A stretch of 64,000 nucleotides of DNA from an uncultured Roseovarius sp. (GTDB lineage: Bacteria; Pseudomonadota; Alphaproteobacteria; Rhodobacterales; Rhodobacteraceae), in the NCBI GenBank assembly GCA_947496175.1, contig CANMBU010000002.1:124001-188000 (forward strand), given 5' to 3'. Positions 1 through 64,000 of the stretch are shown here, piece by piece. The notes beneath the pieces were generated by a model that saw only the letters and a list, made by a program, of their open reading frames with translations, was not told the DNA's origin and ran no database searches. Every line of letters starts with the position of its first letter. The first letter of the stretch is position 1. The translations under genes were made by a program, and so were the position numbers.

Positions 1-548
1 GGTCGACCATAGCGTGCGGCCAGCTGGCTCTGCATGTAGCCGCGAAACAAGACCTCTTCCGCACCGACCTGAATGAGCAGGGCGGGCAGGGCGAGGGGCA
101 GATAGAGGATCCAGGTGCCAAATTCCAGGTTGAGCTGTGGGGCGATATCGGGATCGCTGGGCATGAAAACCATCAGCACGACATAAAGCCCCAGCAGATA
201 GCCGCAGGTTCTTTTGAACTGGACCTTTGCCGTGTTCCAGTCGCCAATCACGCTACCAAGGCTGCGGCCATGGACCTGCCGTAACGCGATTTCGAGGGCT
301 GCCAGCACGAAAACGAAGACGAAGAGGTTCACCAGAACCCCGGTTGGGTCGCCGGCCTTGTCTAAAGAGCTGTCCAATGCGGCGCGCGCGTCCTCGCTCA
401 TGGCAGAGTTGAGCACCGCTGAGGTGAGCATGACAAAGGTGAACACCAGCACGACACAAAGCACCAGCCCCAGGATCAGACGCAGAGGCGTCGCGCTGGG
501 CCGTGCGGGAGCGACAAGCTGTTCAAAGGCGGAATAGGCGCGACGCAT
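1..548 (-). CDS. CPBP family intramembrane metalloprotease (3' part beyond window)
   Basis: The open frame runs leftward off the window edge, so only about the first 182 residues are visible. The start is an ATG at 548, giving MRRAYSAFEQLVAP. Several hydrophobic stretches follow, one of them rich in Val and Phe. At residues 164-170 the motif EEVLFRG appears; this is the Glu-Glu-x-x-x-Arg signature of the CPBP (Abi/Rce1-like) family of membrane-embedded metalloproteases. Members act in prenyl-protein processing, bacteriocin immunity or unknown proteolysis. The substrate here cannot be told. The gene points away from amtB and seems to be alone. The family call is fairly secure; the remaining catalytic His motifs lie outside the window. 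Confidence 0.8.
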   Translation of the reverse strand, partial: MRRAYSAFEQLVAPARPSATPLRLILGLVLCVVLVFTFVMLTSAVLNSAMSEDARAALDSSLDKAGDPTGVLVNLFVFVFVLAALEIALRQVHGRSLGSVIGDWNTAKVQFKRTCGYLLGLYVVLMVFMPSDPDIAPQLNLEFGTWILYLPLALPALLIQVGAEEVLFRGYMQSQLAARYGR

Positions 549-605
549 GCGGCAAAGCTAGGGCTGCGGGCCGGGACCTGCAATGTTTCTTAACGGATGC
601 GCATG

Positions 606-632
606 AAAAAACCCGGGCGCGAACGCCCGGGT
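606..632 (-). terminator. Rho-independent terminator of glnK-amtB
   Basis: Read on the minus strand, a 9-bp perfect stem (ACCCGGGCG / CGCCCGGGT) with a TTCG loop is followed at once by a run of six T. It lies 37 nt beyond the amtB stop codon, which is the classic layout of an intrinsic terminator. Confidence 0.9.
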
Positions 633-668
633 CAGGTTCAAAGAGGTAATCTGGAAGGAGAAGATAGA

Positions 669-1988
669 TTACCCTTTAGAGAACTCTGGATAGGCTTCCA
701 TGCCAAGTTCGGAGACATCGAGACCGTTGATCTCTTCCTCTTCGCCGACGCGGATGCCCATGACGGCCTTGAGGATGACCCAGACAATCAGGCTGGCCAC
801 GAAGGTGAAGACACCGTAGGCGGCAATGCCCATGAGCTGTGTGCCCAGGTTTGCGTCGCTGTTGTAGAAAACCACAGCAATGGTGCCCCAGATCCCGGCA
901 AAGAGGTGAACCGGGATGGCACCGACCACGTCGTCGATCTTGAACTTGTCGAGCATGGGCACGGTCAGAACCACAATCACACCCCCCACGGCACCGATCC
1001 AGAGCGCACCAAAGAGTGTCGGGGCGAGTGGTTCGGCGGTGATCGAGACCAGACCCGCCAGAGCGCCGTTGAGCACCATGGTCAGATCAGGTTTCTTATA
1101 CATCACCTGCGTCAGGATGAGAGCAGTCACCGCGCCGGCTGCTGCGGCCATGTTGGTGTTGGCAAAGATCCGGCTGACGTCAGAGACATCGCCTACAGTG
1201 CCCATGGCAAGCTGCGACCCGCCGTTGAAGCCAAACCAGCCGAGCCACAGGATGAACGTACCCAACGTGGCGAGGGCGAGGTTGGAGCCTGGGATTGGGT
1301 TCACTTTGCCGTCCTTGCCGTATTTGCCAAGGCGCGGTCCAAGGATGATGGCACCGGCCAGAGCGGCCCAGCCACCCACAGAGTGGACCACGGTGGAGCC
1401 TGCGAAGTCAGAGAATCCTGCTTCAGAGAGCCAGCCGCCGCCCCACTGCCAGGAGCCTGAGATCGGGTACATGACACCGGTCAGGAGAACGACGAAGATC
1501 AGAAACGGCCAAAGTTTGATCCGTTCGGCAAGAGCACCCGATACGATCGAGGCTGTGGCGGCAACGAACACCAACTGGAAGAAGAAGTCTGAGCCAACTG
1601 AGGCATAGTCCAAGGCCGCATCAGCCGCTGCAACGCCCACAGGGTCAAGCGTCGTTGGAACAAAGAAGCTTCCGACATAGCCGTTGAACTCGCCCGGATA
1701 CATCAGATTGAAGCCCATCAGCCAATACATGATGGCCGCAATCGAGTAGAGGCCGATATTCTTGGTCATCTGCATCGTCACGTTCTTGGAGCGCACCAGC
1801 CCGCCTTCGAGCATGGCAAAGCCTGCGGCCATGAAGAACACCAGGAAACCTGCCATACAAAACAGCAGGGTTGTCATGATATAGGGGCCGATTTCATCAA
1901 AGCCCGGAGCCGCATCCTGGGCCAGGCCCATCTGAGGCAAGGCGATCATTGCCGCAGCGGCAAGACCGAATTGAGTGTAGCGTTGCAT
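669..1988 (-). CDS. amtB: Ammonium transporter AmtB
   Basis: A channel of the Amt/Mep/Rh family that brings ammonium across the inner membrane. The protein has an N-terminal signal peptide (QRYTQFGLAAAAMIALPQMGLAQ) and then about 11 membrane segments. Family stretches are visible: FFMAAGFAMLEGGLVRSKN, and GSTVVHSVGGWAALAGA with the pore histidine. The length of about 440 residues is normal. The AAGGA box sits 7 nt before the ATG at 1988 but only 1 nt before an ATG at 1994, so I prefer 1988. It follows glnK by 25 nt (19 if the 1994 start is used) in a leftward operon. The pairing is the usual one: GlnK plugs the channel when nitrogen is sufficient. Confidence 0.95.
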   Translation of the reverse strand: MQRYTQFGLAAAAMIALPQMGLAQDAAPGFDEIGPYIMTTLLFCMAGFLVFFMAAGFAMLEGGLVRSKNVTMQMTKNIGLYSIAAIMYWLMGFNLMYPGEFNGYVGSFFVPTTLDPVGVAAADAALDYASVGSDFFFQLVFVAATASIVSGALAERIKLWPFLIFVVLLTGVMYPISGSWQWGGGWLSEAGFSDFAGSTVVHSVGGWAALAGAIILGPRLGKYGKDGKVNPIPGSNLALATLGTFILWLGWFGFNGGSQLAMGTVGDVSDVSRIFANTNMAAAAGAVTALILTQVMYKKPDLTMVLNGALAGLVSITAEPLAPTLFGALWIGAVGGVIVVLTVPMLDKFKIDDVVGAIPVHLFAGIWGTIAVVFYNSDANLGTQLMGIAAYGVFTFVASLIVWVILKAVMGIRVGEEEEINGLDVSELGMEAYPEFSKG

Positions 1989-2013
1989 AGTCATGTCCTT
2001 TCCCCCGCGCCGA

Positions 2014-2352
2014 TCAGAGCGCATCTTCGTTGGTTTCACCCGTCCGCACGCGCATGGCTTGCGTCACGTCGAGCACAAAGATCTTGCCGTCGCCGATCTT
2101 GCCGGTCCGTGCTGTGGACGAGATGGTCTCTACCACCTGATCGACCATCGAGGCCGCGACAGCGATTTCGAGTTTGATTTTCGGCACAAAATTCACGGCG
2201 TATTCCGCGCCGCGATAAATTTCGGTGTGACCGGACTGCGAGCCAAAGCCTTTGATCTCGGTCACCATCATGCCGCGTACGCCAATGTCTGTCAGCGCTT
2301 CGCGGACATCTTCAAGCTTGAACGGCTTGATGGTCGCGATGATGAGTTTCAC
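2014..2352 (-). CDS. glnK: PII nitrogen regulatory protein GlnK
   Basis: A small trimeric signal protein that senses 2-oxoglutarate and ATP/ADP and controls AmtB and nitrogen metabolism. It has 112 residues, the normal PII length. The start is GTG at 2352, giving (M)KLIIATIKPFKLEDV, with GGAAAGGGA about 5 nt upstream; the open frame reaches further upstream without a ribosome site. The T-loop reads YRGAEYAVNFVPK with Tyr51 in place for uridylylation, and the GKIGDGKIFV signature is present near residue 87. It is directly upstream of amtB. Nitrogen (NtrC) control is likely from family knowledge, but I found no convincing sigma-54 promoter in the 250-nt gap before the penicillin-binding protein gene. 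Confidence 0.95.
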   Translation of the reverse strand: MKLIIATIKPFKLEDVREALTDIGVRGMMVTEIKGFGSQSGHTEIYRGAEYAVNFVPKIKLEIAVAASMVDQVVETISSTARTGKIGDGKIFVLDVTQAMRVRTGETNEDAL

Positions 2353-2604
2353 GGATGTCCCTTTCCAATGGATGAGCGGTTTGTTTGCATGCGCAGAAAA
2401 TGCGGCAAGACGGGCGCACGGGAAGGATTTGTGAGGGATCAGCTTTGGCGAAAGCGTGAAAAATGCACAAAATATGCGCAAAAATTGCCGGATGATTAAA
2501 AATTAAACAAATAAGAATCTGATTTGCGACGAGCTTAGGGTCTCTACATTCAAATCCGGGCGGGATAAACTAGACGAAAATAAATATGACCGGGCAGGTT
2601 GGGC

Positions 2605-4746
2605 ATGACGAAATCGGGGCGAAAATCACCGCGCCTAGTTGCTGATAAAAGATACAAGAAACCGGCGGGCAAGCCGGCCAAAAAGCGTGCGACCACAGCG
2701 CGCAAGACACCCACAAAACGTCGGCGCAAGTCGTCACGGCCACCGCGCAAAGGTCTCATCGGTCTTTTTCAGAGGCTGACGCGCTGGGTACTGCGCCTTG
2801 TCTGGAAGGTGACGTGGCGTGTGGGTGGGATTGCTCTTATCATTCTGGGTTTGGCAGTGGGATATGTGTTTTCCACCTTGCCGGACGTCAACACGTTGTT
2901 GGATGGACGCGCGCGCGGGTCTGTCACGCTTACCGACCGGGATGGGGAGGTTTTTGCCTGGCGCGGCGATCAGTTTGGTGGCGTGGTCACCGCAAGCACT
3001 GTCAGCCCGCATTTGCGCAACGCGGTGATCGCAACAGAAGACAAACGGTTCTATCGGCACTTCGGGCTGAGCCCGAGGGGCATCGCGAGCGCGGTCAAGA
3101 TCAATCTCAGTGAGGGACGAGGGCCGCTCTCGGGACATGGCGGCTCAACCATCACGCAGCAGACAGCCAAGCTTTTGTGCCTGGGTGTCGAATATGAGGC
3201 CGATGCTTGGGAATCCGAGGCTGAATATGTCCGCGACTGCCGTAGAGGGTCAATCTCGCGCAAGGCCAAAGAAGCCGTCTATGCGCTGGCGATGGAACTC
3301 AAGTACACCAAGGATGAGATCCTCTCGATCTATCTTAACCGCGCTTACATGGGCGGCGGCGCCTTTGGCGCGGAAGCTGCGGCACAGAGGTATTTTGGCA
3401 AACCAGCCGCAACAGTCGCGCCGCAAGAGGCGGCGATGCTGGCAGGTCTTCTGACCGCTCCGACACGTCTGGCGCCGACAACCAATCTGGAGCGTTCACA
3501 GGACCGCGCGGCCACGGTGCTTCGCTTGATGAATGAGCAAGGGTATCTGAGCGACTCTGAGATGAAGGCCGCACAGGACAATCCGGCCACGTTATCAGCA
3601 GCGGCGCAACGGCAGGCAGGCGGGTATTTTGCCGACTGGGTGATGGAATCCGGGCCGGAGTTCTTTACGCGAGACACAACCGAAGACGTGATCATCCGCA
3701 CGACGCTGGACCAGCGTATGCAGCGCGCGGCGGAAGAGGCGCTGGACTGGGTTTTTGAAAATAAGGTGCGCGAAGGATCTGAGGCCCAGGCGGCGATTGT
3801 TGTGATGAGCGCCGACGGGGCCGTGCGCGCCATGGTCGGCGGGCGCAAGGCGCAGGTGGTTGGCGCGTTCAACCGCGCGACCATGGCCAAAAGGCAAACA
3901 GGGTCGGCCTTTAAGCCGTTTGTCTATGCAACGGCTCTGGAACTTGGTCATCACCATGACTCGACTGTCAGGGATGAGCCTTATTGTATGGACATTCCCG
4001 GCTCAGGCCGTTGGTGTCCGCAGAATTATACGCGGGAATACTACGGTACGGTCACGCTGACTGACGCCTTGAAACGCTCACTCAATGTCGCTGCGGTAAA
4101 AGTCTCGGAAGCCATGGGTCGCGACCTCGTGCGGCAAGTGGCGACGGATTTCGGGATCGACAATGAGCTGGCTGACGGACCGGCTCTGGCGCTTGGGGCC
4201 TCTGAAAGCACATTGCTTGAGATGACCGGTGCCTATGCCGGCATCCTGAATGGCGGGTCGTCTGTGACGCCTTATGGCTTGATTGAACTCAAACTGATGG
4301 GCGATGACACACCATTGATGGGCACGGGCGGGGGTATCGGGGAACGTGTGATCAGTGAGGAAGCCGCCCGCGAGCTGACGTGGATGATGTACAATGTCGT
4401 GCATGGCGGCACAGGTGGGCGCGCCAAACTGCCCGACCGCGAGGCGGCGGGTAAAACCGGCACAACACAGGCCGCGCGCGATGCCTGGTTTCTGGGCTTT
4501 ACGGCGGATTATGTGGCCGGTGTCTGGATGGGCTATGACGACAACACGCCTCTGAGCGGGGTCACGGGCGGTGGTCTACCCGCCGAGATTTGGCATGAAA
4601 CCATGGTGCGTGTGAACGAAGGAATTGATCCCAAGCCCCTGCCAATGCTGCGGCCACAGCCCAAACCCAAGCCACAACCGGTACAGCGCCAAAGACGCAG
4701 CAACAACAATTTCGAGAATTTCCTGAAGGATCTCTTTGGGCGGTAA
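2605..4746 (+). CDS. Class A penicillin-binding protein (transglycosylase/transpeptidase, PBP1A type)
   Basis: A bifunctional peptidoglycan synthase of about 713 residues, anchored in the inner membrane. The first 60 residues are a very basic cytoplasmic tail rich in Lys, Arg and Pro. One membrane segment follows (IALIILGLAVGYVF). The GT51 domain shows the catalytic Glu145 in EDKRFYRHFG and GGSTITQQTAK. The transpeptidase domain has all three motifs: S434-x-x-K437 (TGSAFKPF), S492-L-N494 and K617-T-G. The C-terminus is Pro/Lys/Gln-rich and ends FENFLKDLFGR. An upstream in-frame TTG at 2599 is possible, but the ATG at 2605 is more natural. The gene is monocistronic and convergent with mlaC. 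Confidence 0.93.
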   Translation: MTKSGRKSPRLVADKRYKKPAGKPAKKRATTARKTPTKRRRKSSRPPRKGLIGLFQRLTRWVLRLVWKVTWRVGGIALIILGLAVGYVFSTLPDVNTLLDGRARGSVTLTDRDGEVFAWRGDQFGGVVTASTVSPHLRNAVIATEDKRFYRHFGLSPRGIASAVKINLSEGRGPLSGHGGSTITQQTAKLLCLGVEYEADAWESEAEYVRDCRRGSISRKAKEAVYALAMELKYTKDEILSIYLNRAYMGGGAFGAEAAAQRYFGKPAATVAPQEAAMLAGLLTAPTRLAPTTNLERSQDRAATVLRLMNEQGYLSDSEMKAAQDNPATLSAAAQRQAGGYFADWVMESGPEFFTRDTTEDVIIRTTLDQRMQRAAEEALDWVFENKVREGSEAQAAIVVMSADGAVRAMVGGRKAQVVGAFNRATMAKRQTGSAFKPFVYATALELGHHHDSTVRDEPYCMDIPGSGRWCPQNYTREYYGTVTLTDALKRSLNVAAVKVSEAMGRDLVRQVATDFGIDNELADGPALALGASESTLLEMTGAYAGILNGGSSVTPYGLIELKLMGDDTPLMGTGGGIGERVISEEAARELTWMMYNVVHGGTGGRAKLPDREAAGKTGTTQAARDAWFLGFTADYVAGVWMGYDDNTPLSGVTGGGLPAEIWHETMVRVNEGIDPKPLPMLRPQPKPKPQPVQRQRRSNNNFENFLKDLFGR

Positions 4747-4782
4747 ACAGGTAACCCGGATCAGGCTTGGAACGTACCAGCC

Positions 4783-5388
4783 CTAACCAGCTTTCTTCAG
4801 ATCCGCGATCAACCCGTCAATATTGCCCTTGTTGCGATCCAGGATGGCACCGATTTCCGTGCGTTCGGTCAAGCGCAAGCTGACCCCTTCGATCACCATA
4901 TCGAAGAACAGATCCCGCCCGGAACGGTCCGAGACAAGAAAGAGGACATTAAACGGAGAGGATCCCTTGAGATACACCAGCGATCTGACCTCGTGCCAGG
5001 ATTTCACCTTACGCACGCCTTTGACCTCGATGCGCCCGCCAATAAACTCGCGAAACCGCTTGCCATATTTGCGTGCGATGTAGCTTTGGAATGCTTTGGT
5101 GAAGGCACGCATTTGCCCGGAACTCGCGCGGCGAGAGTCCTGACCCAATGTAGAACGTGCGATAATGCTGACATCCGCATATCGACCAAAAATACGTTCG
5201 AAATCACGGATCATGGCGTTCACGGATTTACCCGAGGCGATGACGCGGTTGATGTCAGCCACGACCTGATCAACCAAAGATTTGGCACGTGCTTCGGTGA
5301 GTGCGAATGCAGAGGCAGGTAACGTCGATGCAGCAGCGCTCGCAGCGAGCATTGACACGACATGACGGCGGTTCAGTTCATTCATCAT
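4783..5388 (-). CDS. mlaC: MlaC-family phospholipid-binding periplasmic protein
   Basis: A periplasmic carrier that moves phospholipids between the MlaA complex in the outer membrane and the inner-membrane Mla ABC transporter. The protein has 201 residues. It starts MMNELNRRHVVSML and continues with an Ala-rich signal ending near ASAFA; the Arg pair suggests Tat export, which is an inference. The mature part has the MlaC/Ttg2D pattern (FTKAFQSYIARKYGKRF, then GVSLRLTERTEIGAIL). The start codon overlaps the end of mlaA (ATGATGAATGA), with GAGG 6 nt upstream, so translation is probably coupled. No mlaBDEF genes are in the window, so the transporter itself must be encoded elsewhere. Confidence 0.88.
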   Translation of the reverse strand: MMNELNRRHVVSMLAASAAASTLPASAFALTEARAKSLVDQVVADINRVIASGKSVNAMIRDFERIFGRYADVSIIARSTLGQDSRRASSGQMRAFTKAFQSYIARKYGKRFREFIGGRIEVKGVRKVKSWHEVRSLVYLKGSSPFNVLFLVSDRSGRDLFFDMVIEGVSLRLTERTEIGAILDRNKGNIDGLIADLKKAG

Positions 5389-6175
5389 CAGGCACCTCAA
5401 ATGGAGCAAGCGCTGGGTCGTCGTAGGGATCAGCAAAGGACCCGTCTGAGCCGTTGCCAAGCTTGAATCTGCGGTTCTGCAGATAGATCGACTGCGCCTG
5501 CGCGTAACTGTCAGCACTTTCATAAAGCACCGAATCAATTGTATCCGCAAACCTTCCCCGGTTGGATAGCCCAGATGACACCGCTGCTACCGTTCCGTAG
5601 TAGTTTTCTGGTGATTCAAGAATATAGAGTAGCGGATTGGTGAAAATATCGACCACAAGTCCGACGGTATCGCGCTCTGTCGAAGGCCCGAGCAGGGGCA
5701 ATTCCACATAGGCGCCTTCCCGCACACCCCAGACGTGGAGTGTCTGGCCAAAGTCGGCATCGTTTGCCGCCGGCATGTTCAGATCGGTCGCAACATCGAA
5801 GACGCCACCCAGGCCGATCGTGCTGTTGACCAGGAACCGATAGCTGTCTTCTGTTGCAGCCAGCATATTGCCTTGCAGAATGCTGTTCACGATTGAGCGA
5901 GGCAGCGACAGGTTAAAGGCAAACCGACTGATCGCGTCTTCGATATCGTCAGGCACAAAGTTCGAATACCCCACGCCGGCGGGCCGTACGATTGAGCGGT
6001 CAAGTGAGCGATTGAATTCGTGGACTTCGCGGTTGTGCTCTTCGTAAGGGTCGAAAACAGCATCCGAGGGCAATCCGGCAGGCGCTTTTGTACAGGCTGC
6101 AAGACCCACAATCAGGAGCAAAGGCAGCATTCTACGCAACGCGCGGCTAAGGGGACAGAGACGAGAGTAAATCAC
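5378..6175 (-). CDS. mlaA: MlaA/VacJ family outer-membrane lipoprotein
   Basis: An outer-membrane lipoprotein that removes phospholipids from the outer leaflet and passes them to MlaC. The protein has 265 residues. Its lipobox is LIVGLAAC, with the acylated Cys at residue 28. The VacJ signature DPYEEHNREVHEFN comes soon after. Later segments PRSIVNSILQG, GVFDVATDLNMP and GPSTERDTVG match the family. It is the first gene of the leftward mlaA-mlaC pair and overlaps mlaC by 11 nt. The 166-nt gap to the divergent secretion operon holds the promoters of both; no clear operator is visible there. Confidence 0.93.
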   Translation of the reverse strand: MIYSRLCPLSRALRRMLPLLLIVGLAACTKAPAGLPSDAVFDPYEEHNREVHEFNRSLDRSIVRPAGVGYSNFVPDDIEDAISRFAFNLSLPRSIVNSILQGNMLAATEDSYRFLVNSTIGLGGVFDVATDLNMPAANDADFGQTLHVWGVREGAYVELPLLGPSTERDTVGLVVDIFTNPLLYILESPENYYGTVAAVSSGLSNRGRFADTIDSVLYESADSYAQAQSIYLQNRRFKLGNGSDGSFADPYDDPALAPFEVPDDE

Positions 6176-6341
6176 GGTTTAAGGAATCTTTAAATCAGTT
6201 CAGCGCATACATAACCCATCGAGCACCAGTGCCCAGACGAACCTTCACGTCGCCCGCGCCATGTGGCTGTTCGGTGACACCACTCTAGGCCGGACACACC
6301 GACCATTTCAAGCGCAGTAGGCAACAGGCAGCTCAGAAAGT

Positions 6342-8081
6342 ATGCAATCACGCAGGTCACATTACGAAGTGGGGCTGGAAGAGCTCCGTGAGGCGCGTCA
6401 ACAAAGCCGTATTTTGTATTGGACCGTTGGCGTTTTCAGCTTTTTTGTAAATCTTTTGATGCTGACCGGGCCGATCTACATGCTGCAGGTCTACGACCGT
6501 GTTTTGGGCAGCCGTTCGGTCGAAACACTGATCGCGTTGTCGGCTCTGGTGCTTTTTCTGTATGCGATGATGGGCCTTCTGGACTACGCGAGAGGGCGAA
6601 TCATGGGCCGAGTCGCGGCCCGGTTCCAATCCCGGCTGGATCGACGGGTGTTTGATGCTGTGGTGCGCAAAGCGGCATTGGAGCCCGATGAAAACACCGA
6701 AACAGGTCTGCGTGATCTGGAGTCGGTTCAGCGGCTGATGGCTTCGCCTGTTTTGATGGCAGGCTTCGACATTCCCTGGACGCCGCTCTTTCTGGCAGGA
6801 ATTTGGATTTTCCATCCCTGGTTGGGGTCACTGGCCTTGGGCGGAGGGTGTGTTCTGATTGCAATCGCCTATATAAATCAGCATGTTACGCGTTATCCCA
6901 CGGGGCGGTCGACCGCGGCTTCAGTGGCGGCGGAAAAGATTGCCAACCAGATCCGGAACGAGGCGGAGATGGTGCAGGCCATGGGTATGCGCAGCGCGAC
7001 ATTTGACCGCTGGAAGGCGGCGCGAGATGTGGCGCTCGGCACCCAAATTCAGTCATCGGACCTTTTGGGCACGTTTAGTGTGACGACAAAAACTTTCCGG
7101 TTGTTTTTACAATCAGCAATGCTCGGGCTGGGGGCGTATTTGGTTTTGGCGGGATCCCTGACCCCCGGGGCAATGATTGCCGGGTCTATTCTTTTGGGCC
7201 GGGCGCTGGCCCCTGTGGAATTGGCGGTTGGCCAGTGGCCTGCCGTCCACCGTGCGGTTCGTGCATGGGTGTCGCTTGCCGATTTGCTCGGCACTGTGCC
7301 GCCAGAACGTGCGCGTATTCCGCTGCCGCGCCCCAACGCGCATCTGGATGTGCGCCAACTCACAGTTTTTCCGCCAGGTGAAAAACAGGCCGCCCTGCGC
7401 AACGTTAGTTTTGTGGTGCAACCCGGTGAAGCCGTTGGAGTGATTGGCCCCTCGGGCGCCGGGAAATCTTCGCTTGCGCGCGCTCTGACCGGTTTGTGGT
7501 ATCCGGCTGCAGGTAAGGTTCGGCTGGATGGGGCGACGCTCGATCAATACGAGGCAAGTACGCTGGGTGGGCTGGTCGGATATCTGCCGCAGCGCGTGCA
7601 GCTTTTTGAAGGCACAATTGCACAGAACATCGCGCGTTTGGCTGACACGCCCGATCCGGACAAGACCGTTGCCGCCGCCAAAAAAGCGGATGCTCACAAA
7701 ATGATCCTCAAGCTGCCCGACGGCTACGATACACCGGTTACACCGGGAGGCGGGCGATTGTCGGGCGGACAGATGCAGCGCATCGGCCTGGCGCGCGCGA
7801 TGTATGACGATCCTGTGCTTCTTGTTCTTGATGAGCCCAATTCAAACCTCGACAACGAGGGCAGCGAGGCTGTGAACACCGCCATCCGCAGTTTCAAGGC
7901 CGAGGGCTGTTCTGTCTTGATCATGGCGCATCGTCCTGCAGCGATTCAGGAATGCGAAAAACTCCTGATGTTGGACGGTGGTCGCGTGCGCGCCTTTGGC
8001 CCGAAAGATGACGTGCTGCGCAATGTGGTTAAAAACCATCTCGATGTGATTGGCGGCAACGGCCTTCGGGGTGTGCAATGA
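6342..8081 (+). CDS. Type I secretion system permease/ATPase (PrtD/HlyB family)
   Basis: The inner-membrane ABC component of a type I secretion system, 579 residues. The N-terminal half has membrane segments (SFFVNLLMLTGPIYMLQVYDR is typical of PrtD-like exporters). The ATPase domain follows, with Walker A GPSGAGKSSLARAL from residue 369, the Q-loop PQRVQLFEGTI, signature LSGGQMQRIGLARAM and Walker B LLVLDEPNSNLDNEG. There is no N-terminal C39 peptidase or C39-like domain, so it fits exporters of proteins with an uncleaved C-terminal signal. It overlaps the adaptor gene by 4 nt. No TolC-type outer-membrane protein and no RTX substrate gene lies next to it. Confidence 0.93.
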   Translation: MQSRRSHYEVGLEELREARQQSRILYWTVGVFSFFVNLLMLTGPIYMLQVYDRVLGSRSVETLIALSALVLFLYAMMGLLDYARGRIMGRVAARFQSRLDRRVFDAVVRKAALEPDENTETGLRDLESVQRLMASPVLMAGFDIPWTPLFLAGIWIFHPWLGSLALGGGCVLIAIAYINQHVTRYPTGRSTAASVAAEKIANQIRNEAEMVQAMGMRSATFDRWKAARDVALGTQIQSSDLLGTFSVTTKTFRLFLQSAMLGLGAYLVLAGSLTPGAMIAGSILLGRALAPVELAVGQWPAVHRAVRAWVSLADLLGTVPPERARIPLPRPNAHLDVRQLTVFPPGEKQAALRNVSFVVQPGEAVGVIGPSGAGKSSLARALTGLWYPAAGKVRLDGATLDQYEASTLGGLVGYLPQRVQLFEGTIAQNIARLADTPDPDKTVAAAKKADAHKMILKLPDGYDTPVTPGGGRLSGGQMQRIGLARAMYDDPVLLVLDEPNSNLDNEGSEAVNTAIRSFKAEGCSVLIMAHRPAAIQECEKLLMLDGGRVRAFGPKDDVLRNVVKNHLDVIGGNGLRGVQ

Positions 8082-9385
8082 CTGTGTCCAAGCGCAATGC
8101 CTGGTCGGTGCGACGTCCGTTCTATATCGGCATCTTCAGCGTTGTCGTTCTCTTGGGCGGCTTTGGCACCTGGGCGGCGCTCACGACGATCTCTGGGGCG
8201 ATCGTTGCAGAAGGCCGGATTGAGGTCGACCAAAACCGGCAAGTGGTGCAGCATCCGGATGGTGGTGTAGTGGCGGAACTGGCGGTCGATGAGGGAGATT
8301 TCGTTGTCGCGGGCGATGTGCTGTTGCGGCTTGATCCAACCGCGCTGCGATCGCAGCTTTCGATCACCGAAAGCCAGCTTTTTGAGCTTATGGCGCGGCG
8401 TGGGCGACTTGAGGCCGAGCGTGATGAGGCGCCCGGGATCACATTCGACCCTCTGCTGCAACGGGTCGCCTTGGAAGATGCCGATGTCACGGGGCTTTTG
8501 CAGGGGCAAACCCGCTTGCTGGCGGCGCGTGAAGAGACCACCGCGCAAGAGATCACGCAGCTTGAAAAACAAAGGCGGCAAATCGCGGATCAGATCACTG
8601 GCCTGATGGCGCAGGCAACCGCGCTGCAAGAACAGCTTGATCTGATTGATGTTGAACTGGCCAATCAACAAGCCCTGCTGGATCAGGGGCTGGCACAAGC
8701 GACACGGGTGCTGTCGCTGCAACGCGAAAAGGCGCGGCTTTCGGGGCAAATGGGCGAATTGGCCGCGCAGGCGGCGCAGGCCGAGGGGCGGATGACCGAG
8801 ATTGATATCGAAGTGCTGCAATTGGGCGCGCAAAGACGCGAAGAAGCCATCGCGACCTTGCGAGATCAGCAATATCGCGAACTGGAGCTGTTGGAAGAGC
8901 GTCGCGCGTTGAACGAACGGCTTGACCGACTGGATATCCGCGCGCCAGTGTCCGGTATTGTGTACGACCTAAAGGTTTTTGCCCTGCGGTCTGTCGTTCG
9001 GCCTGCAGATCCTATCCTCTATATTGTGCCGCAAGATCGCCCGTTGGTCATCAACGCGCGGGTCGAGCCCATCCACATCGACAAGCTCTATCTCGGTCAG
9101 GATGTTATCCTGCGCTTTTCGGCGCTTGACCAAAGACGCACACCCGAGCTCACCGGGCAGGTGATGCAGATCTCGGCCGATGCCTTCGAAGAGGAAGGCA
9201 CGCACCGCAGCTATTACCGCGCCGAAATTGAACTCAGCGAAGGAGAACAGGCCCGCCTGCCGCAAGATGTGACCCTGATCCCCGGCATGCCGGTTGAGGC
9301 GTTCATCCGCACGGAAGACCGCACGCCGCTGGCCTATCTGGTCAAACCGCTCAGCGACTATTTCTCTAAAGCATTTCGAGAGTAA
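8078..9385 (+). CDS. HlyD family type I secretion periplasmic adaptor
   Basis: The membrane-fusion subunit that bridges the ABC exporter and a TolC channel, 435 residues. One N-terminal membrane segment (FYIGIFSVVVLLGGFGTWAAL) is followed by a biotinyl-lipoyl-like half motif (GRIEVDQNRQVVQHPDGG). A long coiled-coil hairpin runs from about residue 95 to 280 and is rich in Gln, Glu, Leu and Arg. The second lipoyl half (LDRLDIRAPVSGIVYDLKVF) and a beta-barrel come next. The C-terminus ends YLVKPLSDYFSKAFRE, as is usual for PrsE/LapC-like adaptors. The ATGA overlap with the ATPase gene indicates coupled translation. Confidence 0.93.
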   Translation: MTVSKRNAWSVRRPFYIGIFSVVVLLGGFGTWAALTTISGAIVAEGRIEVDQNRQVVQHPDGGVVAELAVDEGDFVVAGDVLLRLDPTALRSQLSITESQLFELMARRGRLEAERDEAPGITFDPLLQRVALEDADVTGLLQGQTRLLAAREETTAQEITQLEKQRRQIADQITGLMAQATALQEQLDLIDVELANQQALLDQGLAQATRVLSLQREKARLSGQMGELAAQAAQAEGRMTEIDIEVLQLGAQRREEAIATLRDQQYRELELLEERRALNERLDRLDIRAPVSGIVYDLKVFALRSVVRPADPILYIVPQDRPLVINARVEPIHIDKLYLGQDVILRFSALDQRRTPELTGQVMQISADAFEEEGTHRSYYRAEIELSEGEQARLPQDVTLIPGMPVEAFIRTEDRTPLAYLVKPLSDYFSKAFRE

Positions 9386-9504
9386 CAGCGCCTTCCTTTA
9401 TGCGGTTTGCGTCAAGAATGGTCGTGAAACCGGTTTTCCTGATTTTCTTTGCCGAGCACTGCGGCTAGCGTCCACATGCGAAACGAATCCGGGAGGCGAG
9501 GCCG

Positions 9505-9966
9505 ATGGGCAAATTTGAGAGCAAACTGGCAGAGATGGGGGTCACACTTCCTGATGCGCCGGCACCGGCGGCCAATTATGTGCCTTATGTTCAGGTAGGC
9601 GACATGCTCTATGTGTCAGGTCAGCTGCCAAAAGATGGCGACACGCTTATGATTGGCAAGCTGGGGGATGACATGGATGTCGCCACGGGCGCCAAGGCCG
9701 CGCGGGTTTGTGCCATCAATTTGCTGGCCCAGGTTAAGGCAGCCTGCGGTGGTGATCTTGACCGGCTGCAACGGGTCGTCAAGCTGGGTGGCTTTGTCAA
9801 TTCCACCGATGATTTCAAGGATCAGCCCCAAGTCATCAACGGCGCATCCGACTTTATCGGCGAAGCACTGGGCGAGACCGGCAAACATGCCCGCGCTGCG
9901 GTGTCGTCTCCGGCACTGCCCTTTGGTGTGCCAGTCGAAATCGAAGGCGTGTTTCAGATCAAATGA
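9505..9966 (+). CDS. RidA family protein (YjgF/YER057c/UK114)
   Basis: A 153-residue protein of the RidA superfamily. Classical RidA hydrolyses reactive enamine/imine intermediates made by PLP enzymes, but this longer subfamily (about 150 residues, starting KLAEMGVTLPDAPAPAANYVP) is not well characterised. Visible family pieces are MLYVSGQLPKDG, AARVCAINLLAQVKAACGGDLDRL and a C-terminal LPFGVPVEIEGVFQI. A strong ribosome site (GGGAGGCGAGG) precedes the ATG. Its stop codon overlaps the start of the phosphodiesterase gene (ATGA), so the two are probably expressed together. The family call is firm; the substrate is unknown. Confidence 0.88.
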   Translation: MGKFESKLAEMGVTLPDAPAPAANYVPYVQVGDMLYVSGQLPKDGDTLMIGKLGDDMDVATGAKAARVCAINLLAQVKAACGGDLDRLQRVVKLGGFVNSTDDFKDQPQVINGASDFIGEALGETGKHARAAVSSPALPFGVPVEIEGVFQIK

Positions 9967-10730
9967 TCCGGCTGCACCGGTCCTTTTTCGGGGCACCGCT
10001 CGCACATCGTGCCTTGCATGATGTGGAGGACGGCCGACCAGAAAATTCACGCGCGGCGGTTCAGGCCGCGCTGGATCACGGCTATGGGATCGAGATTGAC
10101 CTGCAGCTGAGCCGTGATGGTGAGGCGATGGTGTTTCACGACTATGATCTGGATCGCCTGACACCTCAAAGCGGTTTGGCGCTGGAACAGGATGCAGCGC
10201 GGTTGTCGCAGATCCCGCTGAAAGGTGGATCAGACGGTATCCCGACGCTTTCAGAGATACTGACACTGGTCGCGGGCTGTGCGCCGATGCTGATTGAGCT
10301 CAAGGATCAGCATGGCCAGATGGGGGTGACCGATGGACGCCTGGAAAAGGCCACCGCCCGCGCGTTGCAGGGCTACGAGGGTGCGGTGGGGTTGATGTCG
10401 TTTAATCCCAACATGGTGGCATTGCTGGCCGAGCTTGTCCCGGATGTCCCACGAGGGCTGGTCACAAGTCCCTACAGGGAAAAGAACTGGCCGGAACTGG
10501 GCGCCAGTGTCCGCGAAAGGCTGCGCGATATCCCCGATTTCGATCGGGTGGGGGCCAGTTTCATCAGTCATCAGGCGGATGATCTGCTACGGCCTCGCGT
10601 CGCCGACCTCAAAACCCAAGGCGCGGATGTTTTTTGCTGGACCATCCGCACAGCGCAGCAAGAAGCCCTTGCGCGCCAAGTTGCCGACAATGTGACCTTT
10701 GAAGGGTATCTCGCCGAGATCCCCGCTTGA
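9963..10730 (+). CDS. Glycerophosphodiester phosphodiesterase family protein
   Basis: A GDPD-fold hydrolase of 255 residues with no visible signal peptide, so probably cytoplasmic. The family hydrolyses glycerophosphodiesters to glycerol-3-phosphate and an alcohol. The catalytic pattern is present: His15-Arg (AHRALHD), PENS at 26-29, E44-x-D46 (GIEIDLQLSRDG) and His59-Asp (VFHDYDLDRLT). Later GDPD strands include MLIELKD and FCWTIRT. The start overlaps the ridA-like stop by 4 nt. It is followed 50 nt later by the FemAB/GNAT-like gene in the same direction, so the four genes from 9505 to 12261 may form one operon. Confidence 0.9.
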   Translation: MIRLHRSFFGAPLAHRALHDVEDGRPENSRAAVQAALDHGYGIEIDLQLSRDGEAMVFHDYDLDRLTPQSGLALEQDAARLSQIPLKGGSDGIPTLSEILTLVAGCAPMLIELKDQHGQMGVTDGRLEKATARALQGYEGAVGLMSFNPNMVALLAELVPDVPRGLVTSPYREKNWPELGASVRERLRDIPDFDRVGASFISHQADDLLRPRVADLKTQGADVFCWTIRTAQQEALARQVADNVTFEGYLAEIPA

Positions 10731-10780
10731 AGCGTGTCTCGCGCAGACCAGATTGAAGATCAGGTAACTCAAGGATTGGC

Positions 10781-11965
10781 ATGGACGGCGGATCAGTCAT
10801 AGTCAGCGTCTGCGACAGCCTCGCCCAGATCCGGGCCGAGGACTGGGATGCCTGTGCCTGTCCGGAGGCCACAACCGGTCGACCAGATGACCCATTCACG
10901 ACCTACCGGTTTCTCAAAGCTCTGGAAGACAGCCGGTCGGTGGGCGTCGGCACCGGATGGCAGGCGCAGTATCTGACAGCGGAGATGGACGGGCAGGTGA
11001 TCGCCTGCGCACCGCTTTATGCCAAGTCACACAGCCAGGGCGAATATATCTTTGACCACAACTGGGCGCATGCCTATGAGCGCGCCGGGGGGCGGTATTT
11101 CCCAAAGCTACAACTGGCCGTGCCGTTCACTCCAGTCACCGGGCGGCGGTTTCTGACGCGTCCGGGGTATGAGCGAGCTGGACAAGAGGCGCTGGTGCAG
11201 GCGGCGGTGCAGTTGGCGGATCGGCACAGCCTGTCATCCTTGCATGTCACGTTTTGCACAGAAGACGAGCGGGAAAATGGCACTCAGATGGGTCTTCTGC
11301 CCCGCACCACGCAACAGTTTCACTGGCTCAACAAGGGCTATGAAAGCTTTGATGATTTCCTGGACTCGCTCAGCTCGCGCAAGCGCAAGAATATCCGCAA
11401 AGAGCGTGCGCAGGCCCAAGGCTGCGGCGTTGAGATCGTGCAGTTGACCGGCGATCAGATCAAGCCCGCGCATTGGGAGTATATCTGGACCTTTTATCAG
11501 GATACCGGCGCGCGGAAATGGGGCATGCCCTATCTGACGCGCGCGTTCTTTGACATGGCGCATGACATGCTGCGCGACGATATCCTGTTGGTGTTGGCGC
11601 TGCGTGATGGCGAACCGGTTGCCGGGGCCTTGAACATGATCGGGCGTGACGCCTTGTTCGGGCGTTACTGGGGCTGCACGGCGCATTATCCGGCGATGCA
11701 TTTTGAGCTGTGCTATTATCAGGCGATTGACTACGCGGTTGCTCATGGCCTGTCGCGTGTCGAAGCGGGCGCACAAGGAGAGCACAAGCTGGCGCGCGGG
11801 TATCTTCCGGTTGAGACACACTCCTTGCACTGGTTTCGCGATCCGTCATTCGGGGATGCTGTTGCGCGGTATCTGGACGCAGAGCGGCAGGCGGTGTCCG
11901 AGGATATAGAAATTCTGACGGCCTATGGTCCGTTCAAGAAAGCACAGGTGGAGGAACAGGAATGA
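10781..11965 (+). CDS. FemAB/GNAT-like protein (PF04339, DUF482 family)
   Basis: A 394-residue cytoplasmic protein of the COG3146 family, sometimes named a peptidoglycan-biosynthesis or GNAT-fold acyltransferase. No reaction has been firmly assigned to the family. Recognisable stretches are [15 protein letters not shown] near residue 35, [53 protein letters not shown] and FGRYWGC. The ATG at 10781 has AAGGA 5 nt upstream. Its last codons overlap the pterin dehydratase gene (ATGA). Family membership is clear from the protein itself; an acyltransferase activity is only an inference from fold. Confidence 0.85.
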
Positions 11966-12261
11966 GCGAAAAACTGAACGACACAGAGCGTGACACGGAG
12001 CTGTCGCCACTATTGGCCAATGGCTGGGCTATGGTAGAGGGACGCGATGCGATCCACCGCGAGTTTCAGTTTAAGAACTTTGTGGATGCGTTCGGCTTCA
12101 TGACCCGCGCCGCGATTTGGGCCGAGAAATGGAACCATCATCCCGAATGGTTCAATGTCTACAAGACCGTGCAGGTCACTTTGAGCACGCATGATGTCGG
12201 GGGTCTGAGCGCTTTGGACATCAAACTGGCCCGCAAGATGGATGATCTGGCTGAACGGTAA
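11962..12261 (+). CDS. phhB: 4a-hydroxytetrahydrobiopterin (pterin-4a-carbinolamine) dehydratase
   Basis: A 99-residue enzyme of the PCD/DCoH family. It dehydrates the 4a-carbinolamine pterin formed by aromatic amino acid hydroxylases, so the cofactor can be recycled. The active-site signature is present as [18 protein letters not shown], with two adjacent His and a third His in the later [10 protein letters not shown]. No phenylalanine hydroxylase gene is nearby, so its partner is elsewhere or it serves another role. The start overlaps the preceding gene by 4 nt. A GC-rich hairpin follows 1 nt after the stop. Confidence 0.93.
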
Positions 12262-12284
12262 GGCGGGCGCAATTCCGGCCCGCC
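12262..12284. terminator. Hairpin between convergent genes
   Basis: GGCGGGC (12262-12268) and GCCCGCC (12278-12284) form a 7-bp GC stem between the pterin dehydratase and peroxiredoxin stop codons. There is no clear T-run on either side, so it may be a weak or bidirectional terminator. Confidence 0.5.
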
Positions 12285-12297
12285 CAAGGGGTTCAGT

Positions 12298-12786
12298 TCA
12301 AAGTGCGTCGAGAATGTTTTCGCCTGCCGATGTTTCGCAGACGCCTGGATTTTCTTCGGCGTTGAGCACAGCCACCGTGCCATCTTCAACGACCATCGCA
12401 TAGCGCTTGGACCGGCCAAATAGGCCAGCCGGGGGCGCGTCGAAATTCATACCAATGGCTTTGGTGAAACTGGAATCCGCATCGCTGAGCATGGTGATGC
12501 CCGCCTCGGTCGCCCCCGTGGCCTCACCCCAGGCTTTCATGGTGAACGGGTCATTCACCGACACGCAAATGATTTCATCCACGCCTTTGGCTGCGAGCGC
12601 ATCTTTGGTGCGGATAAAGCTGGGCACGTGAGCGGAGTGGCAGGTGGGCGTATACGCGCCGGGCACCGCAAAGATCACCACTTTGCGGCCATTGGTTTTC
12701 TCCGAAAGACTGACGGCTTCGGGGCCGTCCGCGCCCAGTTGCAGTAAAGAAGCTTCGGGAAGTTTGTCGCCAGTGGAAAGGGTCAT
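12298..12786 (-). CDS. Peroxiredoxin, Prx5/redoxin type
   Basis: A thiol peroxidase of 162 residues that reduces hydrogen peroxide and organic peroxides, probably in the cytoplasm. The peroxidatic Cys49 is in PGAYTPTCHSAHVPSF, which is the Prx5 pattern. A second Cys at about residue 150 (NPGVCETSAGENIL) is placed where a resolving Cys could act. The start is ATG at 12786 with AGGATG upstream; the longer frame upstream has no ribosome site. The gene faces the reductase gene at 12873 across a short divergent promoter region, which may suggest shared redox function but does not prove it. Confidence 0.92.
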   Translation of the reverse strand: MTLSTGDKLPEASLLQLGADGPEAVSLSEKTNGRKVVIFAVPGAYTPTCHSAHVPSFIRTKDALAAKGVDEIICVSVNDPFTMKAWGEATGATEAGITMLSDADSSFTKAIGMNFDAPPAGLFGRSKRYAMVVEDGTVAVLNAEENPGVCETSAGENILDAL

Positions 12787-12872
12787 TGTCGCATCCTGTC
12801 TATCATTTGCGGGTTGATTGACCGTAGTTATAGGCTGTGCTTTGGCCGTGGCCATCTAAATCGGAGGATAGC

Positions 12873-14078
12873 ATGTCGGGAATCGTTGTCATCGGCGCGG
12901 GGCAGGCGGGAAGTTCGCTTGTCGCCAAACTTCGCGCGCTTGGGCATGAGGGTGCTGTCACACTGATTGGTGCCGAACCTGTCCCGCCCTATCAACGCCC
13001 GCCCTTGTCCAAGAAGTATCTGCTGGGGGAGATGGAGTTAGAGCGGCTCTATCTGCGGCCAGAGAGTTTTTATGACGAGAACGACATTGCCCTGAGATTG
13101 GGCGAAGAAGTGACAGGCATAGATCCTGCTGCGAAGACGGTTTCGCTGGGGAACGAGACGCTAGTTTATGATCAGCTTGTTCTGACCACCGGGTCCGCAC
13201 CGCGCCGGTTGCCAGCCTCCATCGGCGGGGCGCTGGGGGGTGTTTACGTTGTGCGGGATTTGCAGGATGTCGATGCCATGGCACCTGAATTCAAACCTGG
13301 GGCGCGGGTGCTGATCGTGGGTGGTGGATATATCGGACTTGAGGCGGCAGCCGTGGCGGCAAGCAAAGGCCTCAACGTGGTTCTGGTTGAGATGGCCGAT
13401 CGCATTTTGCAACGCGTGGCGTCGCCCGAGACATCCGACTATTTTCGGGCACTGCATCAGGGGCACGGGGTCGAGATTATCGAGGGAGTGGGCCTTGAGA
13501 CGCTCTTGGGCGACCGCCATGTCAGCGGCGCGCGATTGAGCGACGGGCGCGAATTGGACGTCGATTTTGTCATTGTTGGCGTGGGGATCACCCCGGACGC
13601 CAAGCTCGCTGAGGCGGCGGGTGTCGAGATTGACAATGGGATCAAGGTCGATGCGCTGGGTCAAACCAGTGTTGATGGCATCTGGGCGGCGGGCGATTGC
13701 GCGTCTTTCCCGCATGGCCAGGGGCGCCTGCGTTTGGAAAGCGTGCCCAATGCCATTGATATGGCCGAATGCGTCGCCGAAAACCTGTTGGGTGCAGGCA
13801 AGGCCTATGTGCCGCAGCCTTGGTTCTGGTCGGATCAATATGACGTGAAACTGCAGATCGCCGGGCTGAACACGGGCTATGACCGCGTGATCACGCGGCA
13901 GGCGGAGAACGGCGTGTCTTTCTGGTACTTCAAAGGTGACACGCTCTTGGCCGTGGATGCCGCCAACGACGCGCGGGCCTATATGGTGGGCAAGCGGCTG
14001 ATCGACAGTGGCAAGACGGCGGATGCGGATGTGGTGGCTGATCCTGATGCTGATCTCAAGGCGCTGTTGCGCGCGTGA
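12873..14078 (+). CDS. FAD-dependent NAD(P)H:ferredoxin reductase-like protein (rhodocoxin/putidaredoxin reductase family)
   Basis: A flavoprotein of 401 residues that moves electrons from NAD(P)H to a [2Fe-2S] ferredoxin or a similar partner. The first dinucleotide-binding site is VVIGAGQAGSSLVAKLR (FAD) and the second is VLIVGGGYIGLEAAAVAAS (NAD(P)H). The family pieces PYQRPPLSKKYLLGE, TTGSAPRRLP, and IWAAGDCASFPH follow. The C-terminal reductase domain includes WFWSDQYDVKLQIAGL. The ATG at 12873 has GGAGG 6 nt upstream. No ferredoxin or cytochrome P450 gene is adjacent, so the electron acceptor is unknown. Its stop overlaps the GTG start of rsmD. Confidence 0.9.
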   Translation: MSGIVVIGAGQAGSSLVAKLRALGHEGAVTLIGAEPVPPYQRPPLSKKYLLGEMELERLYLRPESFYDENDIALRLGEEVTGIDPAAKTVSLGNETLVYDQLVLTTGSAPRRLPASIGGALGGVYVVRDLQDVDAMAPEFKPGARVLIVGGGYIGLEAAAVAASKGLNVVLVEMADRILQRVASPETSDYFRALHQGHGVEIIEGVGLETLLGDRHVSGARLSDGRELDVDFVIVGVGITPDAKLAEAAGVEIDNGIKVDALGQTSVDGIWAAGDCASFPHGQGRLRLESVPNAIDMAECVAENLLGAGKAYVPQPWFWSDQYDVKLQIAGLNTGYDRVITRQAENGVSFWYFKGDTLLAVDAANDARAYMVGKRLIDSGKTADADVVADPDADLKALLRA

Positions 14079-14629
14079 GGATCATTGGCGGCGCATTCCG
14101 TGGCCGTAAACTGGCCTCTGTCGGCAAGGGGGATGACGCCGCGCGTTTGCGCCCCACCTCGGACCGCGTGCGCGAAAGCCTGTTCAATGTGCTGACGTCC
14201 CGGTTTTCGGACCGGGTCGAGGGGGCTGCGGTGTTGGACCTTTTTGCCGGGACCGGAGCGCTCGGGCTGGAGGGGCTGTCGCGGGGCGCGGCCAACGTGA
14301 CCTTTGTCGAAAACGGTCGTGTGGCACAACGCATCTTGCGTCAGAACATCACGCTCTGCGGGGTTGAGGCCGACACGAAACTCATCTCGCGCGATGCGCG
14401 CAAGCTTGGGGCGTCTGATCGTGCCTTTGACCTGATCTTTCTGGACCCGCCTTATGGCAAAGGGCTGGGAGAGTTGGCCATGAAAGTGGCGATCTTGGGC
14501 GGATGGCTGTCTGAGGATGCGCTTGTTGTCTGGGAAGAGGGCGGTTCAGTTGTGGTGCCCGAAGGTCTGACCCAACTGGATCAGCGCAGCTATGGCGACA
14601 CGGTGATCCGTATTCTGGAGCGCGACTAG
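14075..14629 (+). CDS. rsmD: 16S rRNA (guanine(966)-N(2))-methyltransferase RsmD
   Basis: A 184-residue SAM-dependent methyltransferase that modifies G966 of 16S rRNA during 30S assembly. The protein starts from GTG (GTGA overlap with the flavoprotein stop) as (M)RIIGGAFRGRKLASV. It has the conserved RLRPTSDRVRESLFNVL, the SAM-binding VLDLFAGTGALGLEGLSRGA, and the catalytic motif LDPPYGKGL, which is the D/N-P-P-Y of N-methyltransferases. The stop TAG shares the CTAG tetranucleotide with the stop of the convergent UbiH-type gene, so the two genes overlap tail to tail by 4 nt. Confidence 0.95.
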   Translation: MRIIGGAFRGRKLASVGKGDDAARLRPTSDRVRESLFNVLTSRFSDRVEGAAVLDLFAGTGALGLEGLSRGAANVTFVENGRVAQRILRQNITLCGVEADTKLISRDARKLGASDRAFDLIFLDPPYGKGLGELAMKVAILGGWLSEDALVVWEEGGSVVVPEGLTQLDQRSYGDTVIRILERD

Positions 14630-15840
14630 CCCTTCATCAGGTCAGGCAGATCGCCGGTCAGTCCCGCCGCCTCTCGGATGAATCCACGCCGCAGGGCAGG
14701 CACCTTGTTGATGGCACCCATGCCCAGATCACGCGCAAAGCGTAGAAACGGGTTATCGTTGGAAAACAGACGATTGGTCAGGTCCGTGGTCAACGCAAGC
14801 GTCGTGGTGTCAAACCGCCGCCATTGCTGATACCGGGCCAGAACATCGGGTGCTGCAAAATCCTCACCCCGCTGGGTGGCGTCGGAAACAACCTGCGCCA
14901 GGGCGCCCACATCGCGCAGTCCGGCATTCAGCCCCTGACCGGCAATCGGGTGCAACCCATGCGCCGCATCGCCAATGAGGGCCACACGTTCGGCCACAAA
15001 ACTGTTGGCAAGGCTGAGGCCTAGGGGGTAGGTGTACCGTTTGCCGCGCAGTGAAATATCACCGAGAAAATCCCCAAAACGAGGGCGCAGCACCTCCATA
15101 AACTCAGCATCGGAGAGGGCCGCGAAACGCGCGGCTGTTTCGGCTGTTTCGGACCACACAATCGAGCTGACATTGCCGGGAAGGGGCAGGATGGCCAGCG
15201 GTCCCGGGGGCATGAAGAACTGATGCGCAATGCCGTGGTGTGGCAACTCATGTTCAATGGCCGCGACCAGAGCGGTCTGGCCATACTGCCAGCCGGTGCG
15301 CGATATGCCGGCGCGCTGTGCCGTGCCGGATGTGCGTCCGTCAGACCCGATCAGCAAACGCGCATCCAGCGTTTTGCCTGAGGCAAGTGTCACGCGCACA
15401 CCCTTGGCATCCGCCTCCTGCGCCACCACCGTGTCAGTGACCTGCGTGATCGTGGGGTGCGTCTTCATCGCGTCCAGAAATGCCCGCCGCAAATACCGGT
15501 CTTCCAGCATATGCCCCATCGGGCCTTCTTCGATCTCGGCGTGATCGAAATGCAGGAAGAACGGTGCCGCCCCTTCGCCCGCGCGCCCATCTGTGACCTT
15601 GATCTCAAGCATCGGTTGGGCGTTTTCGGCCACGGCGTCCCAGATGCCTATGCCAGACAAGAGCCGAACAGAGGCCAGTGCCAACGCGTAGGAACGGCCA
15701 TCGAACCCGGCATTCTTGCGCACGGTCTGGGGCAGGCTGTCTATGATTGTCACGCTTTGCCCGGCCTGTGCCAAGGCCAAAGCCAGTGCGGGTCCGGTAA
15801 GACCTCCTCCGACAATCACGATATCCTGCGTCTGTGCCAT
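14626..15840 (-). CDS. UbiH/UbiF/COQ6 family FAD-dependent hydroxylase
   Basis: A 404-residue flavoprotein monooxygenase of ubiquinone biosynthesis, hydroxylating the quinone ring precursor. The N-terminal FAD motif is IVIVGGGLTGPALALALAQAG. LLIGSDGRTS is the middle DG motif. The family signature LIGDAAHGLHPIAGQGLNAG is complete. The exact ring position (UbiH, UbiF, UbiI or broad-range UbiL type) cannot be told from sequence alone. The ATG at 15840 is preferred to an in-frame TTG at 15849. Its 3' end overlaps rsmD at a shared CTAG. Confidence 0.9.
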   Translation of the reverse strand: MAQTQDIVIVGGGLTGPALALALAQAGQSVTIIDSLPQTVRKNAGFDGRSYALALASVRLLSGIGIWDAVAENAQPMLEIKVTDGRAGEGAAPFFLHFDHAEIEEGPMGHMLEDRYLRRAFLDAMKTHPTITQVTDTVVAQEADAKGVRVTLASGKTLDARLLIGSDGRTSGTAQRAGISRTGWQYGQTALVAAIEHELPHHGIAHQFFMPPGPLAILPLPGNVSSIVWSETAETAARFAALSDAEFMEVLRPRFGDFLGDISLRGKRYTYPLGLSLANSFVAERVALIGDAAHGLHPIAGQGLNAGLRDVGALAQVVSDATQRGEDFAAPDVLARYQQWRRFDTTTLALTTDLTNRLFSNDNPFLRFARDLGMGAINKVPALRRGFIREAAGLTGDLPDLMKG

Positions 15841-15947
15841 GCGTCTCAATATGCGCGCCTTTCACCGAATGTCTATGCGTTGACACGCCCTTGCGTTGAC
15901 CTGCCGCATCTGCGTTGATGTCGGCGAAACCGGTTCGGGGAGAAAAC

Positions 15948-17276
15948 ATGCAGGACTGGCTGAAAATGAGCGCTGCGGATTTGGGTCGTGGAATTGAGGC
16001 TGGTGAGATCGGCCCAGTGGCTCTGACCGAGACGTATCTGGCGGCAATAGATGCGCATCCTGAGCGCGAGCGCATCTATTCTGTGGTGACCTATGACCGC
16101 GCCCGCGCCGAAGCTCAGGCCGCCGAAGAACGGGCCAAGGCAGGGCTGCGTCTGGGACCTCTCGATGGGGTGCCGATCAGTTGGAAAGACCTCTTTGACA
16201 CGGCGGGCGTGGCAACAGAGGCGGGCAGCAAACTGTTGGAAGGGCGCGTGCCGGGCAAAGATGCAGAGGTTTTGCGCAATGCCACCGCCGCGGGTCTGGT
16301 GTGTCTTGGCAAAACCCATATGAGCGAACTGGCGTTTTCCGGCCTAGGCCTGAATCCGATGACCGCCACGTCACCCAACATCAATGATCCCGAGGCCGTT
16401 CCGGGCGGCTCATCGTCGGGGGCTGCGTCGAGCGTCGCCTTTGATCTTGCGGCCTGTGGTATCGGCTCGGATACGGGCGGCTCGGTACGTATCCCCTCGG
16501 CCTGGAATGATCTGGTCGGGCTAAAGACCACCTCCGGGCGCGTGTCGCTCAATGGTGTGGTGCCGCTCTGCGCGCGGTTTGACACGGTTGGACCTTTGTC
16601 GCGCTCGGTTGAGGACTGTGCCCTGATGTTGGCAGCGCTAGAGGGTGGTAAGGCGGCGGATTTGCAAGGTGCCTCGTTGCAGGGGATGCGGTTCGCTGTG
16701 CTGCAGACCGTTGCGATGGATGATGTGCGCGAGGCTCCACTCAGAGGGTTCGAAGAGGCTGTTGACCAGCTTCGAGAGGCCGGGGCCAGTGTTGAACCCA
16801 TTGAAGCGCCCGAAGTGGCCGAAGCCATGCCGCTTTCCGGTGTGCTCTTTACCTCCGAAGCCTATGGGACATGGGGCGATGTGATCGAGGCCAGCCCGGA
16901 CAAGATGTTTGCCCCGATTCTGGAGCGGTTCCGCTCGGGCAAAGAGTTCCGTGCGGCTGACTATGTTGCGGCTTGGCGCAAGCTGGATGCGTTGCGACAT
17001 GACTGGAACGACCGCGTTGCAGGGTTCGATGCGGTCGTCCTGCCCACCGCCCCCATTCTGCCGCCCAATGTCGAGCGATTGATGACGGATGAAGACTATT
17101 ACGTGACCGAAAACCTTCTGTCCTTGCGCAACACCCGTATCGGCAATTTGATGGGCCTCAGTGCTATGTCTTTGCCGACAGGTGTACCAAGCTGCGGGCT
17201 TATGCTCTGTGGCAAACCGTTTGAGGAAGAGCGTCTGCTGCGCGTGGCGCGAGCCACAGAACTGGCGCTCGGCTAA
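15948..17276 (+). CDS. Amidase signature family enzyme
   Basis: A 442-residue hydrolase of the amidase-signature family, related to GatA. The Ser-cisSer-Lys triad is intact: Lys80 in SWKDLFD, Ser155 in GGSSSGAASS and Ser179 in GSDTGGSVRIP. The 75 and 24 residue spacings equal those of GatA. It lacks GatB or GatC neighbours, so it is more likely a free amidase than a tRNA amidotransferase subunit. The ATG at 15948 has GGAG 6 nt upstream and is chosen over an ATG at 15915. The ammonia-lyase-like gene starts 3 to 9 nt after the stop, so the two are co-transcribed. The natural substrate is unknown. Confidence 0.9.
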   Translation: MQDWLKMSAADLGRGIEAGEIGPVALTETYLAAIDAHPERERIYSVVTYDRARAEAQAAEERAKAGLRLGPLDGVPISWKDLFDTAGVATEAGSKLLEGRVPGKDAEVLRNATAAGLVCLGKTHMSELAFSGLGLNPMTATSPNINDPEAVPGGSSSGAASSVAFDLAACGIGSDTGGSVRIPSAWNDLVGLKTTSGRVSLNGVVPLCARFDTVGPLSRSVEDCALMLAALEGGKAADLQGASLQGMRFAVLQTVAMDDVREAPLRGFEEAVDQLREAGASVEPIEAPEVAEAMPLSGVLFTSEAYGTWGDVIEASPDKMFAPILERFRSGKEFRAADYVAAWRKLDALRHDWNDRVAGFDAVVLPTAPILPPNVERLMTDEDYYVTENLLSLRNTRIGNLMGLSAMSLPTGVPSCGLMLCGKPFEEERLLRVARATELALG

Positions 17277-17285
17277 AGGATGCAA

Positions 17286-18782
17286 ATGCTGCGTCTTTCT
17301 GGTCAGGGTTTGTCGCCCGAGGCGCTAGAGATCGCATCGCATGGGCTATGCCAAGTTGCGATCAGCGAAAAGGGACTTGCGCGTATGGCCAAAGCGCGCG
17401 CTTTGGTTGACAGGGCCGTCGCCGAGGGCACGCCTGTTTACGGGGTGACAACCGGCTTGGGCGCGCGGGCCACAGAAGTACTGGATGCAGGCACATTGGC
17501 CAACTTCTCGCGCCAGACGTTGGAGGGCAGGGCGCAGGACATGGGCGCGTCGCTGCCGCCTGAGACGGTGCGCGCCACGTTGATCGTGCGACTGAACACC
17601 ATGCTTCTGGGTCATAGCGGTGCGCGCCCGGAGGTGGCGGAGTTTTTGGCGCAGGTGATCAATGCAGGGCTTACGCCGGAGGTTGGGTCGCTTGGGTCCA
17701 TTGGTGCGGGTGATCTGGTGATCAATGCCGCGATGGGGCGGTCCTTGCTGGGCGAGGGTGAGATGCAAGGCAATAAAGGTGTTCGGCCTTCCCGCGACGC
17801 CCTGAACGACTTTGGTCTGAGACCGCTTGATCCGGCGCCACGCGATGGCTTGGCGCTTGCCAATCACAGCGGGTATTCTGCGGCACGCGCGGCGATGACC
17901 CTTGCGAAAGCCACGCGCGTATACAGTGCCACTCAGGCCGCTGCGGCCCTATCGCTGGAAGCGTTCCGCGCAAATCTTGGGCCATTTGAGGAACGCGTTC
18001 TTGCGGTCAAGCCATTGCCTGGACAGGGAAAGGCTGCGGCGTATCTGCGGGAGCTGTTGAAAGGCAGTTCTCTTTGGCAATCGGGCGCGGCCCGGCGGTT
18101 GCAGGATCCGTTGTCCTTTCGCAATATTCCGCAAATTCACGGCGGTCTGGAAACCGCCTTGGCGCATCTGCGGCAGGTCGTTGAGATCGAGCTGAACGGG
18201 TCCAGCGACAATCCCACGACACTCTTCGAAGACGAAGAGATCCTGTCCTGCGGGGGTTATCACACCACCGAACTTGCACTTTCTGTCGAGGGCGTGAGCC
18301 GTGCTTGGCAACATGTGGCCATGGGGCAGGTCGCGCGCATCGCGCGCATGATGGAGCCAGAGCTCACCGGTTTGCCGCTTTTCCTGGCCAAGCCAGACAG
18401 CGGGTCAAATGGTTTTGCGCCGCTGTTGAAAGTGGTCGAGGCACTGGCGGCAGAAATAACACAAGCCGCACAGCCCGTGCCGGTTTGGCCCAGCATAAAT
18501 GCGCGCGGTGTCGAAGATGCGCTCAGCGCGGGACCTGCCACGCTCCACGCCTTGTCGCGAGTTGTTGAAATGACTGCAAAACTGTCTGCAATTGAACTGG
18601 TGATCGCTGCGCAAGGTGTTGATTTAAGAGGAACTTCCCAAGAACTTGGGGGCCCGATGCAAGACTGGCATGCCCGTGTCCGCCACCATGTTGCACCGCT
18701 TGATATTGACCGTCCGATGGGTCGCGAGATCGACACGCTGTCAGATGCTTTGCACGCTTTCACGTGCGCGGAAGCGAAGTAA
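17286..18782 (+). CDS. HAL/PAL-fold ammonia-lyase-like protein lacking the MIO serine
   Basis: A 498-residue member of the histidine/phenylalanine ammonia-lyase fold. Canonical enzymes build the MIO cofactor from Ala-Ser-Gly in GxxGASGDL. Here the aligned triad at 140-142 is Gly-Ala-Gly (GSLGSIGAGDL), so the cyclising Ser is replaced by Ala141. The Tyr in QDxYSxR is also replaced, by Leu276 (LQDPLSFR). Other fold residues stay: Tyr52 in YGVTTGLG, NGSSDNPT and the Glu in VEDALS. It is therefore likely a non-MIO enzyme or a pseudoenzyme. AAGG sits 6 nt before the ATG at 17286; an ATG at 17280 is too close to it. It is tightly coupled to the amidase gene. Confidence 0.85.
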   Translation: MLRLSGQGLSPEALEIASHGLCQVAISEKGLARMAKARALVDRAVAEGTPVYGVTTGLGARATEVLDAGTLANFSRQTLEGRAQDMGASLPPETVRATLIVRLNTMLLGHSGARPEVAEFLAQVINAGLTPEVGSLGSIGAGDLVINAAMGRSLLGEGEMQGNKGVRPSRDALNDFGLRPLDPAPRDGLALANHSGYSAARAAMTLAKATRVYSATQAAAALSLEAFRANLGPFEERVLAVKPLPGQGKAAAYLRELLKGSSLWQSGAARRLQDPLSFRNIPQIHGGLETALAHLRQVVEIELNGSSDNPTTLFEDEEILSCGGYHTTELALSVEGVSRAWQHVAMGQVARIARMMEPELTGLPLFLAKPDSGSNGFAPLLKVVEALAAEITQAAQPVPVWPSINARGVEDALSAGPATLHALSRVVEMTAKLSAIELVIAAQGVDLRGTSQELGGPMQDWHARVRHHVAPLDIDRPMGREIDTLSDALHAFTCAEAK

Positions 18783-18902
18783 CTGCCAAAAATGCCACAA
18801 TTTTGCGCGTAGAGCCGGAGTTTTGCTGGACGGAGTCCACGCGCTTTTGTAGATTCACATCAAACGGGACGCCAATGATCCCGTAAAACTGAGGCAGTCT
18901 TT

Positions 18903-20081
18903 ATGTTCCCCGAGCGGTTTTCGAACCTTCCGGAATATGCGTTTCCGCGTCTGCGGAGCTTGCTTGATGCGCATCCAGCAGGCGGTGAAACTGTGCATAT
19001 GACCATCGGCGAGCCGCAGCACGCTTTTCCGGATTGGGTCAGCGATGCGATCACCGAACATGCAGGTGAATTTCGCAAATACCCGCAAAACGAGGGCCTG
19101 CCCGAGTTAAATGGAGCGATGTGCGACTGGATCGCGCGGCGTTTTGGCGTGACCCTGAACCCTGATCAGAACATCATGGCGCTGAACGGAACCCGTGAAG
19201 GGCTCTACAACGCGATGATGGCGCTTTGCCCGGAAACCAAGGGCGGCAAGACACCGATCATTCTGCTGCCGAACCCGTTTTACCAATGCTACATGGTCGC
19301 GGCGTTGAGTGTGGGCGCGGAGCCGATGTTCCTGCCGACGTCGAAAGAAACCGGGTTTCTGCCGGATTTTGACAGCCTTTCGGAGGATGTTCTGAACCGT
19401 GTGGCCGTGGCCTATATGTGTTCGCCATCAAATCCGCAGGGGGCTGTGGCCAGTGCCGATTACTGGCGTAACCTTCTGGCTTTGGCGGAAAAATACGACT
19501 TCAAAATTTTTGCGGATGAGTGTTATTCCGAAATCTACCGCGACACGCCGCCCACCGGCGCGCTGGAAGTTGCGGACCGGACTGGTGCGGACCCTGAACG
19601 TGTTGTGGTCTTCAACAGCCTGTCCAAACGCTCCAACCTGGCGGGAATGCGCTGCGGGTTTGCAGCGACCGGGCCGGAAAGCACCAAACGTATCCGGCTC
19701 TTGCGCTCTTACGCAGGCGCGCCATTGCCCAACCCGCTGCAGCGCGCCGCGGCACGCGTTTGGGCCGATGAGGCGCATGTTGAGGAAAATCGCAGGCTTT
19801 ACCAAGAGAAGTATACCGTTGCGGATGACATCCTGGGCGATGTTCCGGGGTACCGCTCGCCCGAAGCAGGGTTTTTCCTTTGGCTGCCTGTTGAGGACGG
19901 CGAAGAGGCCGCATTGAAACTCTGGACAGAAACCGGCGTTCGGGTGCTTCCCGGCGCATATCTGAGCCAGGATGCCCCGGGTGGCAATCCGGGCAAACAG
20001 TATATCCGGGCCGCGATGGTGGCCCCAAAAGATGAGGTGGCGCACGGCCTGACACGGCTGCGCGACTGCCTTTACACATAA
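18903..20081 (+). CDS. Class I/II PLP-dependent aminotransferase, DapC-like
   Basis: A 392-residue fold-type I aminotransferase. It resembles the alphaproteobacterial succinyldiaminopimelate aminotransferase used in lysine and peptidoglycan precursor synthesis. Visible are [14 protein letters not shown] near the N-terminus, [39 protein letters not shown] and the PLP lysine in [17 protein letters not shown]. The Arg for the substrate carboxylate is expected in the C-terminal region. The gene lies 17 nt before ftsK, and 120 nt after the lyase-like gene with no clear signal between. The reaction assignment is from family resemblance; a different amino acid substrate is possible. Confidence 0.85.
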
Positions 20082-20097
20082 CGAGGACGAGGCAAAC

Positions 20098-22977
20098 ATG
20101 GCATTTCAGACACGCGGACGCGATCCCCTGTTGGACAGCACGATGGCAGAAGCCATCGAGAAACGAGGCAAAGAGCTTTTGGGGCTGGCCTTGTTGGGTC
20201 TTGGGATCATGGCAGCGATGTTGATCGGATCTTACCATCCCGATGACCCAAGCTGGATGTCGGCCACGGATGCGCCTGTTCAAAACATGCTGGGTCGGAT
20301 TGGGGCGTCGATTGCAGCACCTCTGTTCATGATTGTCGGCTGGGGTGCCTGGGGTCTCGCGATAGTGCTTGGCGTGTGGGGCGCGCGCTTTGCCCTGCAC
20401 CGTGGAGAAGAGCGCGCCATTGGTCGCCTGATCTTTGCGCCGATCTGGATTGCTGTTTTGGCACTCTACGCGTCGTCTTTGATGCCAAATGAAATCTGGG
20501 CTGCAACCCATAGCTTTGGGCTTGGAGGTCTTTTCGGCGATACCGTTCTGGGCACGGTTCTCGGCATTCTGCCAGTTGGAGCAAGTTTTGGACTGAAAGT
20601 GCTGTCACTTGTGCTTGGGGCAGGAATGCTTGTTCTGGGTGCGTTTGTACTTGGGTTCACCCGCTTTGAGCTGACGACAATCCTGCGCTTTCTTTTGGTT
20701 GGCGTGATCATGACCTACGCCATGATCATGGCCGGACTTGGCCGTGGGGCCATGCTGTCCGCGCGTGCGGCCAAATCTGTGCAAGCCAGGACATCAGATT
20801 GGCGCGAACGCCGCGCGGCGGACCGGGCCGAGGTTGAAGAGCTGCGCCAAGCGGAAGCGGCCGTGCCTGAACCACGCGTGCGCCGCGCGCCTGTGATGAC
20901 AGCACCAGAAGTGCCTATGACGCACAGCGCCGAGAGTGTGCCTATGCCGGCACCAGCGCCTGAAAAAACTGGCGGTCTCTTGTCGCGCATGCCTTCGCTG
21001 ATGCGCCGTGGCGACCGACAAATGACGGAAGAGCTTCCTGAGTTTGACCCGATTGTGGATGGCTCAATTGCGCCGACAGAACGGGTCAAGGCCAAGATCA
21101 CGGACGTCATTAAAAGCCGCGTGAGTATGGGGCAACCGACATATCCCGAAGATCTTGACCAAGCCGAACAACCCTCGGTGCTCAACTCAGGTAGCTCGTC
21201 TGGTTTTCCTGCGGAGCCTCCCCTTACAGCAGCCCATGCGACGATCCCCACAGCGCCAGAGATGCCTGACTATGAGATGGAGGCCGAGGAACTCCACAGC
21301 CAAGCCTACGAAGCCGCGCCGGCCGTGGCACAAACGCAAGCGATGCCAGTCACCGAGCCCAAGACAGTCGTGCAGCACCCCCCGCGCCGCGCACCTCAGC
21401 AGTCAAGCCAGGCACGCGCCGAAGCACAGCCAACGCTGCAGCTGGACGAAAAACCCAAGGTGCAATACGAGCTTCCGCCCTTGGGCCTTCTCTCCAACCC
21501 AGGCCAGATTCAACGTCATCACCTCAGTGATGAAGCCTTGGAAGAAAACGCGCGCATGCTGGAAAGCGTGCTCGACGACTATGGTGTGAAGGGTGATATC
21601 GTAAGTGTCCGCCCCGGCCCTGTCGTGACCATGTATGAGCTGGAACCGGCCCCAGGTCTCAAAGCCAGCCGTGTGATCGGTCTTGCTGATGACATCGCCC
21701 GGTCGATGTCTGCGCTATCCGCACGGGTCAGCACCGTGCCGGGTCGCTCCGTGATCGGCATCGAGCTTCCGAATGATAACCGCGAAATGGTTGTGTTGCG
21801 CGAGATCCTCTCGACACGCGATTTTGGTGACGGAAATCAGAAGCTGCCGCTGGCGCTGGGCAAAGATATCGGCGGTGATCCGATTGTCTCCAACCTCGCC
21901 AAGATGCCCCACTTGCTGATTGCCGGCACCACTGGTTCGGGTAAATCGGTGGCGATCAACACCATGATCCTGAGCTTGCTCTACAAGCTCACGCCCGATG
22001 AATGCCGGTTGATCATGATCGACCCCAAGATGCTGGAACTTTCCGTCTATGACGGCATCCCGCATCTTCTGTCCCCGGTTGTGACAGATCCGAAAAAGGC
22101 GGTTGTCGCGCTCAAATGGGTGGTGGCGGAGATGGAAGATCGCTATCGCAAAATGTCCAAAATGGGTGTGCGTAACATCGACGGCTACAATGGCCGGGTT
22201 GCCGATGCTCTGGCCAAGAACGAGATGTTCAGCCGCACGGTGCAAACTGGCTTTGACGACGAGACAGGCGAGCCAGTCTTTGAGACCGAAGAATTCGCGC
22301 CTGAAAAGATGCCCTATATCGTCGTCATCGTCGATGAGATGGCTGACCTGATGATGGTGGCCGGCAAAGAGATTGAGGCCTGCATTCAACGCCTGGCGCA
22401 AATGGCGCGGGCGTCGGGCATTCACCTGATCATGGCCACACAGCGCCCATCGGTGGACGTCATCACCGGCACGATCAAGGCCAACTTCCCAACGCGGATC
22501 AGCTTCCAGGTGACGTCAAAAGTCGACAGCCGCACGATCCTGGGTGAAATGGGGGCCGAGCAGCTTCTGGGCATGGGTGACATGCTCTACATGGCTGGCG
22601 GCGGAAAGATCACCCGCTGTCACGGGCCTTTCGTGAGTGACGAAGAGGTCGAAGAAGTTGTGAACCACCTCAAGGCCTTTGGCCCACCGGAATATGTGGG
22701 TGGTGTGCAGGATGGCCCCGAAGACGAAAAGGCCAGCAATATTGACGCTGTTCTCGGTCTTACGGGTGGCAATACCGATGGCGAAGATGCGCTCTATGAC
22801 ACGGCTGTGCAGATCGCGATCACGGATCGCAAGTGTTCGACCTCATACATCCAGCGCAAGCTGGCGATCGGCTACAACAAGGCCGCACGCCTTGTCGAAC
22901 AGATGGAAGAAGAGGGCATCGTTAGCGCGGCCAATCACGTTGGCAAACGCGAGATTCTGGTGCCGGAACCTCAATAA
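20098..22977 (+). CDS. ftsK: DNA translocase FtsK
   Basis: A septum-located motor of 959 residues that pumps chromosome ends into daughter cells and activates XerCD at dif. The N-terminus has four membrane segments (about residues 25-220). A linker of about 250 residues, rich in Pro, Ala, Glu and Gln, comes next. The RecA-type motor has Walker [17 protein letters not shown] near residue 611 and Walker [14 protein letters not shown] near 745. Later motifs are [27 protein letters not shown]-like. The C-terminal gamma winged helix ([20 protein letters not shown]) reads KOPS sites. It has a strong ribosome site (GAGGACGAGG). A two-hairpin repeat follows the stop. Confidence 0.96.
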
Positions 22978-22979
22978 AC

Positions 22980-23043
22980 GTCATCCCCGACTTGAACGGG
23001 GATCTCTTGGTCAAGGGGTCCTCGGGTCAAGCCCGAGGATGAC
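22980..23043. repeat. REP-like double-hairpin element, copy 1
   Basis: Two hairpins stand side by side: CCCCG/CGGGG (22985-23001) and CCTCGGG/CCCGAGG (23020-23038, loop TCAAG). They are enclosed by an outer repeat GTCATCC / GGATGAC. It begins 3 nt after the ftsK stop and may act as its terminator. The layout and the GGGTCAAGCCC core recur at 35016-35077. Confidence 0.8.
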
Positions 23044-23229
23044 GTTCACAAAATCACCCGCTCAAAGTTCCAGTTCGAAGGCGATATGATCGAGCTTTTT
23101 GGGGATGATGTGAACACCCGCTGAGATCGGGACGCAGATCAAATTCCGCCCGCTCGATTGCTTTGCTATCGCATATCATTGCGTCAGGGCCTATCTAAGT
23201 AACGAGCAGCAATCATAAGAGGTCGCGTT

Positions 23230-23826
23230 ATGAGGTTTCTTGCCCTTGTTATCGGCGTTTTGGCGTCAGGGCCCGCATTTGCGGAAAAGCTTTCGTTGAA
23301 TGAGATTTCCCAGTACCTGAACGGGTTCAAGACCGCGTCTGGTGAATTCACCCAGATCAATGACGACGGTACGATTTCCACAGGGCAGATTTACATCAAA
23401 CGCCCCGGTCGTGTGCGGTTTGAATATAATCCGCCGGAACAGATCCTTGTCGTCGCTGACGGCGATACCGTTGGGATCGTCGACGGCAAATCCAACACCA
23501 GCCCTGAGGCCTATCCACTCCATCGCACACCGCTGAAAATCATTCTCGCGCGCAAAGTCGATCTGGGTCGCGCCAGAATGGTCACCGGCCATGTCAGCGA
23601 CGGCAAAACCACAACCGTGCGCGCACAGGACCCCGATAATCCGGAATACGGAAGCATCGAACTGGTGTTTACGGCCAGCCCTGTGGAACTGCGTCAGTGG
23701 GTGATCGATGATGGTGCAGGAAGCCGCACCACCGTCATTCTTGGTGATCTTACCAAAGGGGTATCACTCGACAATGAGCGTTTCTTCATTCCCGGTAAGG
23801 GTGGAAACCCCCAGGACCGTCAGTAA
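23230..23826 (+). CDS. lolA: Outer-membrane lipoprotein carrier protein LolA
   Basis: A periplasmic chaperone of 198 residues that carries lipoproteins from LolCDE to the outer membrane. The signal peptide is MRFLALVIGVLASGPAFA. The mature chain shows the LolA pattern: YLNGFKTASGEFTQ, GQIYIKRPGRVRFEYNPP and VVADGDTVGIVD. It lies downstream of ftsK, which is a common neighbourhood in this order, but a 250-nt gap and a repeat separate them, so it likely has its own promoter. AAGAGG precedes the ATG. It is convergent with the transglycosylase gene, with 12 nt between their stops. Confidence 0.93.
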   Translation: MRFLALVIGVLASGPAFAEKLSLNEISQYLNGFKTASGEFTQINDDGTISTGQIYIKRPGRVRFEYNPPEQILVVADGDTVGIVDGKSNTSPEAYPLHRTPLKIILARKVDLGRARMVTGHVSDGKTTTVRAQDPDNPEYGSIELVFTASPVELRQWVIDDGAGSRTTVILGDLTKGVSLDNERFFIPGKGGNPQDRQ

Positions 23827-23838
23827 GCCGGTTCCGTA

Positions 23839-24432
23839 TTACGCGCCGCAAGAATTGAGCTGCGTGCGATAGGTCTGGGACCGCACAGCGACGTCATCCG
23901 CAACGCGCAAGAGCCACGGTTTGCCATTGTAAGAGCCGCGTCGAAATCCGGTGCGCCCTTCGTGATAGGCAAGATATTGGTTACGCGTATCAGCCAGGCC
24001 AATGCCCAGGCGCTGATTGGATTGTGACATGTACCAGCCCATGAAATCGGCGGCATCCCGAATGTCGTCGCGGCGTGCACGAAAGCTGCGTGTTTCTTTT
24101 TGGTATTCTTCCCATGTGCCATCAAGCGCCTGGCTATAGCCAAAAGCCGAGCTTTGACGCCCCATCGGGATGACGCCCAGGCTCCATTGAAACGGCGTGC
24201 GCGCATCCGCCACGAATTTGCTTTCCTGATAGATTGTGGCCATCTGCACATGCACTGGCACGCCCCAGCGCCTCTCGGCTGCGCGGAACGCGCGCAGGTA
24301 TTGCGGCTTCTGCGCAACAATCGTGCACGCATTGTCCAGGTTTCTGGGAGGTGGCCCGCTGCTCCGGCTCCCGCAGGAGACCAAAACACCCAAAGACACC
24401 AATAGCATTAAGGACTGCAATGACCGCTTCAT
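23839..24432 (-). CDS. Lytic transglycosylase-like SLT-domain lipoprotein
   Basis: A 197-residue putative outer-membrane lipoprotein. The signal peptide ends in LGVLVSC, with the lipid-carrying Cys at residue 20. The domain resembles the soluble-lytic-transglycosylase (lysozyme-like) fold: MATIYQESKF gives the catalytic Glu, followed by SAFGYSQALDGTWEEYQ, which matches the GxxQ motif. Members cleave the glycan backbone of peptidoglycan to 1,6-anhydro ends. The start at 24432 has GAGG just upstream; an ATG at 24447 lacks a ribosome site. The short length suggests a minimal enzyme. It diverges from hspQ. Confidence 0.85.
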   Translation of the reverse strand: MKRSLQSLMLLVSLGVLVSCGSRSSGPPPRNLDNACTIVAQKPQYLRAFRAAERRWGVPVHVQMATIYQESKFVADARTPFQWSLGVIPMGRQSSAFGYSQALDGTWEEYQKETRSFRARRDDIRDAADFMGWYMSQSNQRLGIGLADTRNQYLAYHEGRTGFRRGSYNGKPWLLRVADDVAVRSQTYRTQLNSCGA

Positions 24433-24623
24433 CTGCCTCAACCTCATTATTTTTTTGATTTATTTTAACCTAAAAACCACCGCTGGGGAATCCCGTAAAT
24501 GCGTTTTTGATGCGTCATATTGTGGTGCGGCTGTTCACACACTGTTTCCCGGATTTTAGAGCTGAGGGGTTGGACAAATAGGTGTTGAACGAAGTAACGT
24601 AGCGGCGTAGGGGCTAGTAGAAA

Positions 24624-24950
24624 ATGTTAAAGACACGTGCAAAATATTACCTGGGTCAAGTCGTCCGCCACAGAAAGCATCCTTTCCGTGGCGTGGTCTT
24701 TGACGTGGATCCAGAGTTTTCCAACACAGAAGAATGGTATGACTCAATTCCGGAGGAAAGCCGCCCGGTCAAGGATCAGCCGTTTTACCATTTGTTGGCC
24801 GAAAATGATCAGACCTATTACGTGGCCTATGTCAGCGAGCAGAACCTGATCGCTGACTATTCAGGCGAACCGGTCGATCATCCTGACATTCCGGATATGT
24901 TTGGTCCGTTCGAGGACGGTCACTATCCTTTACACTTCCAACTGAACTGA
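24624..24950 (+). CDS. hspQ: Heat shock protein HspQ (YccV, hemimethylated-DNA-binding-like domain)
   Basis: A 108-residue protein of the HspQ/YccV family. In enterobacteria it is a heat-shock protein that acts as a specificity enhancer of Lon protease. The visible family pattern is KYYLGQVVRHRKHPFRGVVFD, then YDSIPEESRPVKDQPFYHLL and YVSEQNL. The full family length is present. I looked for an RpoH-type promoter in the 190-nt upstream gap and did not find a convincing one. The gene is convergent with the gamma-glutamyltransferase gene, and a hairpin repeat fills the 43 nt between them. Confidence 0.93.
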   Translation: MLKTRAKYYLGQVVRHRKHPFRGVVFDVDPEFSNTEEWYDSIPEESRPVKDQPFYHLLAENDQTYYVAYVSEQNLIADYSGEPVDHPDIPDMFGPFEDGHYPLHFQLN

Positions 24951-24955
24951 CTTAG

Positions 24956-24993
24956 AGCGTTTCGTCTTTAACCTGAGACATCGGCGAAACGCT
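24956..24993. repeat. Inverted repeat between hspQ and ggt, family copy 1
   Basis: Arms AGCGTTTCG (24956-24964) and CGAAACGCT (24985-24993) pair perfectly and enclose a 20-nt loop. The right arm abuts the ggt stop codon. The loop text GTCTTTAACCTGAGACATCG nearly repeats at 60766-60785. It is probably a bidirectional terminator. Confidence 0.75.
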
Positions 24994-26571
24994 TTAGTAA
25001 CCGAGCGCGCAGCCGTCTTTTCGTGGATCAGACGCGCCTTCAAGCACGCCTTCGTCCCTGATGCGGATCGCCTGCGCGCCGCCGATAGCCGTGTCGGGAA
25101 TGATCACGTTGTGACCCATATCCGCCAAAGCTTGGTGTACCTCAGGCGCATAGCCGCGTTCGACTTTCAACTCATCCGCATCCGCAAAAGCGCGAGGCGC
25201 ATCCAGGGCGACCTGCAGGTCCATGTCAAAGTCGCGCAGGTTTGAGACAAACCGCGCGTGGCCCGTCGACTGATACGCCCCTCCCATAACGCCGAACGGC
25301 AGGGTCACGCGACCATTTTCGGCCAGCATGCCAGGGATGATCGTATGCATCGGGCGCTTGCCGCCGCCAAACTCATTCGGATGGCCTTCTTCGAGCGTGA
25401 AGCCCGCGCCGCGGTTCTGAAAGAGAATTCCAAACTTCTCTGAGGCAATGCCGGATCCAAAGCCATGGAAGATCGAATAGATGAGCGAGACCGCCATGTG
25501 ATCTTTGTCCACCACGGTGATGTAAACCGTGTCGCGGTGCACCGCCTCTGAAATCTGAGTGGCGCTTTGCATGGCGCGCTTGGGATTGATCAGCGCGGCC
25601 AATTTGGCCGCTGTTTCAGGGGAAACCATATGCGCCAGACGCGCGGTGTGATCCGGGTCTGCCATGAAGCGGTTGCGCGCGTCATAGGCCAGTTTTGTCG
25701 CCTCAGCTTCGATATGCACGCGTTCCGCGCCCTGAGGATCCATATCCGCGATATCAAAATGTGACAGGATATTGAGAAGCAAGATCGCGGTTGCGCCCTG
25801 ACCGTTGGGGGGGTGCTCGTAGAGGTCAACGCCTTTGTAATGACCGTTGATCGGGTTGGTGGGCATGCAAGCGGTCGCGGCAAAATCCTCGGCGCTGTGC
25901 GCACCGCCCATTTCGGTCAGCGTGCGCAACATGTCGTCGGCAATCTCACCGGTGTAGAACGCATCACGCCCATCCTTTGCGATGCGGCGCAGAACCTCGG
26001 CTTGCCCGGGGGCATGGAACATATCGCCAATGCCAAAGGGTTTCCCGTTATTGGAAAAATGCGTGATGCCGTGGCCCTGAAGGCATGTCGTTGCCTCAGG
26101 CAGATCATCGGCAACGCGTGGCGCAATGGGCACGCCGGTTTCGGCATAGTGAATGCTGGGAGCCAGCAAGGTATCAAGGCCCAGTTTGCCCTCGGTTTCG
26201 GACAGATGGCAAAACGCATCCACCGCACCGGGTATCGTGACGGCATGTGCACTGTATAGCGGCACGTCTTTGTGGCCCGCTGCGCGAAGGGTATCCGCGT
26301 TTGCGGCGGCTGGCGCGCGTCCGGAGCCGTTAAGCGCATGGATCTCGTTGCTGCCGGGGCGGGTGTAAAGCACAAAACAATCCCCACCGATGCCAGTCAT
26401 CTGCGGCTCACAAATGCCCAGCAGCACAGCGCCTGCGATGGCCGCGTCCATTGCATTACCGCCACGCGACAGAATGTCGATGGCTGTCCGCGCCGCCAGA
26501 GGGTGTGAGGTGGCGCACATACCATTGGTGGCATAGGTGGCCGATCGTCCGGGAAGGTGGAAGTCGCGCAT
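24994..26571 (-). CDS. Gamma-glutamyltransferase family protein
   Basis: An Ntn-hydrolase precursor of 525 residues. Family enzymes cut themselves before a catalytic Thr and then hydrolyse or transfer gamma-glutamyl groups (glutathione breakdown) or act on related amides. N-terminal stretches ATSHPLAARTAIDILSRGGN and GIGGDCFVL are typical. The cleavage region reads RDTVYITVVDKD: the Thr nucleophile is kept, but the usual Thr-Thr-His is Thr-Val-Tyr. There is no N-terminal signal peptide, so it is probably cytoplasmic, unlike E. coli GGT. The ATG at 26571 has AGGA 7 nt upstream and is chosen over 26586. Confidence 0.87.
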   Translation of the reverse strand: MRDFHLPGRSATYATNGMCATSHPLAARTAIDILSRGGNAMDAAIAGAVLLGICEPQMTGIGGDCFVLYTRPGSNEIHALNGSGRAPAAANADTLRAAGHKDVPLYSAHAVTIPGAVDAFCHLSETEGKLGLDTLLAPSIHYAETGVPIAPRVADDLPEATTCLQGHGITHFSNNGKPFGIGDMFHAPGQAEVLRRIAKDGRDAFYTGEIADDMLRTLTEMGGAHSAEDFAATACMPTNPINGHYKGVDLYEHPPNGQGATAILLLNILSHFDIADMDPQGAERVHIEAEATKLAYDARNRFMADPDHTARLAHMVSPETAAKLAALINPKRAMQSATQISEAVHRDTVYITVVDKDHMAVSLIYSIFHGFGSGIASEKFGILFQNRGAGFTLEEGHPNEFGGGKRPMHTIIPGMLAENGRVTLPFGVMGGAYQSTGHARFVSNLRDFDMDLQVALDAPRAFADADELKVERGYAPEVHQALADMGHNVIIPDTAIGGAQAIRIRDEGVLEGASDPRKDGCALGY

Positions 26572-26795
26572 CAGTAGTCCTGTCATTTCAGTGTCGAAAG
26601 GACAGTAGAGCCGTTGTGCGGAAATGCCAATTCATTGGGAAGGTAAGTCCTCGACGCCGCGCACTGGGTGGGGGCTGTAAAAACGCGGCGCCGAGGGAAG
26701 CTATATGCAGCTACGAGGTTAGTTTTCGCGACTCATTTCGGCGGTTTTTCGCTGCGAGTGAGGCGAATTTGTGGCCATTTCCATGGTCTGGTGTC

Positions 26796-27257
26796 TCACG
26801 ACCGATGAAACACCAATTCTAGTTGGTTTTCGCCGTCTTTCTTGGAGTAACGCAGGTCATCCACCATGCTGTGGATCAAAAACCAGCCGAATCCCCCTTC
26901 CGGTAAGCTGTGAAGTGGTCCGGAGCTATCCGGCAGATGAGCGGAATCCAGACAGGCCTCTGGCACGACCGCGCCGCTGTCGCGAATATCAACACGTATG
27001 TCCTGATCGGAAATGCGTGCGGACAGGCTCACGGTGTCGATACCAGCTTCCGCATGGCCATGTTCGGTGATGTTGTTCAATACCTCAGCCAGTGCAATTT
27101 CCACCCGCCCAAGGGTTTCCTCTTCGATTCCGCCATCAGCCAGGCCCGTCCGAAGGTTTTGCAGACTTTCTGAAACGGCGCTTTTCTGTGCTTTGACTGT
27201 GAGGGCAATGATCCGAACTGGTTTTTCGCGGGGCCGCACGACACGTCTGGGTGGCAT
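26796..27257 (-). CDS. RsbW-like anti-sigma factor / serine-protein kinase
   Basis: A 153-residue GHKL ATPase-fold protein of the RsbW/SpoIIAB type. In partner-switch systems it holds a sigma factor or other target and phosphorylates the STAS antagonist. The N box is EIALAEVLNNITEHGH; the G1 region is VDIRDSGA, and the G2-like segment is PEGGFGWFLIHSMVDDLRY. The ribosome site CGGAG lies 7 nt before the ATG. It is 45 nt downstream of the STAS gene in the same direction. The target sigma factor is not adjacent and remains unknown. Confidence 0.88.
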   Translation of the reverse strand: MPPRRVVRPREKPVRIIALTVKAQKSAVSESLQNLRTGLADGGIEEETLGRVEIALAEVLNNITEHGHAEAGIDTVSLSARISDQDIRVDIRDSGAVVPEACLDSAHLPDSSGPLHSLPEGGFGWFLIHSMVDDLRYSKKDGENQLELVFHRS

Positions 27258-27302
27258 AAAACACTCCGAGAATGAGCAGGGTACGTTGAGGATGGAAAAC
27301 GA

Positions 27303-27641
27303 TTAACCGGCTTTGCCAAGCACAGCCTGATTAACGGTCATGTAGATAGAAAAAATCGAGTCCATCCTGGTGAGACGAAACACTTTCGCGACATCCTGGC
27401 TCAAGCTGGCCAAATCAAGTTGCCGTCCGTCTCCCATTTGTTTCATGGACGCCACTATGGCACCAAGACCACTTGAGTCGACAAACTTTACGCGCGACAG
27501 GTCCAAAACAATTCGGGTCGCATCTGTGGCTGTCGCGGCGCGCATAGCATCTTTGAACTGTATTGCCGATGCAGCATCAATACGAGAGGCGGCGACACTG
27601 ACAATCTGTGTTCCGTTTTCAAAAACAGTGTTGAGCTCCAT
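27303..27641 (-). CDS. STAS-domain anti-sigma factor antagonist (RsbV-like)
   Basis: A 112-residue single STAS domain. The phosphorylation loop is VKFVDSSGLGAIV with Ser56-Ser57, the residues that RsbW-type kinases modify. In the unphosphorylated state such proteins bind the kinase and free its target. The start at 27641 has GGAG 7 nt upstream, and the longer frame adds only a basic stretch. It is the first gene of the leftward rsbV-rsbW pair and diverges from the thiolase gene with a 92-nt promoter gap. No PP2C phosphatase to reset it is in the window. Confidence 0.9.
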   Translation of the reverse strand: MELNTVFENGTQIVSVAASRIDAASAIQFKDAMRAATATDATRIVLDLSRVKFVDSSGLGAIVASMKQMGDGRQLDLASLSQDVAKVFRLTRMDSIFSIYMTVNQAVLGKAG

Positions 27642-27733
27642 ATGGCGTCTCCGATCGAAATGATTCATCGCGAAGGCTAGACCTCAATCGTTACCATTCG
27701 GTATGCAGAGGTAAATTTGTGGGAGCGCGCAAA

Positions 27734-28906
27734 ATGACGGATGTGGTGATTGCCGGAGCGGCCAGAACGCCAATGGGCGGGTTTCAGGGTGATTTTGACG
27801 GTGTGGACGCCTCGGTTCTCGGTGGTGCGGCGATAGAGGCAGCACTCTCAGGTGCTGGCGCACAAAGTGTTGACGAAGTTCTGATGGGGTGTGTGCTCCC
27901 CGCCGGTCAGGGACAGGCCCCCGCTCGGCAGGCGGCGTTTCATGGCGGGCTTGGGGAAGAGGTGCCCGCCACGACCCTCAACAAGATGTGTGGCTCAGGC
28001 ATGAAGGCGGCCATGATCGCCTATGATCAGATCAAACTTGGCCACACTGACGCAATGATCGCAGGCGGCATGGAGAGCATGTCTAATGCGCCGTATTTGT
28101 TGCCAAAAATGCGAGGCGGTGCGCGCATCGGGCATGGGCAGGTCATCGATCACATGTTCCTCGATGGCCTGGAAGATGCCTATGACAAGGGCCGGTTGAT
28201 GGGCACGTTTGCCGAGGATTGTGCGGAAAAATATCAATTCACGCGCGAGGCGCAGGACGCTTATGCCATCGGCTCGCTGGAGGGGGCTTTGGCGGCACAG
28301 AAATCCGGTGCCTTCGCGCGCGAAATCGCGCCCGTGACGTTGAGCACGCGCAAGGGCGACGTCACCGTCGATCAGGACGAACAACCCGGCAAAGCCCGAC
28401 CCGAAAAAATCCCGCATCTCAAACCGGCCTTTCGCAAAGAGGGCACAGTGACCCCGGCCAATTCCAGCTCAATCAGCGATGGCGCTGCCGCCCTTGTCCT
28501 GGCGTCAGAGGATGCAGCCAAAGCCCAAGGTTTGAACATACGTGCGCGCATTGTGGGTCATGCCAGCCATGCCCAAGCTCCGGGGTGGTTCACAACGGCC
28601 CCGGTTCCCGCCGCGCAAAAGCTTTTGGCGGCAATCGGATGGGACAAGGACGACGTGGACCTTTGGGAGGTCAATGAGGCCTTTGCCGTTGTGCCCATGG
28701 CGTTCATGCATGAAATGGGCCTGCCGCGCGAGAAGGTGAATGTGCATGGCGGAGCTTGCGCATTGGGCCATCCGATTGGTGCCTCTGGCGCGCGGATTAT
28801 GGTAACATTGCTCAACGCTTTGGAAACCCATGATCTCACGCGTGGTGTTGCTGCCATTTGCATCGGGGGCGGAGAAGGCACGGCGATTGCGATTGAACGG
28901 ATTTAG
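27734..28906 (+). CDS. Acetyl-CoA C-acetyltransferase (thiolase)
   Basis: A 390-residue thiolase that condenses or cleaves acyl-CoA units, in acetoacetyl-CoA formation or beta-oxidation. The acylated Cys86 is in NKMCGSGM. NEAFAVVPMAF and NVHGGACALGHPIGASGAR hold the active-site His, and the second Cys is in CIGGGEG near residue 376. The length is normal. The ATG at 27734 is preferred; an in-frame GTG at 27719 would overlap the ribosome site GGGAG. It has no dehydrogenase neighbour, so biosynthetic versus degradative use cannot be told. Two hairpins follow the stop. Confidence 0.93.
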   Translation: MTDVVIAGAARTPMGGFQGDFDGVDASVLGGAAIEAALSGAGAQSVDEVLMGCVLPAGQGQAPARQAAFHGGLGEEVPATTLNKMCGSGMKAAMIAYDQIKLGHTDAMIAGGMESMSNAPYLLPKMRGGARIGHGQVIDHMFLDGLEDAYDKGRLMGTFAEDCAEKYQFTREAQDAYAIGSLEGALAAQKSGAFAREIAPVTLSTRKGDVTVDQDEQPGKARPEKIPHLKPAFRKEGTVTPANSSSISDGAAALVLASEDAAKAQGLNIRARIVGHASHAQAPGWFTTAPVPAAQKLLAAIGWDKDDVDLWEVNEAFAVVPMAFMHEMGLPREKVNVHGGACALGHPIGASGARIMVTLLNALETHDLTRGVAAICIGGGEGTAIAIERI

Positions 28907-28907
28907 A

Positions 28908-28955
28908 GGCAAGTCTTTTTTGAAAAGACTTGCCAAAAGCTTTCAGAAAGCTTTT
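28908..28955 (+). terminator. Tandem hairpins after the thiolase gene
   Basis: GGCAAGTCTTTT pairs with AAAAGACTTGCC (28908-28934). Directly after it, AAAAGCTTT pairs with AAAGCTTTT (28935-28955, loop CAG). Two perfect stems in a row right behind a stop codon suggest a terminator or an RNA-stabilising 3' end. Confidence 0.75.
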
Positions 28956-28972
28956 GGGCTTGGGGGATAACA

Positions 28973-29431
28973 ATGCGCATAGACTATGAAGAAGTTTCTA
29001 AAATCATCGCTGCCTTGACCGAGGGTGAGATGGACGAAGTGGCTCTTATGGCCACGGTCGTTTGTGAATTGCATCACTCCGATGACCGCTTTGACTGGAC
29101 GGGCTTTTACCGTGTGGTCGCGCCGGAACTGTTGAAGATCGGGCCTTACCAGGGTGGCCATGGTTGTCTTGTCATTCCATTTGACCGTGGTGTCTGCGGT
29201 GCGGCGGCGCGGACAGGTGAGGTGCAGATCGTGGATGATGTAGACGCATTTCCCGGCCATATTGCCTGCGCAAGCTCCACGCGCTCTGAAATTGTTCTGC
29301 CCGTTACAACGGGCCACGGTAAGTTGCTGGGCGTTCTGGACATAGACAGCGATCAGCCAGAGGCGTTCACCTCGGAAGATGCCAGTGGGTTGGCGTCCAT
29401 CCTGCAATCGGTATTCGGACGACTGCCGTAA
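28973..29431 (+). CDS. msrC: Free methionine-(R)-sulfoxide reductase (fRMsr, GAF domain)
   Basis: A 152-residue GAF-domain enzyme that reduces free L-methionine-(R)-sulfoxide with thioredoxin. Three Cys stand at 65 (HGCLVI), 75 (RGVCGAA) and 99 (GHIACASS). Their spacings of 10 and 24 residues equal those of Cys84, 94 and 118 in the E. coli enzyme, which is strong support. WTGFYRVV and the SEIVLPV strand also match. A signalling-only GAF protein would not keep these Cys. The gene follows the thiolase by 66 nt, across two hairpins. Confidence 0.92.
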   Translation: MRIDYEEVSKIIAALTEGEMDEVALMATVVCELHHSDDRFDWTGFYRVVAPELLKIGPYQGGHGCLVIPFDRGVCGAAARTGEVQIVDDVDAFPGHIACASSTRSEIVLPVTTGHGKLLGVLDIDSDQPEAFTSEDASGLASILQSVFGRLP

Positions 29432-29467
29432 AGTTGCTCAGTACATGTGGCGATGAAATTTCGTTTG

Positions 29468-29501
29468 ATTTTTTCACGAGAATCACGCACCGTGAAAAAA
29501 T
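29468..29501. promoter_or_regulatory. 11-bp inverted repeat upstream of the XRE-cupin gene
   Basis: ATTTTTTCACG (29468-29478) and CGTGAAAAAAT (29491-29501) are perfect inverted arms around a 12-nt spacer. A further half-site like ATTTTCACCG starts near 29509. It lies 30 nt before the regulator start and looks like an operator for autoregulation, though a terminator for the upstream gene is possible. Confidence 0.55.
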
Positions 29502-29530
29502 AGGGAGAATTTTCACCGTCAGGCGGAAAC

Positions 29531-30103
29531 ATGGAGCAAAGCCAGATTGCCGCGATGCGCAGCCTTGGGGCCGATTTGCGCGCTTTGCGCAAGGCACGGG
29601 GTCTGACGCTAACCGAACTGGCCGAGGGGCTGGGCCGGTCTGTGGGCTGGCTAAGCCAGGTGGAACGCGATCTGTCAGAGCCATCGATTTCCGATCTGCG
29701 CGGCATGGCCGAGCGGCTGGATGTTCCGATGTCGTTTCTTTTTGCGCATTCCAGTGCCCCGGTCGAGGAACAGGGAACGATTGTTCGCGCCGGAACACGC
29801 AGACCGATGGGCTCAGGCGAAGAGGGTTTGATCGAGGAACTTCTGTCGCCTGATCTGACGGACGAGTTCGAGATGATCCACTCGACCTTCCAGCCGCACT
29901 CACGCATGCAAACCCCGGCCAACCGGCCAACCCAAGAGGTAGGATATATCGTGTCAGGACAGCTGGACCTGACGATCTCAGGACGGGATTTCACCGTTGG
30001 ACCTGGTGACAGTTTCCGCGTGCGACAGGAACAGTACCATTGGTCCAACCCCTATGATGACCCTTGCGTTGCGATCTGGGTGATCGCGCCGCCGGTCTAT
30101 TGA
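29531..30103 (+). CDS. XRE family transcriptional regulator with C-terminal cupin domain
   Basis: A 190-residue DNA-binding regulator. The helix-turn-helix spans about residues 12-70 (LRALRKARGLTLTELAEGLGRSVGWLSQVERD). A small cupin domain lies at about 110-185 (FQPHSRM, then GYIVSGQLDLTISGRDFTVGPGDSF and YHWSNP) and probably binds an effector such as an amine or amino acid. This architecture is that of PuuR-like regulators. It starts a long rightward run: a LysE exporter begins 10 nt after it, so it may control export of a related compound. An inverted repeat just upstream may be its own operator. Confidence 0.9.
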   Translation: MEQSQIAAMRSLGADLRALRKARGLTLTELAEGLGRSVGWLSQVERDLSEPSISDLRGMAERLDVPMSFLFAHSSAPVEEQGTIVRAGTRRPMGSGEEGLIEELLSPDLTDEFEMIHSTFQPHSRMQTPANRPTQEVGYIVSGQLDLTISGRDFTVGPGDSFRVRQEQYHWSNPYDDPCVAIWVIAPPVY

Positions 30104-30113
30104 GGGGGTTCGG

Positions 30114-30734
30114 ATGAGTTTTGAAGCCTGGACCATTTTCGCCCTCTTCTGGATTGTTTTCGTCACGACGCCGGGTCCGAATGCAGTCAACTGTATCATC
30201 AATGGCATGACACTGGGCTTTCGGCGCAGCCTTTGGGCCGTTGCGGCCATTCTGACGCAAGCCAGCCTGTTCCTGATCTTGTCTGCCGCGGGCGTCACCG
30301 CGCTCATTGCGGCGTCACCAGATGCGTTTCAGGTGGCAAAGTTTGTTGGCGCTGGTTTTCTAATCTACTTGGGTGTCCGCGGGTGGATCATGGCACGCCA
30401 CCCGATTGTAGCCGCTGAGCCTGATGGGCGCAGTATTTACTGGCGCGCCTTTGCCATTGCTACGATCAATCCCAAGAGTGTTGCCGGATACCTGGCTGCG
30501 TTCAGTCAGTTCGTTCAACCCGATGTCCCGATCTGGGGGCAAATGTGGGTGATCTTCCCCACAGCGCTGACACTGACCGCGATAAGCTACATGGGCTACA
30601 CCGCCTTGGGCGCGGGGCTAGGGCGTGCCGCTCTCGGCGCGGTTTTCAACGTCTGGCTGCGGCGTGCTTTGGCAAGTTGCTTTATAATTTACGGCGTCCT
30701 TCTGGGAAGCGCCGCGACACCGGGGAGGACGTGA
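30114..30734 (+). CDS. LysE/RhtB family translocator (1)
   Basis: A 206-residue inner-membrane protein with about six membrane segments. The LysE/RhtB family exports amino acids and similar small molecules. The N-terminal signature FVTTPGPNAVNCIINGMTLG and the INPKSVAGYLAAFSQFV motif are clear. It follows the XRE-cupin gene by 10 nt. Its TGA overlaps a GTG and precedes the ATG of the first GFA gene by 2 nt, so the genes are probably translated together. The cargo is unknown; the neighbouring regulator is the best clue. Confidence 0.9.
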   Translation: MSFEAWTIFALFWIVFVTTPGPNAVNCIINGMTLGFRRSLWAVAAILTQASLFLILSAAGVTALIAASPDAFQVAKFVGAGFLIYLGVRGWIMARHPIVAAEPDGRSIYWRAFAIATINPKSVAGYLAAFSQFVQPDVPIWGQMWVIFPTALTLTAISYMGYTALGAGLGRAALGAVFNVWLRRALASCFIIYGVLLGSAATPGRT

Positions 30735-30736
30735 GC

Positions 30737-31141
30737 ATGGTGCGTCGTGGGTCCTGTCTGTGCGGTGCGGTGGCGTTCGAGCTATGCGGGCGACTGCGGT
30801 CCATCACAGGCTGCCACTGCGGGCAGTGCCGCAAGCAATCCGGACATTACTGGGCGGCAACGTCGGTGGCAGATACCGGCCTGCGGTTGGTGAAAGATGA
30901 AGGCCTCACCTGGTTCGATGCCAGTCCAACGGCCCGCCGTGGATTTTGCAAACTGTGTGGGTCGACCCTGTTTTGGAAGCCTGACGGGCAGGACAGAACA
31001 GCCATTTCGGCAGGCAGTCTTGATCCGGGGTCTGGTCTTGAGATCACCAAACATGTGCATGTGGCAGACAAGGGCGACTATTACGATCTGTCAGATGATC
31101 TGCCTCAATTTGAAGCCTTGAGTGGAGAAGAAAGTGCTTAA
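30737..31141 (+). CDS. GFA family zinc-domain protein (1 of 3)
   Basis: A 134-residue protein of the GFA family (glutathione-dependent formaldehyde-activating enzyme fold). Zinc-binding Cys sets are complete: SCLCG at the N-terminus, CHCGQCRKQSGH in the middle and FCKLCGS near residue 75. The GFA name comes from one enzyme reported to join formaldehyde and glutathione; most members are uncharacterised. A GTG at 30731 overlapping the LysE stop is an alternative start; GGAGG precedes both. It is the first of three tandem paralogues and shares HCGQCRKQSGH with the second. Confidence 0.88.
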   Translation: MVRRGSCLCGAVAFELCGRLRSITGCHCGQCRKQSGHYWAATSVADTGLRLVKDEGLTWFDASPTARRGFCKLCGSTLFWKPDGQDRTAISAGSLDPGSGLEITKHVHVADKGDYYDLSDDLPQFEALSGEESA

Positions 31142-31502
31142 AGGAAGCTGTCTTTGCGGCGACGTGACGTTTGAGGTGAATGCCCCGGCAGAAGGCGCGT
31201 CTGTGTGTCACTGCGGGCAATGCCGAAAGCAATCGGGTCATGTGTGGTCTTCAGCCCACGCTGCCGAAACGGAGATTCACATTGCAGGCCCCGTGCAGTG
31301 GTACGAAGCAAGCCCGGCAGCAAAACGCGGCTTTTGCGCCCGTTGCGGATCCTTCCTGTTCTGGAAGGCGCATGACGAAGACACGATGAGTTTTGCCCTC
31401 GGGGCACTCGACGGGGAAACTGGCCTGAGGCTAGAGAAACACATCTTCACGGCGGATAAGGGCGACTACTACGAGATCGATGACGAGGTGCCGCAGTCAT
31501 GA
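31134..31502 (+). CDS. GFA family zinc-domain protein (2 of 3)
   Basis: A 122-residue GFA-fold protein, closest of the three to copy 1. The Cys ligands are GSCLCGDVTFEV, VCHCGQCRKQSGHVWSS and FCARCGSFLFW. The start is GTG at 31134, with GGAG 6 nt upstream, overlapping the copy 1 stop by 8 nt; GTG at 31122 is also in frame. It ends HIFTADKGDYYEIDDEVPQS. KGDYY is shared by all three copies, so they descend from one ancestor. Function is not known; see the GFA cluster as a whole. Confidence 0.87.
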   Translation: MLKGSCLCGDVTFEVNAPAEGASVCHCGQCRKQSGHVWSSAHAAETEIHIAGPVQWYEASPAAKRGFCARCGSFLFWKAHDEDTMSFALGALDGETGLRLEKHIFTADKGDYYEIDDEVPQS

Positions 31503-31879
31503 CCCGCGGCTCCTGTCTTTGTGGTGCGAATGTACTGGAGCTTGATGCGCCTGCAGGTCCGGTGACGGCCTGCCATTGCACGCAATGCAGAAAGTATTCC
31601 GGGCATCACTCGGCCAGCCTTGATGTGGATCGTGACGCGGTGCGTTGGGTGAAACAGGGACGCATCAAAGAGTTTCAACACCCCAGCGGCGCACGCCGCG
31701 TCTTTTGCGCGCGCTGCGGCACGAAGCTTTGGTTTGAAGGGGCAGATGGCTGGTTCAGTCTGGAAGCCGGAGTGCTGGATGCACCAACGGGCGGACAGAT
31801 GGCGGGGCACATCTTTGTCGCCAACAAAGGAGACTACTACACCATATCAGACGGCTTACCACAGGAGGCGCATCTGTAA
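31499..31879 (+). CDS. GFA family zinc-domain protein (3 of 3)
   Basis: A 126-residue GFA-fold protein, the most diverged of the three. The Cys ligands are kept: GSCLCGANVLEL, ACHCTQCRKYSGHHSAS and FCARCGTKLWF. The middle of the protein (VRWVKQGRIKEFQHPSGARRV) differs from copies 1 and 2, which suggests a changed substrate pocket. It overlaps copy 2 by ATGA, and its stop overlaps the start of the next LysE gene by 1 nt (TAATG). The whole block from 30114 to 32502 is therefore one translationally coupled unit. Confidence 0.87.
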   Translation: MTRGSCLCGANVLELDAPAGPVTACHCTQCRKYSGHHSASLDVDRDAVRWVKQGRIKEFQHPSGARRVFCARCGTKLWFEGADGWFSLEAGVLDAPTGGQMAGHIFVANKGDYYTISDGLPQEAHL

Positions 31880-32502
31880 TGTGGGAGGTTCTGACCGGAT
31901 TTGACCCAAGCGTCCTCGTTGCGTTTATTGCGGCAGGTCTGCTTCTCAACATCACGCCGGGCGCGGATTTCGTGTTCGTATCGGCCAGCGGCATCTCTGG
32001 CGGTCCCAAGATTGGTATGGCCGCGGCAATGGGTGTAAATCTTGGCATCGCGGTGCATGTAGCGATGGCGGCCGCAGGTGTCTCTGCGTTGATCCTTGCC
32101 TTTCCCTGGGCTTACGACGCGATCAGATACGCTGGCGCGGCCTATCTTTTGTGGCTGGCCGTGCAAGCCTGGCGCGCCAGTGGAGAGCTGGATGAAGGAC
32201 GCGCGGCGCGAAGCGTTTGGCGTGCGGTGCGCCGGGGGTTCGTGACCAACGTCCTGAATCCCAAAACGGCACTTTTTATCTTTGCCTTCATTCCACAATT
32301 CACCGATCCGACAATCGGCCCGATCTGGATGCAAATCCTGGTTCTGGGCCTGATTTTCATGGTGTTTGGCGCGGCCTTTTCACTGTGCCTAGGCGCGGCG
32401 GCAGGGGCCTTTGCGCAGGCCCTGAAGGCAAAAACGAAACTTCTCAACCGGGTCTCTGCCGTCATGTTTGGCGGTCTTGCAGCGCGGTTGGTGTGGGACT
32501 GA
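31879..32502 (+). CDS. LysE/RhtB family translocator (2)
   Basis: A 207-residue inner-membrane exporter of the LysE/RhtB family. The N-terminal signature is LLLNITPGADFVFVSASGISG, and VTNVLNPKTALFIFAFIPQF is the typical cytoplasmic-loop motif. About six membrane segments are visible. It closes the GFA cluster and shares a single nucleotide with the third GFA gene. It differs clearly from the LysE protein at the start of the cluster, so it is not a recent duplicate. The cargo is unknown. Confidence 0.9.
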   Translation: MWEVLTGFDPSVLVAFIAAGLLLNITPGADFVFVSASGISGGPKIGMAAAMGVNLGIAVHVAMAAAGVSALILAFPWAYDAIRYAGAAYLLWLAVQAWRASGELDEGRAARSVWRAVRRGFVTNVLNPKTALFIFAFIPQFTDPTIGPIWMQILVLGLIFMVFGAAFSLCLGAAAGAFAQALKAKTKLLNRVSAVMFGGLAARLVWD

Positions 32503-32559
32503 CAATGTATGAACGTTGCGGGCGCCTGAGGCGGGTCGCAGGATTAGGGAGACGACAAT

Positions 32560-35004
32560 ATGGCTGACTTACCGACAACCGCACGGGTTGTGATCATTGG
32601 CGGAGGCGTGGTGGGCACGTCAACGCTTTACCATCTGGCCAAGGCCGGATGGAAAGACTGTATCCTTCTGGAAAAGAACGAACTGACCGCAGGGTCCACA
32701 TGGCACGCAGCAGGCAACGTGCCGAACTTTGCGGGCTCCTGGGCCGTGATGAACATGCAGCGCTATGGCGCGGCCATGTACCGCACCTTGGGGGAAGATG
32801 TGGATTACCCCATGAACTACCATGTCACCGGCTCCATCCGTCTGGCGCATTCCAAAGAGCGGATGCAGGAATTTGAGCGTGTGGCGGGCATGGGTCGCTA
32901 TCAGGGTCTGCAGATGGACATCATGACCCCGCAAGAGATGCAGGAGTTGCATCCTTTCATCGAAACGCATGACCTTGAAGGTGGCATGTGGGACCCTCTG
33001 GACGGCGATATTGATCCGGCCCAGTTGACACAAGCGTTGGCCAAAGGAGCCAGAGACGCTGGAGGTCGGATCGAGCGCTTCTGCCCGGCGATTGGCATTG
33101 ATCGGGATGGCGACGAGTGGATCGTCAAGACCGAAAAAGGCGATATTCGCTGTGAATACGTGGCCAACTGCGCAGGCTACTACGCGCAGCGCGTAGGCGA
33201 GATGTTCAAGCCCTTTGGCGGGCGCACGGTGCCGATGGTTGTGATGAGCCACCAGTATTTCCTGACCGGCCAGATCCCTGAATTGGAGGCGTGGACCAAA
33301 GAGAAAGGCCACAAGGTGCCGCTTTTGCGCGATGTGGACGTGTCCTATTACCTGCGGCAGGACAAGCATGGCCTGAACCTTGGCCCGTATGAGCGGAATT
33401 GCAAGGCGCATTGGGTGACACCGGATGACCCCATGCCCGAGGACTTCTCATTCCAGCTTTACCCAGATGACCTGGATCGGCTGGAACATTACATCGAGGA
33501 TGCGATGGCGCGAGTTCCAATTCTGGGCACTGGCGGGATTGAGCGCAACATCAACGGCCCCATTCCCTATGCCCCCGATGGCCTTCCGATGGTGGGTCCA
33601 ATGCCGGGTGTTCCGAAAGCGTTCGAAGGTCACTCCTTCACCTTTGGCATCGCGCAGGGCGGTGGCGCGGGCAAGGTGTTGTCCGAATGGATTATGCATG
33701 GAGAGACCGAAGATGACATGTGGGCGGTCGATCCGCGCCGCTACACCGATTACTGCGACCACGACTATTGCTTGTCCAAGGCGCTGGAGACTTACGGCCA
33801 CGAATACGCCATGCACTTCCCCTGGCATGAATGGCCAGCCGGGCGTGACAAGAAACATGGACCCAATGACGCCAAAATCCGTGAACTGGGCGGCGTGATG
33901 GGGGCCTATAATGGCTGGGAGCGCGCCAATTGGTACGCCAAGCCGGGCGACGACACATCCGAGGAAAGCACGCAGACCTGGGGCCGCTCCGGTCCGTGGG
34001 AGCCGAGGATCAAGGAAGAATGCGAAGCCGTGCGCGATGCGTGCGGTGTTCTGGATCTGCCGGGCTTCTCGCGGTTCCGCGTTCAGGGTGCCGGGGCCGA
34101 TGAATGGCTGCGTGGCTTTGTCACTGGCGGTCTGCCCAAGATCGGACGCATCAACCTTGTCTACCGCGCCGACAGTCGGGGTCGCATCCTCACCGAATTC
34201 TCCTGTATCCGTTTGGAAGAGGATGACTTTGTCCTGATCACAGCCGCCCCGGCACAATGGCATGATGGGGACCTCATCCGTCAGAACGTGCCGGATGGCA
34301 TCACCGTGACAGAGACGACGACCGAGCGTTCCGCGCTGCTGGTCGCAGGTCCAAAGAGCCGCGACATGCTCGCGCCTCTGACCGATGCTGATCTCTCGAC
34401 CGGGTGGCTCACACATCAGCACGTCACCGTCGCGGGCAAACCAGCCTTCCTCATCCGCGTCAGCTTTACTGGTGAGCTAGGCTGGGAAGTGCATGCCGCC
34501 AATGAGGATATGCCAGCGATCTTCGAGGCCATCCTGAAAGCGGGTGCCAAACCCTTTGGCATGTATGCCTTGAACTCCTTGCGCATCGAAAAAGGCTACC
34601 GCGCCTGGAAAGGCGATCTCAGCACCGACTACTCCATGCTCGAAGGCGGATTGGAACGGTTCGTCAAGTTTGACAAGCCACAGGACTTCAACGGCAAGTC
34701 GGCCCTCTTGGCTGAAAAGCAGCGCGGGCGGAAGAAAGCCTTTGTGCCCCTCATCGTGGATGCCGGGTTTGCCGATGCGCCCTACATGTCAACGGTTTGG
34801 CTCAATGGCGATGTGGTGGGCGAAACGACCTCAGGGGCTTGGGGCTACCGGGTGAATGCGAGCGTCGCGCTGGCCACGATCCGCGCCGATCTGGCCGATG
34901 CCGGAACCGAGCTTGAGGTCGAGATCTTTGGCGAGCGCCGCAAGGCCGTTGTGCAACCAGACCAGCCGCTCTGGGATCCCGATAACGAGCGCATTCGGGC
35001 TTAA
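32560..35004 (+). CDS. Dimethylglycine/sarcosine dehydrogenase-like FAD and GcvT-domain protein (1)
   Basis: An 814-residue two-domain enzyme. The N-terminal DAO-type FAD domain has VVIIGGGVVGTSTLYHL, and His49 in STWHAAG is the residue that carries covalent FAD in mammalian DMGDH. The C-terminal half is a GcvT-like folate domain (RVSFTGELGWEVHA, NSLRIEKGYRAWKGDL). Such enzymes oxidise N-methyl groups and can pass the carbon to tetrahydrofolate. The sequence after WHAAG (NVPNFAGSWAVMNMQRY) differs from its paralogue at 38822, so the two likely use different N-methylated substrates. A double-hairpin repeat follows the stop. Confidence 0.9.
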   Translation: MADLPTTARVVIIGGGVVGTSTLYHLAKAGWKDCILLEKNELTAGSTWHAAGNVPNFAGSWAVMNMQRYGAAMYRTLGEDVDYPMNYHVTGSIRLAHSKERMQEFERVAGMGRYQGLQMDIMTPQEMQELHPFIETHDLEGGMWDPLDGDIDPAQLTQALAKGARDAGGRIERFCPAIGIDRDGDEWIVKTEKGDIRCEYVANCAGYYAQRVGEMFKPFGGRTVPMVVMSHQYFLTGQIPELEAWTKEKGHKVPLLRDVDVSYYLRQDKHGLNLGPYERNCKAHWVTPDDPMPEDFSFQLYPDDLDRLEHYIEDAMARVPILGTGGIERNINGPIPYAPDGLPMVGPMPGVPKAFEGHSFTFGIAQGGGAGKVLSEWIMHGETEDDMWAVDPRRYTDYCDHDYCLSKALETYGHEYAMHFPWHEWPAGRDKKHGPNDAKIRELGGVMGAYNGWERANWYAKPGDDTSEESTQTWGRSGPWEPRIKEECEAVRDACGVLDLPGFSRFRVQGAGADEWLRGFVTGGLPKIGRINLVYRADSRGRILTEFSCIRLEEDDFVLITAAPAQWHDGDLIRQNVPDGITVTETTTERSALLVAGPKSRDMLAPLTDADLSTGWLTHQHVTVAGKPAFLIRVSFTGELGWEVHAANEDMPAIFEAILKAGAKPFGMYALNSLRIEKGYRAWKGDLSTDYSMLEGGLERFVKFDKPQDFNGKSALLAEKQRGRKKAFVPLIVDAGFADAPYMSTVWLNGDVVGETTSGAWGYRVNASVALATIRADLADAGTELEVEIFGERRKAVVQPDQPLWDPDNERIRA

Positions 35005-35015
35005 GTGAAGCGCAG

Positions 35016-35077
35016 CCCCGGACTTTGATCCGGGGCCTCTTCCACTGAGGGTAGAGGTCCCGGGTCAAGCCCGGGAC
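35016..35077. repeat. REP-like double-hairpin element, copy 2
   Basis: CCCCGGA/TCCGGGG (35016-35035) is followed by GTCCCGGG/CCCGGGAC (35057-35077, loop TCAAG). It lies 12 nt after the first dehydrogenase stop. Layout and cores match the element at 22980-23043. Confidence 0.8.
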
Positions 35078-35099
35078 GTGACACCGAAAAGGAGAGAGC

Positions 35100-35726
35100 A
35101 TGAGTATAGAGACCTATCTGCTGTATCTTGGGGTTTTGGCGGCATTTTTTGCGACGCCGCCAGACACAAGCCAGCTGTTGATCATCTCCAACAGCTTGCG
35201 CCACGGGATGCGCAAATCCCTGGCAACCGTGGCCGGAGACCTGACCGCCAATAGCATTCAAATGACACTGGCCGCCTTTGGCCTGACGGCGATTGTGGCG
35301 GCAAACGCCAGTGCACTTTGGGTGATCAAATGGGCCGGTGTGGCCTATCTTCTGTGGATCGGCCTGCGTCTTATGCTGTCGAAGGGTGCCGCGGATACAC
35401 CGCAGGCTGCTGCACCGGGACGGCTCTTCCGGCAAGGGTTTGTCACCTCCTCGGCCAATCCCTATGCGGTGGTCTTCTTTGGCGCGCTCTTCCCGCAATT
35501 CATTGACCCTAGCCTGCCGATCCTGCCTCAGCTCTTGATCCTTGGGGTCACCTATTTGGTGGTTGATGGGGCGGTGCTGCTGTTGTGGGGTTGGGCCGCG
35601 CAACGCACTTTGGGCCGCCTCAAGGCGCTGACAGGTGTGTGGATCAACCGCATCTCAGGCGCATTGATGATCGGTGCCGCAATGCTCTTGGGTCTGAAAG
35701 ATATTGAAAGGGCGGATCAAAGATGA
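35100..35726 (+). CDS. LysE/RhtB family translocator (3)
   Basis: A 208-residue inner-membrane exporter of the LysE/RhtB family, the third in 5.6 kb. The usual TPGP start motif is altered to FFATPPDTSQLLIISNSL. VTSSANPYAVVFFGALFPQF replaces the usual NPK motif with NPY. It overlaps the oxidoreductase gene by 4 nt (ATGA) and sits between the two dehydrogenase paralogues, so its cargo may be an amine or amino acid of betaine breakdown. That link is inferred from position only. Confidence 0.88.
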   Translation: MSIETYLLYLGVLAAFFATPPDTSQLLIISNSLRHGMRKSLATVAGDLTANSIQMTLAAFGLTAIVAANASALWVIKWAGVAYLLWIGLRLMLSKGAADTPQAAAPGRLFRQGFVTSSANPYAVVFFGALFPQFIDPSLPILPQLLILGVTYLVVDGAVLLLWGWAAQRTLGRLKALTGVWINRISGALMIGAAMLLGLKDIERADQR

Positions 35727-36799
35727 CTTTGCCCAGCGTCATGTCTGGTGTTTATCTGACCCGCCACGGCGGGCCGGAGGCTCTGGAATGGCGCGAGGAC
35801 ATACCGGTGCCGCAGCCCGGGCCCGGAGAGGCTTTGGTCCGGGTTCTGGCCGCGGGCGTGAACAACACCGATATCAACACGCGCGAAGGCTGGTATGCGG
35901 CAGATGTCACCGGCGCGACGGGCGAAGCGCAAGACAATGTCGAGGCCGGTGGCTGGTCCGGCGCGTTGAACTTTCCGCTGATCCAAGGCGGGGATCTTTG
36001 TGGCGAGGTGGTTGCCTTGGGCGAGGGCGCATCGCGCCTTGGCTTGGGACAACGCGTCATCTGCCCCATCAACCAGCCGCGCTCGACCGCTGAAAACCCT
36101 GTTGGCTTTGTCGCCATCGGGTCGGAATACAATGGGGCCTTTGCTGAATATTGCGTGGTCCCCGAAGGCGATCTCTACGATGTGACAGACGCGCCTTTGA
36201 GTGACGTGGAACTGGCTGCAATCCCGTGTGCCTTTGGCACGGCGGCCGGCTTGCTGGATCGGGCTGGCGTCAAGGCGGGGCAGAAGGTTTTAATCACCGG
36301 CGCATCAGGCGGGGTGGGGTTGGCCGCGGTGCAATTGGCAACCGCTATGGACGCCCATGTGACGGGCATCTGCTCTCCGGCCAAAGCCGATGTGGTGCGT
36401 GAAGCCGGTGCCAAAGGGGTTTTGGCTCGCGATGACGTACCCCCTTTTGAGGCCTTTGATGCGGTTATTGATCTGGTCGCAGAACCAGCCTGGGCCACGC
36501 TCATAGATGCACTGAAGCCGGGTGGCCACTACGCCGTAGCAGGCGCCATCGCCGGACCGATGGTCAAAGCGGATTTGCGGCGCATCTACCTGCGCGACAT
36601 CACTATTCATGGCTGCACCTACCAATCGCCACAGGTTTTCGCCGCATTGGTGGAAAAGCTACAGGATGGTCAGGTCAAGCCGCTGATTTCAAAAACATAC
36701 CCACTTAAAGATATTCGAAAAGCACAAGAAGATTTCATGTCAAAACGCTATCCCGGCAAGCTGGTACTCATACCGGGCAAAGCTGGCGATGGAGCATGA
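35723..36799 (+). CDS. Zinc-independent MDR family oxidoreductase (quinone oxidoreductase-like)
   Basis: A 358-residue medium-chain dehydrogenase/reductase. The GroES-like N-terminal domain carries AAGVNNTDINTREG, and GGDLCGEVVALGEG is the family glycine motif. The nucleotide site is VLITGASGGVGLAAVQLA near residue 190. The catalytic-zinc ligands of true alcohol dehydrogenases are not apparent, so a quinone- or enoyl-reductase type is more likely. It overlaps the LysE gene and is followed 15 nt later by the methyltransferase gene. Its role in the cluster is unknown. Confidence 0.87.
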   Translation: MTLPSVMSGVYLTRHGGPEALEWREDIPVPQPGPGEALVRVLAAGVNNTDINTREGWYAADVTGATGEAQDNVEAGGWSGALNFPLIQGGDLCGEVVALGEGASRLGLGQRVICPINQPRSTAENPVGFVAIGSEYNGAFAEYCVVPEGDLYDVTDAPLSDVELAAIPCAFGTAAGLLDRAGVKAGQKVLITGASGGVGLAAVQLATAMDAHVTGICSPAKADVVREAGAKGVLARDDVPPFEAFDAVIDLVAEPAWATLIDALKPGGHYAVAGAIAGPMVKADLRRIYLRDITIHGCTYQSPQVFAALVEKLQDGQVKPLISKTYPLKDIRKAQEDFMSKRYPGKLVLIPGKAGDGA

Positions 36800-36814
36800 A
36801 AGGGAGGGACACGC

Positions 36815-37714
36815 ATGGCTGATATCACATTACTCGACGGATCCATTGGTCAGGAGTTGGTCAAGCGCTCTGGCGACCGGGCAACACCGCTCTGGTCCAC
36901 ACAGGTGATGATTGATCATCCCAAATTGGTCGGCGAAGTGCATCTCGACTATTTTGAGGCTGGGGCGACGGTTGCCACAACAAACACATATGCCGTGCTT
37001 CGCGACCGGCTGAAACGTGTGAAGCTTGAGGACAAAACAGAGTTCCTAACAGACACAGCGGTGCGTGCCGCCCGCAAAGCGCGGGCCGCCTCTGGCGGCA
37101 AGGGCCGTGTGGCGGGGTCTCTCGGACCTCTGATCGCATCCTACCGCCCGGACATTTTTCCGCCCTTCGAAGACGCGGTCGCGGCGTATTCTGAACCTGT
37201 TGCTCATATGAAAGACCACGTGGATCTCTTTCTCATCGAAACAGCGTCGTCTGTGGACCATGCCAAGGCGGCGCTGTCCGCCTCTTCAGGGCAGGGGGTG
37301 CCTGTCTGGCTTGCGGTGTCCGTTGATGACTTTGATGGCACGCGCTTAAGGTCTGGTGAACACGTCTCGGAATTGGCAGACGTCATCGCTCAATACGCGC
37401 CTGACGCGGTTTTGGTGAACTGCTCAAGACCAGAGGCGATTGGGCCTGCATTGGATTTCGTCAAAGCGTTTGATATGCCGTTTGGAGCCTATGCCAATGG
37501 TTTCACTATGATCAGCAGCGGGTTTTTGGAGGAGTTTCCCACTGTGGATGCTTTGGAGCAGCGCGCCGATCTTGCACCCGAGGTATACGCAGAATTTGCC
37601 ATGAGCTGGGTCGCACAAGGAGCCAGCATAGTCGGCGGATGTTGCGAAGTCGGGCCTGCTCATATCGCAGAACTGGCGCGGCAATTATCGTCCGCAGGCC
37701 ATAGGATCGTTTAG
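36815..37714 (+). CDS. Homocysteine S-methyltransferase family protein (betaine-homocysteine methyltransferase-like)
   Basis: A 299-residue zinc methyltransferase. It has LLDGSIGQELVKR at the start, and the three zinc Cys are Cys203 (VNCSRP) and Cys276-Cys277 (GGCCEVGP). Members move a methyl group to homocysteine to make methionine. The donor could be glycine betaine, S-methylmethionine or another methylated compound. Neighbouring dimethylglycine dehydrogenases make betaine the best guess, because betaine methyltransferase would produce their substrate. The ribosome site AGGGAGG is strong. This assignment of the donor is inference from context. Confidence 0.87.
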   Translation: MADITLLDGSIGQELVKRSGDRATPLWSTQVMIDHPKLVGEVHLDYFEAGATVATTNTYAVLRDRLKRVKLEDKTEFLTDTAVRAARKARAASGGKGRVAGSLGPLIASYRPDIFPPFEDAVAAYSEPVAHMKDHVDLFLIETASSVDHAKAALSASSGQGVPVWLAVSVDDFDGTRLRSGEHVSELADVIAQYAPDAVLVNCSRPEAIGPALDFVKAFDMPFGAYANGFTMISSGFLEEFPTVDALEQRADLAPEVYAEFAMSWVAQGASIVGGCCEVGPAHIAELARQLSSAGHRIV

Positions 37715-37716
37715 AC

Positions 37717-38727
37717 ATGAACGCACGCGCGCAATCCCGACACGGTCGCCAAGGGCACGAGGCAGATCAAACAGCACAGCAATTCGACGTTGTGTTGTCT
37801 GACGGATTTGTCCTGACGGAATACGCCGCGCTCACAGATGCTTTGCGCATCGCCAATCGCGTCAGTGCTCAAGCGCAGTTTTCCTGGACCTGCCGATCCG
37901 CCAGGGGAGGGATAGTGACAAGCCTGAGTGGCGCAAGCGTTGAGACACAACCTTTTGCGCAGAAGTCGGATGCCGACTACCTTTTTGTGCTGGGCAACAG
38001 TGATCAGGACAGCCCAAACCTGTCGCTTGGTCATGTGATCGACCGTTACACCAACCGCAACATTCAGGTGTTTCTGCTCTCAGAAGCGGCCAGCCGGTAC
38101 ATCAAAGAGCGCGGCCCGAAGTCTGCGCATCTGACAACGCATTGGGAAAACTCAGCGGTCTTGAAAGAACGCACCGGGCTTTTTGACGCCGACAACGCGC
38201 TGGCCAGCGAAGATGGTCAGGTGGTGACATGCGCCGGAATGGGGGCGACCCTGGATGTGGTTCTGTCCGTGATCGGGCGTCATGTCTCATCGGCTGTTCT
38301 CATGACCGTCGCCAATGTTTTCCTGCACGAGCGCATCCGCGATTTTGGCACACGGCAGCCTTTTGGCGGCACGGCTGGCACGGCGACGGGGGATCAGGTG
38401 CTCGACCGTGCCATTGAAATCATGCAGGACAATATCGAAGAACCGCTATCCGTTGCCGAGATCACCAAGCGTTTGGGTCTGTCCAGCAGGTCGCTCGAAC
38501 GCCGGTTTCAATCACGTCTTGGGACGACACCCAACACCTATTATCGCGAGATGCGCCTGGCCCGCGCCAACAACCTGCTTTTGAACACCGCGATGTCGGT
38601 CCGTGAGATCGGTTTGGCTTGTGGGTTTTCTGGCGGCTTTTCCGTGCTTTACAAAAGTTTTTTTGGTGTGACGCCGCTTCAGATGCGACGCAGCCGACAG
38701 CCTTTACAATCGCGCCAAAAAGATTGA
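37717..38727 (+). CDS. GlxA family AraC-type transcriptional regulator (GbdR-like)
   Basis: A 336-residue regulator. The N-terminal DJ-1/PfpI-like domain (about residues 25-200) has lost the nucleophilic Cys; the elbow reads FLLSEAASRYI. The C-terminal AraC domain has two helix-turn-helix motifs: ITKRLGLSSRSLERRFQSRLG, then IGLACGFSGGFSVLYKSFFGVTP. The GbdR/CdhR regulators of betaine and carnitine breakdown share this architecture. It starts 2 nt after the methyltransferase stop, so it probably belongs to the operon and activates it. The effector, perhaps betaine or dimethylglycine, is an inference. Confidence 0.9.
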   Translation: MNARAQSRHGRQGHEADQTAQQFDVVLSDGFVLTEYAALTDALRIANRVSAQAQFSWTCRSARGGIVTSLSGASVETQPFAQKSDADYLFVLGNSDQDSPNLSLGHVIDRYTNRNIQVFLLSEAASRYIKERGPKSAHLTTHWENSAVLKERTGLFDADNALASEDGQVVTCAGMGATLDVVLSVIGRHVSSAVLMTVANVFLHERIRDFGTRQPFGGTAGTATGDQVLDRAIEIMQDNIEEPLSVAEITKRLGLSSRSLERRFQSRLGTTPNTYYREMRLARANNLLLNTAMSVREIGLACGFSGGFSVLYKSFFGVTPLQMRRSRQPLQSRQKD

Positions 38728-38777
38728 TTTGCGCCACATCTTGACGGATTTCAGCTATGCGTGAAAACCCGTGCATG

Positions 38778-38796
38778 GCATCGTCTGCGACGGTGC
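38778..38796 (+). promoter_or_regulatory. Possible structured leader before the second dehydrogenase gene
   Basis: GCATCGTC (38778-38785) and GACGGTGC (38789-38796) form an 8-bp stem with a TGC loop, 26 nt before the ATG. It is followed by GCGAATCCCTACCCGGAG. I do not recognise a known riboswitch class, so this is only a candidate. Confidence 0.3.
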
Positions 38797-38821
38797 GAAT
38801 CCCTACCCGGAGAAAAAGAGA

Positions 38822-41272
38822 ATGAGCGCAGTTCCTGAACAAGCCCGCGTTGTGATCATCGGTGGCGGCGTGATCGGCTGTTCGGTGGCCTACCACCTGA
38901 CAAAACTGGGTTGGAAAGATGTGGTCTTGCTGGAGCGTAAACAATTGACTTGCGGCACCACATGGCACGCGGCTGGCCTGATCGCGCAGCTGCGCGCGAC
39001 GGCGAACATGACCAAGCTGGCGAAATACAGCCAGGAGCTTTACGGCAATCTCGAAGCCGAAACCGGTGTGGCCACCGGGTTCAAGCGCTGCGGGTCGATC
39101 ACCGTGGCTCTCACAGAGGAACGCCGCGAAGAGATATACCGCCAGGCCGGAATGGCCCGTGCCTTTGGTGTGGATGTCGAAGAGATCAGCGCGGCCGAGG
39201 TGAAGGCCAAGTACGAGCACCTCAATGTTGATGATGTTGCCGGGGCCGTCTATCTCGACAAGGATGGTCAGGGCGATCCGGCCAATATCGCCCTCGCCCT
39301 CGCCAAGGGCGCGCGCCAAGGTGGCGCGTTGGTCAAGGAGCGCATCTGCGTCACGGGCATTGCCAAAGAGGGCCGCCGCGTGACCGGCGTGGATTGGGCC
39401 AGCGACGATGGCAAGGAACAAGGTCACATCAAGGCCGACATGATCGTGAACTGCGCCGGCATGTGGGGTCACGAAGTGGGTCGCATGGCGGGTGTGAACG
39501 TGCCGCTGCAGGCCTGCGAGCATTTCTACATCGTAACTGAGGCGATCCCGGGTCTCACGCAACTTCCGGTGCTGCGCGTGCCCGATGAGTGCGCCTATTA
39601 TAAGGAAGACGCGGGCAAGATGCTTTTGGGTGCATTTGAGCCAAACGCCAAACCCTGGGGCATGGATGGCATCCCCAAGAGCTTTGAATTCGACCAGCTG
39701 CCCGAAGATTTCGACCATTTCGAGCCGATCTTGGAGGCTGCTGTGGAGCGACTGCCAATGCTGGCCGAAGCAGGCATTCACACCTTCTTCAATGGCCCGG
39801 AAAGTTTCACGCCCGATGATGCTTATCACCTCGGCCTCGCGCCGGAGATGGACAATGTCTGGGTCGCTGCGGGCTTTAACTCGATTGGCATTCAATCCGC
39901 CGGTGGCGCTGGCATGGCGTTGTCGCAATGGATGGATGCAGGTGAAAAGCCCTTTGACCTTGGGGACGTCGATATCAGCCGCATGCAGCCGTTCCAGGGC
40001 AACAAGCATTACCTATTTGAGCGCTCCAAAGAAACTTTGGGCCTGCTCTATGCCGACCACTTCCCTTACCGCCAGAAAGCCACCGCACGCGGTATCCGGC
40101 GCACACCGTTTCACCACCACCTGCTCGAACGCGGCGCTGTCATGGGCGAGCTGGCCGGATGGGAGCGCGCCAACTGGTTTGCGCGGGAAAATCAGGAGCC
40201 TGAGTATCAATATAGCTGGAGCCGCCAGAACTTCTTCGACAACGTCCGCGAAGAGCATATGGCCGTGCGCCAGAATGTGGGCCTCTATGACATGTCCTCT
40301 TTTGGCAAAATCCGCGTCGAAGGCCCGGATGCTGAAGCCTTCATGAACTATGTGGGCGGCGGGGATTATTCCGTGGCGAACGGCAAGATTGTCTATACCC
40401 AATTCCTCAACAAGACCGGCGGGATTGAGGCGGACGTGACCGTTACACGGTTGAGCGAAACAGCCTATCTTGTCGTCACCCCGGCAGCCACGCGTCTGGC
40501 CGATCAAACCTGGATGATGCGCAATAAGGGCAACTTCAACGTGGTGATCACTGATGTCACGGCTGGCGAAGGCGTGCTGGCCGTTATGGGCCCGCGCTCG
40601 CGCGATTTGCTCAACACAGTCTCTTCAGGGGACTTCTCCAATGAAGTGAACCCGTTTGGCACCGCTCAAACTGTTGAGATCGGCATGGGCCTCGCTCGCG
40701 TGCACCGCGTGACCTATGTTGGTGAGCTTGGCTGGGAGATCTATGTCTCCGCTGACATGTGTGGCCATGTCTTTGAAACCATTGCAGAAGCCGGCTTTGA
40801 TTTCGGCCTTCGCCTGTGCGGTATGCACATGATGGACAGTTGCCGCATCGAGAAAGGCTTCCGCCATTTTGGCCACGACATTACCTGTGAGGATCACGTG
40901 CTGGAGGCAGGGCTTGGCTTTGCGGTCAAAACTGCCAAACCCGATTTCATTGGGCGGGACGCGGTTCTGAAAAAGAAGGAAGAAGGTCTGAGCGCGCGGC
41001 TGGTGCAGTTCAAACTGACCGATCCTGAGCCTTTGCTCTATCACAACGAACCGATCATACGCGACGGAGAGATTGTGGGATATCTCAGCTCGGGCAACTA
41101 CGGCCATCACCTGGGCGGAGCCATGGGGCTGGGCTATGTCCCTAGCAAAGGCGAAACAGCGGATCAGGTTCTGGCCTCATCCTATGAGATCGACGTGGCA
41201 GGCACGCGGGTCAAAGCCGAAGCGTCTTTGCGTCCGATGTATGATCCCAAATCCGAACGCGTGAAGGTGTAG
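38822..41272 (+). CDS. Dimethylglycine/sarcosine dehydrogenase-like FAD and GcvT-domain protein (2)
   Basis: An 816-residue enzyme with a DAO-type FAD domain (VVIIGGGVIGCSVAYHL; His49 in TTWHAAG for covalent FAD) and a GcvT-like C-terminal half (RVTYVGELGWEIYVSADM, DSCRIEKGFRHFGHD). It oxidatively removes an N-methyl group, most likely from dimethylglycine or sarcosine, with transfer to tetrahydrofolate. The residues after WHAAG (LIAQLRATANMTKLAKYSQEL) are nearer to classical DMGDH/sarcosine dehydrogenases than those of the first paralogue. The ATG at 38822 has GGAG upstream; an earlier ATG at 38771 would run through the hairpin. It ends the betaine-type cluster. Confidence 0.92.
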   Translation: MSAVPEQARVVIIGGGVIGCSVAYHLTKLGWKDVVLLERKQLTCGTTWHAAGLIAQLRATANMTKLAKYSQELYGNLEAETGVATGFKRCGSITVALTEERREEIYRQAGMARAFGVDVEEISAAEVKAKYEHLNVDDVAGAVYLDKDGQGDPANIALALAKGARQGGALVKERICVTGIAKEGRRVTGVDWASDDGKEQGHIKADMIVNCAGMWGHEVGRMAGVNVPLQACEHFYIVTEAIPGLTQLPVLRVPDECAYYKEDAGKMLLGAFEPNAKPWGMDGIPKSFEFDQLPEDFDHFEPILEAAVERLPMLAEAGIHTFFNGPESFTPDDAYHLGLAPEMDNVWVAAGFNSIGIQSAGGAGMALSQWMDAGEKPFDLGDVDISRMQPFQGNKHYLFERSKETLGLLYADHFPYRQKATARGIRRTPFHHHLLERGAVMGELAGWERANWFARENQEPEYQYSWSRQNFFDNVREEHMAVRQNVGLYDMSSFGKIRVEGPDAEAFMNYVGGGDYSVANGKIVYTQFLNKTGGIEADVTVTRLSETAYLVVTPAATRLADQTWMMRNKGNFNVVITDVTAGEGVLAVMGPRSRDLLNTVSSGDFSNEVNPFGTAQTVEIGMGLARVHRVTYVGELGWEIYVSADMCGHVFETIAEAGFDFGLRLCGMHMMDSCRIEKGFRHFGHDITCEDHVLEAGLGFAVKTAKPDFIGRDAVLKKKEEGLSARLVQFKLTDPEPLLYHNEPIIRDGEIVGYLSSGNYGHHLGGAMGLGYVPSKGETADQVLASSYEIDVAGTRVKAEASLRPMYDPKSERVKV

Positions 41273-41282
41273 GCCGCAGGAC

Positions 41283-41348
41283 TTGGGTATTTCAGACAAG
41301 AAAGAAGCCGGGGTGTCATTTGCGCACCGTTAGTGTAGCTCCGGCTTC
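41283..41348 (+). terminator. 3' element copy 1 with hairpin
   Basis: The element TTGGGTATTT...ACAAGAAAGAAGC begins 11 nt after the dehydrogenase stop. GAAGCCGG (41304-41311) pairs with CCGGCTTC (41341-41348), and the right arm touches the ATG of the next gene. It could end transcription and also affect translation of that gene. Confidence 0.6.
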
Positions 41349-41993
41349 ATGACAGACTACAGCCCACCCGATACGCCTCTTGATGTGCTCCATGAAGATC
41401 ATGAGATCCTTGTGGTGAACAAACCGCATGGCCTTTTGTCTGTGCCGGGCAAAGGGGCACATCTGGCGGATTGTTTGCTCTCCCGCATTCAAGAGGCGTT
41501 TCCAACGGCTTTGCTGGTGCACCGGCTTGATCGGGATACGTCCGGTGTGATGGTATTTGCGCAAACCCCGCATGCACAGCGGCATCTGGGGCTGCAATTT
41601 GAAAAGCGGCAGGTGAAAAAGACCTATGTGGCGCGGATTTGGGGCCGGTTGGAACCCAAGACCGGAACCGTGGACTTGCCGCTCATAGTGGATTGGCCGA
41701 ACCGGCCAAAGCAGATGGTGTGCCACGAGACAGGCAAACCCGCGATCACGGATTGGCGCGTACAGCGTTATGGGCAGAATGAGACGCGAGTCCGCCTGAT
41801 GCCCCAAACTGGGCGTAGCCATCAGCTTCGGGTCCACATGCTGGCGCTTGGTCATCCGATCCTGGGGGATCCGCTTTATGCCGAAGCTCCAGCGCAAGAG
41901 TTTGACCGCATGATGCTGCATTCCGAAGAGCTGCGCTTGCGGCATCCCGATGGCGGCTTGGGAATGCGTTTTCGCGCGCCTGCACCGTTTTAA
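41349..41993 (+). CDS. RluA family pseudouridine synthase
   Basis: A 214-residue RNA-modifying enzyme that turns uridine into pseudouridine. The catalytic Asp61 is in VHRLDRDTSGVMVFA, and VNKPHGLLSVPG and LMPQTGRSHQLRVHMLALGHPILGDPLYA are classic RluA-family motifs. There is no S4 domain, which fits RluA (23S U746 and tRNA U32) better than RluC or RluD; the exact target is not certain. The ATG sits directly behind a hairpin and has no clear ribosome site. Its stop overlaps the convergent kinase-like gene by TTAA. Confidence 0.92.
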   Translation: MTDYSPPDTPLDVLHEDHEILVVNKPHGLLSVPGKGAHLADCLLSRIQEAFPTALLVHRLDRDTSGVMVFAQTPHAQRHLGLQFEKRQVKKTYVARIWGRLEPKTGTVDLPLIVDWPNRPKQMVCHETGKPAITDWRVQRYGQNETRVRLMPQTGRSHQLRVHMLALGHPILGDPLYAEAPAQEFDRMMLHSEELRLRHPDGGLGMRFRAPAPF

Positions 41994-43039
41994 GAGCTCC
42001 GCAGAACCCGGTCGGTGAGATTGAGCCGCCCGGCGATAATGGGTGCAAGCGTCGTGCCAAGTTCGGGATCGGACTTTAGAACAATCTCAAGCTCATCCAG
42101 ACGGTTGGTCGCAATCAATTGCAACACGTCAAGCCGCACAGATCCATCCGCGTGGCGTGGTAAAGAGCCGACCGGCTGGATCAACTCGGGCTTTGGCGAA
42201 GGCACGTGTTTGGCAATGGCCTCAGTGGTTTGTTTGGTTTCGACAAAAGCGTAGAGACCAACACCTTTCGCAGGCAACGCATAGGTGCAGAGCGCCAGGT
42301 CACTGACCTCGGGCTGGGCCAGAAGCGCTTTGCGCAAGGCAGGGCCATCGCGCTCGATCCGGTCCTCGGTGCCTTCGCCATCTGACCAGTTCATTAAGCG
42401 GCGGGTGATGAAATTATAAAGCCGTTTGCCTGTGGCCATCCAGATCCGCGAGGGCAGAGCTTTATGCGCCAGCATCCGTGTCTCTGCAGGCGTCAGCAAG
42501 TCCGGCGCATAGGCGCGCTTTTGTTTGAGCAGATGACGCAAATCCTCACGCGCCTTGATGCGAAAAAGCTTGCCGCGACGGGTGTGCACCGAGGCCAGTT
42601 GAAAGTCGATGACTGCCGCACGGCCATCGGGCGTCATCAGCCAATTCTGTGGCTTGGCAATGTCGTTATGCGTCACCCCGGCGCGCCGCATCTCGCGTAA
42701 CAGGCGCTTGGCGTCGCGGTACCACACCGGATCACTCGGTTTGGCCAGTTGCAAAGGCGTGCCCTGCGTCCAGCTTCGTAAAAGCCCCACGTGATCGGCG
42801 CGCACCAGAACCGGACATCCCTCAATACCCTGAACGGCTTTCAAGCCACGGATCTCCTTGCGCGCCAACCACCAGGCCAGAGGCCGCGCGTAGATCGGAA
42901 CACCGTCCAGTTTGCGCAGTACCACGGGAAACTCGGGATAGCCTTCCAGCTTGCCCGAAATGGTTTCGGAAAAGACATCGCGCTTATGCACGGTCTCAGG
43001 CAGGAACCGGGCTTTGGTCATATCCGGGGTGATCTTCAT
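41990..43039 (-). CDS. Kinase-fold protein with ANL-like C-terminal region
   Basis: A 349-residue protein of unknown function. Residues about 40-200 resemble a small protein-kinase/LPS-kinase fold: the catalytic loop is HNDIAKPQN (His123, Asp125, Asn131) and the metal motif is VIDFQ (Asp144). A usual Gly-rich loop is not obvious. Residues about 232-318 resemble the C-terminal subdomain of acyl-CoA synthetases: QPEVSDLALCTYALPAKGVGLYAFVE, then SLPRHADGSVRLDVLQLI, but the catalytic Lys after the Gly is replaced. I know of no standard enzyme with this pairing. The start at 43039 has no strong ribosome site; ATG at 43021 is possible. Confidence 0.7.
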   Translation of the reverse strand: MKITPDMTKARFLPETVHKRDVFSETISGKLEGYPEFPVVLRKLDGVPIYARPLAWWLARKEIRGLKAVQGIEGCPVLVRADHVGLLRSWTQGTPLQLAKPSDPVWYRDAKRLLREMRRAGVTHNDIAKPQNWLMTPDGRAAVIDFQLASVHTRRGKLFRIKAREDLRHLLKQKRAYAPDLLTPAETRMLAHKALPSRIWMATGKRLYNFITRRLMNWSDGEGTEDRIERDGPALRKALLAQPEVSDLALCTYALPAKGVGLYAFVETKQTTEAIAKHVPSPKPELIQPVGSLPRHADGSVRLDVLQLIATNRLDELEIVLKSDPELGTTLAPIIAGRLNLTDRVLRSS

Positions 43040-43093
43040 AAGCCGCTGTTTAGAGGTATTGGGGCGATTGCGAAAGGTGGTGCGCCGCACGCA

Positions 43094-43954
43094 TCAGAGC
43101 CGTGTCCACCCATCCGGGATCAGATCCGGGTTGGACAGTTTGGGATCGTTGAACCAGGTCTTTGGCGCGACAACAATCTTGTCCGGGGTCGCATTCAGCC
43201 ACGCCCCCCACCATGAAAAGGTGGAGTTCGCGATGACATTATGCGCGCACAGCGTTTGCAGATGCAGATCGAAATGGCCGGTTGTCTCATCGTTGATGTC
43301 CACAACAACGGTGTCATGCTCAAGATTCAGGTTCTCCCGGGCCCAGGCAGGATCGTTGGAAAAGACAAAACAGGTGATTTTTTCACCCAGCTTTTCGGCA
43401 ATATGATTTGCTGCCGTCCGGTAGTAGTCTGGCGTCATTGTCGCATAGGCGCCGGTGGCAACATAGTCGCCGCGCCGCACATGAAGGGCAACCGGATGCG
43501 GCGCGCCCGTGATCTGTTTTGCCACCTTCGCATTTTCGGGATCCAAAGGCGTGGTGAACCTCAAGTCCGCCCGAATCTGATCAATGCTGGTGGTGAAATA
43601 CCGCTCGGATTGCCAATACCCGTGCAGATATGTCCCCGGCCCCAGATCAGCGACTGCAGTGTCAAACTGCAACCCCTTTTCGCGGTACAGCCGAGGTGAG
43701 CGGCCGAACCCGCGCCATAGCCCGTAGCGCAACCAGCCATCAGTCTTTGCCGGCGGCAAAGGACCTTCGCGCAAAAATCGCGCATTTGCAAAATGGCCAA
43801 AACAATCTCCGCGATCTTCCGATCCGGCCACATAGCGCGCGTCAAGTTGCAGGGGGCAGTGAAGCCTGTCCGCCAATGCGCGCGCGGCAGCATATTGGAA
43901 GAGCTGATTTCCCGCCCCGCCAAAAAGACGGGTGATGATCCGGTCACGCGCCAT
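43094..43954 (-). CDS. Alpha-1,2-fucosyltransferase family protein (GT11)
   Basis: A 286-residue glycosyltransferase of family GT11. It starts ITRLFGGAGNQLFQYAAARALA, has the donor-binding motif LHVRRGDYVA and later NSTFSWWGAWLN, all characteristic of bacterial FutC/WbsJ-type enzymes. It probably adds fucose (or a similar sugar) to surface polysaccharide or LPS in the cytoplasm. The start at 43954 overlaps the GT25 gene by 11 nt, so the two act together. The GDP-fucose genes are not in the window. Confidence 0.9.
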   Translation of the reverse strand: MARDRIITRLFGGAGNQLFQYAAARALADRLHCPLQLDARYVAGSEDRGDCFGHFANARFLREGPLPPAKTDGWLRYGLWRGFGRSPRLYREKGLQFDTAVADLGPGTYLHGYWQSERYFTTSIDQIRADLRFTTPLDPENAKVAKQITGAPHPVALHVRRGDYVATGAYATMTPDYYRTAANHIAEKLGEKITCFVFSNDPAWARENLNLEHDTVVVDINDETTGHFDLHLQTLCAHNVIANSTFSWWGAWLNATPDKIVVAPKTWFNDPKLSNPDLIPDGWTRL

Positions 43955-44720
43955 CTTTGAGACCACCTTCGCTTGGCGCCATGCTCTGACGCGACAAGCG
44001 CGCAACAGCGGACCGATAGCGCTTGCGCGATAGTTCTCGCCCCAGTTTTTCCATCAACGGCTTCTTGCCGGACTGAATGGTGGAGCCGTCCAGCCTGTCA
44101 GCAATGTCCTGAATGCCAGAAGGATAAATCATCGCAGGCCGGAGCCCTGTGTGCCAATGCGATTGCACAAATGTGTCTACGGGCCGGTCAAAGGCAACTG
44201 AGCAATCAAGCAAATGCCGTGCGGTTGCTTTGCTGACCATCTGCGCGGTTGTCCTCAGTCCAGCTTGTCGTGGCACCACGAGACGCGCCTCACCAACCGT
44301 GTCGATCAGATGCGCATGGCCCTTGGGCGGGCGGGTCTGAAATTGAATGTATCCCAGCGTCTGGATATGCTGCTTTGCCAGTTCAACAGCCCTGAAGAAA
44401 GAGGCCGCGTCAATGTCGGCATCGTCCTCAACAATCAGGGCCGCATCCTCGTCTCTGGTTTGCATCTCGGCCCAGATCTGTCGGTGTGACAAAAAGCATC
44501 CGATTTCGCCAGTCTTCAAGGTGAACGGATAGGATGGTTCAAACAGCTCGACACCCAGTGCCCCCTCCAGATCCGTATCTGAAAGGGCGCTGCCATCTAC
44601 GGCGGGCCAAATCGCTCCGTTGAACCCGCCGATCTCCTTGGCATCCTGCAAAAGCCCCTGCGCATTTTCCCGCCGCGCGGTGGCGCGGACGAGATGTAGC
44701 ACAAAGACGTGAGTCGTCAT
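43944..44720 (-). CDS. Glycosyltransferase family 25 protein (LPS biosynthesis)
   Basis: A 258-residue GT25 enzyme, the family of LPS beta-galactosyltransferases such as Lgt/LpsA. It has HVFVLHLVRATARRENAQ at the start, LKTGEIGCFLSHRQIWAEM (the central GCxxSH motif) and the metal-binding ALIVEDDADID. The protein ends with a basic stretch (KKPLMEKLGRELSRKRYRSAVARL). The ATG lies 4 nt after the aldehyde dehydrogenase stop and overlaps the fucosyltransferase gene, so the three leftward genes may share a transcript, though the dehydrogenase has no clear link to glycan synthesis. Confidence 0.88.
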   Translation of the reverse strand: MTTHVFVLHLVRATARRENAQGLLQDAKEIGGFNGAIWPAVDGSALSDTDLEGALGVELFEPSYPFTLKTGEIGCFLSHRQIWAEMQTRDEDAALIVEDDADIDAASFFRAVELAKQHIQTLGYIQFQTRPPKGHAHLIDTVGEARLVVPRQAGLRTTAQMVSKATARHLLDCSVAFDRPVDTFVQSHWHTGLRPAMIYPSGIQDIADRLDGSTIQSGKKPLMEKLGRELSRKRYRSAVARLSRQSMAPSEGGLKDGA

Positions 44721-44724
44721 GAGG

Positions 44725-46167
44725 TCACGCGCCCTCGGTCCAACCCGAGACAGCTTTGACTTCGAGGAAGTCCTCAAGACCCCACTTGCCACCTTCGCGC
44801 CCGTTGCCCGATTGTTTCATGCCTCCAAAGGGCGAGCCGAGACCGCGCCCCTGACCGTTCATCTCAACCATGCCAGAGCGCAATGCGCGCGCCGCACGAT
44901 TGGCGCGTGCCGGATCGGTTGTCTGCACGTAATTGGTCAGCCCGTAGGGTGTGTCATTGGCGATCTCAAGCCCTTCTTCCTCAGTCTCAAAGGGGATGAT
45001 CGAAAGAACGGGGCCGAAGATCTCTTCTCGCGCGATCGTCATGTCGTTGGTCACATCCGCGAACACCGTGGGTTTGACATAGAAGCCTCGATTAAGCCCA
45101 TCGGGTCGCCCCGTACCACCAGCCACAAGGCGCGCGCCTTCGTCGATACCCTGCTGGATGAGATCCTGAATCTTGTTGAACTGCACCTCATTGACCACTG
45201 GGCCAACATGGCGACCCTCTTCGGATGCCGGTCCAACCGTGACTTTGGCGGCAACCTCCGCCGCTGTCTCGACCGCTTGGTCATAGACCTCGCGTTGCAC
45301 CAGCATGCGTGTGGGTGCATTGCAACTCTGACCGGTGTTGTTCATGCAATGCAGCACACCGCGTTTGACGGCCTTCTCATCGGCATCTGCAAAGATCAGA
45401 TTTGCGCCTTTACCGCCCAATTCCAGGCTAACGCGCTTGAGCGTGTCCGCCGCATTCTTGGAGATCAGTTTGCCTGCGCGGCTCGATCCGGTGAAAGACA
45501 CCATGTCCACATCCGGATGACCGGTCAACGCTGTGCCCGCACCTGCGCCATCGCCATTGATGAGGTTGAACACGCCCGGTGGCAAACCCGCCTCGTCCAC
45601 CATCTCGGCAAACAGCATCGCGGATAGTGGTGACTCTTCTGACGGCTTCAGCACCATGGTGCATCCCGCAATGAGCCCTGCGATCACTTTCAGCGAAATC
45701 TGGTTCATTGGCCAGTTCCACGGCGTGATCATCGCCACAACCCCCACCGCTTCGTGGATGATGCGGTCATTCGGCGCGTGATCACCGAGGGGTTCGATCC
45801 AGTGAAATTCGCTTGCCGCCTTCACCAGCGCTTTGAGATGCCAGCTGCCTGCGCCGACCTGCTGGCTGCGGGCCATGTCGATGGGTGCGCCCATCTCAAG
45901 GCTGATGGCTTGTGCCATCTCCTCACTGCGTGCCTTGTAAATCTCTCCAAGCTTTTCCACATACGCGACGCGATCTTCGACCGGGGTTTGCATCCAGGAT
46001 GGAAAAGCTGCCTTTGCCGCCGCGACGGCCGCATCGGCATCCGCCTGCCCGGCGAGAGAGATCACCGCGCAAGCTTCTTCGTTTGAAGGGTTGATCACCT
46101 GATGATCCGTGCCGGAAACCGGGTCCACCCATGCTCCGCCAATGTAGAATTGCCGCTTCTCGATCAT
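44725..46167 (-). CDS. Aldehyde dehydrogenase family protein
   Basis: A 480-residue NAD(P)-dependent aldehyde dehydrogenase. Visible are ITPWNWPMNQISLKV (cofactor-binding TPWNxP), VSFTGSSRAGKLI, the general base Glu in SLELGGKGANLI, and the catalytic Cys in NNTGQSCNAPTRML. REEIFGPVLSI completes the family. The substrate is not clear; a broad-range aldehyde or betaine-aldehyde-type role is possible. The ATG at 46167 has a strong AAGGAG 6 nt upstream; the longer frame adds unrelated residues. It diverges from the 1-Cys peroxiredoxin gene. Confidence 0.92.
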   Translation of the reverse strand: MIEKRQFYIGGAWVDPVSGTDHQVINPSNEEACAVISLAGQADADAAVAAAKAAFPSWMQTPVEDRVAYVEKLGEIYKARSEEMAQAISLEMGAPIDMARSQQVGAGSWHLKALVKAASEFHWIEPLGDHAPNDRIIHEAVGVVAMITPWNWPMNQISLKVIAGLIAGCTMVLKPSEESPLSAMLFAEMVDEAGLPPGVFNLINGDGAGAGTALTGHPDVDMVSFTGSSRAGKLISKNAADTLKRVSLELGGKGANLIFADADEKAVKRGVLHCMNNTGQSCNAPTRMLVQREVYDQAVETAAEVAAKVTVGPASEEGRHVGPVVNEVQFNKIQDLIQQGIDEGARLVAGGTGRPDGLNRGFYVKPTVFADVTNDMTIAREEIFGPVLSIIPFETEEEGLEIANDTPYGLTNYVQTTDPARANRAARALRSGMVEMNGQGRGLGSPFGGMKQSGNGREGGKWGLEDFLEVKAVSGWTEGA

Positions 46168-46328
46168 GTCGGACTCCTTTGAAACGATGTGGGCTACAAT
46201 GGATGTTGTAGCATTTTCGCGCACCTAATCACTGGCAGCAAAGCTCTGCAAGAGGACGGGTGGCAAATTGATTTACACCGCGTATGCTGGCGCGACCGAA
46301 TCCCTGACTGCCAAAGGAGAGTGAAGCT

Positions 46329-46982
46329 ATGGCTCTGCGCATCAATGACACCATCCCCAACCTCAACGTCACCACCGATCAGGGCAGTTTTGACCTGCAC
46401 GACTGGATCGGCGACAGCTGGGCTATCCTGTTTTCCCACCCCAAGGATTTCACACCGGTTTGCACAACCGAATTCGGTGCCGTGGCCCGGTTGGCCGACG
46501 AATGGGAGAAACGTGGCACCAAGGTTATTGGCGTGAGCGTCGATGGCGTCGAAGATCACAAGAAATGGAAAGGCGACATCGAAAAAGCCGGGGGCGCGCA
46601 CCCTGGGTTTCCAATTATCGCGGATGACGGCCTTGAGATTTCCAAGGCCTTCGACATGCTGCCTGCCGAAGCGTACCTGCCGGACGGCCGCACGCCTGCC
46701 GACAGCGCCACCGTGCGCTCGGTCTTTATCATCGGACCAGACAAACAGCTCAAACTGACCATGACTTACCCCATGACCGTGGGACGTAATTTTGGTGAAG
46801 TCGTGCGCGCGCTTGACGCCTTGCAGACAACGATGAACCACGGTGTTGCAACCCCCGCCGACTGGACCGTGGGACAGGACGTGGTGATCCCACCAAGCGT
46901 GAGCAATGAAGACGCGGCAGCGAAGTTTGGAGAGTATGATACGGTTCTGCCGTATCTGCGTATGACCAAACTCCCCAGCTGA
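46329..46982 (+). CDS. 1-Cys peroxiredoxin (Prx6 family)
   Basis: A 217-residue thiol peroxidase. The peroxidatic Cys45 is in HPKDFTPVCTTEFG, and it is the only Cys in the protein, as expected for a 1-Cys enzyme that needs an external thiol. The Prx6 C-terminal dimer domain is present (YPMTVGRNFGEVVRALDALQ, VIPPSVSNEDAAAKF). It reduces peroxides, including lipid peroxides. It is a separate transcription unit with AAAGGAGAG before the ATG, and it is followed by a GC-rich hairpin, the shared 3' element and a strong terminator. Confidence 0.94.
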   Translation: MALRINDTIPNLNVTTDQGSFDLHDWIGDSWAILFSHPKDFTPVCTTEFGAVARLADEWEKRGTKVIGVSVDGVEDHKKWKGDIEKAGGAHPGFPIIADDGLEISKAFDMLPAEAYLPDGRTPADSATVRSVFIIGPDKQLKLTMTYPMTVGRNFGEVVRALDALQTTMNHGVATPADWTVGQDVVIPPSVSNEDAAAKFGEYDTVLPYLRMTKLPS

Positions 46983-46996
46983 TCAAAACGGGTCAG

Positions 46997-47016
46997 GCGA
47001 GGGGCCAGCCCCTCGC
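46997..47016 (+). terminator. GC-rich hairpin after the peroxiredoxin gene
   Basis: GCGAGGGGC and GCCCCTCGC form a 9-bp perfect stem with a 2-nt centre, 14 nt after the stop. There is no T-run; it stands just ahead of the 3' element at 47025. Confidence 0.5.
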
Positions 47017-47024
47017 GCTCCCCG

Positions 47025-47083
47025 GGGTGTTTAGGACAAGAAAGAAGCAGGCCCTGTCGGCAATGGACAGGGCCTCATTTTTT
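47025..47083 (+). terminator. 3' element copy 2 and intrinsic terminator
   Basis: GGGGTGTTTAGG is followed by ACAAGAAAGAAGC, a variant of the shared element. AGGCCCTGTC (47050-47059) then pairs with GACAGGGCCT (47067-47076), and CATTTTTTG follows, as in a rho-independent terminator. Confidence 0.85.
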
Positions 47084-47100
47084 GCTTATCGCTCTGCGAC

Positions 47101-48135
47101 ATGACACCTCGTGCAGTATTTGACATCGGCGGCCAGTCCGTAGCGCCCGGTACGCGCAAAACCATAGATGTGCCGGTCAGCACCCTATCCGATCACACTC
47201 CGGTCAATCTGGCGGTCCATGTGATCCACGGGCGTCGGCCTGGTCCTGTTCTCTTTGTCTCAGCAGCGGTCCACGGGGATGAGGTGATCGGTGTTGAGAT
47301 CGTGCGGCGCTTGTTGAAGGCGCAGATGCTCGACCGGCTGGCAGGCACGCTTCTGGCGGTGCCGATCGTGAATAGTTTTGGGTTTCACAACCACTCCCGC
47401 TACCTGCCGGACCGGCGTGATCTCAACCGGTGTTTTCCAGGCGGCTCACGCGGTTCAATGGCTTCGCGACTGGCACATATCTTTATGGAAGAGGTCGTGC
47501 GCAGGTCGGATGTGGGCATCGACCTGCATTCCGCCGCCATTCACCGGATCAACCTGCCGCAAATCCGTTTGACGCCCGACAACGAACGCCTGCGCCATCT
47601 GGGCGAGGTCTTTGGCGCGCCGGTGATGATGCAATCCAAGCTTCGCGAAGGCAGCCTGCGCATGGCGGCTGAGGAAGAAGGGGTTGACGTGCTTCTCTAT
47701 GAGGGCGGTGAAGGACTTCGGTTCGACGAACTCACGGTCCGCGCGGGGGTGAGCGGCTGTTTAAGGGTGATGCATGCGCTGGGCATGATCGGGGTCAAAG
47801 GCGTGCCCAAGGTCAAAAGCAAGCCGGTTCAGGCGGTAACGTCACGGTGGTATCGTGCCCCTGTCGGCGGCGTGTTCCGGGCCTATGTCACCATCGGTGA
47901 CACGGTAAACCCGGGCACAGTACTCGGCGTTGTGTCGGACCCCATGGGCGAGACGGATTGCGAAGTGCTTTGCGAGGATCAGGGCATTGTCATCGGACGT
48001 TCCAACATGCCTGCGGTCTATGAAGGCGAAGCGCTTTTCCACATCGCTGAAACACCCAAGGCCGAAGCGGCCGCCGAAGGCGTGGCCGCGCATCTAGAGG
48101 CGGCGCCGCTCTATGACGAAGACGAAATACTCTGA
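47101..48135 (+). CDS. Succinylglutamate desuccinylase/aspartoacylase family zinc hydrolase
   Basis: A 344-residue zinc carboxypeptidase-like deacylase. The metal site is VHGDE (His58, Glu61) with a third ligand His143 in GIDLHSAA. NRCFPGGSRGS is the substrate-carboxylate region and LLYEGGEGLRFDE carries the catalytic Glu. The C-terminal barrel (YRAPVGGVFRAYVTIGDTVNPG) is lipoyl-like and is typical of the long form of the family. Members remove acyl groups from N-acylated amino acids; DoeB of ectoine breakdown is a related example. No ectoine genes are nearby, so the substrate is open. Confidence 0.88.
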   Translation: MTPRAVFDIGGQSVAPGTRKTIDVPVSTLSDHTPVNLAVHVIHGRRPGPVLFVSAAVHGDEVIGVEIVRRLLKAQMLDRLAGTLLAVPIVNSFGFHNHSRYLPDRRDLNRCFPGGSRGSMASRLAHIFMEEVVRRSDVGIDLHSAAIHRINLPQIRLTPDNERLRHLGEVFGAPVMMQSKLREGSLRMAAEEEGVDVLLYEGGEGLRFDELTVRAGVSGCLRVMHALGMIGVKGVPKVKSKPVQAVTSRWYRAPVGGVFRAYVTIGDTVNPGTVLGVVSDPMGETDCEVLCEDQGIVIGRSNMPAVYEGEALFHIAETPKAEAAAEGVAAHLEAAPLYDEDEIL

Positions 48136-48145
48136 AATAGAAAAT

Positions 48146-48178
48146 GGGCCTGCCGGGATGCGATGGCAGGCCCGGTTT
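48146..48178. terminator. Intrinsic terminator between convergent genes
   Basis: GGGCCTGCC (48146-48154) and GGCAGGCCC (48165-48173) form a 9-bp stem, followed by GGTTTT on the plus strand. It separates the zinc hydrolase gene from aqpZ. Confidence 0.85.
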
Positions 48179-48191
48179 TGGAAAGCGTGAT

Positions 48192-48875
48192 TTAAGTCTC
48201 GCTATCCAAAACACCTGAGCGGAACACGATACCGGCGAGAACGCCGCCAATGATCGGGGCGATGATGAAAAGCCAAACCTGGCTCAAAGCTGTGGCGCCA
48301 GCAAACAGGGCCGGTCCAAAAGAGCGTGCCGGATTGACCGAGACACCGGTGATGTTGATGCCGACAAGGTGAATGACAACCAGCGTCAGACCAATGGCCA
48401 GGCCGGCCATGGCTGATGGTGCACCAGCGCCCGTCGCCCCCAGAATGACAACAACAAAGAGGAAGGTGGCAACCACCTCGAAGAGGAATGCCGCCATCAT
48501 GGTGTACTCCCCGAGGTATCCCGCACCCCAGCCATTCTGACCCAGACCATTTTCGGCAACAGAATAGTCCGCCTTGCCGCTGGCGATCGTCAAGAGAACC
48601 AGAGCGGCAACAATGGCCCCGGCCACTTGTGCAATGATGTAGCCGACGGCCACGCCCATTTCCATTCGACCTGCAGCCACCGCACCCAGCGAAACCGCGG
48701 GGTTGATATGACAACCGGAAACCGGTCCAATCCCATAGGCCATGCCGATCAAGGCCAGCCCAAAGGCAAAACTGATGCCAGTGAGGCCGATGTCAGCGCC
48801 TGCAATTACGGCGGCCCCGCATCCAAACAGGACCAGAGTGAATGTGCCGATGAACTCGGCTAAGAGTTTGTTCAT
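48192..48875 (-). CDS. aqpZ: Aquaporin Z
   Basis: A 227-residue water channel of the MIP family with six membrane segments. Both NPA boxes are present: SGCHINPAVSLG near residue 65 and VSVNPARSFGPALF near 185. The second half has the Arg of the selectivity filter directly after NPA, together with the conserved His in VIHLVGINITG, which fits water-selective AqpZ rather than GlpF. GGGAGGG precedes the ATG. It is a single-gene unit, with an adjacent terminator at its 3' end. Confidence 0.95.
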   Translation of the reverse strand: MNKLLAEFIGTFTLVLFGCGAAVIAGADIGLTGISFAFGLALIGMAYGIGPVSGCHINPAVSLGAVAAGRMEMGVAVGYIIAQVAGAIVAALVLLTIASGKADYSVAENGLGQNGWGAGYLGEYTMMAAFLFEVVATFLFVVVILGATGAGAPSAMAGLAIGLTLVVIHLVGINITGVSVNPARSFGPALFAGATALSQVWLFIIAPIIGGVLAGIVFRSGVLDSET

Positions 48876-48992
48876 GCGTGTCCCTCCCGTTACGCAATAT
48901 CACTGCCAGAAATGGCAACATATGCGTGCGACTATCTGTATCGCAGGGGAGTGCGTAACGGGGAAATTGACGGGGTTTCGCCCCGGATAAGG

Positions 48993-49655
48993 TTAGCTTG
49001 TGTGCTCGCGGTTCTGCGGCAGCAGGAAAATCGAGACCACAAGCAGGCCAAACACAAGCTCGTAAACTTCCCATTTCCGATCGACGTCAATGAACGTAAT
49101 CACGAGACTTGCCAACACAGCCAAAATCGCATGACGCATTCCGGGCACCGGCAAAGCGATACGATTAACAAAATTTGTCACCCATGTGACGCGCGAATAA
49201 AGCAGCGGTAACACCACAAGGTATATCAAAATGGCCGCCGTTAAAATGGGGCCGAACAGGTGCTTGGTCATGGCCACCCCACCGATTTCAATATTGTGCA
49301 ACGTAGTCTCATCTTGCCGGTTTATGGCCTTCATGGCCTCGCTCGTTTCCCAGCCAAAAATGCGCTGGCCCCATGAAATTTCTTCCCCGGCTCCAAAGAA
49401 AAATGCGAAGGCATAGAAAAAGGTCAGCCCCACCGCCAGCTTCGTCGCCTTCCCGCGAAGCGCAAAACCATTACGCAGCAATATCAGACACGCCACGAAC
49501 AGACAGATCGCGGTGCCATATTCCACCAGCCCGTCTTCCGCCGCAAAGCGCAGCGAAAAATAATCCGTACTGACAAAATAAATCGCAACTGAAAGCACCA
49601 GCACGAGGCCGATGAGCACAATGAGGCTTTGATCAATTCGTTGAAGCGCAGGCAT
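48993..49655 (-). CDS. Uncharacterised multi-pass membrane protein with [10 protein letters not shown] motif
   Basis: A 220-residue protein that I cannot assign to a function. It has about six membrane segments ([19 protein letters not shown] at the N-terminus). A polar conserved-looking segment, [19 protein letters not shown], sits between segments 3 and 4. Its Glu-Glu, Trp, Gln and Arg are unusual for a loop and suggest an active or binding site. Similar [10 protein letters not shown] proteins occur in other bacteria as hypotheticals. The ATG at 49655 is chosen because the frame upstream of it has no membrane or signal character. It diverges from mutL. Confidence 0.75.
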
Positions 49656-49799
49656 GGGGAGTCCATTCCGGAAATTCCTGTTCCCGCCCAGATAGGCGAG
49701 GCAGGCCGCTGCATCAAGGAAATTAGGTCCGCTGCAGCAAGGAAACGCGCATCCTATTGCCATTTCCGAATCGCACCAGACCATGCTAAGTCTTGTGGT

Positions 49800-51662
49800 A
49801 TGGAGCAGATAAAACCCCATATAGGCGAAAATCGCCCTCAAATCCGACAGTTGGATGAGTCCGCGATCAACCGGATTGCGGCTGGCGAAGTCGTCGAACG
49901 GCCGGCCTCTGCGGTCAAGGAACTCGTTGAAAACGCTCTGGATGCGGGTGCGGGTCGCATCTCAATTGATGTCGCGGACGGCGGTAAGACTCTTATTCGT
50001 GTGAGCGATGACGGTTGTGGCATGACCGCAGACGACTTGCCGCTGGCGCTAAGCCGCCATGCGACTTCGAAGATCGACGGCTCCGATCTGCTCAATATCC
50101 AGAGCTTTGGCTTTCGCGGAGAGGCCCTGCCGTCGCTGGGGGCCGTTGGGCGGTTGACCATTGCATCGCGAGCAGAAGATGCAGAGGCAGCTGAGATCAC
50201 TGTCGCTGGCGGTGGCATGACTGCGGTTAAGCCCACTGCGCTGAACCAGGGTACCGTCGTGACCTTGCGCGATCTCTTTTACGCCACACCCGCGCGACTC
50301 AAATTCATGCGCACCGACCGGGCCGAGGCGCAGGCGATCACGGATGTGATCAAACGTCTGGCCATGGCGGAACCTTTCGTCAGCTTCACCCTGCGTGATG
50401 TCTCCGAGGGTCGGGACCCCCGGACCGTCTTTCGTGCAGATGCGGAAACCGGTGATTTGTTCGAGGCATTGCACGGACGGCTGGCACAGGTGTTGGGACG
50501 GGAATTTGCCGAAAACGCCCTGCGCATCGAGGCCACGCGCGATGGCCTCCACATGACGGGTTACGCTGCTCTGCCGACATATTCACGCGGCGCGGCTGTG
50601 GCGCAATACATGTTCGTCAATGGCCGCCCGGTGCGCGACAAGATGCTTTATGGCGCCTTGCGCGCGGCCTATATGGATGTGCTCAGCCGTGACAGGCACC
50701 CTGTGGCGGCACTCTTTATCGACTGTGACCCGACCTTGGTGGATGTGAATGTGCATCCCGCCAAATCCGAGGTGCGCTTTCGAGATCCCGGACTCGCACG
50801 GGGGCTGATCGTCTCTGGCCTGCGCCATGCCTTGGCCGAGGCCGGTCATCGCGCGTCCTCGACTGTGGCGGGGGCCGCGCTGGGGGCTATGCAACCTGAA
50901 CCCACCGGCGCAAGGGTCTACCAGATGGACCGCCCCGGCCCAGCGGCCCGTGCTGCCAGCTATCAGGCGCAAGCGCCACAACAGGCCCCCGGTTTTGCCG
51001 AAATGCAGACGGACTATTCCGCGCGGGTCGAGCCGGTCTTGACGGAAGCGGTACAGGACCCCGAACATATCCCCCCTCAATCCCTGCCTCTTGGGGCAGC
51101 GCGCGCGCAGGTGCATGAGAATTACATTATCGCCCAGACCGAAACCGGCATGGTCATCGTGGATCAGCACGCCGCCCATGAACGGCTCGTTTATGAACAA
51201 CTTAAACGCCAGATGGCCGAAAGCGGCGTGGCGACACAGGCATTGCTCATCCCTGAGATTGTCGAACTGAACCCAGATGAGGCCGCGACGCTCCTTGATC
51301 TGGCCGACGATCTGGCGCGTTTTGGTCTCATCATCGAAGCCTTTGGACCAGGCAGCATCGCTGTGCGCGAAACCCCGGCCATCCTTGGCACCTGTGATGC
51401 CGAAGCCATCTTGCGCGACATCCTTGACGAGATCACTGATACCGGCGGCAGTGAGGCGCTCAAATCCCACATTGATGCCATCCTCAGCCGCGTGGCCTGT
51501 CACGGCTCGGTTCGCTCGGGCCGGCGCATGCAGGCCGATGAGATGAACGCCCTTCTGCGCGAGATGGAGGCCACACCCCATTCCGGGCAATGCAACCATG
51601 GCCGCCCCACCTATATCGAGCTGAAACTCAGCGACATTGAACGCCTGTTTGGACGCACATGA
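49800..51662 (+). CDS. mutL: DNA mismatch repair protein MutL
   Basis: A 620-residue mismatch-repair protein. The N-terminal GHKL ATPase has [34 protein letters not shown] and [12 protein letters not shown]. The C-terminal domain carries the endonuclease motif [12 protein letters not shown] at residue 455 and the CNHGRP site, so this is the nicking type of MutL used by bacteria without MutH. A Pro/Ala/Gln-rich linker (about 360-430) joins the halves. The frame is open further upstream, but the ATG at 49800 begins the conserved part. It overlaps rmuC by 4 nt. Confidence 0.95.
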
Positions 51663-52828
51663 TCACCATCGGCGGCACTCCTTATGCATTAAACGATCCG
51701 CTCGTCCTGGCCGCTCTGGGGGGGCTGGCTGTGGTGCTCTTGATGCTCATTCTTCTATTCCTGTCGGCCCGCGCTGCAGGCCGGTCCGCCCGCGCGATGG
51801 CCCCACTGGCGATGCAGATGGGCCAGCTGGGCCAACGCGTCCAAAGCCTCGGCGACGGGCAGGAACGTCTCGCCGGAGGGCTGCATCACGTCTCTGAGGC
51901 ACAGGCCCAAAGCCAGACCGCCATGCTGCAACTGATGGAAAAACGCCTGTCCGAGGTTTCGGGTCAGATGAATGAAAACCTGCAAGGCTCCGCCCGGCGC
52001 ACCGCACAGACCCTGGGCGAGCTGCAACAGCGCCTCACCGCCATCGACAAAGCGCAGGACAACATCACCAAGCTCTCGGGCGACGTGCTCACGTTGCAGG
52101 ACATCCTGTCCAACAAACAGACCCGTGGCGCGTTTGGGGAAATCCAACTCACCGACATTGTCTCCAAGGCATTGCCCAAAGACAGCTACACGCTGCAGGC
52201 CACGCTCTCAAACGGCAAGCGCGCCGATTGCCTCATCCACCTGCCCAATCCTCCCGGTCCGATTGCCATCGACAGCAAGTTTCCATTGGAGGCCTACGAG
52301 GCCCTGCGCAATGCCACCAATGACTGGGAGGTCAATGAGGCCGCCAAGTTTCTGCGCACCTCCGTCAAGAAGCACATCAAGGACATCTCCGAGAAATATA
52401 TCCTCGACGGCGAAACCGCCGATGGCGCGCTGATGTTCCTGCCCTCCGAGGCGGTCTATGCCGAGCTACACGCCAATTTCCCAGACCTCGTGCGCGAAGG
52501 GTTCGCCGCGCGGGTCTGGATCGTCTCGCCCACCACCTGCATGGCCACGCTCAACACGATGCGCGCTATCCTCAAAGACGCCCGCATGCGTGAACAGGCC
52601 GGGGCCATCCGCCGTGAGCTAAGCCTGCTCTTTGCCGATGTGGAACGGCTGGGCACGCGGGTGGAAAACCTGGACCGGCATTTCGGGCAGGCGGCCAAGG
52701 ACATCTCAGATATCAAAATTTCCGCCGACAAGGCCGGACGCCGTGCCCGCCGCTTGGATAACTTTGATTTCGAGGAACTGGCCCCGGACAGCGATGAAAC
52801 GGTGGTCAAACTCACCAAAGACAGCTGA
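51659..52828 (+). CDS. rmuC: DNA recombination protein RmuC
   Basis: A 389-residue protein that limits inversion at short inverted repeats in E. coli; its biochemical role as a nuclease is inferred from fold. One N-terminal membrane segment ([23 protein letters not shown]) is followed by a coiled coil to about residue 145. The RmuC core comes next: [49 protein letters not shown] and [10 protein letters not shown]. The ATGA overlap with mutL suggests joint expression for genome stability. The SRP RNA gene follows in the same direction. Confidence 0.93.
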
Positions 52829-52862
52829 TCTTGCGAATCCCGCCCTGACCGCCTAGATAGGC

Positions 52863-52962
52863 GGTGAGAGGTTGGCGCGGGCGAGCGCCTCGCCAACCCG
52901 GTCAGGTCCGGAAGGAAGCAGCCGTAACGAGCCCCGCTTGGGTCGTTGTCCAGCCTCTCACC
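52863..52962 (+). ncRNA. ffs: Signal recognition particle RNA (4.5S, bacterial small type)
   Basis: A 100-nt RNA gene. The apical domain GGTCAGGTCCGGAAGGAAGC, followed by AGCCGTAACGAG, is nearly identical to the Ffh-binding part of E. coli 4.5S RNA. The ends pair perfectly: GGTGAGAGG (52863-52871) with CCTCTCACC (52954-52962). The gene begins 34 nt after the rmuC stop, on the same strand. The exact ends are estimated from the terminal stem. Confidence 0.96.
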
Positions 52963-52988
52963 TCTCACGACTTTGATGCACGCCGTAG

Positions 52989-53007
52989 GGCGGGGTTTCA
53001 CCCCGCC
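52989..53007. terminator. GC hairpin downstream of ffs
   Basis: GGCGGGG and CCCCGCC form a 7-bp stem around TTTCA, 26 nt after the ffs end. No T-run follows. It may terminate ffs or serve as a boundary to the convergent kinase gene. The rest of 52963-53144 shows no gene. Confidence 0.45.
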
Positions 53008-53105
53008 ATGTTGAAACGTGTTATGTCGTGCGGCGCGGGGTGTTCACAGTCCCGGACCCGCTCCGGAACCTCCCAGTCAAACAGGTGTTAACCCATTGTT
53101 AAATC

Positions 53106-53129
53106 AAATGTTTCGCGTGCGAAACATTT
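53106..53129. repeat. 24-nt perfect palindrome, parS-like half-sites
   Basis: AAATGTTTCGC (53106-53116) and GCGAAACATTT (53119-53129) are exact inverted arms around GT. The outer TGTTTC...GAAACA is shared with the parS consensus, but the spacing is 2 nt longer. It lies 15 nt beyond the histidine kinase stop and could also be its terminator. Confidence 0.6.
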
Positions 53130-53144
53130 TAGCCATTCCAACGT

Positions 53145-54515
53145 CTATTCCGCTGCGTGGCTCACCGACTTATTGGGTATCAATGGCTGCGTTTCGGTGT
53201 CGACTGCAAGCCGGTTCAATTCAATAGTGAACGTGGTCCCGACACCTACCTCACTTGTGTAGTCAATCGTTCCACCATGGGCTTCCAGGATCTTTTTGGA
53301 GATGCTCATGCCAAGGCCAGTGCCGCCATGGTCGCGTTTGTCGGGGCAGGCAACTTGCTGAAAAGGGGCGAAGACGATGTTCTTGGAGTTTTCCGGAATG
53401 CCAATACCGCTGTCCCGGATGAGAACTTTCGCTTTGGTCTCCGATGTCTCGATGCGCACATCTACCACGCCACCGTCGGACGAGAACTTGATCGCATTTG
53501 ACAAAACATTGGACATCACCTGCATCAGCCGGCGCGCATCGCCTTCCACGGTCACTGCAGGTCCAGCCGTGTCTGCTCTGATAGAAATATCCCGATCGTC
53601 CCCGAGGGGGCTATGTTCTGCCACGGCGGTGCGCACGAATTGACCAAGTTCGATCTGCGAAAGGTCCAGAGACACTTCTCCGGATTTCAAAGCCTGGAAA
53701 TCCAGAAGGTCATTGATCAGCTCGGCCAGACGGTTCCCGCCCGCCTGCCCAAGCTTGGCAATCGACTTCAGCTCACCTGGAAGGCGGCCCAGTTTTTCGT
53801 TGTTCAGCAGATCAAGCGAGGCTTTGACGGATGTCAGCGGCGTCCGCAGCTCATGGCTTACAATCGCAATGAACTGCGATTGCACTTTATACGCATCTGT
53901 TACCCGGTCACGCTCGGTACGTAGCTCTCGAAGATGCTTTAGACGTGTCATGTAGTTTTCGAGAAACTTTCGCGAGCATTCGATCAGGAAGTAGAGCACG
54001 AACAGGACAATACCAAGTTGCTTCCAAAGATCTGAGTCCAAGGGCGGACGAACGACCAAGATATCGTAAACAGGAATGAACACAAACGCGGCTGAAAACA
54101 CGCATAGCCGGATGATCAGAATTCTTGGGATCTGACAGGTGTTCATCGCCGAATAGAGCGCGGCGGCGAAAAGAAAGAACAAGGGCCCCATATGCAAGGA
54201 GGGACCTTCTGCGAGCGCCATCAGGACAATGTAGAGGACAATCGACGATGCACATAGCGCAGACGTGATGGAGAGCTTGTGCAGATACCGGACCGCGTCG
54301 CCCCTGTTCTTGCCGTCCCATTTCAGAACCCGTCTGGCGACGCTGTAATCCAGAAACTCGCATATCTGGCATAGGGCGTAGCAGATCAGAGCGGTGCGGA
54401 TATTGATGTAAAAAGCGGCAAGAAGAGTCGCACCGGCAAGAGTTGCCTGCCGCTGCCAAAACAGCTCAAGGCCCGATTGTGCAAAATCTTTCAATTGCCG
54501 CTTTATTTGAATCAT
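53145..54515 (-). CDS. Orphan membrane sensor histidine kinase
   Basis: A 456-residue two-component sensor. About five to six membrane segments fill residues 25-180, with no large periplasmic domain, so it may sense the membrane or an intramembrane signal. The HisKA H-box is FIAIVSHELRTPLTSV with His221. The HATPase has N-box MSNVLSNAIKFS, G1 RDSGIGIP, F-box VFAPFQQV and G2 GGTGLGMSISK. A coiled linker precedes the H-box. No response regulator is adjacent, so its partner is elsewhere. The start has no strong ribosome site. Confidence 0.92.
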   Translation of the reverse strand: MIQIKRQLKDFAQSGLELFWQRQATLAGATLLAAFYINIRTALICYALCQICEFLDYSVARRVLKWDGKNRGDAVRYLHKLSITSALCASSIVLYIVLMALAEGPSLHMGPLFFLFAAALYSAMNTCQIPRILIIRLCVFSAAFVFIPVYDILVVRPPLDSDLWKQLGIVLFVLYFLIECSRKFLENYMTRLKHLRELRTERDRVTDAYKVQSQFIAIVSHELRTPLTSVKASLDLLNNEKLGRLPGELKSIAKLGQAGGNRLAELINDLLDFQALKSGEVSLDLSQIELGQFVRTAVAEHSPLGDDRDISIRADTAGPAVTVEGDARRLMQVMSNVLSNAIKFSSDGGVVDVRIETSETKAKVLIRDSGIGIPENSKNIVFAPFQQVACPDKRDHGGTGLGMSISKKILEAHGGTIDYTSEVGVGTTFTIELNRLAVDTETQPLIPNKSVSHAAE

Positions 54516-54817
54516 CGCGAGTCTCGGGGGGCTGTTGGGGGGTCTGCGCCGATGGTTTGCAGGAAGATGTCCTCCTCAACTCCTGTTTTTGGCGTCGAGG
54601 GCGTGTGCGCCCTGTTTGCAAAGGTGACTTGGACGCACTGTCCTGTCTGGGTAACCTACCGTCGCAACGCGGTGCGACACGGGAATGAAGACCGCATTTC
54701 CGAGGCATCAATTTAGCAAAATCGGGGCAAAACGATGTTGCCCGCAGTTAACTGCCGGGCAAAAAAGAAGACCTTACCAAGTCGTTAAAGCGTTTCGTGC
54801 GCGGAGCATTTAGGGGG
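54516..54817. other. 302-nt gap without a gene
   Basis: This stretch lies upstream of the histidine kinase and downstream of the phosphatase gene. TGCCCGCAG and CTGCCGGGCA near 54739-54764 form an imperfect stem followed by AAAAAAG, but it is not a clear terminator in either direction. Small open frames on both strands have no ribosome site or recognisable sequence. It presumably holds the kinase promoter. Confidence 0.5.
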
Positions 54818-55303
54818 TCATACTCCCTCAAGCGCCCACGCCATTTGCTCATCTGTCTCCACCGCGCAGGACCGCACCGCGCGCAGCCGATTGAGCGCGT
54901 CATCCGCGGCATCTCCGGCCTCGATCATCAATCTGAGTGCGGCCATTCCGGAGCGTCCACATCCGCCAAAGCAATGGATCAGAACGCGACCGCCCCCCTG
55001 CAACGCTGACAAGGCCGTCTTGCTGGCCACGTGCCAGTCTTCGATCTGTTCCGGTGCAGGTATGCTCAGGTCCTCGACCGGGAAGTGAATCCAGCGTGTG
55101 CCGGAATCCTGGATATCCAGACCCATGTCGCCCAAACCATGACTGACCTGCTCCGAGGGTGTGGTCATCGTGATCACAAGCGCCGGTTTCCAATCCCTCA
55201 AATGGGCCAGATCATCGGTCCACTTTCCACTCCGTCCCGGCAAGGGTGCAATGCCCAGGATGCCACCAGCAACCGGAAGGGCATATATGACAAAGTCAGA
55301 CAC
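54818..55303 (-). CDS. Dual-specificity/tyrosine phosphatase-like protein
   Basis: A 161-residue cysteine phosphatase. The P-loop HCFGGCGRSGMAAL carries Cys111 and Arg117 in the HCxxGxxRS pattern, and FPVEDLSIP at 74-82 offers Asp78 as general acid. Its N-terminal region IAPLPGRSGKW and the later ITMTTPSE resemble the bacterial CDKN3-like family. The target, protein or small molecule, is unknown. The GTG at 55303 is chosen because GAG lies upstream and the longer frame overlaps the previous gene by about 150 nt. It starts 10 nt after the YpfJ-type metallopeptidase gene, in the same direction. Confidence 0.85.
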   Translation of the reverse strand: MSDFVIYALPVAGGILGIAPLPGRSGKWTDDLAHLRDWKPALVITMTTPSEQVSHGLGDMGLDIQDSGTRWIHFPVEDLSIPAPEQIEDWHVASKTALSALQGGGRVLIHCFGGCGRSGMAALRLMIEAGDAADDALNRLRAVRSCAVETDEQMAWALEGV

Positions 55304-55313
55304 TTGGTAGCAC

Positions 55314-56156
55314 TCAGAGCCGGTCAGTGGAAAACGTATCGCAGCTGCGCATGTCACCTGTCTGAAACCCCGTTGCAAACCAGCGCGAGCGTTGTTCAGA
55401 CGTGCCATGGGTGAACGTATGCGGCTGGGGCACGCGCCCGGCGCGCTTTTGTAGATGATCATCGCCAATCATCCGCGCGGCGTTGAGTGCCTCCTCCAGA
55501 TCACCGGGCTCCATCAGGCCCCCAACGGCCTTGGCCCAAATCCCGGAAAAGCAATCGGCTTGAAGCTCAAGCCGCACGGTCAGCGCATTGGCCTCGGTCT
55601 GGCCCGCCGCTTGCCGGGCACGGTTCACCTCAGGCAGGATGCCAAGCTCATTCTGCACATGATGCGCCACCTCATGGGCAATCACATAAGCGGCGGCAAA
55701 ATCGCCTGAGGCGCCCAGTTGCCGCGACATTGTCGTGAAAAACTCAGTGTCCAGATAAGCCTTGCGATCCGCAGGGCAATAGAATGGACCTGTTGCCCCA
55801 GATGCACCGCCGCATGGGCTTTGGGTGACACCCGAGTACAGCACCAGCACCGGCGGGGTATAGTCTCGCCCCACCTGAGAGGGAAAGATCTGCGACCAGA
55901 CGTCTTCTGTCGTCGCCAGAACTTGCGAGGTAAATTCAGCTGCCCGCTCTTCTTCAGCGCTTAGTTGACGTGGTTCAGAGCTTTCTTGCTGCAAGCCTCC
56001 GTTTTGCAATAGCGGAGTAACATCGACGCCCGCGAAATAGGCGACGGCCACAATCACCAACAACCCAACACCGCCGACACCAGCACCGCGTCGCGATCCA
56101 CCTGACCGTCTTCGATCTTCCACGTTGCGACTGCGTCTGATCCCTCTTAACCGCAT
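55314..56156 (-). CDS. YpfJ-type neutral zinc metallopeptidase family protein (PF04228)
   Basis: A 280-residue membrane-anchored putative metalloprotease. A basic N-terminus (RLRGIRRSRNVEDRRR) is followed by a membrane segment (GVGLLVIVAVAYFAG) and an extracytoplasmic domain. The zinc motif HEVAHHVQ has His161, Glu162 and His165; the third ligand may be Glu in LELQADCFSGIWA. PCGGASGATGPFYCPADRKAYLD with two Cys may form a disulfide. GAGGGGG lies 5 nt before the ATG. Despite the name, proteolytic activity is not well shown for this family. It is the first gene of the leftward pair with the phosphatase. Confidence 0.9.
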   Translation of the reverse strand: MRLRGIRRSRNVEDRRRSGGSRRGAGVGGVGLLVIVAVAYFAGVDVTPLLQNGGLQQESSEPRQLSAEEERAAEFTSQVLATTEDVWSQIFPSQVGRDYTPPVLVLYSGVTQSPCGGASGATGPFYCPADRKAYLDTEFFTTMSRQLGASGDFAAAYVIAHEVAHHVQNELGILPEVNRARQAAGQTEANALTVRLELQADCFSGIWAKAVGGLMEPGDLEEALNAARMIGDDHLQKRAGRVPQPHTFTHGTSEQRSRWFATGFQTGDMRSCDTFSTDRL

Positions 56157-56274
56157 GTGATCCCCCTCCGTTTCGCATCCGTACAGTTTTGCTGCTACGC
56201 GGACCAAAAGCAAGCTGGACGGCCCTCGGCTCAGCAACTACCTTTGGTCAGCGCGCGAATCCGACAAGGCTCTT

Positions 56275-58056
56275 ATGACCGAAACCCCCGACACCACCTA
56301 TCAGGTTCTGGCCCGGAAATACCGGCCCGAAACCTTTGCCGATCTGGTGGGGCAGGACGCCATGGTGCGCACGTTGCGCAATGCGTTTGAGGCCGACCGT
56401 ATCGCGCAGGCCTTTATCATGACCGGCATTCGCGGCACCGGTAAAACCACCACGGCGCGGATCATTGCCAAGGGGATGAACTGCATCGGGGCGGATGGGC
56501 AGGGTGGGCCGACGACGGATCCTTGTGGTCAGTGCGAACATTGCACCGCGATCATGGAAGGGCGTCATGTGGACGTGCTGGAAATGGACGCCGCGAGCCG
56601 GACGGGCGTGAACGACATCCGTGAAATCATCGACTCTGTGCATTACCGCGCGGCCTCGGCACGCTACAAGATTTACATCATCGACGAAGTGCATATGCTC
56701 TCAACCAGCGCCTTCAACGCGCTTCTGAAGACGCTAGAAGAGCCGCCGGCGCATGTGAAATTCATCTTTGCGACCACGGAAATCCGCAAGGTTCCTGTCA
56801 CGGTCCTGAGCCGCTGTCAGCGGTTTGATCTGCGCCGGATTGAGCCTGAGGTGATGATCGCACTTCTGCGTAAGATTGCTGATGCGGAAAAGGCGGAAAT
56901 TGCCGAAGACGCGCTGGCGTTGATCACCCGCGCTGCCGAAGGCTCTGCACGCGACGCCACCTCGCTTCTGGATCAGGCGATCAGCCATGGGGCGGGAGAG
57001 ACCACCGCTACCCAGGTGCGCGCCATGCTGGGTCTGGCCGACCGGGGCCGCGTTATGGATCTCTTTGATTTGATCATGAAAGGCGATGCGGCGGGTGCTT
57101 TGACGGAGCTTTCGGCGCAATATGCCGAAGGGGCCGATCCCATGGCCGTGCTGCGCGATCTGGCTGAGATCACCCATTGGGTCAGCGTGGTCAAGATCAC
57201 GCCTGAGGCTACCGAAGACCCCACGATCAGCCCTGATGAACGCACCCGTGGCGCGGCCATGGCCGAAGCTTTGCCGATGCGGGTGCTGACGCGGATGTGG
57301 CAGATGCTGCTCAAGGCGCTGGAGGAAGTGGCCAGCGCGCCCAATTCCATGATGGCCGCAGAGATGGCTGTCATTCGTCTCACGCATGTGGCCGATCTGC
57401 CCAGTCCCGAAGAGCTTGTGCGCAAACTGCGTGATGCCCCACCGACCGGCCCAGCGCCAGGCGGGCCAAACGGGGGCGGCCACGCGCGATCCTCTGCACC
57501 CGTGGCATCTGCATCAGCAAGCCCGGCAGCGGCATCACAGACCAATGCGCCCGTGAGTCAGGGGCAGGTGCAGCCTTCCGGAGCGACGACTGCGCTTGCC
57601 ACACTGTCTGAGACAGCATTGGCGCATTATCCCACTTTTGACCATGTGGTCGAGCTCATCCGCGCGCATCGTGATGTGAAGCTGCTGGTCGAGGTGGAAA
57701 CCTGCCTGCGCCTGGCCGCTTATCAGCCTGGGCGCATCGAATTTGTGCCCACGCAGGCCGCGCCGAATGACTTTGCCCAACGCCTCGGCGCGCGGCTGCA
57801 AAGCTGGACGGGCAACCGGTGGGCCGTCTCGGTCGTGAACGAAGGTGGGGCAGAGACCATCGCCGAACGCCGCGACGCCGCGCAAAACGAGTTGGAAGCT
57901 GAGGCGCGCCAGCACCCGCTGGTGCAGGCTGTGTTCGACGCCTTTCCTGAGGCGGAAATCAAATCTATCAAGACGCTCGAAGACATTGTTCAAGATGCAC
58001 AAGTTGATGCCTTGCCCGAAGTGGAAGACGAATGGGATCCTTTCGAAGAGGACTGA
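56275..58056 (+). CDS. dnaX: DNA polymerase III subunit gamma/tau
   Basis: A 593-residue clamp-loader ATPase. Walker A GIRGTGKT is at residues 51-58, the zinc Cys are in CIGADGQGG...DPCGQCEHC, and IIDEVHMLSTSAFNALLK carries Walker B, followed by the sensor ATTEIRKVP. A Pro/Ala/Ser-rich linker (about 395-440) and the tau domain IV-V come after. I saw no obvious A-rich frameshift site, so gamma may not be made. The ybaB-recR genes that often follow dnaX are absent; a small membrane-protein gene overlaps its end. Confidence 0.95.
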   Translation: MTETPDTTYQVLARKYRPETFADLVGQDAMVRTLRNAFEADRIAQAFIMTGIRGTGKTTTARIIAKGMNCIGADGQGGPTTDPCGQCEHCTAIMEGRHVDVLEMDAASRTGVNDIREIIDSVHYRAASARYKIYIIDEVHMLSTSAFNALLKTLEEPPAHVKFIFATTEIRKVPVTVLSRCQRFDLRRIEPEVMIALLRKIADAEKAEIAEDALALITRAAEGSARDATSLLDQAISHGAGETTATQVRAMLGLADRGRVMDLFDLIMKGDAAGALTELSAQYAEGADPMAVLRDLAEITHWVSVVKITPEATEDPTISPDERTRGAAMAEALPMRVLTRMWQMLLKALEEVASAPNSMMAAEMAVIRLTHVADLPSPEELVRKLRDAPPTGPAPGGPNGGGHARSSAPVASASASPAAASQTNAPVSQGQVQPSGATTALATLSETALAHYPTFDHVVELIRAHRDVKLLVEVETCLRLAAYQPGRIEFVPTQAAPNDFAQRLGARLQSWTGNRWAVSVVNEGGAETIAERRDAAQNELEAEARQHPLVQAVFDAFPEAEIKSIKTLEDIVQDAQVDALPEVEDEWDPFEED

Positions 58057-58448
58057 TCTTTTTTCTTGCGCTGACGTGCCTGCCACTGCCCGCCTTGGCA
58101 GAGGTCTGCGACAAGGTGCGGCCGGGCTGGGATGGCGCGCCTGTCAGCATCTGGCAGGAAACACTCTGGATTTTCGGCAGCCCCGCGGCGCTCTTTCTGC
58201 TCTTCTGCTCAGCCCTTGTGTGGCGGTTCAAAAACAGCTGGGGCGCGTTGGCGGTTTTTGTCGGGTGGAGTTTTCTTGTCGGCGCTTTTACCTTCTGGGA
58301 CCCCACCGGCGGGCAGCGTGCCCAAGCCACGGCTGAGGGCTGCATCGGATCACCGGCTCTCTTTGTCGCCGTTGTCTTGGTGATCTCCGTTGGGCTTTTG
58401 CTCTACACTGGCAAACCAGATGCCGAAGGCGAAAACGGAGCAAGCTAA
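58032..58448 (+). CDS. Hypothetical small membrane protein
   Basis: A 138-residue protein that I do not recognise. A signal peptide (RRGLIFFLALTCLPLPALAE) leads to a short loop with Cys (EVCDKVRPGWDG), and then three membrane segments: FGSPAALFLLFCSALVWRF, ALAVFVGWSFLVGAFTF and ALFVAVVLVISVGLLLYTG. A second Cys is in AEGCIGSPAL. The ATG lies inside the dnaX end, a 25-nt overlap, and the stop TAA overlaps the dioxygenase ATG by 1 nt, so expression is coupled on both sides. No function can be given. Confidence 0.75.
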   Translation: MGSFRRGLIFFLALTCLPLPALAEVCDKVRPGWDGAPVSIWQETLWIFGSPAALFLLFCSALVWRFKNSWGALAVFVGWSFLVGAFTFWDPTGGQRAQATAEGCIGSPALFVAVVLVISVGLLLYTGKPDAEGENGAS

Positions 58449-59320
58449 TGCGCACCAAACCCCTGCATCCCCGCTTCGGCCAGATCATTGACGACGTGGA
58501 CCTGCGCGAGGTCACAGCCACGCATCTATATCCCGAAATCCGCGATGCGTTTGAACGCCACTCGGCCTTGCTCTTTCCGGCGCAAGAGCTTGACGATGCG
58601 GCGCATACGCGTTTGGCTGAGCTCTTTGGTCCGCTGGAAAATCGCGAGGCGATGGCCGGTCACGATGCGGATTTCAAAGTTTCCGCCGTCTCCAATGAGA
58701 CCAAAGATGGTGTCGCCGACGCCAAAAGCCTTCATACGCTGGATTTGCAAGCCAACATGCTCTGGCACACGGACAGCACGTTCCTGCCCATCCCGGCGCT
58801 TATCAACATTCTGACAGCCCGCATTGTGCCTTCAAGCGGGGGTGAGACCGAACTGGCCTCCACCCGAGCCGCATGGGCGGACATGCCAGAAGACCTACGC
58901 GCGCCTTTGCAAAACGCCATCATCTGGCACAGGCTTTCGCATTCCCGCGCGAGGTTGTCGGCGGAACTGGCGCAACAGCCGAAAATGACCCGCTGGCCTG
59001 ACCGCCCCTGGCGCGCCATCTGGCCCAACCCTGTGACCGGCGAAGAGGCGCTTTACATCGCCTCGCATTCCTTTGCGATTGAGGGCATGGGCGGCGCGCA
59101 AGCGCAGGGCCTGATTGACAGTGCCATCGCCTTCTGCACGCAGGAGGAATACGTCTATACGCATAACTGGACCCCTGGCGATGTGCTCATCTGGGACGAG
59201 CGCGCGGTTCTGCATCGCGGCAGGCCATGGAATTACGAGGAACCGCGGACCTTGAAGAGCATTTGCTGTTCGGTGACAGAAGCGGATGGACTAAACAGCG
59301 TCCGAGTGCTGGCCAGTTAA
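58448..59320 (+). CDS. TauD/TfdA family 2-oxoglutarate-dependent dioxygenase
   Basis: A 290-residue Fe(II)/2-oxoglutarate oxygenase. The iron ligands are His107-x-Asp109 (LWHTDSTF) and His256 (VLHRGRPW), and Arg267 is placed for 2-oxoglutarate binding. The arrangement resembles TfdA (2,4-dichlorophenoxyacetate dioxygenase) more than TauD, but the physiological substrate is unknown. It shares one nucleotide with the small membrane-protein gene upstream. That connection is odd for a catabolic enzyme and its meaning is not clear. Confidence 0.9.
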   Translation: MRTKPLHPRFGQIIDDVDLREVTATHLYPEIRDAFERHSALLFPAQELDDAAHTRLAELFGPLENREAMAGHDADFKVSAVSNETKDGVADAKSLHTLDLQANMLWHTDSTFLPIPALINILTARIVPSSGGETELASTRAAWADMPEDLRAPLQNAIIWHRLSHSRARLSAELAQQPKMTRWPDRPWRAIWPNPVTGEEALYIASHSFAIEGMGGAQAQGLIDSAIAFCTQEEYVYTHNWTPGDVLIWDERAVLHRGRPWNYEEPRTLKSICCSVTEADGLNSVRVLAS

Positions 59321-59692
59321 AGCGCCGCAATCCATCGCGATGGGCCGGATGGGCGTGTCAAAGACACCTCCGCCCTGATGGTTTATCCCAGAGCGCAAAC
59401 CAGAAAGCCGGACGCGCCCTGCACGGTTGGTTTGTGTGAATACCGATCAATATCGCGTGAAGTTGCACCAAACCCCCAGAGTTCCCACGGAACAATGTGG
59501 CGGAGTTGTGGCAAATCTGTTATCATTACGACAATAATAAGTTTGCGCGCTCGAAGCGCAGACACGAGTGAGGTCAGGCAGGAGAGTCCCAGTTGTTCGC
59601 GCAACTGGCTGAACACACATGATAATTATGTCTAACTTTGTGTCAGGGATGTTTGTCCCGTTGCCCGGCTCGACTGATAAGGAGAGCGGGTT
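59321..59692. other. 372-nt gap without a gene
   Basis: The gap lies before the Hint-domain gene and should hold its promoter. A hairpin CCAGTTG / CAACTGG (59589-59608, loop TTCGCG) and a short GCGC stem near 59552 are visible. The middle is AT-rich (GTTATCATTACGACAATAATAAG, near 59519). Open frames of 77 and 85 codons on the two strands look spurious. Confidence 0.5.
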
Positions 59693-60757
59693 ATGAGCAG
59701 AGTATTCGGTGCCTTTAGAACAGATACCACACTGACAGCGGGTCAGGCTGCGTTTGGTGGTGTAGGAACCTCGTTTGAGATCTCCGCGTTCAGTACGATT
59801 GATATTGATCTTGGAGCCGACACTGACACGATCACAGGCGATTTGGCCACAAATGAAAGTCCGGATGATCCAACTCAGACCTTTTTGGGAGAAGCAATTG
59901 CTTGGGATTACAACTACATCGTAACGGATGGCACAAACACCTACACAATTGGCGTGTTCGATTACGACTTGAGCGGCAATACAGCCTTCGAGCTTGGCGG
60001 CGAACAGGGATTTTTCCTTGGTTTTATCGGAGACGTGCCACCACTCAATACTACGCTGACGATAACCGGCCTGGGAGATGGTGCCTTTGCCGACCCGACG
60101 GACGGGCTGCCGGTCTCAAGCTTTGTGCCTTGTTTTGCGGATGGCACTAAGTTGGTAACGCAAAACGGTGACAAATGTGTGGATGACCTTGTGCCAGGGG
60201 ATACGCTTTTGCGTTATGCGCCAAGCGATAATTCTCCGCAGTTTGCAACTATTCTACGCGTGTTCTGCCGCAAGCTGACGGCCTCTAAGATCACTGCAAA
60301 TCCCAAGCTGCGTCCGGTGCGGATTATGGCACACGCTCTGGGGGGTGGGTTGCCCAAACGTGATCTTCTCGTGTCACGCCAGCACCGCATGCTGGTGCGC
60401 TCAAAAATTGTCCAACGTATGTTTGGCGTAGACGAAGTTCTGGTGCCTGCGATTAAACTGACAGAGCTGCCCGGTATCTTTGTTGATGAAGAGATTGACC
60501 ACGTGTCCTACTACCATCTTCTGTTTGATCAACATGAGGTGATTTATGCAGAAGGCGCGCCGACCGAGAGCCTCTATACTGGGCCTGAAACCCTCAAATC
60601 GATCAGCTCCGAGGCGCGTGAGGAGATCTTGACGATTTTCCCCGAGTTGGCCAATCTGAAATACACGCCCGATCCTGCGCGTCACATACCGGCAGGAAAG
60701 CTTCAGAAGCAGCTTGTGGAGCGGCATTTGAAAAACAAAAAACCACTCTTTTGCTAA
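59693..60757 (+). CDS. Hint-domain-containing protein (Hedgehog/intein-like, Hint_2)
   Basis: A 354-residue protein. Residues 1-143 are acidic, Thr/Gly/Asp-rich and beta-like (GVGTSFEISAFSTIDIDLGAD), probably an extracellular module. The Hint domain starts at PCFADGTKLVT, with the nucleophile Cys147, and has VDDLVPGDTLL, LVSRQHRMLV (block B His) and IYAEGAPTESL. Such domains can cleave the peptide bond before the Cys. Roseobacters carry many of these, and they are often linked to type I secretion; no N-terminal signal peptide is seen, which fits. AAGGAG is 8 nt before the ATG. Confidence 0.9.
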   Translation: MSRVFGAFRTDTTLTAGQAAFGGVGTSFEISAFSTIDIDLGADTDTITGDLATNESPDDPTQTFLGEAIAWDYNYIVTDGTNTYTIGVFDYDLSGNTAFELGGEQGFFLGFIGDVPPLNTTLTITGLGDGAFADPTDGLPVSSFVPCFADGTKLVTQNGDKCVDDLVPGDTLLRYAPSDNSPQFATILRVFCRKLTASKITANPKLRPVRIMAHALGGGLPKRDLLVSRQHRMLVRSKIVQRMFGVDEVLVPAIKLTELPGIFVDEEIDHVSYYHLLFDQHEVIYAEGAPTESLYTGPETLKSISSEAREEILTIFPELANLKYTPDPARHIPAGKLQKQLVERHLKNKKPLFC

Positions 60758-60758
60758 A

Positions 60759-60800
60759 GCGCTTCGTCTTCAACTTGAGACATCGCTTGAGGTGAAGCGC
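60759..60800. repeat. Inverted repeat after the Hint gene, family copy 2
   Basis: GCGCTTC (60759-60765) pairs with GAAGCGC (60794-60800). The inner text GTCTTCAACTTGAGACATCG nearly equals that of 24956-24993. It begins 1 nt after the stop and probably terminates transcription. Confidence 0.7.
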
Positions 60801-60866
60801 CTTAACTCTTTCAGCACGCTCCCAAACCCCATTGCCTCTCACGCTGCCTCATCCTAACCTTGCGGC

Positions 60867-61205
60867 ATGACCGATACACCACAACGCCGCTGGCATGATA
60901 TGGGCGGGCAGGCTGCAGGGCCTGTTCCGATGGAGGGCCATGACTTTGCCCTTTGGGAGAAACGCATCGATGCGCTGATGGTTCTGTGTGGCGGCAAGGG
61001 GTTGTTTACCGTCGATGGCTTGCGACGTGCCCTTGAGGATATGGGCGAAGAGGCGTTTGAAAAATACAGCTATTACGAACGCTGGATTGCAGCTACCAAT
61101 CAGAACCTGATTGAGGCAGGCGTCTACACCCTAGAAGAACTCGGTCAGCGCATGGAAGAGATCGCCGCCCGCGGCCCGACCTATGGCGAGGCGCAAGGTG
61201 ACTAG
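60867..61205 (+). CDS. Nitrile hydratase beta subunit, N-terminal half (split; ScnB-like)
   Basis: A 112-residue protein matching the N-terminal helical half of nitrile hydratase beta: RRWHDMGGQAAGPVPMEGHDFALWEKRIDAL, then EKYSYYERWIAATNQNLIEAGVYTLEEL. The C-terminal SH3-like half is encoded by the next gene. Thiocyanate hydrolase has this split too, with the same gene order (beta, alpha, gamma). The true substrate, a nitrile, thiocyanate or something else, is not shown by the sequence. The ribosome site is weak. Its stop overlaps the next start. Confidence 0.87.
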   Translation: MTDTPQRRWHDMGGQAAGPVPMEGHDFALWEKRIDALMVLCGGKGLFTVDGLRRALEDMGEEAFEKYSYYERWIAATNQNLIEAGVYTLEELGQRMEEIAARGPTYGEAQGD

Positions 61206-61458
61206 GGTCCGTGTCAAATCCATGTTCCCCCCGGGACATGTGCGCGCACCCTTCTACGTGCGTGGCAAAACCGGAGAAGTCGAGCGCGAAATCGGCCCAT
61301 TTGGCAACCCTGAACAGCTCGCCTATGGGCTGAAAGCAGAAAAGAAAACGCTCTACCGCGTGCGCTTTTCCATGCAAGAGCTTTGGGGAGAGACCGCAGA
61401 AAACCCGACCGACACCGTCGATGTCGAGGTCTACGCTCATTGGCTGGAGGAGGTCTGA
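61198..61458 (+). CDS. Nitrile hydratase beta subunit, C-terminal half (split; ScnA-like)
   Basis: An 86-residue protein matching the C-terminal beta-barrel half of nitrile hydratase beta: RVRVKSMFPPGHVRAPFYVRGK, GEVEREIG and YRVRFSMQELWGE. Start choice is open: GTG at 61198 has GAGG 6 nt upstream and overlaps the previous stop by 8 nt; ATG at 61183 lacks a ribosome site and would add 5 residues. It is followed by the alpha subunit gene with a 1-nt gap. Neither half shows frameshift damage, so the split looks functional. Confidence 0.87.
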   Translation: MTRVRVKSMFPPGHVRAPFYVRGKTGEVEREIGPFGNPEQLAYGLKAEKKTLYRVRFSMQELWGETAENPTDTVDVEVYAHWLEEV

Positions 61459-61459
61459 T

Positions 61460-62110
61460 ATGCCGCATGACCATCACGATCATGATCACCTGAGCCCGTC
61501 AGGTCATCCGTTTCGCGCCGACAATGACACAGCCCTCACGTATTGGCAGCAGATGGAGATTGCCGTGCGCGAATTGTTGGTGAAAAAAGGCCAACTGACG
61601 TCTGTTGAGATCAATGCTCAGATTGAGGCCATGGATGCTCGCAGCCCTGCTGACGGCGCGGCCGTCGTGGCGCGTGCCTGGGTTGATCCTGATTTCAAAG
61701 CGCGGCTTCTGGACAATGCCGCCGCCGCGACACGCGAGATGGGCTTTGACATTGGCCCGCTCAATCTGATTGCGGTGGAGAATACCGCCACAGTTCACAA
61801 CCTCATCGTCTGCACGCTGTGCTCGTGCTATCCGCGCAACCTTCTGGGACTACCGCCTGATTGGTACAAAACCCGCGCCTACCGCTCGCGGGCGGTGAAA
61901 GAACCCCGCAAGGTTCTGCGGGAGTTCGGTGTGGACCTGCCAGACACCAGCCAAATCCGTGTCCATGACAGCACGGCGGATATGCGTTATGTGGTCATTC
62001 CGGCACGCCCTGATGGAACAGAGGGAATGGATGAGGCGACGCTTGCCAAACTTGTCACACGCGATTCCATGATCGGAACCGGGCTGGCGCGCGTCCCTGG
62101 GGTGGCTTGA
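61460..62110 (+). CDS. Nitrile hydratase alpha subunit (cobalt-type metal site; ScnC-like)
   Basis: A 216-residue catalytic subunit. The metal claw is VCTLCSCYPR (Cys118, Cys121, Ser122, Cys123). Thr within CTLC is the cobalt-type signature, while iron types have Ser; two of the Cys are oxidised in active family members. GLPPDWYKTRAYRSRAVKEPRKVLREFG follows as in the family. Arg after YP replaces the usual Trp. The N-terminus begins with a His-rich stretch (MPHDHHDHDH) that may bind metal. AGGAGG is 6 nt before the ATG. No activator or cobalt transporter gene is in the window. Confidence 0.9.
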   Translation: MPHDHHDHDHLSPSGHPFRADNDTALTYWQQMEIAVRELLVKKGQLTSVEINAQIEAMDARSPADGAAVVARAWVDPDFKARLLDNAAAATREMGFDIGPLNLIAVENTATVHNLIVCTLCSCYPRNLLGLPPDWYKTRAYRSRAVKEPRKVLREFGVDLPDTSQIRVHDSTADMRYVVIPARPDGTEGMDEATLAKLVTRDSMIGTGLARVPGVA

Positions 62111-62168
62111 GATCGCAAAGGCGAATGCGTAATGCTGGTCGTCAGAGGTCTCTCCAGAAAGGTCGCGC

Positions 62169-63107
62169 ATGAGCGACGAGCAGAAAACTGAAACGATTCC
62201 GCTGACCGAACGTCTGATTGGCGCATTGCTTGTGGCGCCCATCCGGCTGTCGCGGCTGTTGCCTTACCGCATGCGTGTCCCTGTTGTCGGCTGGACCGCG
62301 TCCCGGCTCCTGGGCACACTCGCTGGATACCGTCGCCGTGTACGCGAAAATCTCGCATTCGCCAGACCCGACCTGGACGAAGAGACCGTGCGCGACCTTA
62401 TGCGTCGTGTGCCTGACAATGCAGGGCGAAACATGGTTGAGCTCTATTCGCCCGAGTTCGCAGACTATGCTCGCAAGTCGCCCGTAATTGGCCCCGGTCT
62501 GCCCGATGTACGTGCCGCGCGTGAAGCCGGGCGCCCGGTGATCTTTGTGACCGGCCATTTTGGCTCGTTTAATGCTGCGCGTCTGGCGATGATGGAGCAA
62601 GGCTTCAACATGGGTGTGTTTTATCGCCCGATGGCCAATCGTCCCTTTAACGAACATTACGTCAAGGCCATGGCCGCGCTCTCGGAACCGATGTTTGAAC
62701 AGGGTCGCAAGGGGATGATCCAGATGGTCAAACACCTGCGCTCCGGGGGTGTGCTCGCAATCCTGAATGATCTTAACGCCCATGACGGCGTGCCGCTTGA
62801 GTTCTTTGGTCATCCTGCGCTGACCTCGCTTGCCACCGCCGAGATGGCGCTCAAGTTTGACGCCCTTCTTGTGCCGGTCTGGGGTCTGCGTGATCCCGAT
62901 GGCCTGCATTTCACCATCCATACTGAGACGCCCATTGCTCATTCCGACCCGGTCACCATGACCCGCGAATTCAATGCGCGTTTGGAGGCCGCCATTCGCG
63001 AGAACATGCATCAATGGTTCTGGATTCACCGCCGCTGGAAGGATGGTACCGGTGCTTTGGCGGACCGCGGCGCCAAGATTTTGGCAGATATGGAAGAAAA
63101 CGTCTGA
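62169..63107 (+). CDS. LpxL/HtrB-like lysophospholipid acyltransferase family protein
   Basis: A 312-residue membrane-associated acyltransferase of the LpxL/LpxM family, which adds secondary acyl chains to lipid A. TGHFGSFNAARLAM contains the catalytic His130, but the usual HX4(D/E) acid is Asn135. Other pieces fit: GVFYRPMANRPFNEHYV, GGVLAILNDLNAHDGVPLEFFG and the C-terminal HQWFWIHRRWKDG. Activity with Asn at that place is uncertain, and a different acceptor is possible. It is downstream of the nitrile-hydratase-like operon by 58 nt, and the shared 3' element follows its stop. Confidence 0.88.
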   Translation: MSDEQKTETIPLTERLIGALLVAPIRLSRLLPYRMRVPVVGWTASRLLGTLAGYRRRVRENLAFARPDLDEETVRDLMRRVPDNAGRNMVELYSPEFADYARKSPVIGPGLPDVRAAREAGRPVIFVTGHFGSFNAARLAMMEQGFNMGVFYRPMANRPFNEHYVKAMAALSEPMFEQGRKGMIQMVKHLRSGGVLAILNDLNAHDGVPLEFFGHPALTSLATAEMALKFDALLVPVWGLRDPDGLHFTIHTETPIAHSDPVTMTREFNARLEAAIRENMHQWFWIHRRWKDGTGALADRGAKILADMEENV

Positions 63108-63114
63108 AAGGTTT

Positions 63115-63175
63115 TTGGGTATTTCTGACAAGAAAGAAGCGGGATGCACCTGCTTCTTTCTTGTTGCAAATACCC
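63115..63175. terminator. Two face-to-face copies of the 3' element forming a long hairpin
   Basis: Plus copy: GGGTATTT, then ACAAGAAAGAAGC (ending 63140). Minus copy: its reverse complement at 63152-63175. Together they form a stem of 13 plus 8 bp with a 3-nt internal mismatch and an 11-nt loop, shared by the convergent acyltransferase and hemF genes. Confidence 0.85.
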
Positions 63176-63204
63176 ATGCCCGCCGGATCACATGGCGGGC
63201 ATCA

Positions 63205-64000
63205 TCAGGTCCATTTCGCGACCGGAGGCAGGCTCATCAACACCGCATCGGCGTCGTGGCCGGTTGCCAGGCCAAACTTGGTGCCACGATCATAGACGAG
63301 GTTGTATTCGGCATATAGCCCGCGATGCACAAGTTGGGTTTCCTTGTCCGCGTCAGACCAATTCTGTCCGCGGCGTTTTTCGACCAAGGGCACATAGGCT
63401 TTGAGAAATGCGCGGCCAATATCCTGGGTCAAGGCAAAATCCGCCTCCCAATCCCCGGAATTCTGATCATCCATAAAGATGCCGCCCACACCGCGCGCGC
63501 GGTGACGGTGCGGGATGTAGAAATACTCATCCGCCCACTTCTTGAGATGCGGATAATGGTCGGTCCCATGCGGATCGAGATGCGCCTTTTGCGTGGCGTG
63601 GAAATGGGCCGTGTCCTCGTCATACTCAATGCAAGGGTTCAGGTCAGAGCCGCCGCCAAACCACCAGGCGTTCGGCGTCCAGAACATGCGCGTATTCATA
63701 TGCACAGCTGGCACATGCGGGTTTTGCATATGTGCCACAAGGCTGATGCCCGAGGCCCAGAAGCGCGGATCATCTTCCATACCAGGCACGCCGCGCGCAG
63801 CCATGGCTTTCTGGGCTTGCACACCGAGGCTGCCATAGACTTCTGAGACATTCACGCCGACCTTTTCAAACACACGGCCGCCGCGCATCACGCTCATCAG
63901 CCCACCGCCTGCATCAGAGCCATCATCGCTGGCGCGTTTGGTTTCGGAGACGTCGAACCGGCCCGGTGCGGCGTCAGCCATCGGCCCGTTGTCATGACTG
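63205..64000 (-). CDS. hemF: Oxygen-dependent coproporphyrinogen III oxidase HemF (5' end beyond window)
   Basis: The heme-pathway enzyme that converts coproporphyrinogen III to protoporphyrinogen IX with O2. The frame stays open to the right edge (SHDNGPMADAAPGRF), so the N-terminus is cut off. Family motifs are present: MSVMRGGRVFEKVGVNVSEVYG, VHMNTRMFWTPNAWWFGGGSDL, the metal-binding His in PHGTDHYPHLKKW, and QLVHRGLYAEYNLVYDRGT. The ATG at 63981 would leave the protein short of the family's normal length by several tens of residues, so the true start is probably outside. It is convergent with the acyltransferase gene. Confidence 0.94.
   Translation of the reverse strand, partial: SHDNGPMADAAPGRFDVSETKRASDDGSDAGGGLMSVMRGGRVFEKVGVNVSEVYGSLGVQAQKAMAARGVPGMEDDPRFWASGISLVAHMQNPHVPAVHMNTRMFWTPNAWWFGGGSDLNPCIEYDEDTAHFHATQKAHLDPHGTDHYPHLKKWADEYFYIPHRHRARGVGGIFMDDQNSGDWEADFALTQDIGRAFLKAYVPLVEKRRGQNWSDADKETQLVHRGLYAEYNLVYDRGTKFGLATGHDADAVLMSLPPVAKWT

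Follow-up and report, generated by a model that had tools for sequence, protein, structure and literature searches.

A conserved MIO-less branch of the aromatic-amino-acid-lyase family in an uncultured Roseovarius and its co-occurrence with an OCD/mu-crystallin-family gene

Results

The lyase locus

The window, by which we mean the whole 64,000-nucleotide stretch of Roseovarius DNA analysed, carries a gene for a protein of the aromatic-amino-acid-lyase family between an amidase gene and an aminotransferase gene (Table 1). The frame from 17286 to 18782 on the forward strand is open and encodes 498 residues from the second methionine, where the earlier note had placed the start. The frame stands, but the start is better set upstream: it is probably at 17280, because the first methionine is kept and the second lost in the orthologues of G054 and G031 (MQTLRL and MQPLRL), which are 91% and 94% identical to the window lyase. 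The Pfam profile PF00221 spans residues 14-466 of the 498 with 396.9 bits (E 1.5e-118). On the HutH equivalog model TIGR01225, on the other hand, the protein scores 319.3 bits against a curated cut-off of 539.15 and so falls short of membership, and it is likewise far under the cut-offs of the NCBIfam HutH models. Against four orthologues the lyase gives dN/dS values of 0.155-0.245, which are those of a gene under purifying selection, although this is laxer than for the neighbouring aminotransferase (0.033-0.034) or for the OCD companion described below (0.040-0.066). Given these values the gene does not look like one in decay, in agreement with its earlier description as intact.

Table 1. Positions in the window of the lyase gene, its flanking genes and the residues discussed in the text.
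Feature	Position	Strand	Basis or remark
Amidase (PF01425), core syntenic neighbour in the genus, not a partner by co-occurrence	15948..17276	+	
MIO-less aromatic-amino-acid-lyase-family protein (PF00221)	17280..18782	+	500 aa from the upstream ATG; residues numbered here from the second Met, 17286
Tyr52, column of HutH Tyr53 and ergothionase Tyr53	17439..17441	+	alignment
Arg82, where HutH and T. denticola ergothionase carry His	17529..17531	+	alignment
Shortened MIO loop, residues G137-L144 (GSIGAGDL)	17694..17717	+	alignment
QDPLSFR (273-279), with Leu276 in the column of catalytic Tyr280 and Arg279 retained	18102..18122	+	alignment
Lys382, mark of the eight-letter short-loop branch, common to ergothionase	18429..18431	+	alignment
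Glu410, column of HutH Glu414 and ergothionase Glu411	18513..18515	+	alignment
Class I/II aminotransferase, next gene after the lyase	18903..20081	+	

Active-site residues and relationship to ergothionase

A canonical HutH is present elsewhere in the window genome, and alignment of the two proteins shows the Ala-Ser-Gly triad to be absent from the window lyase, which reads GSIGAGDL where the genome's own HutH reads GSVGASGDL. The earlier note had described Gly-Ala-Gly in place of Ala-Ser-Gly; the triad serine is indeed missing, and the alignment places no other serine in the triad, but the change is better described as a loop shorter by one residue than as a substitution. The catalytic tyrosine of the QDxYS motif is, as had been noticed, a leucine (Leu276 in QDPLSFR). 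His83 of HutH is replaced by Arg82 and a valine of HutH by Lys382. What the window lyase does have in common with the MIO-dependent HutH is the fold and the columns of Tyr53, Gln277, Arg283 and Glu414, in HutH numbering.

The best sequence match in the PDB is the ergothionase of Treponema denticola (6s7j, E 1.7e-60), with HutH at 1.1e-52. An AlphaFold2 model built from an input alignment of 27 sequences (pLDDT 91.3, pTM 0.92) gave the same protein as the top match both in Foldseek (E 3.9e-33, TM 0.92, with HAL at about 1e-29) and in VIA-align (Z 44.5, rmsd 2.4 over 491 aligned residues), and together with the Pfam match bears out the earlier remark that the rest of the fold is well kept. The predicted fold alone barely discriminates ergothionase from HAL and the aminomutases, because these follow in VIA-align at Z 41.5-43.4. 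The residues do separate an ergothionase-like from a HAL-like protein. Ergothionase (6S7J/6S7Q) has the same PF00221-type fold, a loop that is also one residue shorter (SSIGEGDI), no MIO, a leucine at the Tyr280 column and, in the columns where the window lyase has them, Lys, Glu, Tyr and Arg. Catalytic roles are ascribed to the Tyr53, Lys, Glu411 and Arg columns of ergothionase, with Tyr53 as the proposed base. The two proteins differ in that they are only 29% identical, in that T. denticola ergothionase has His for Arg82 and Ser for Asn193, and in that the T. denticola enzyme lies on a separate long branch of the tree; we know of no OCD partner for it. Ergothionase releases trimethylamine and lacks MIO (PMC13405746). 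As judged from sequence and model, the window lyase would work like ergothionase, which is not to say that it is a proven ergothionase.

Conservation of the short loop across the branch

The window protein was aligned with the relatives found here, canonical HutH proteins and ergothionase to give 169 rows. Of these, 80 had been picked by the branch pattern RR[LVI]QD[PA][LI]S[FIL]R, so that in these loci Leu or Ile at position 276 is there by construction, and some genes entered twice through two collections, so that the rows are not independent. The loop has eight letters in 118 rows, six in 10 and nine, with the full triad, in 41. The 128 short-loop rows comprise the 80 picked ones and 48 that were not picked by the pattern, the window protein included. 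Tyrosine is found at position 276 in all 41 full-triad rows and in none of the 128 short-loop rows, and its absence from the 48 unpicked rows is not by construction. Lys382, which is not part of the search pattern, is present in 114 of the 118 eight-letter rows and in none of the six-letter (0/10) or full-triad (0/41) rows; Arg82 occurs in 98 of the 118.

A tree was made from 76 of the rows, after pruning at 62% identity, by a quick method with SH-aLRT support only and the loop columns left in. The rows with and without MIO fall on the two sides of one of its branches (SH-aLRT 96). The window protein groups with that of G015 at 98, among rows that are mostly from Roseobacter-type and other Proteobacteria, while 6S7J, at the end of a branch of length 1.81, joins nearer to HutH and the six-letter group at 88, apparently outside the subclade of the window protein. 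To the question raised with the first reading, whether the altered triad is conserved in a clade, the answer for the MIO-less state is yes: a single branch parts the short-loop rows from those with the full triad. The lyase is a real, conserved and MIO-less protein.

Some relatives with the short loop do keep Ala-Ser before the Asp (GSIGASDL in 7 rows, GSVGASDL in 5), which would be the starting point for supposing that the window protein is an MIO-type ammonia-lyase after all, one that forms MIO from an unusual triad or acts on ordinary amino acids. We consider this very improbable. The loop of the window protein is itself one residue short with no Ser after the Ala, Tyr280 is absent, the HutH score lies far below its cut-off and the genome has its canonical HutH elsewhere.

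A second MIO-less type, with the six-letter loop GSVGYL or GSVGYI, was seen at loci L112, L118, L187-L191, L195, L196 and L204. It has Tyr at the position of the Lys and His at that of the Arg, two of its rows fall next to HutH in the tree, and no OCD match was obtained in the 8 genomes of the phylum sample that have this loop. A very divergent PF00221 protein of G473 (L168:6277-7725), with the loop GNGGAGEV, adjoins an OCD gene and has relatives at 49-56% identity in G535, G628, G705, G612 and G515. The 2.7 Mb genome G437 of the class sample shows an unusual expansion of the family to 52 PF00221 matches, many of which are pairs of fragments from a single gene; G596 has 9.

The adjacent amidase

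The stop codon of the amidase and the start of the lyase are 3 bases apart in the window, so the two genes are probably co-transcribed, and the earlier note had taken this pairing as a clue to the pathway. The counts do not sustain this, and the amidase was rejected as a guide to the pathway. It is present in 57 of 60 genomes of the genus (E 1e-100). A search with the lyase gave matches in 52 of the 60, mostly HutH, and the MIO-less lyase itself (match E 1e-67 or better) is in 8, all 8 with the short loop; no other match is better than 4e-50, and the triad is present in the 13 canonical HutH proteins inspected among these. Six of the 8 hold the lyase at the amidase locus. Conversely, at 30 amidase loci the next gene is the lyase in 4 and the aminotransferase in 18, with neither within the 1.5 kb flank in 8. 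Because the amidase is so widespread and so seldom followed by the lyase, it is the older resident of the locus and the lyase a later arrival there. Joint action of the lyase and this amidase, on an amide substrate for instance, accordingly seems improbable to us, even though the spacing suggests co-transcription and the gene order is kept in 6 genomes of the genus. An amidase match was found in just 3 of 80 lyase loci scanned more widely, L216 and L217 with the gene order of the window and L292 with a 40% match, and in G054 (L033), where the lyase is intact, the amidase match is spread over two frames, through decay or a sequencing error.

Co-occurrence with an OCD/mu-crystallin-family gene

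A gene of the OCD/mu-crystallin family (PF02423) lies near the lyase in 11 of 12 relatives outside the group of the window (L038-L049 except L047). In the window genome the corresponding gene is unlinked to the lyase (G000:C3:556859-557836) and sits between a 202-aa frame that follows an lpxB-like gene and an mnmA-like gene, these names being assigned by eye. Members of this family, among them the archaeal alanine dehydrogenase 1OMO, pyrroline-2-carboxylate reductase and the iminosuccinate reductase BhcD, move hydride to or from C=N bonds. Alanine dehydrogenase is the companion's best PDB match (E 7.1e-38), and the companions differ from the named enzymes of the family in that the three tested score below the cut-off of every listed NCBIfam model.

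Presence of the two genes was compared in four samples of genomes, with all counts and tests uncorrected for relatedness. In the genus the OCD gene (E 1e-60) is found in exactly the 8 of 60 genomes that have the MIO-less lyase and in none of the other 52 (Fisher 3.9e-10, relatedness uncorrected). Among 295 genomes of the family, 11 have the lyase (1e-55), 12 the OCD gene (1e-85) and 10 both, that is, the OCD gene is in 10 of 11 genomes with the lyase against 2 of 284 without; at these cut-offs G282 has the lyase without the OCD gene, and G160 and G340 the reverse. In the class sample (385 genomes) 37 match the lyase at 1e-55, of which 30 have a locus that could be classed by its loop and 7 are unclassed. 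All 12 of the classed genomes with the eight-letter loop, G000 included, have the OCD gene; of those with six-letter loops, G688 has it and G515 has no match at the cut-off. The phylum sample (369 genomes) adds, besides G000, 8 genomes with the eight-letter loop, 6 of them of one genus, and the OCD gene is in all 8, against 1 of 19 further match genomes tested (G912, where it is about 2 kb from a canonical HutH). Over the samples combined there are 37 distinct genomes with the lyase, and 36 have the OCD gene.

The reverse pairing is weaker: of the 27 class genomes that have the OCD gene, 12 have the lyase with the eight-letter loop. When the remaining 15 and G515 were searched with PF00221, other non-canonical relatives came to light in several, but G407, G528, G623, G718 and G550, all with the OCD gene, have canonical HutH only or no PF00221 match. 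The pairing is therefore one-way. The OCD gene lies among hut genes in Paracoccus saliphilus and on a Comamonadaceae plasmid. It also occurs in hut operons with no short-loop lyase alongside: the 'hutH' next to it in the Comamonadaceae (L212) and that of G912 (L201) carry the full ASG triad.

Besides a lyase with another chemistry, a binding protein or a regulator had been suggested at the outset. Loss of the MIO triad and of Tyr280, and a dN/dS above those of the OCD gene and the aminotransferase, could be read in favour of such a fold without catalysis. Tyr52, Arg279, Lys382 and Glu410, common to an active enzyme, are however kept across the branch, and the gene co-occurs with one of an enzyme family, and we regard a non-catalytic role as unlikely. 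A lyase with another chemistry is the better supported suggestion, because ergothionase, the closest characterised protein by both sequence and fold, is MIO-less and agrees with the window lyase in the short loop and in its Leu, Lys, Tyr and Glu residues.

Gene neighbourhoods of the relatives

Named genomes were scanned with an alignment query, which gave 251 relatives of which 80 loci were kept, and 20 canonical HutH loci served as the control; a query with the single window protein gave 28 pattern matches in the named genomes and no confirmed relative. The OCD gene is in the flanks of 42 of the 80 lyase loci and of none of the 20 controls. It is in 26 of the 52 loci that have at least 3 kb on both sides, and in 35 of the 42 it is under 300 bases from the lyase.

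HutU is in the flanks of 5 of the 80 loci, where about 0.26 would be expected if there were one copy per 4 Mb. Genes for hutU, hutI, hutH or hutC were seen in lyase flanks at L038, L039, L207, L210, L241, L242, L270, L275 and L281; in G003 (L038) and G040 (L039), both of the genus, HutU is close to the pair and a second match, HutH-like, lies about 10 kb away. Genes of a betaine-type ABC transporter are near the pair at L039, L157, L207, L210, L213, L277 and L292. In Rhizobium pRL12 a row of genes encodes a HutC-type repressor, the lyase, a betaine-binding protein, the OCD enzyme, a PhnD-like protein and an ABC transporter, an arrangement that is similar in Martelella. In Streptomyces chartreusis, as judged from the open reading frames and similarity, the OCD and lyase genes overlap by four bases and are divergent from a betaine-type ABC operon. 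The linkage to betaine transporters nonetheless rests on such single operons, because genes for betaine-binding proteins turned up no more often at lyase loci (2/80) than at canonical HutH loci (1/20) when the loci were scanned systematically. Choline-type sensors rank ahead of EgtUC among the matches of the betaine-binding proteins, which does not speak for ergothioneine specificity. In the window genome itself no hut or betaine gene was recognised next to either member of the pair, an assessment made partly by eye. Transporter types vary between the lyase loci, and substrates may for that reason differ between subclades.

Other neighbours were less informative. No hint of the substrate came from membrane-desaturase-like genes (5/80 lyase loci against 1/20 controls), Dpp-type binding proteins (7/80 against 3/20) or TRAP transporters (1/80 against 1/20). 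MttB, of the trimethylamine methyltransferase family, is beside the lyase in 11 of 80 loci and 0 of 20 controls (p 0.11), or in 8 of 80, one of them the window's own contig (L252), and 0 of 20 at 50% identity or more (p 0.35). Its adjacency was set aside as evidence for the pathway, being not significant; MttB is moreover common, with 8 copies in the window genome, where it also sits near the hut operon. That operon (G000:C4:65683-74532) has, by eye, acyl-CoA-dehydrogenase-like and CoA-transferase-like genes between hutU and hutH. In Actinomycetota, at L213:11522-13041 and L274, amidohydrolase-like and cysteine-dioxygenase-like genes, again by eye, join the OCD-lyase pair.

Discussion

An MIO-less lyase is the likely class of chemistry for the window protein. 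HutH relies on the MIO electrophile to expel ammonia; a trimethylammonium group can leave without MIO if the beta proton is acidic enough. In the mechanism that we propose, which follows the published chemistry of ergothionase, no MIO would be made; the short loop together with Lys382, Glu410, Tyr52 and Arg279 would bind the side chain of the substrate, acidify it and take the beta proton, and a group that is already a good leaving group, most likely the trimethylamine of an amino-acid betaine, would depart and leave an alpha,beta-unsaturated acid. We consider a histidine betaine the likeliest substrate, ergothioneine first and hercynine second. Bound by Lys382 and Glu410, its thioimidazole or imidazole ring could make the beta proton acidic, with Tyr52 as the base. 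The OCD enzyme might then transfer hydride to C2 in the C=N bond of thiourocanate and release sulfide, yielding urocanate for the ordinary hut pathway, a step that would fit the linkage to hut genes and the sulfate-exporter-family genes found in L207, L209 and L211. The leaving group, the substrate and the OCD reaction we infer. Our best model, held at a little short of even confidence, is that the protein is an MIO-independent carbon-nitrogen lyase of the ergothionase kind that frees trimethylamine from a histidine betaine, the product passing by way of the OCD enzyme towards urocanate.

It is quite possible, if rather less than evenly so, that the MIO-less lyase instead removes trimethylamine or another amine from a different amino-acid betaine, and that the OCD enzyme serves that other pathway in the reduction or oxidation of an imine. 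The exchange of His for Arg82 in 98 of the 118 eight-letter rows is a change in the pocket, the transporter types are not constant, most loci have no hut gene (HutU in 5 of 80), and the CoA-transferase, SDR and MaoC genes that adjoin the lyase at the Rhizobium loci would be in keeping with beta-oxidation of some unsaturated acid that is not urocanate. Set against this are the nine loci with hut genes in the lyase flanks listed above, and the action of the closest known enzyme on a histidine betaine.

In the open-access PMC literature we recognised no report that links an OCD enzyme to an MIO-less lyase and found no experiment on an OCD step from thiourocanate to urocanate, and ergothionase was the sole MIO-less member of the lyase family that we met there. 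A thiourocanate desulfhydrase from gut anaerobes is mentioned in PMC13405746. The annotated public records examined name members of the branch 'histidine ammonia-lyase' or 'aromatic amino acid lyase'. The histidine-betaine model could, more speculatively, amount to an undescribed route in which the lyase eliminates trimethylamine from ergothioneine to give thiourocanate and the OCD enzyme, of the imine-reductase type, desulfurises this reductively to urocanate. Such a route, which we put forward as doubtful, would be spread over the Alphaproteobacteria (Leisingera, Ruegeria, Rhizobium, Martelella and others), some gammaproteobacterial MAGs and the Actinomycetota, hidden under the name of HutH.

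A large MIO-less branch with a strongly co-occurring second gene presents a putative two-enzyme pathway that is directly testable. If the histidine-betaine reading is true, it would remove false calls of histidine degradation and would provide a genetic handle on the turnover of ergothioneine and the release of trimethylamine in soil and marine bacteria.
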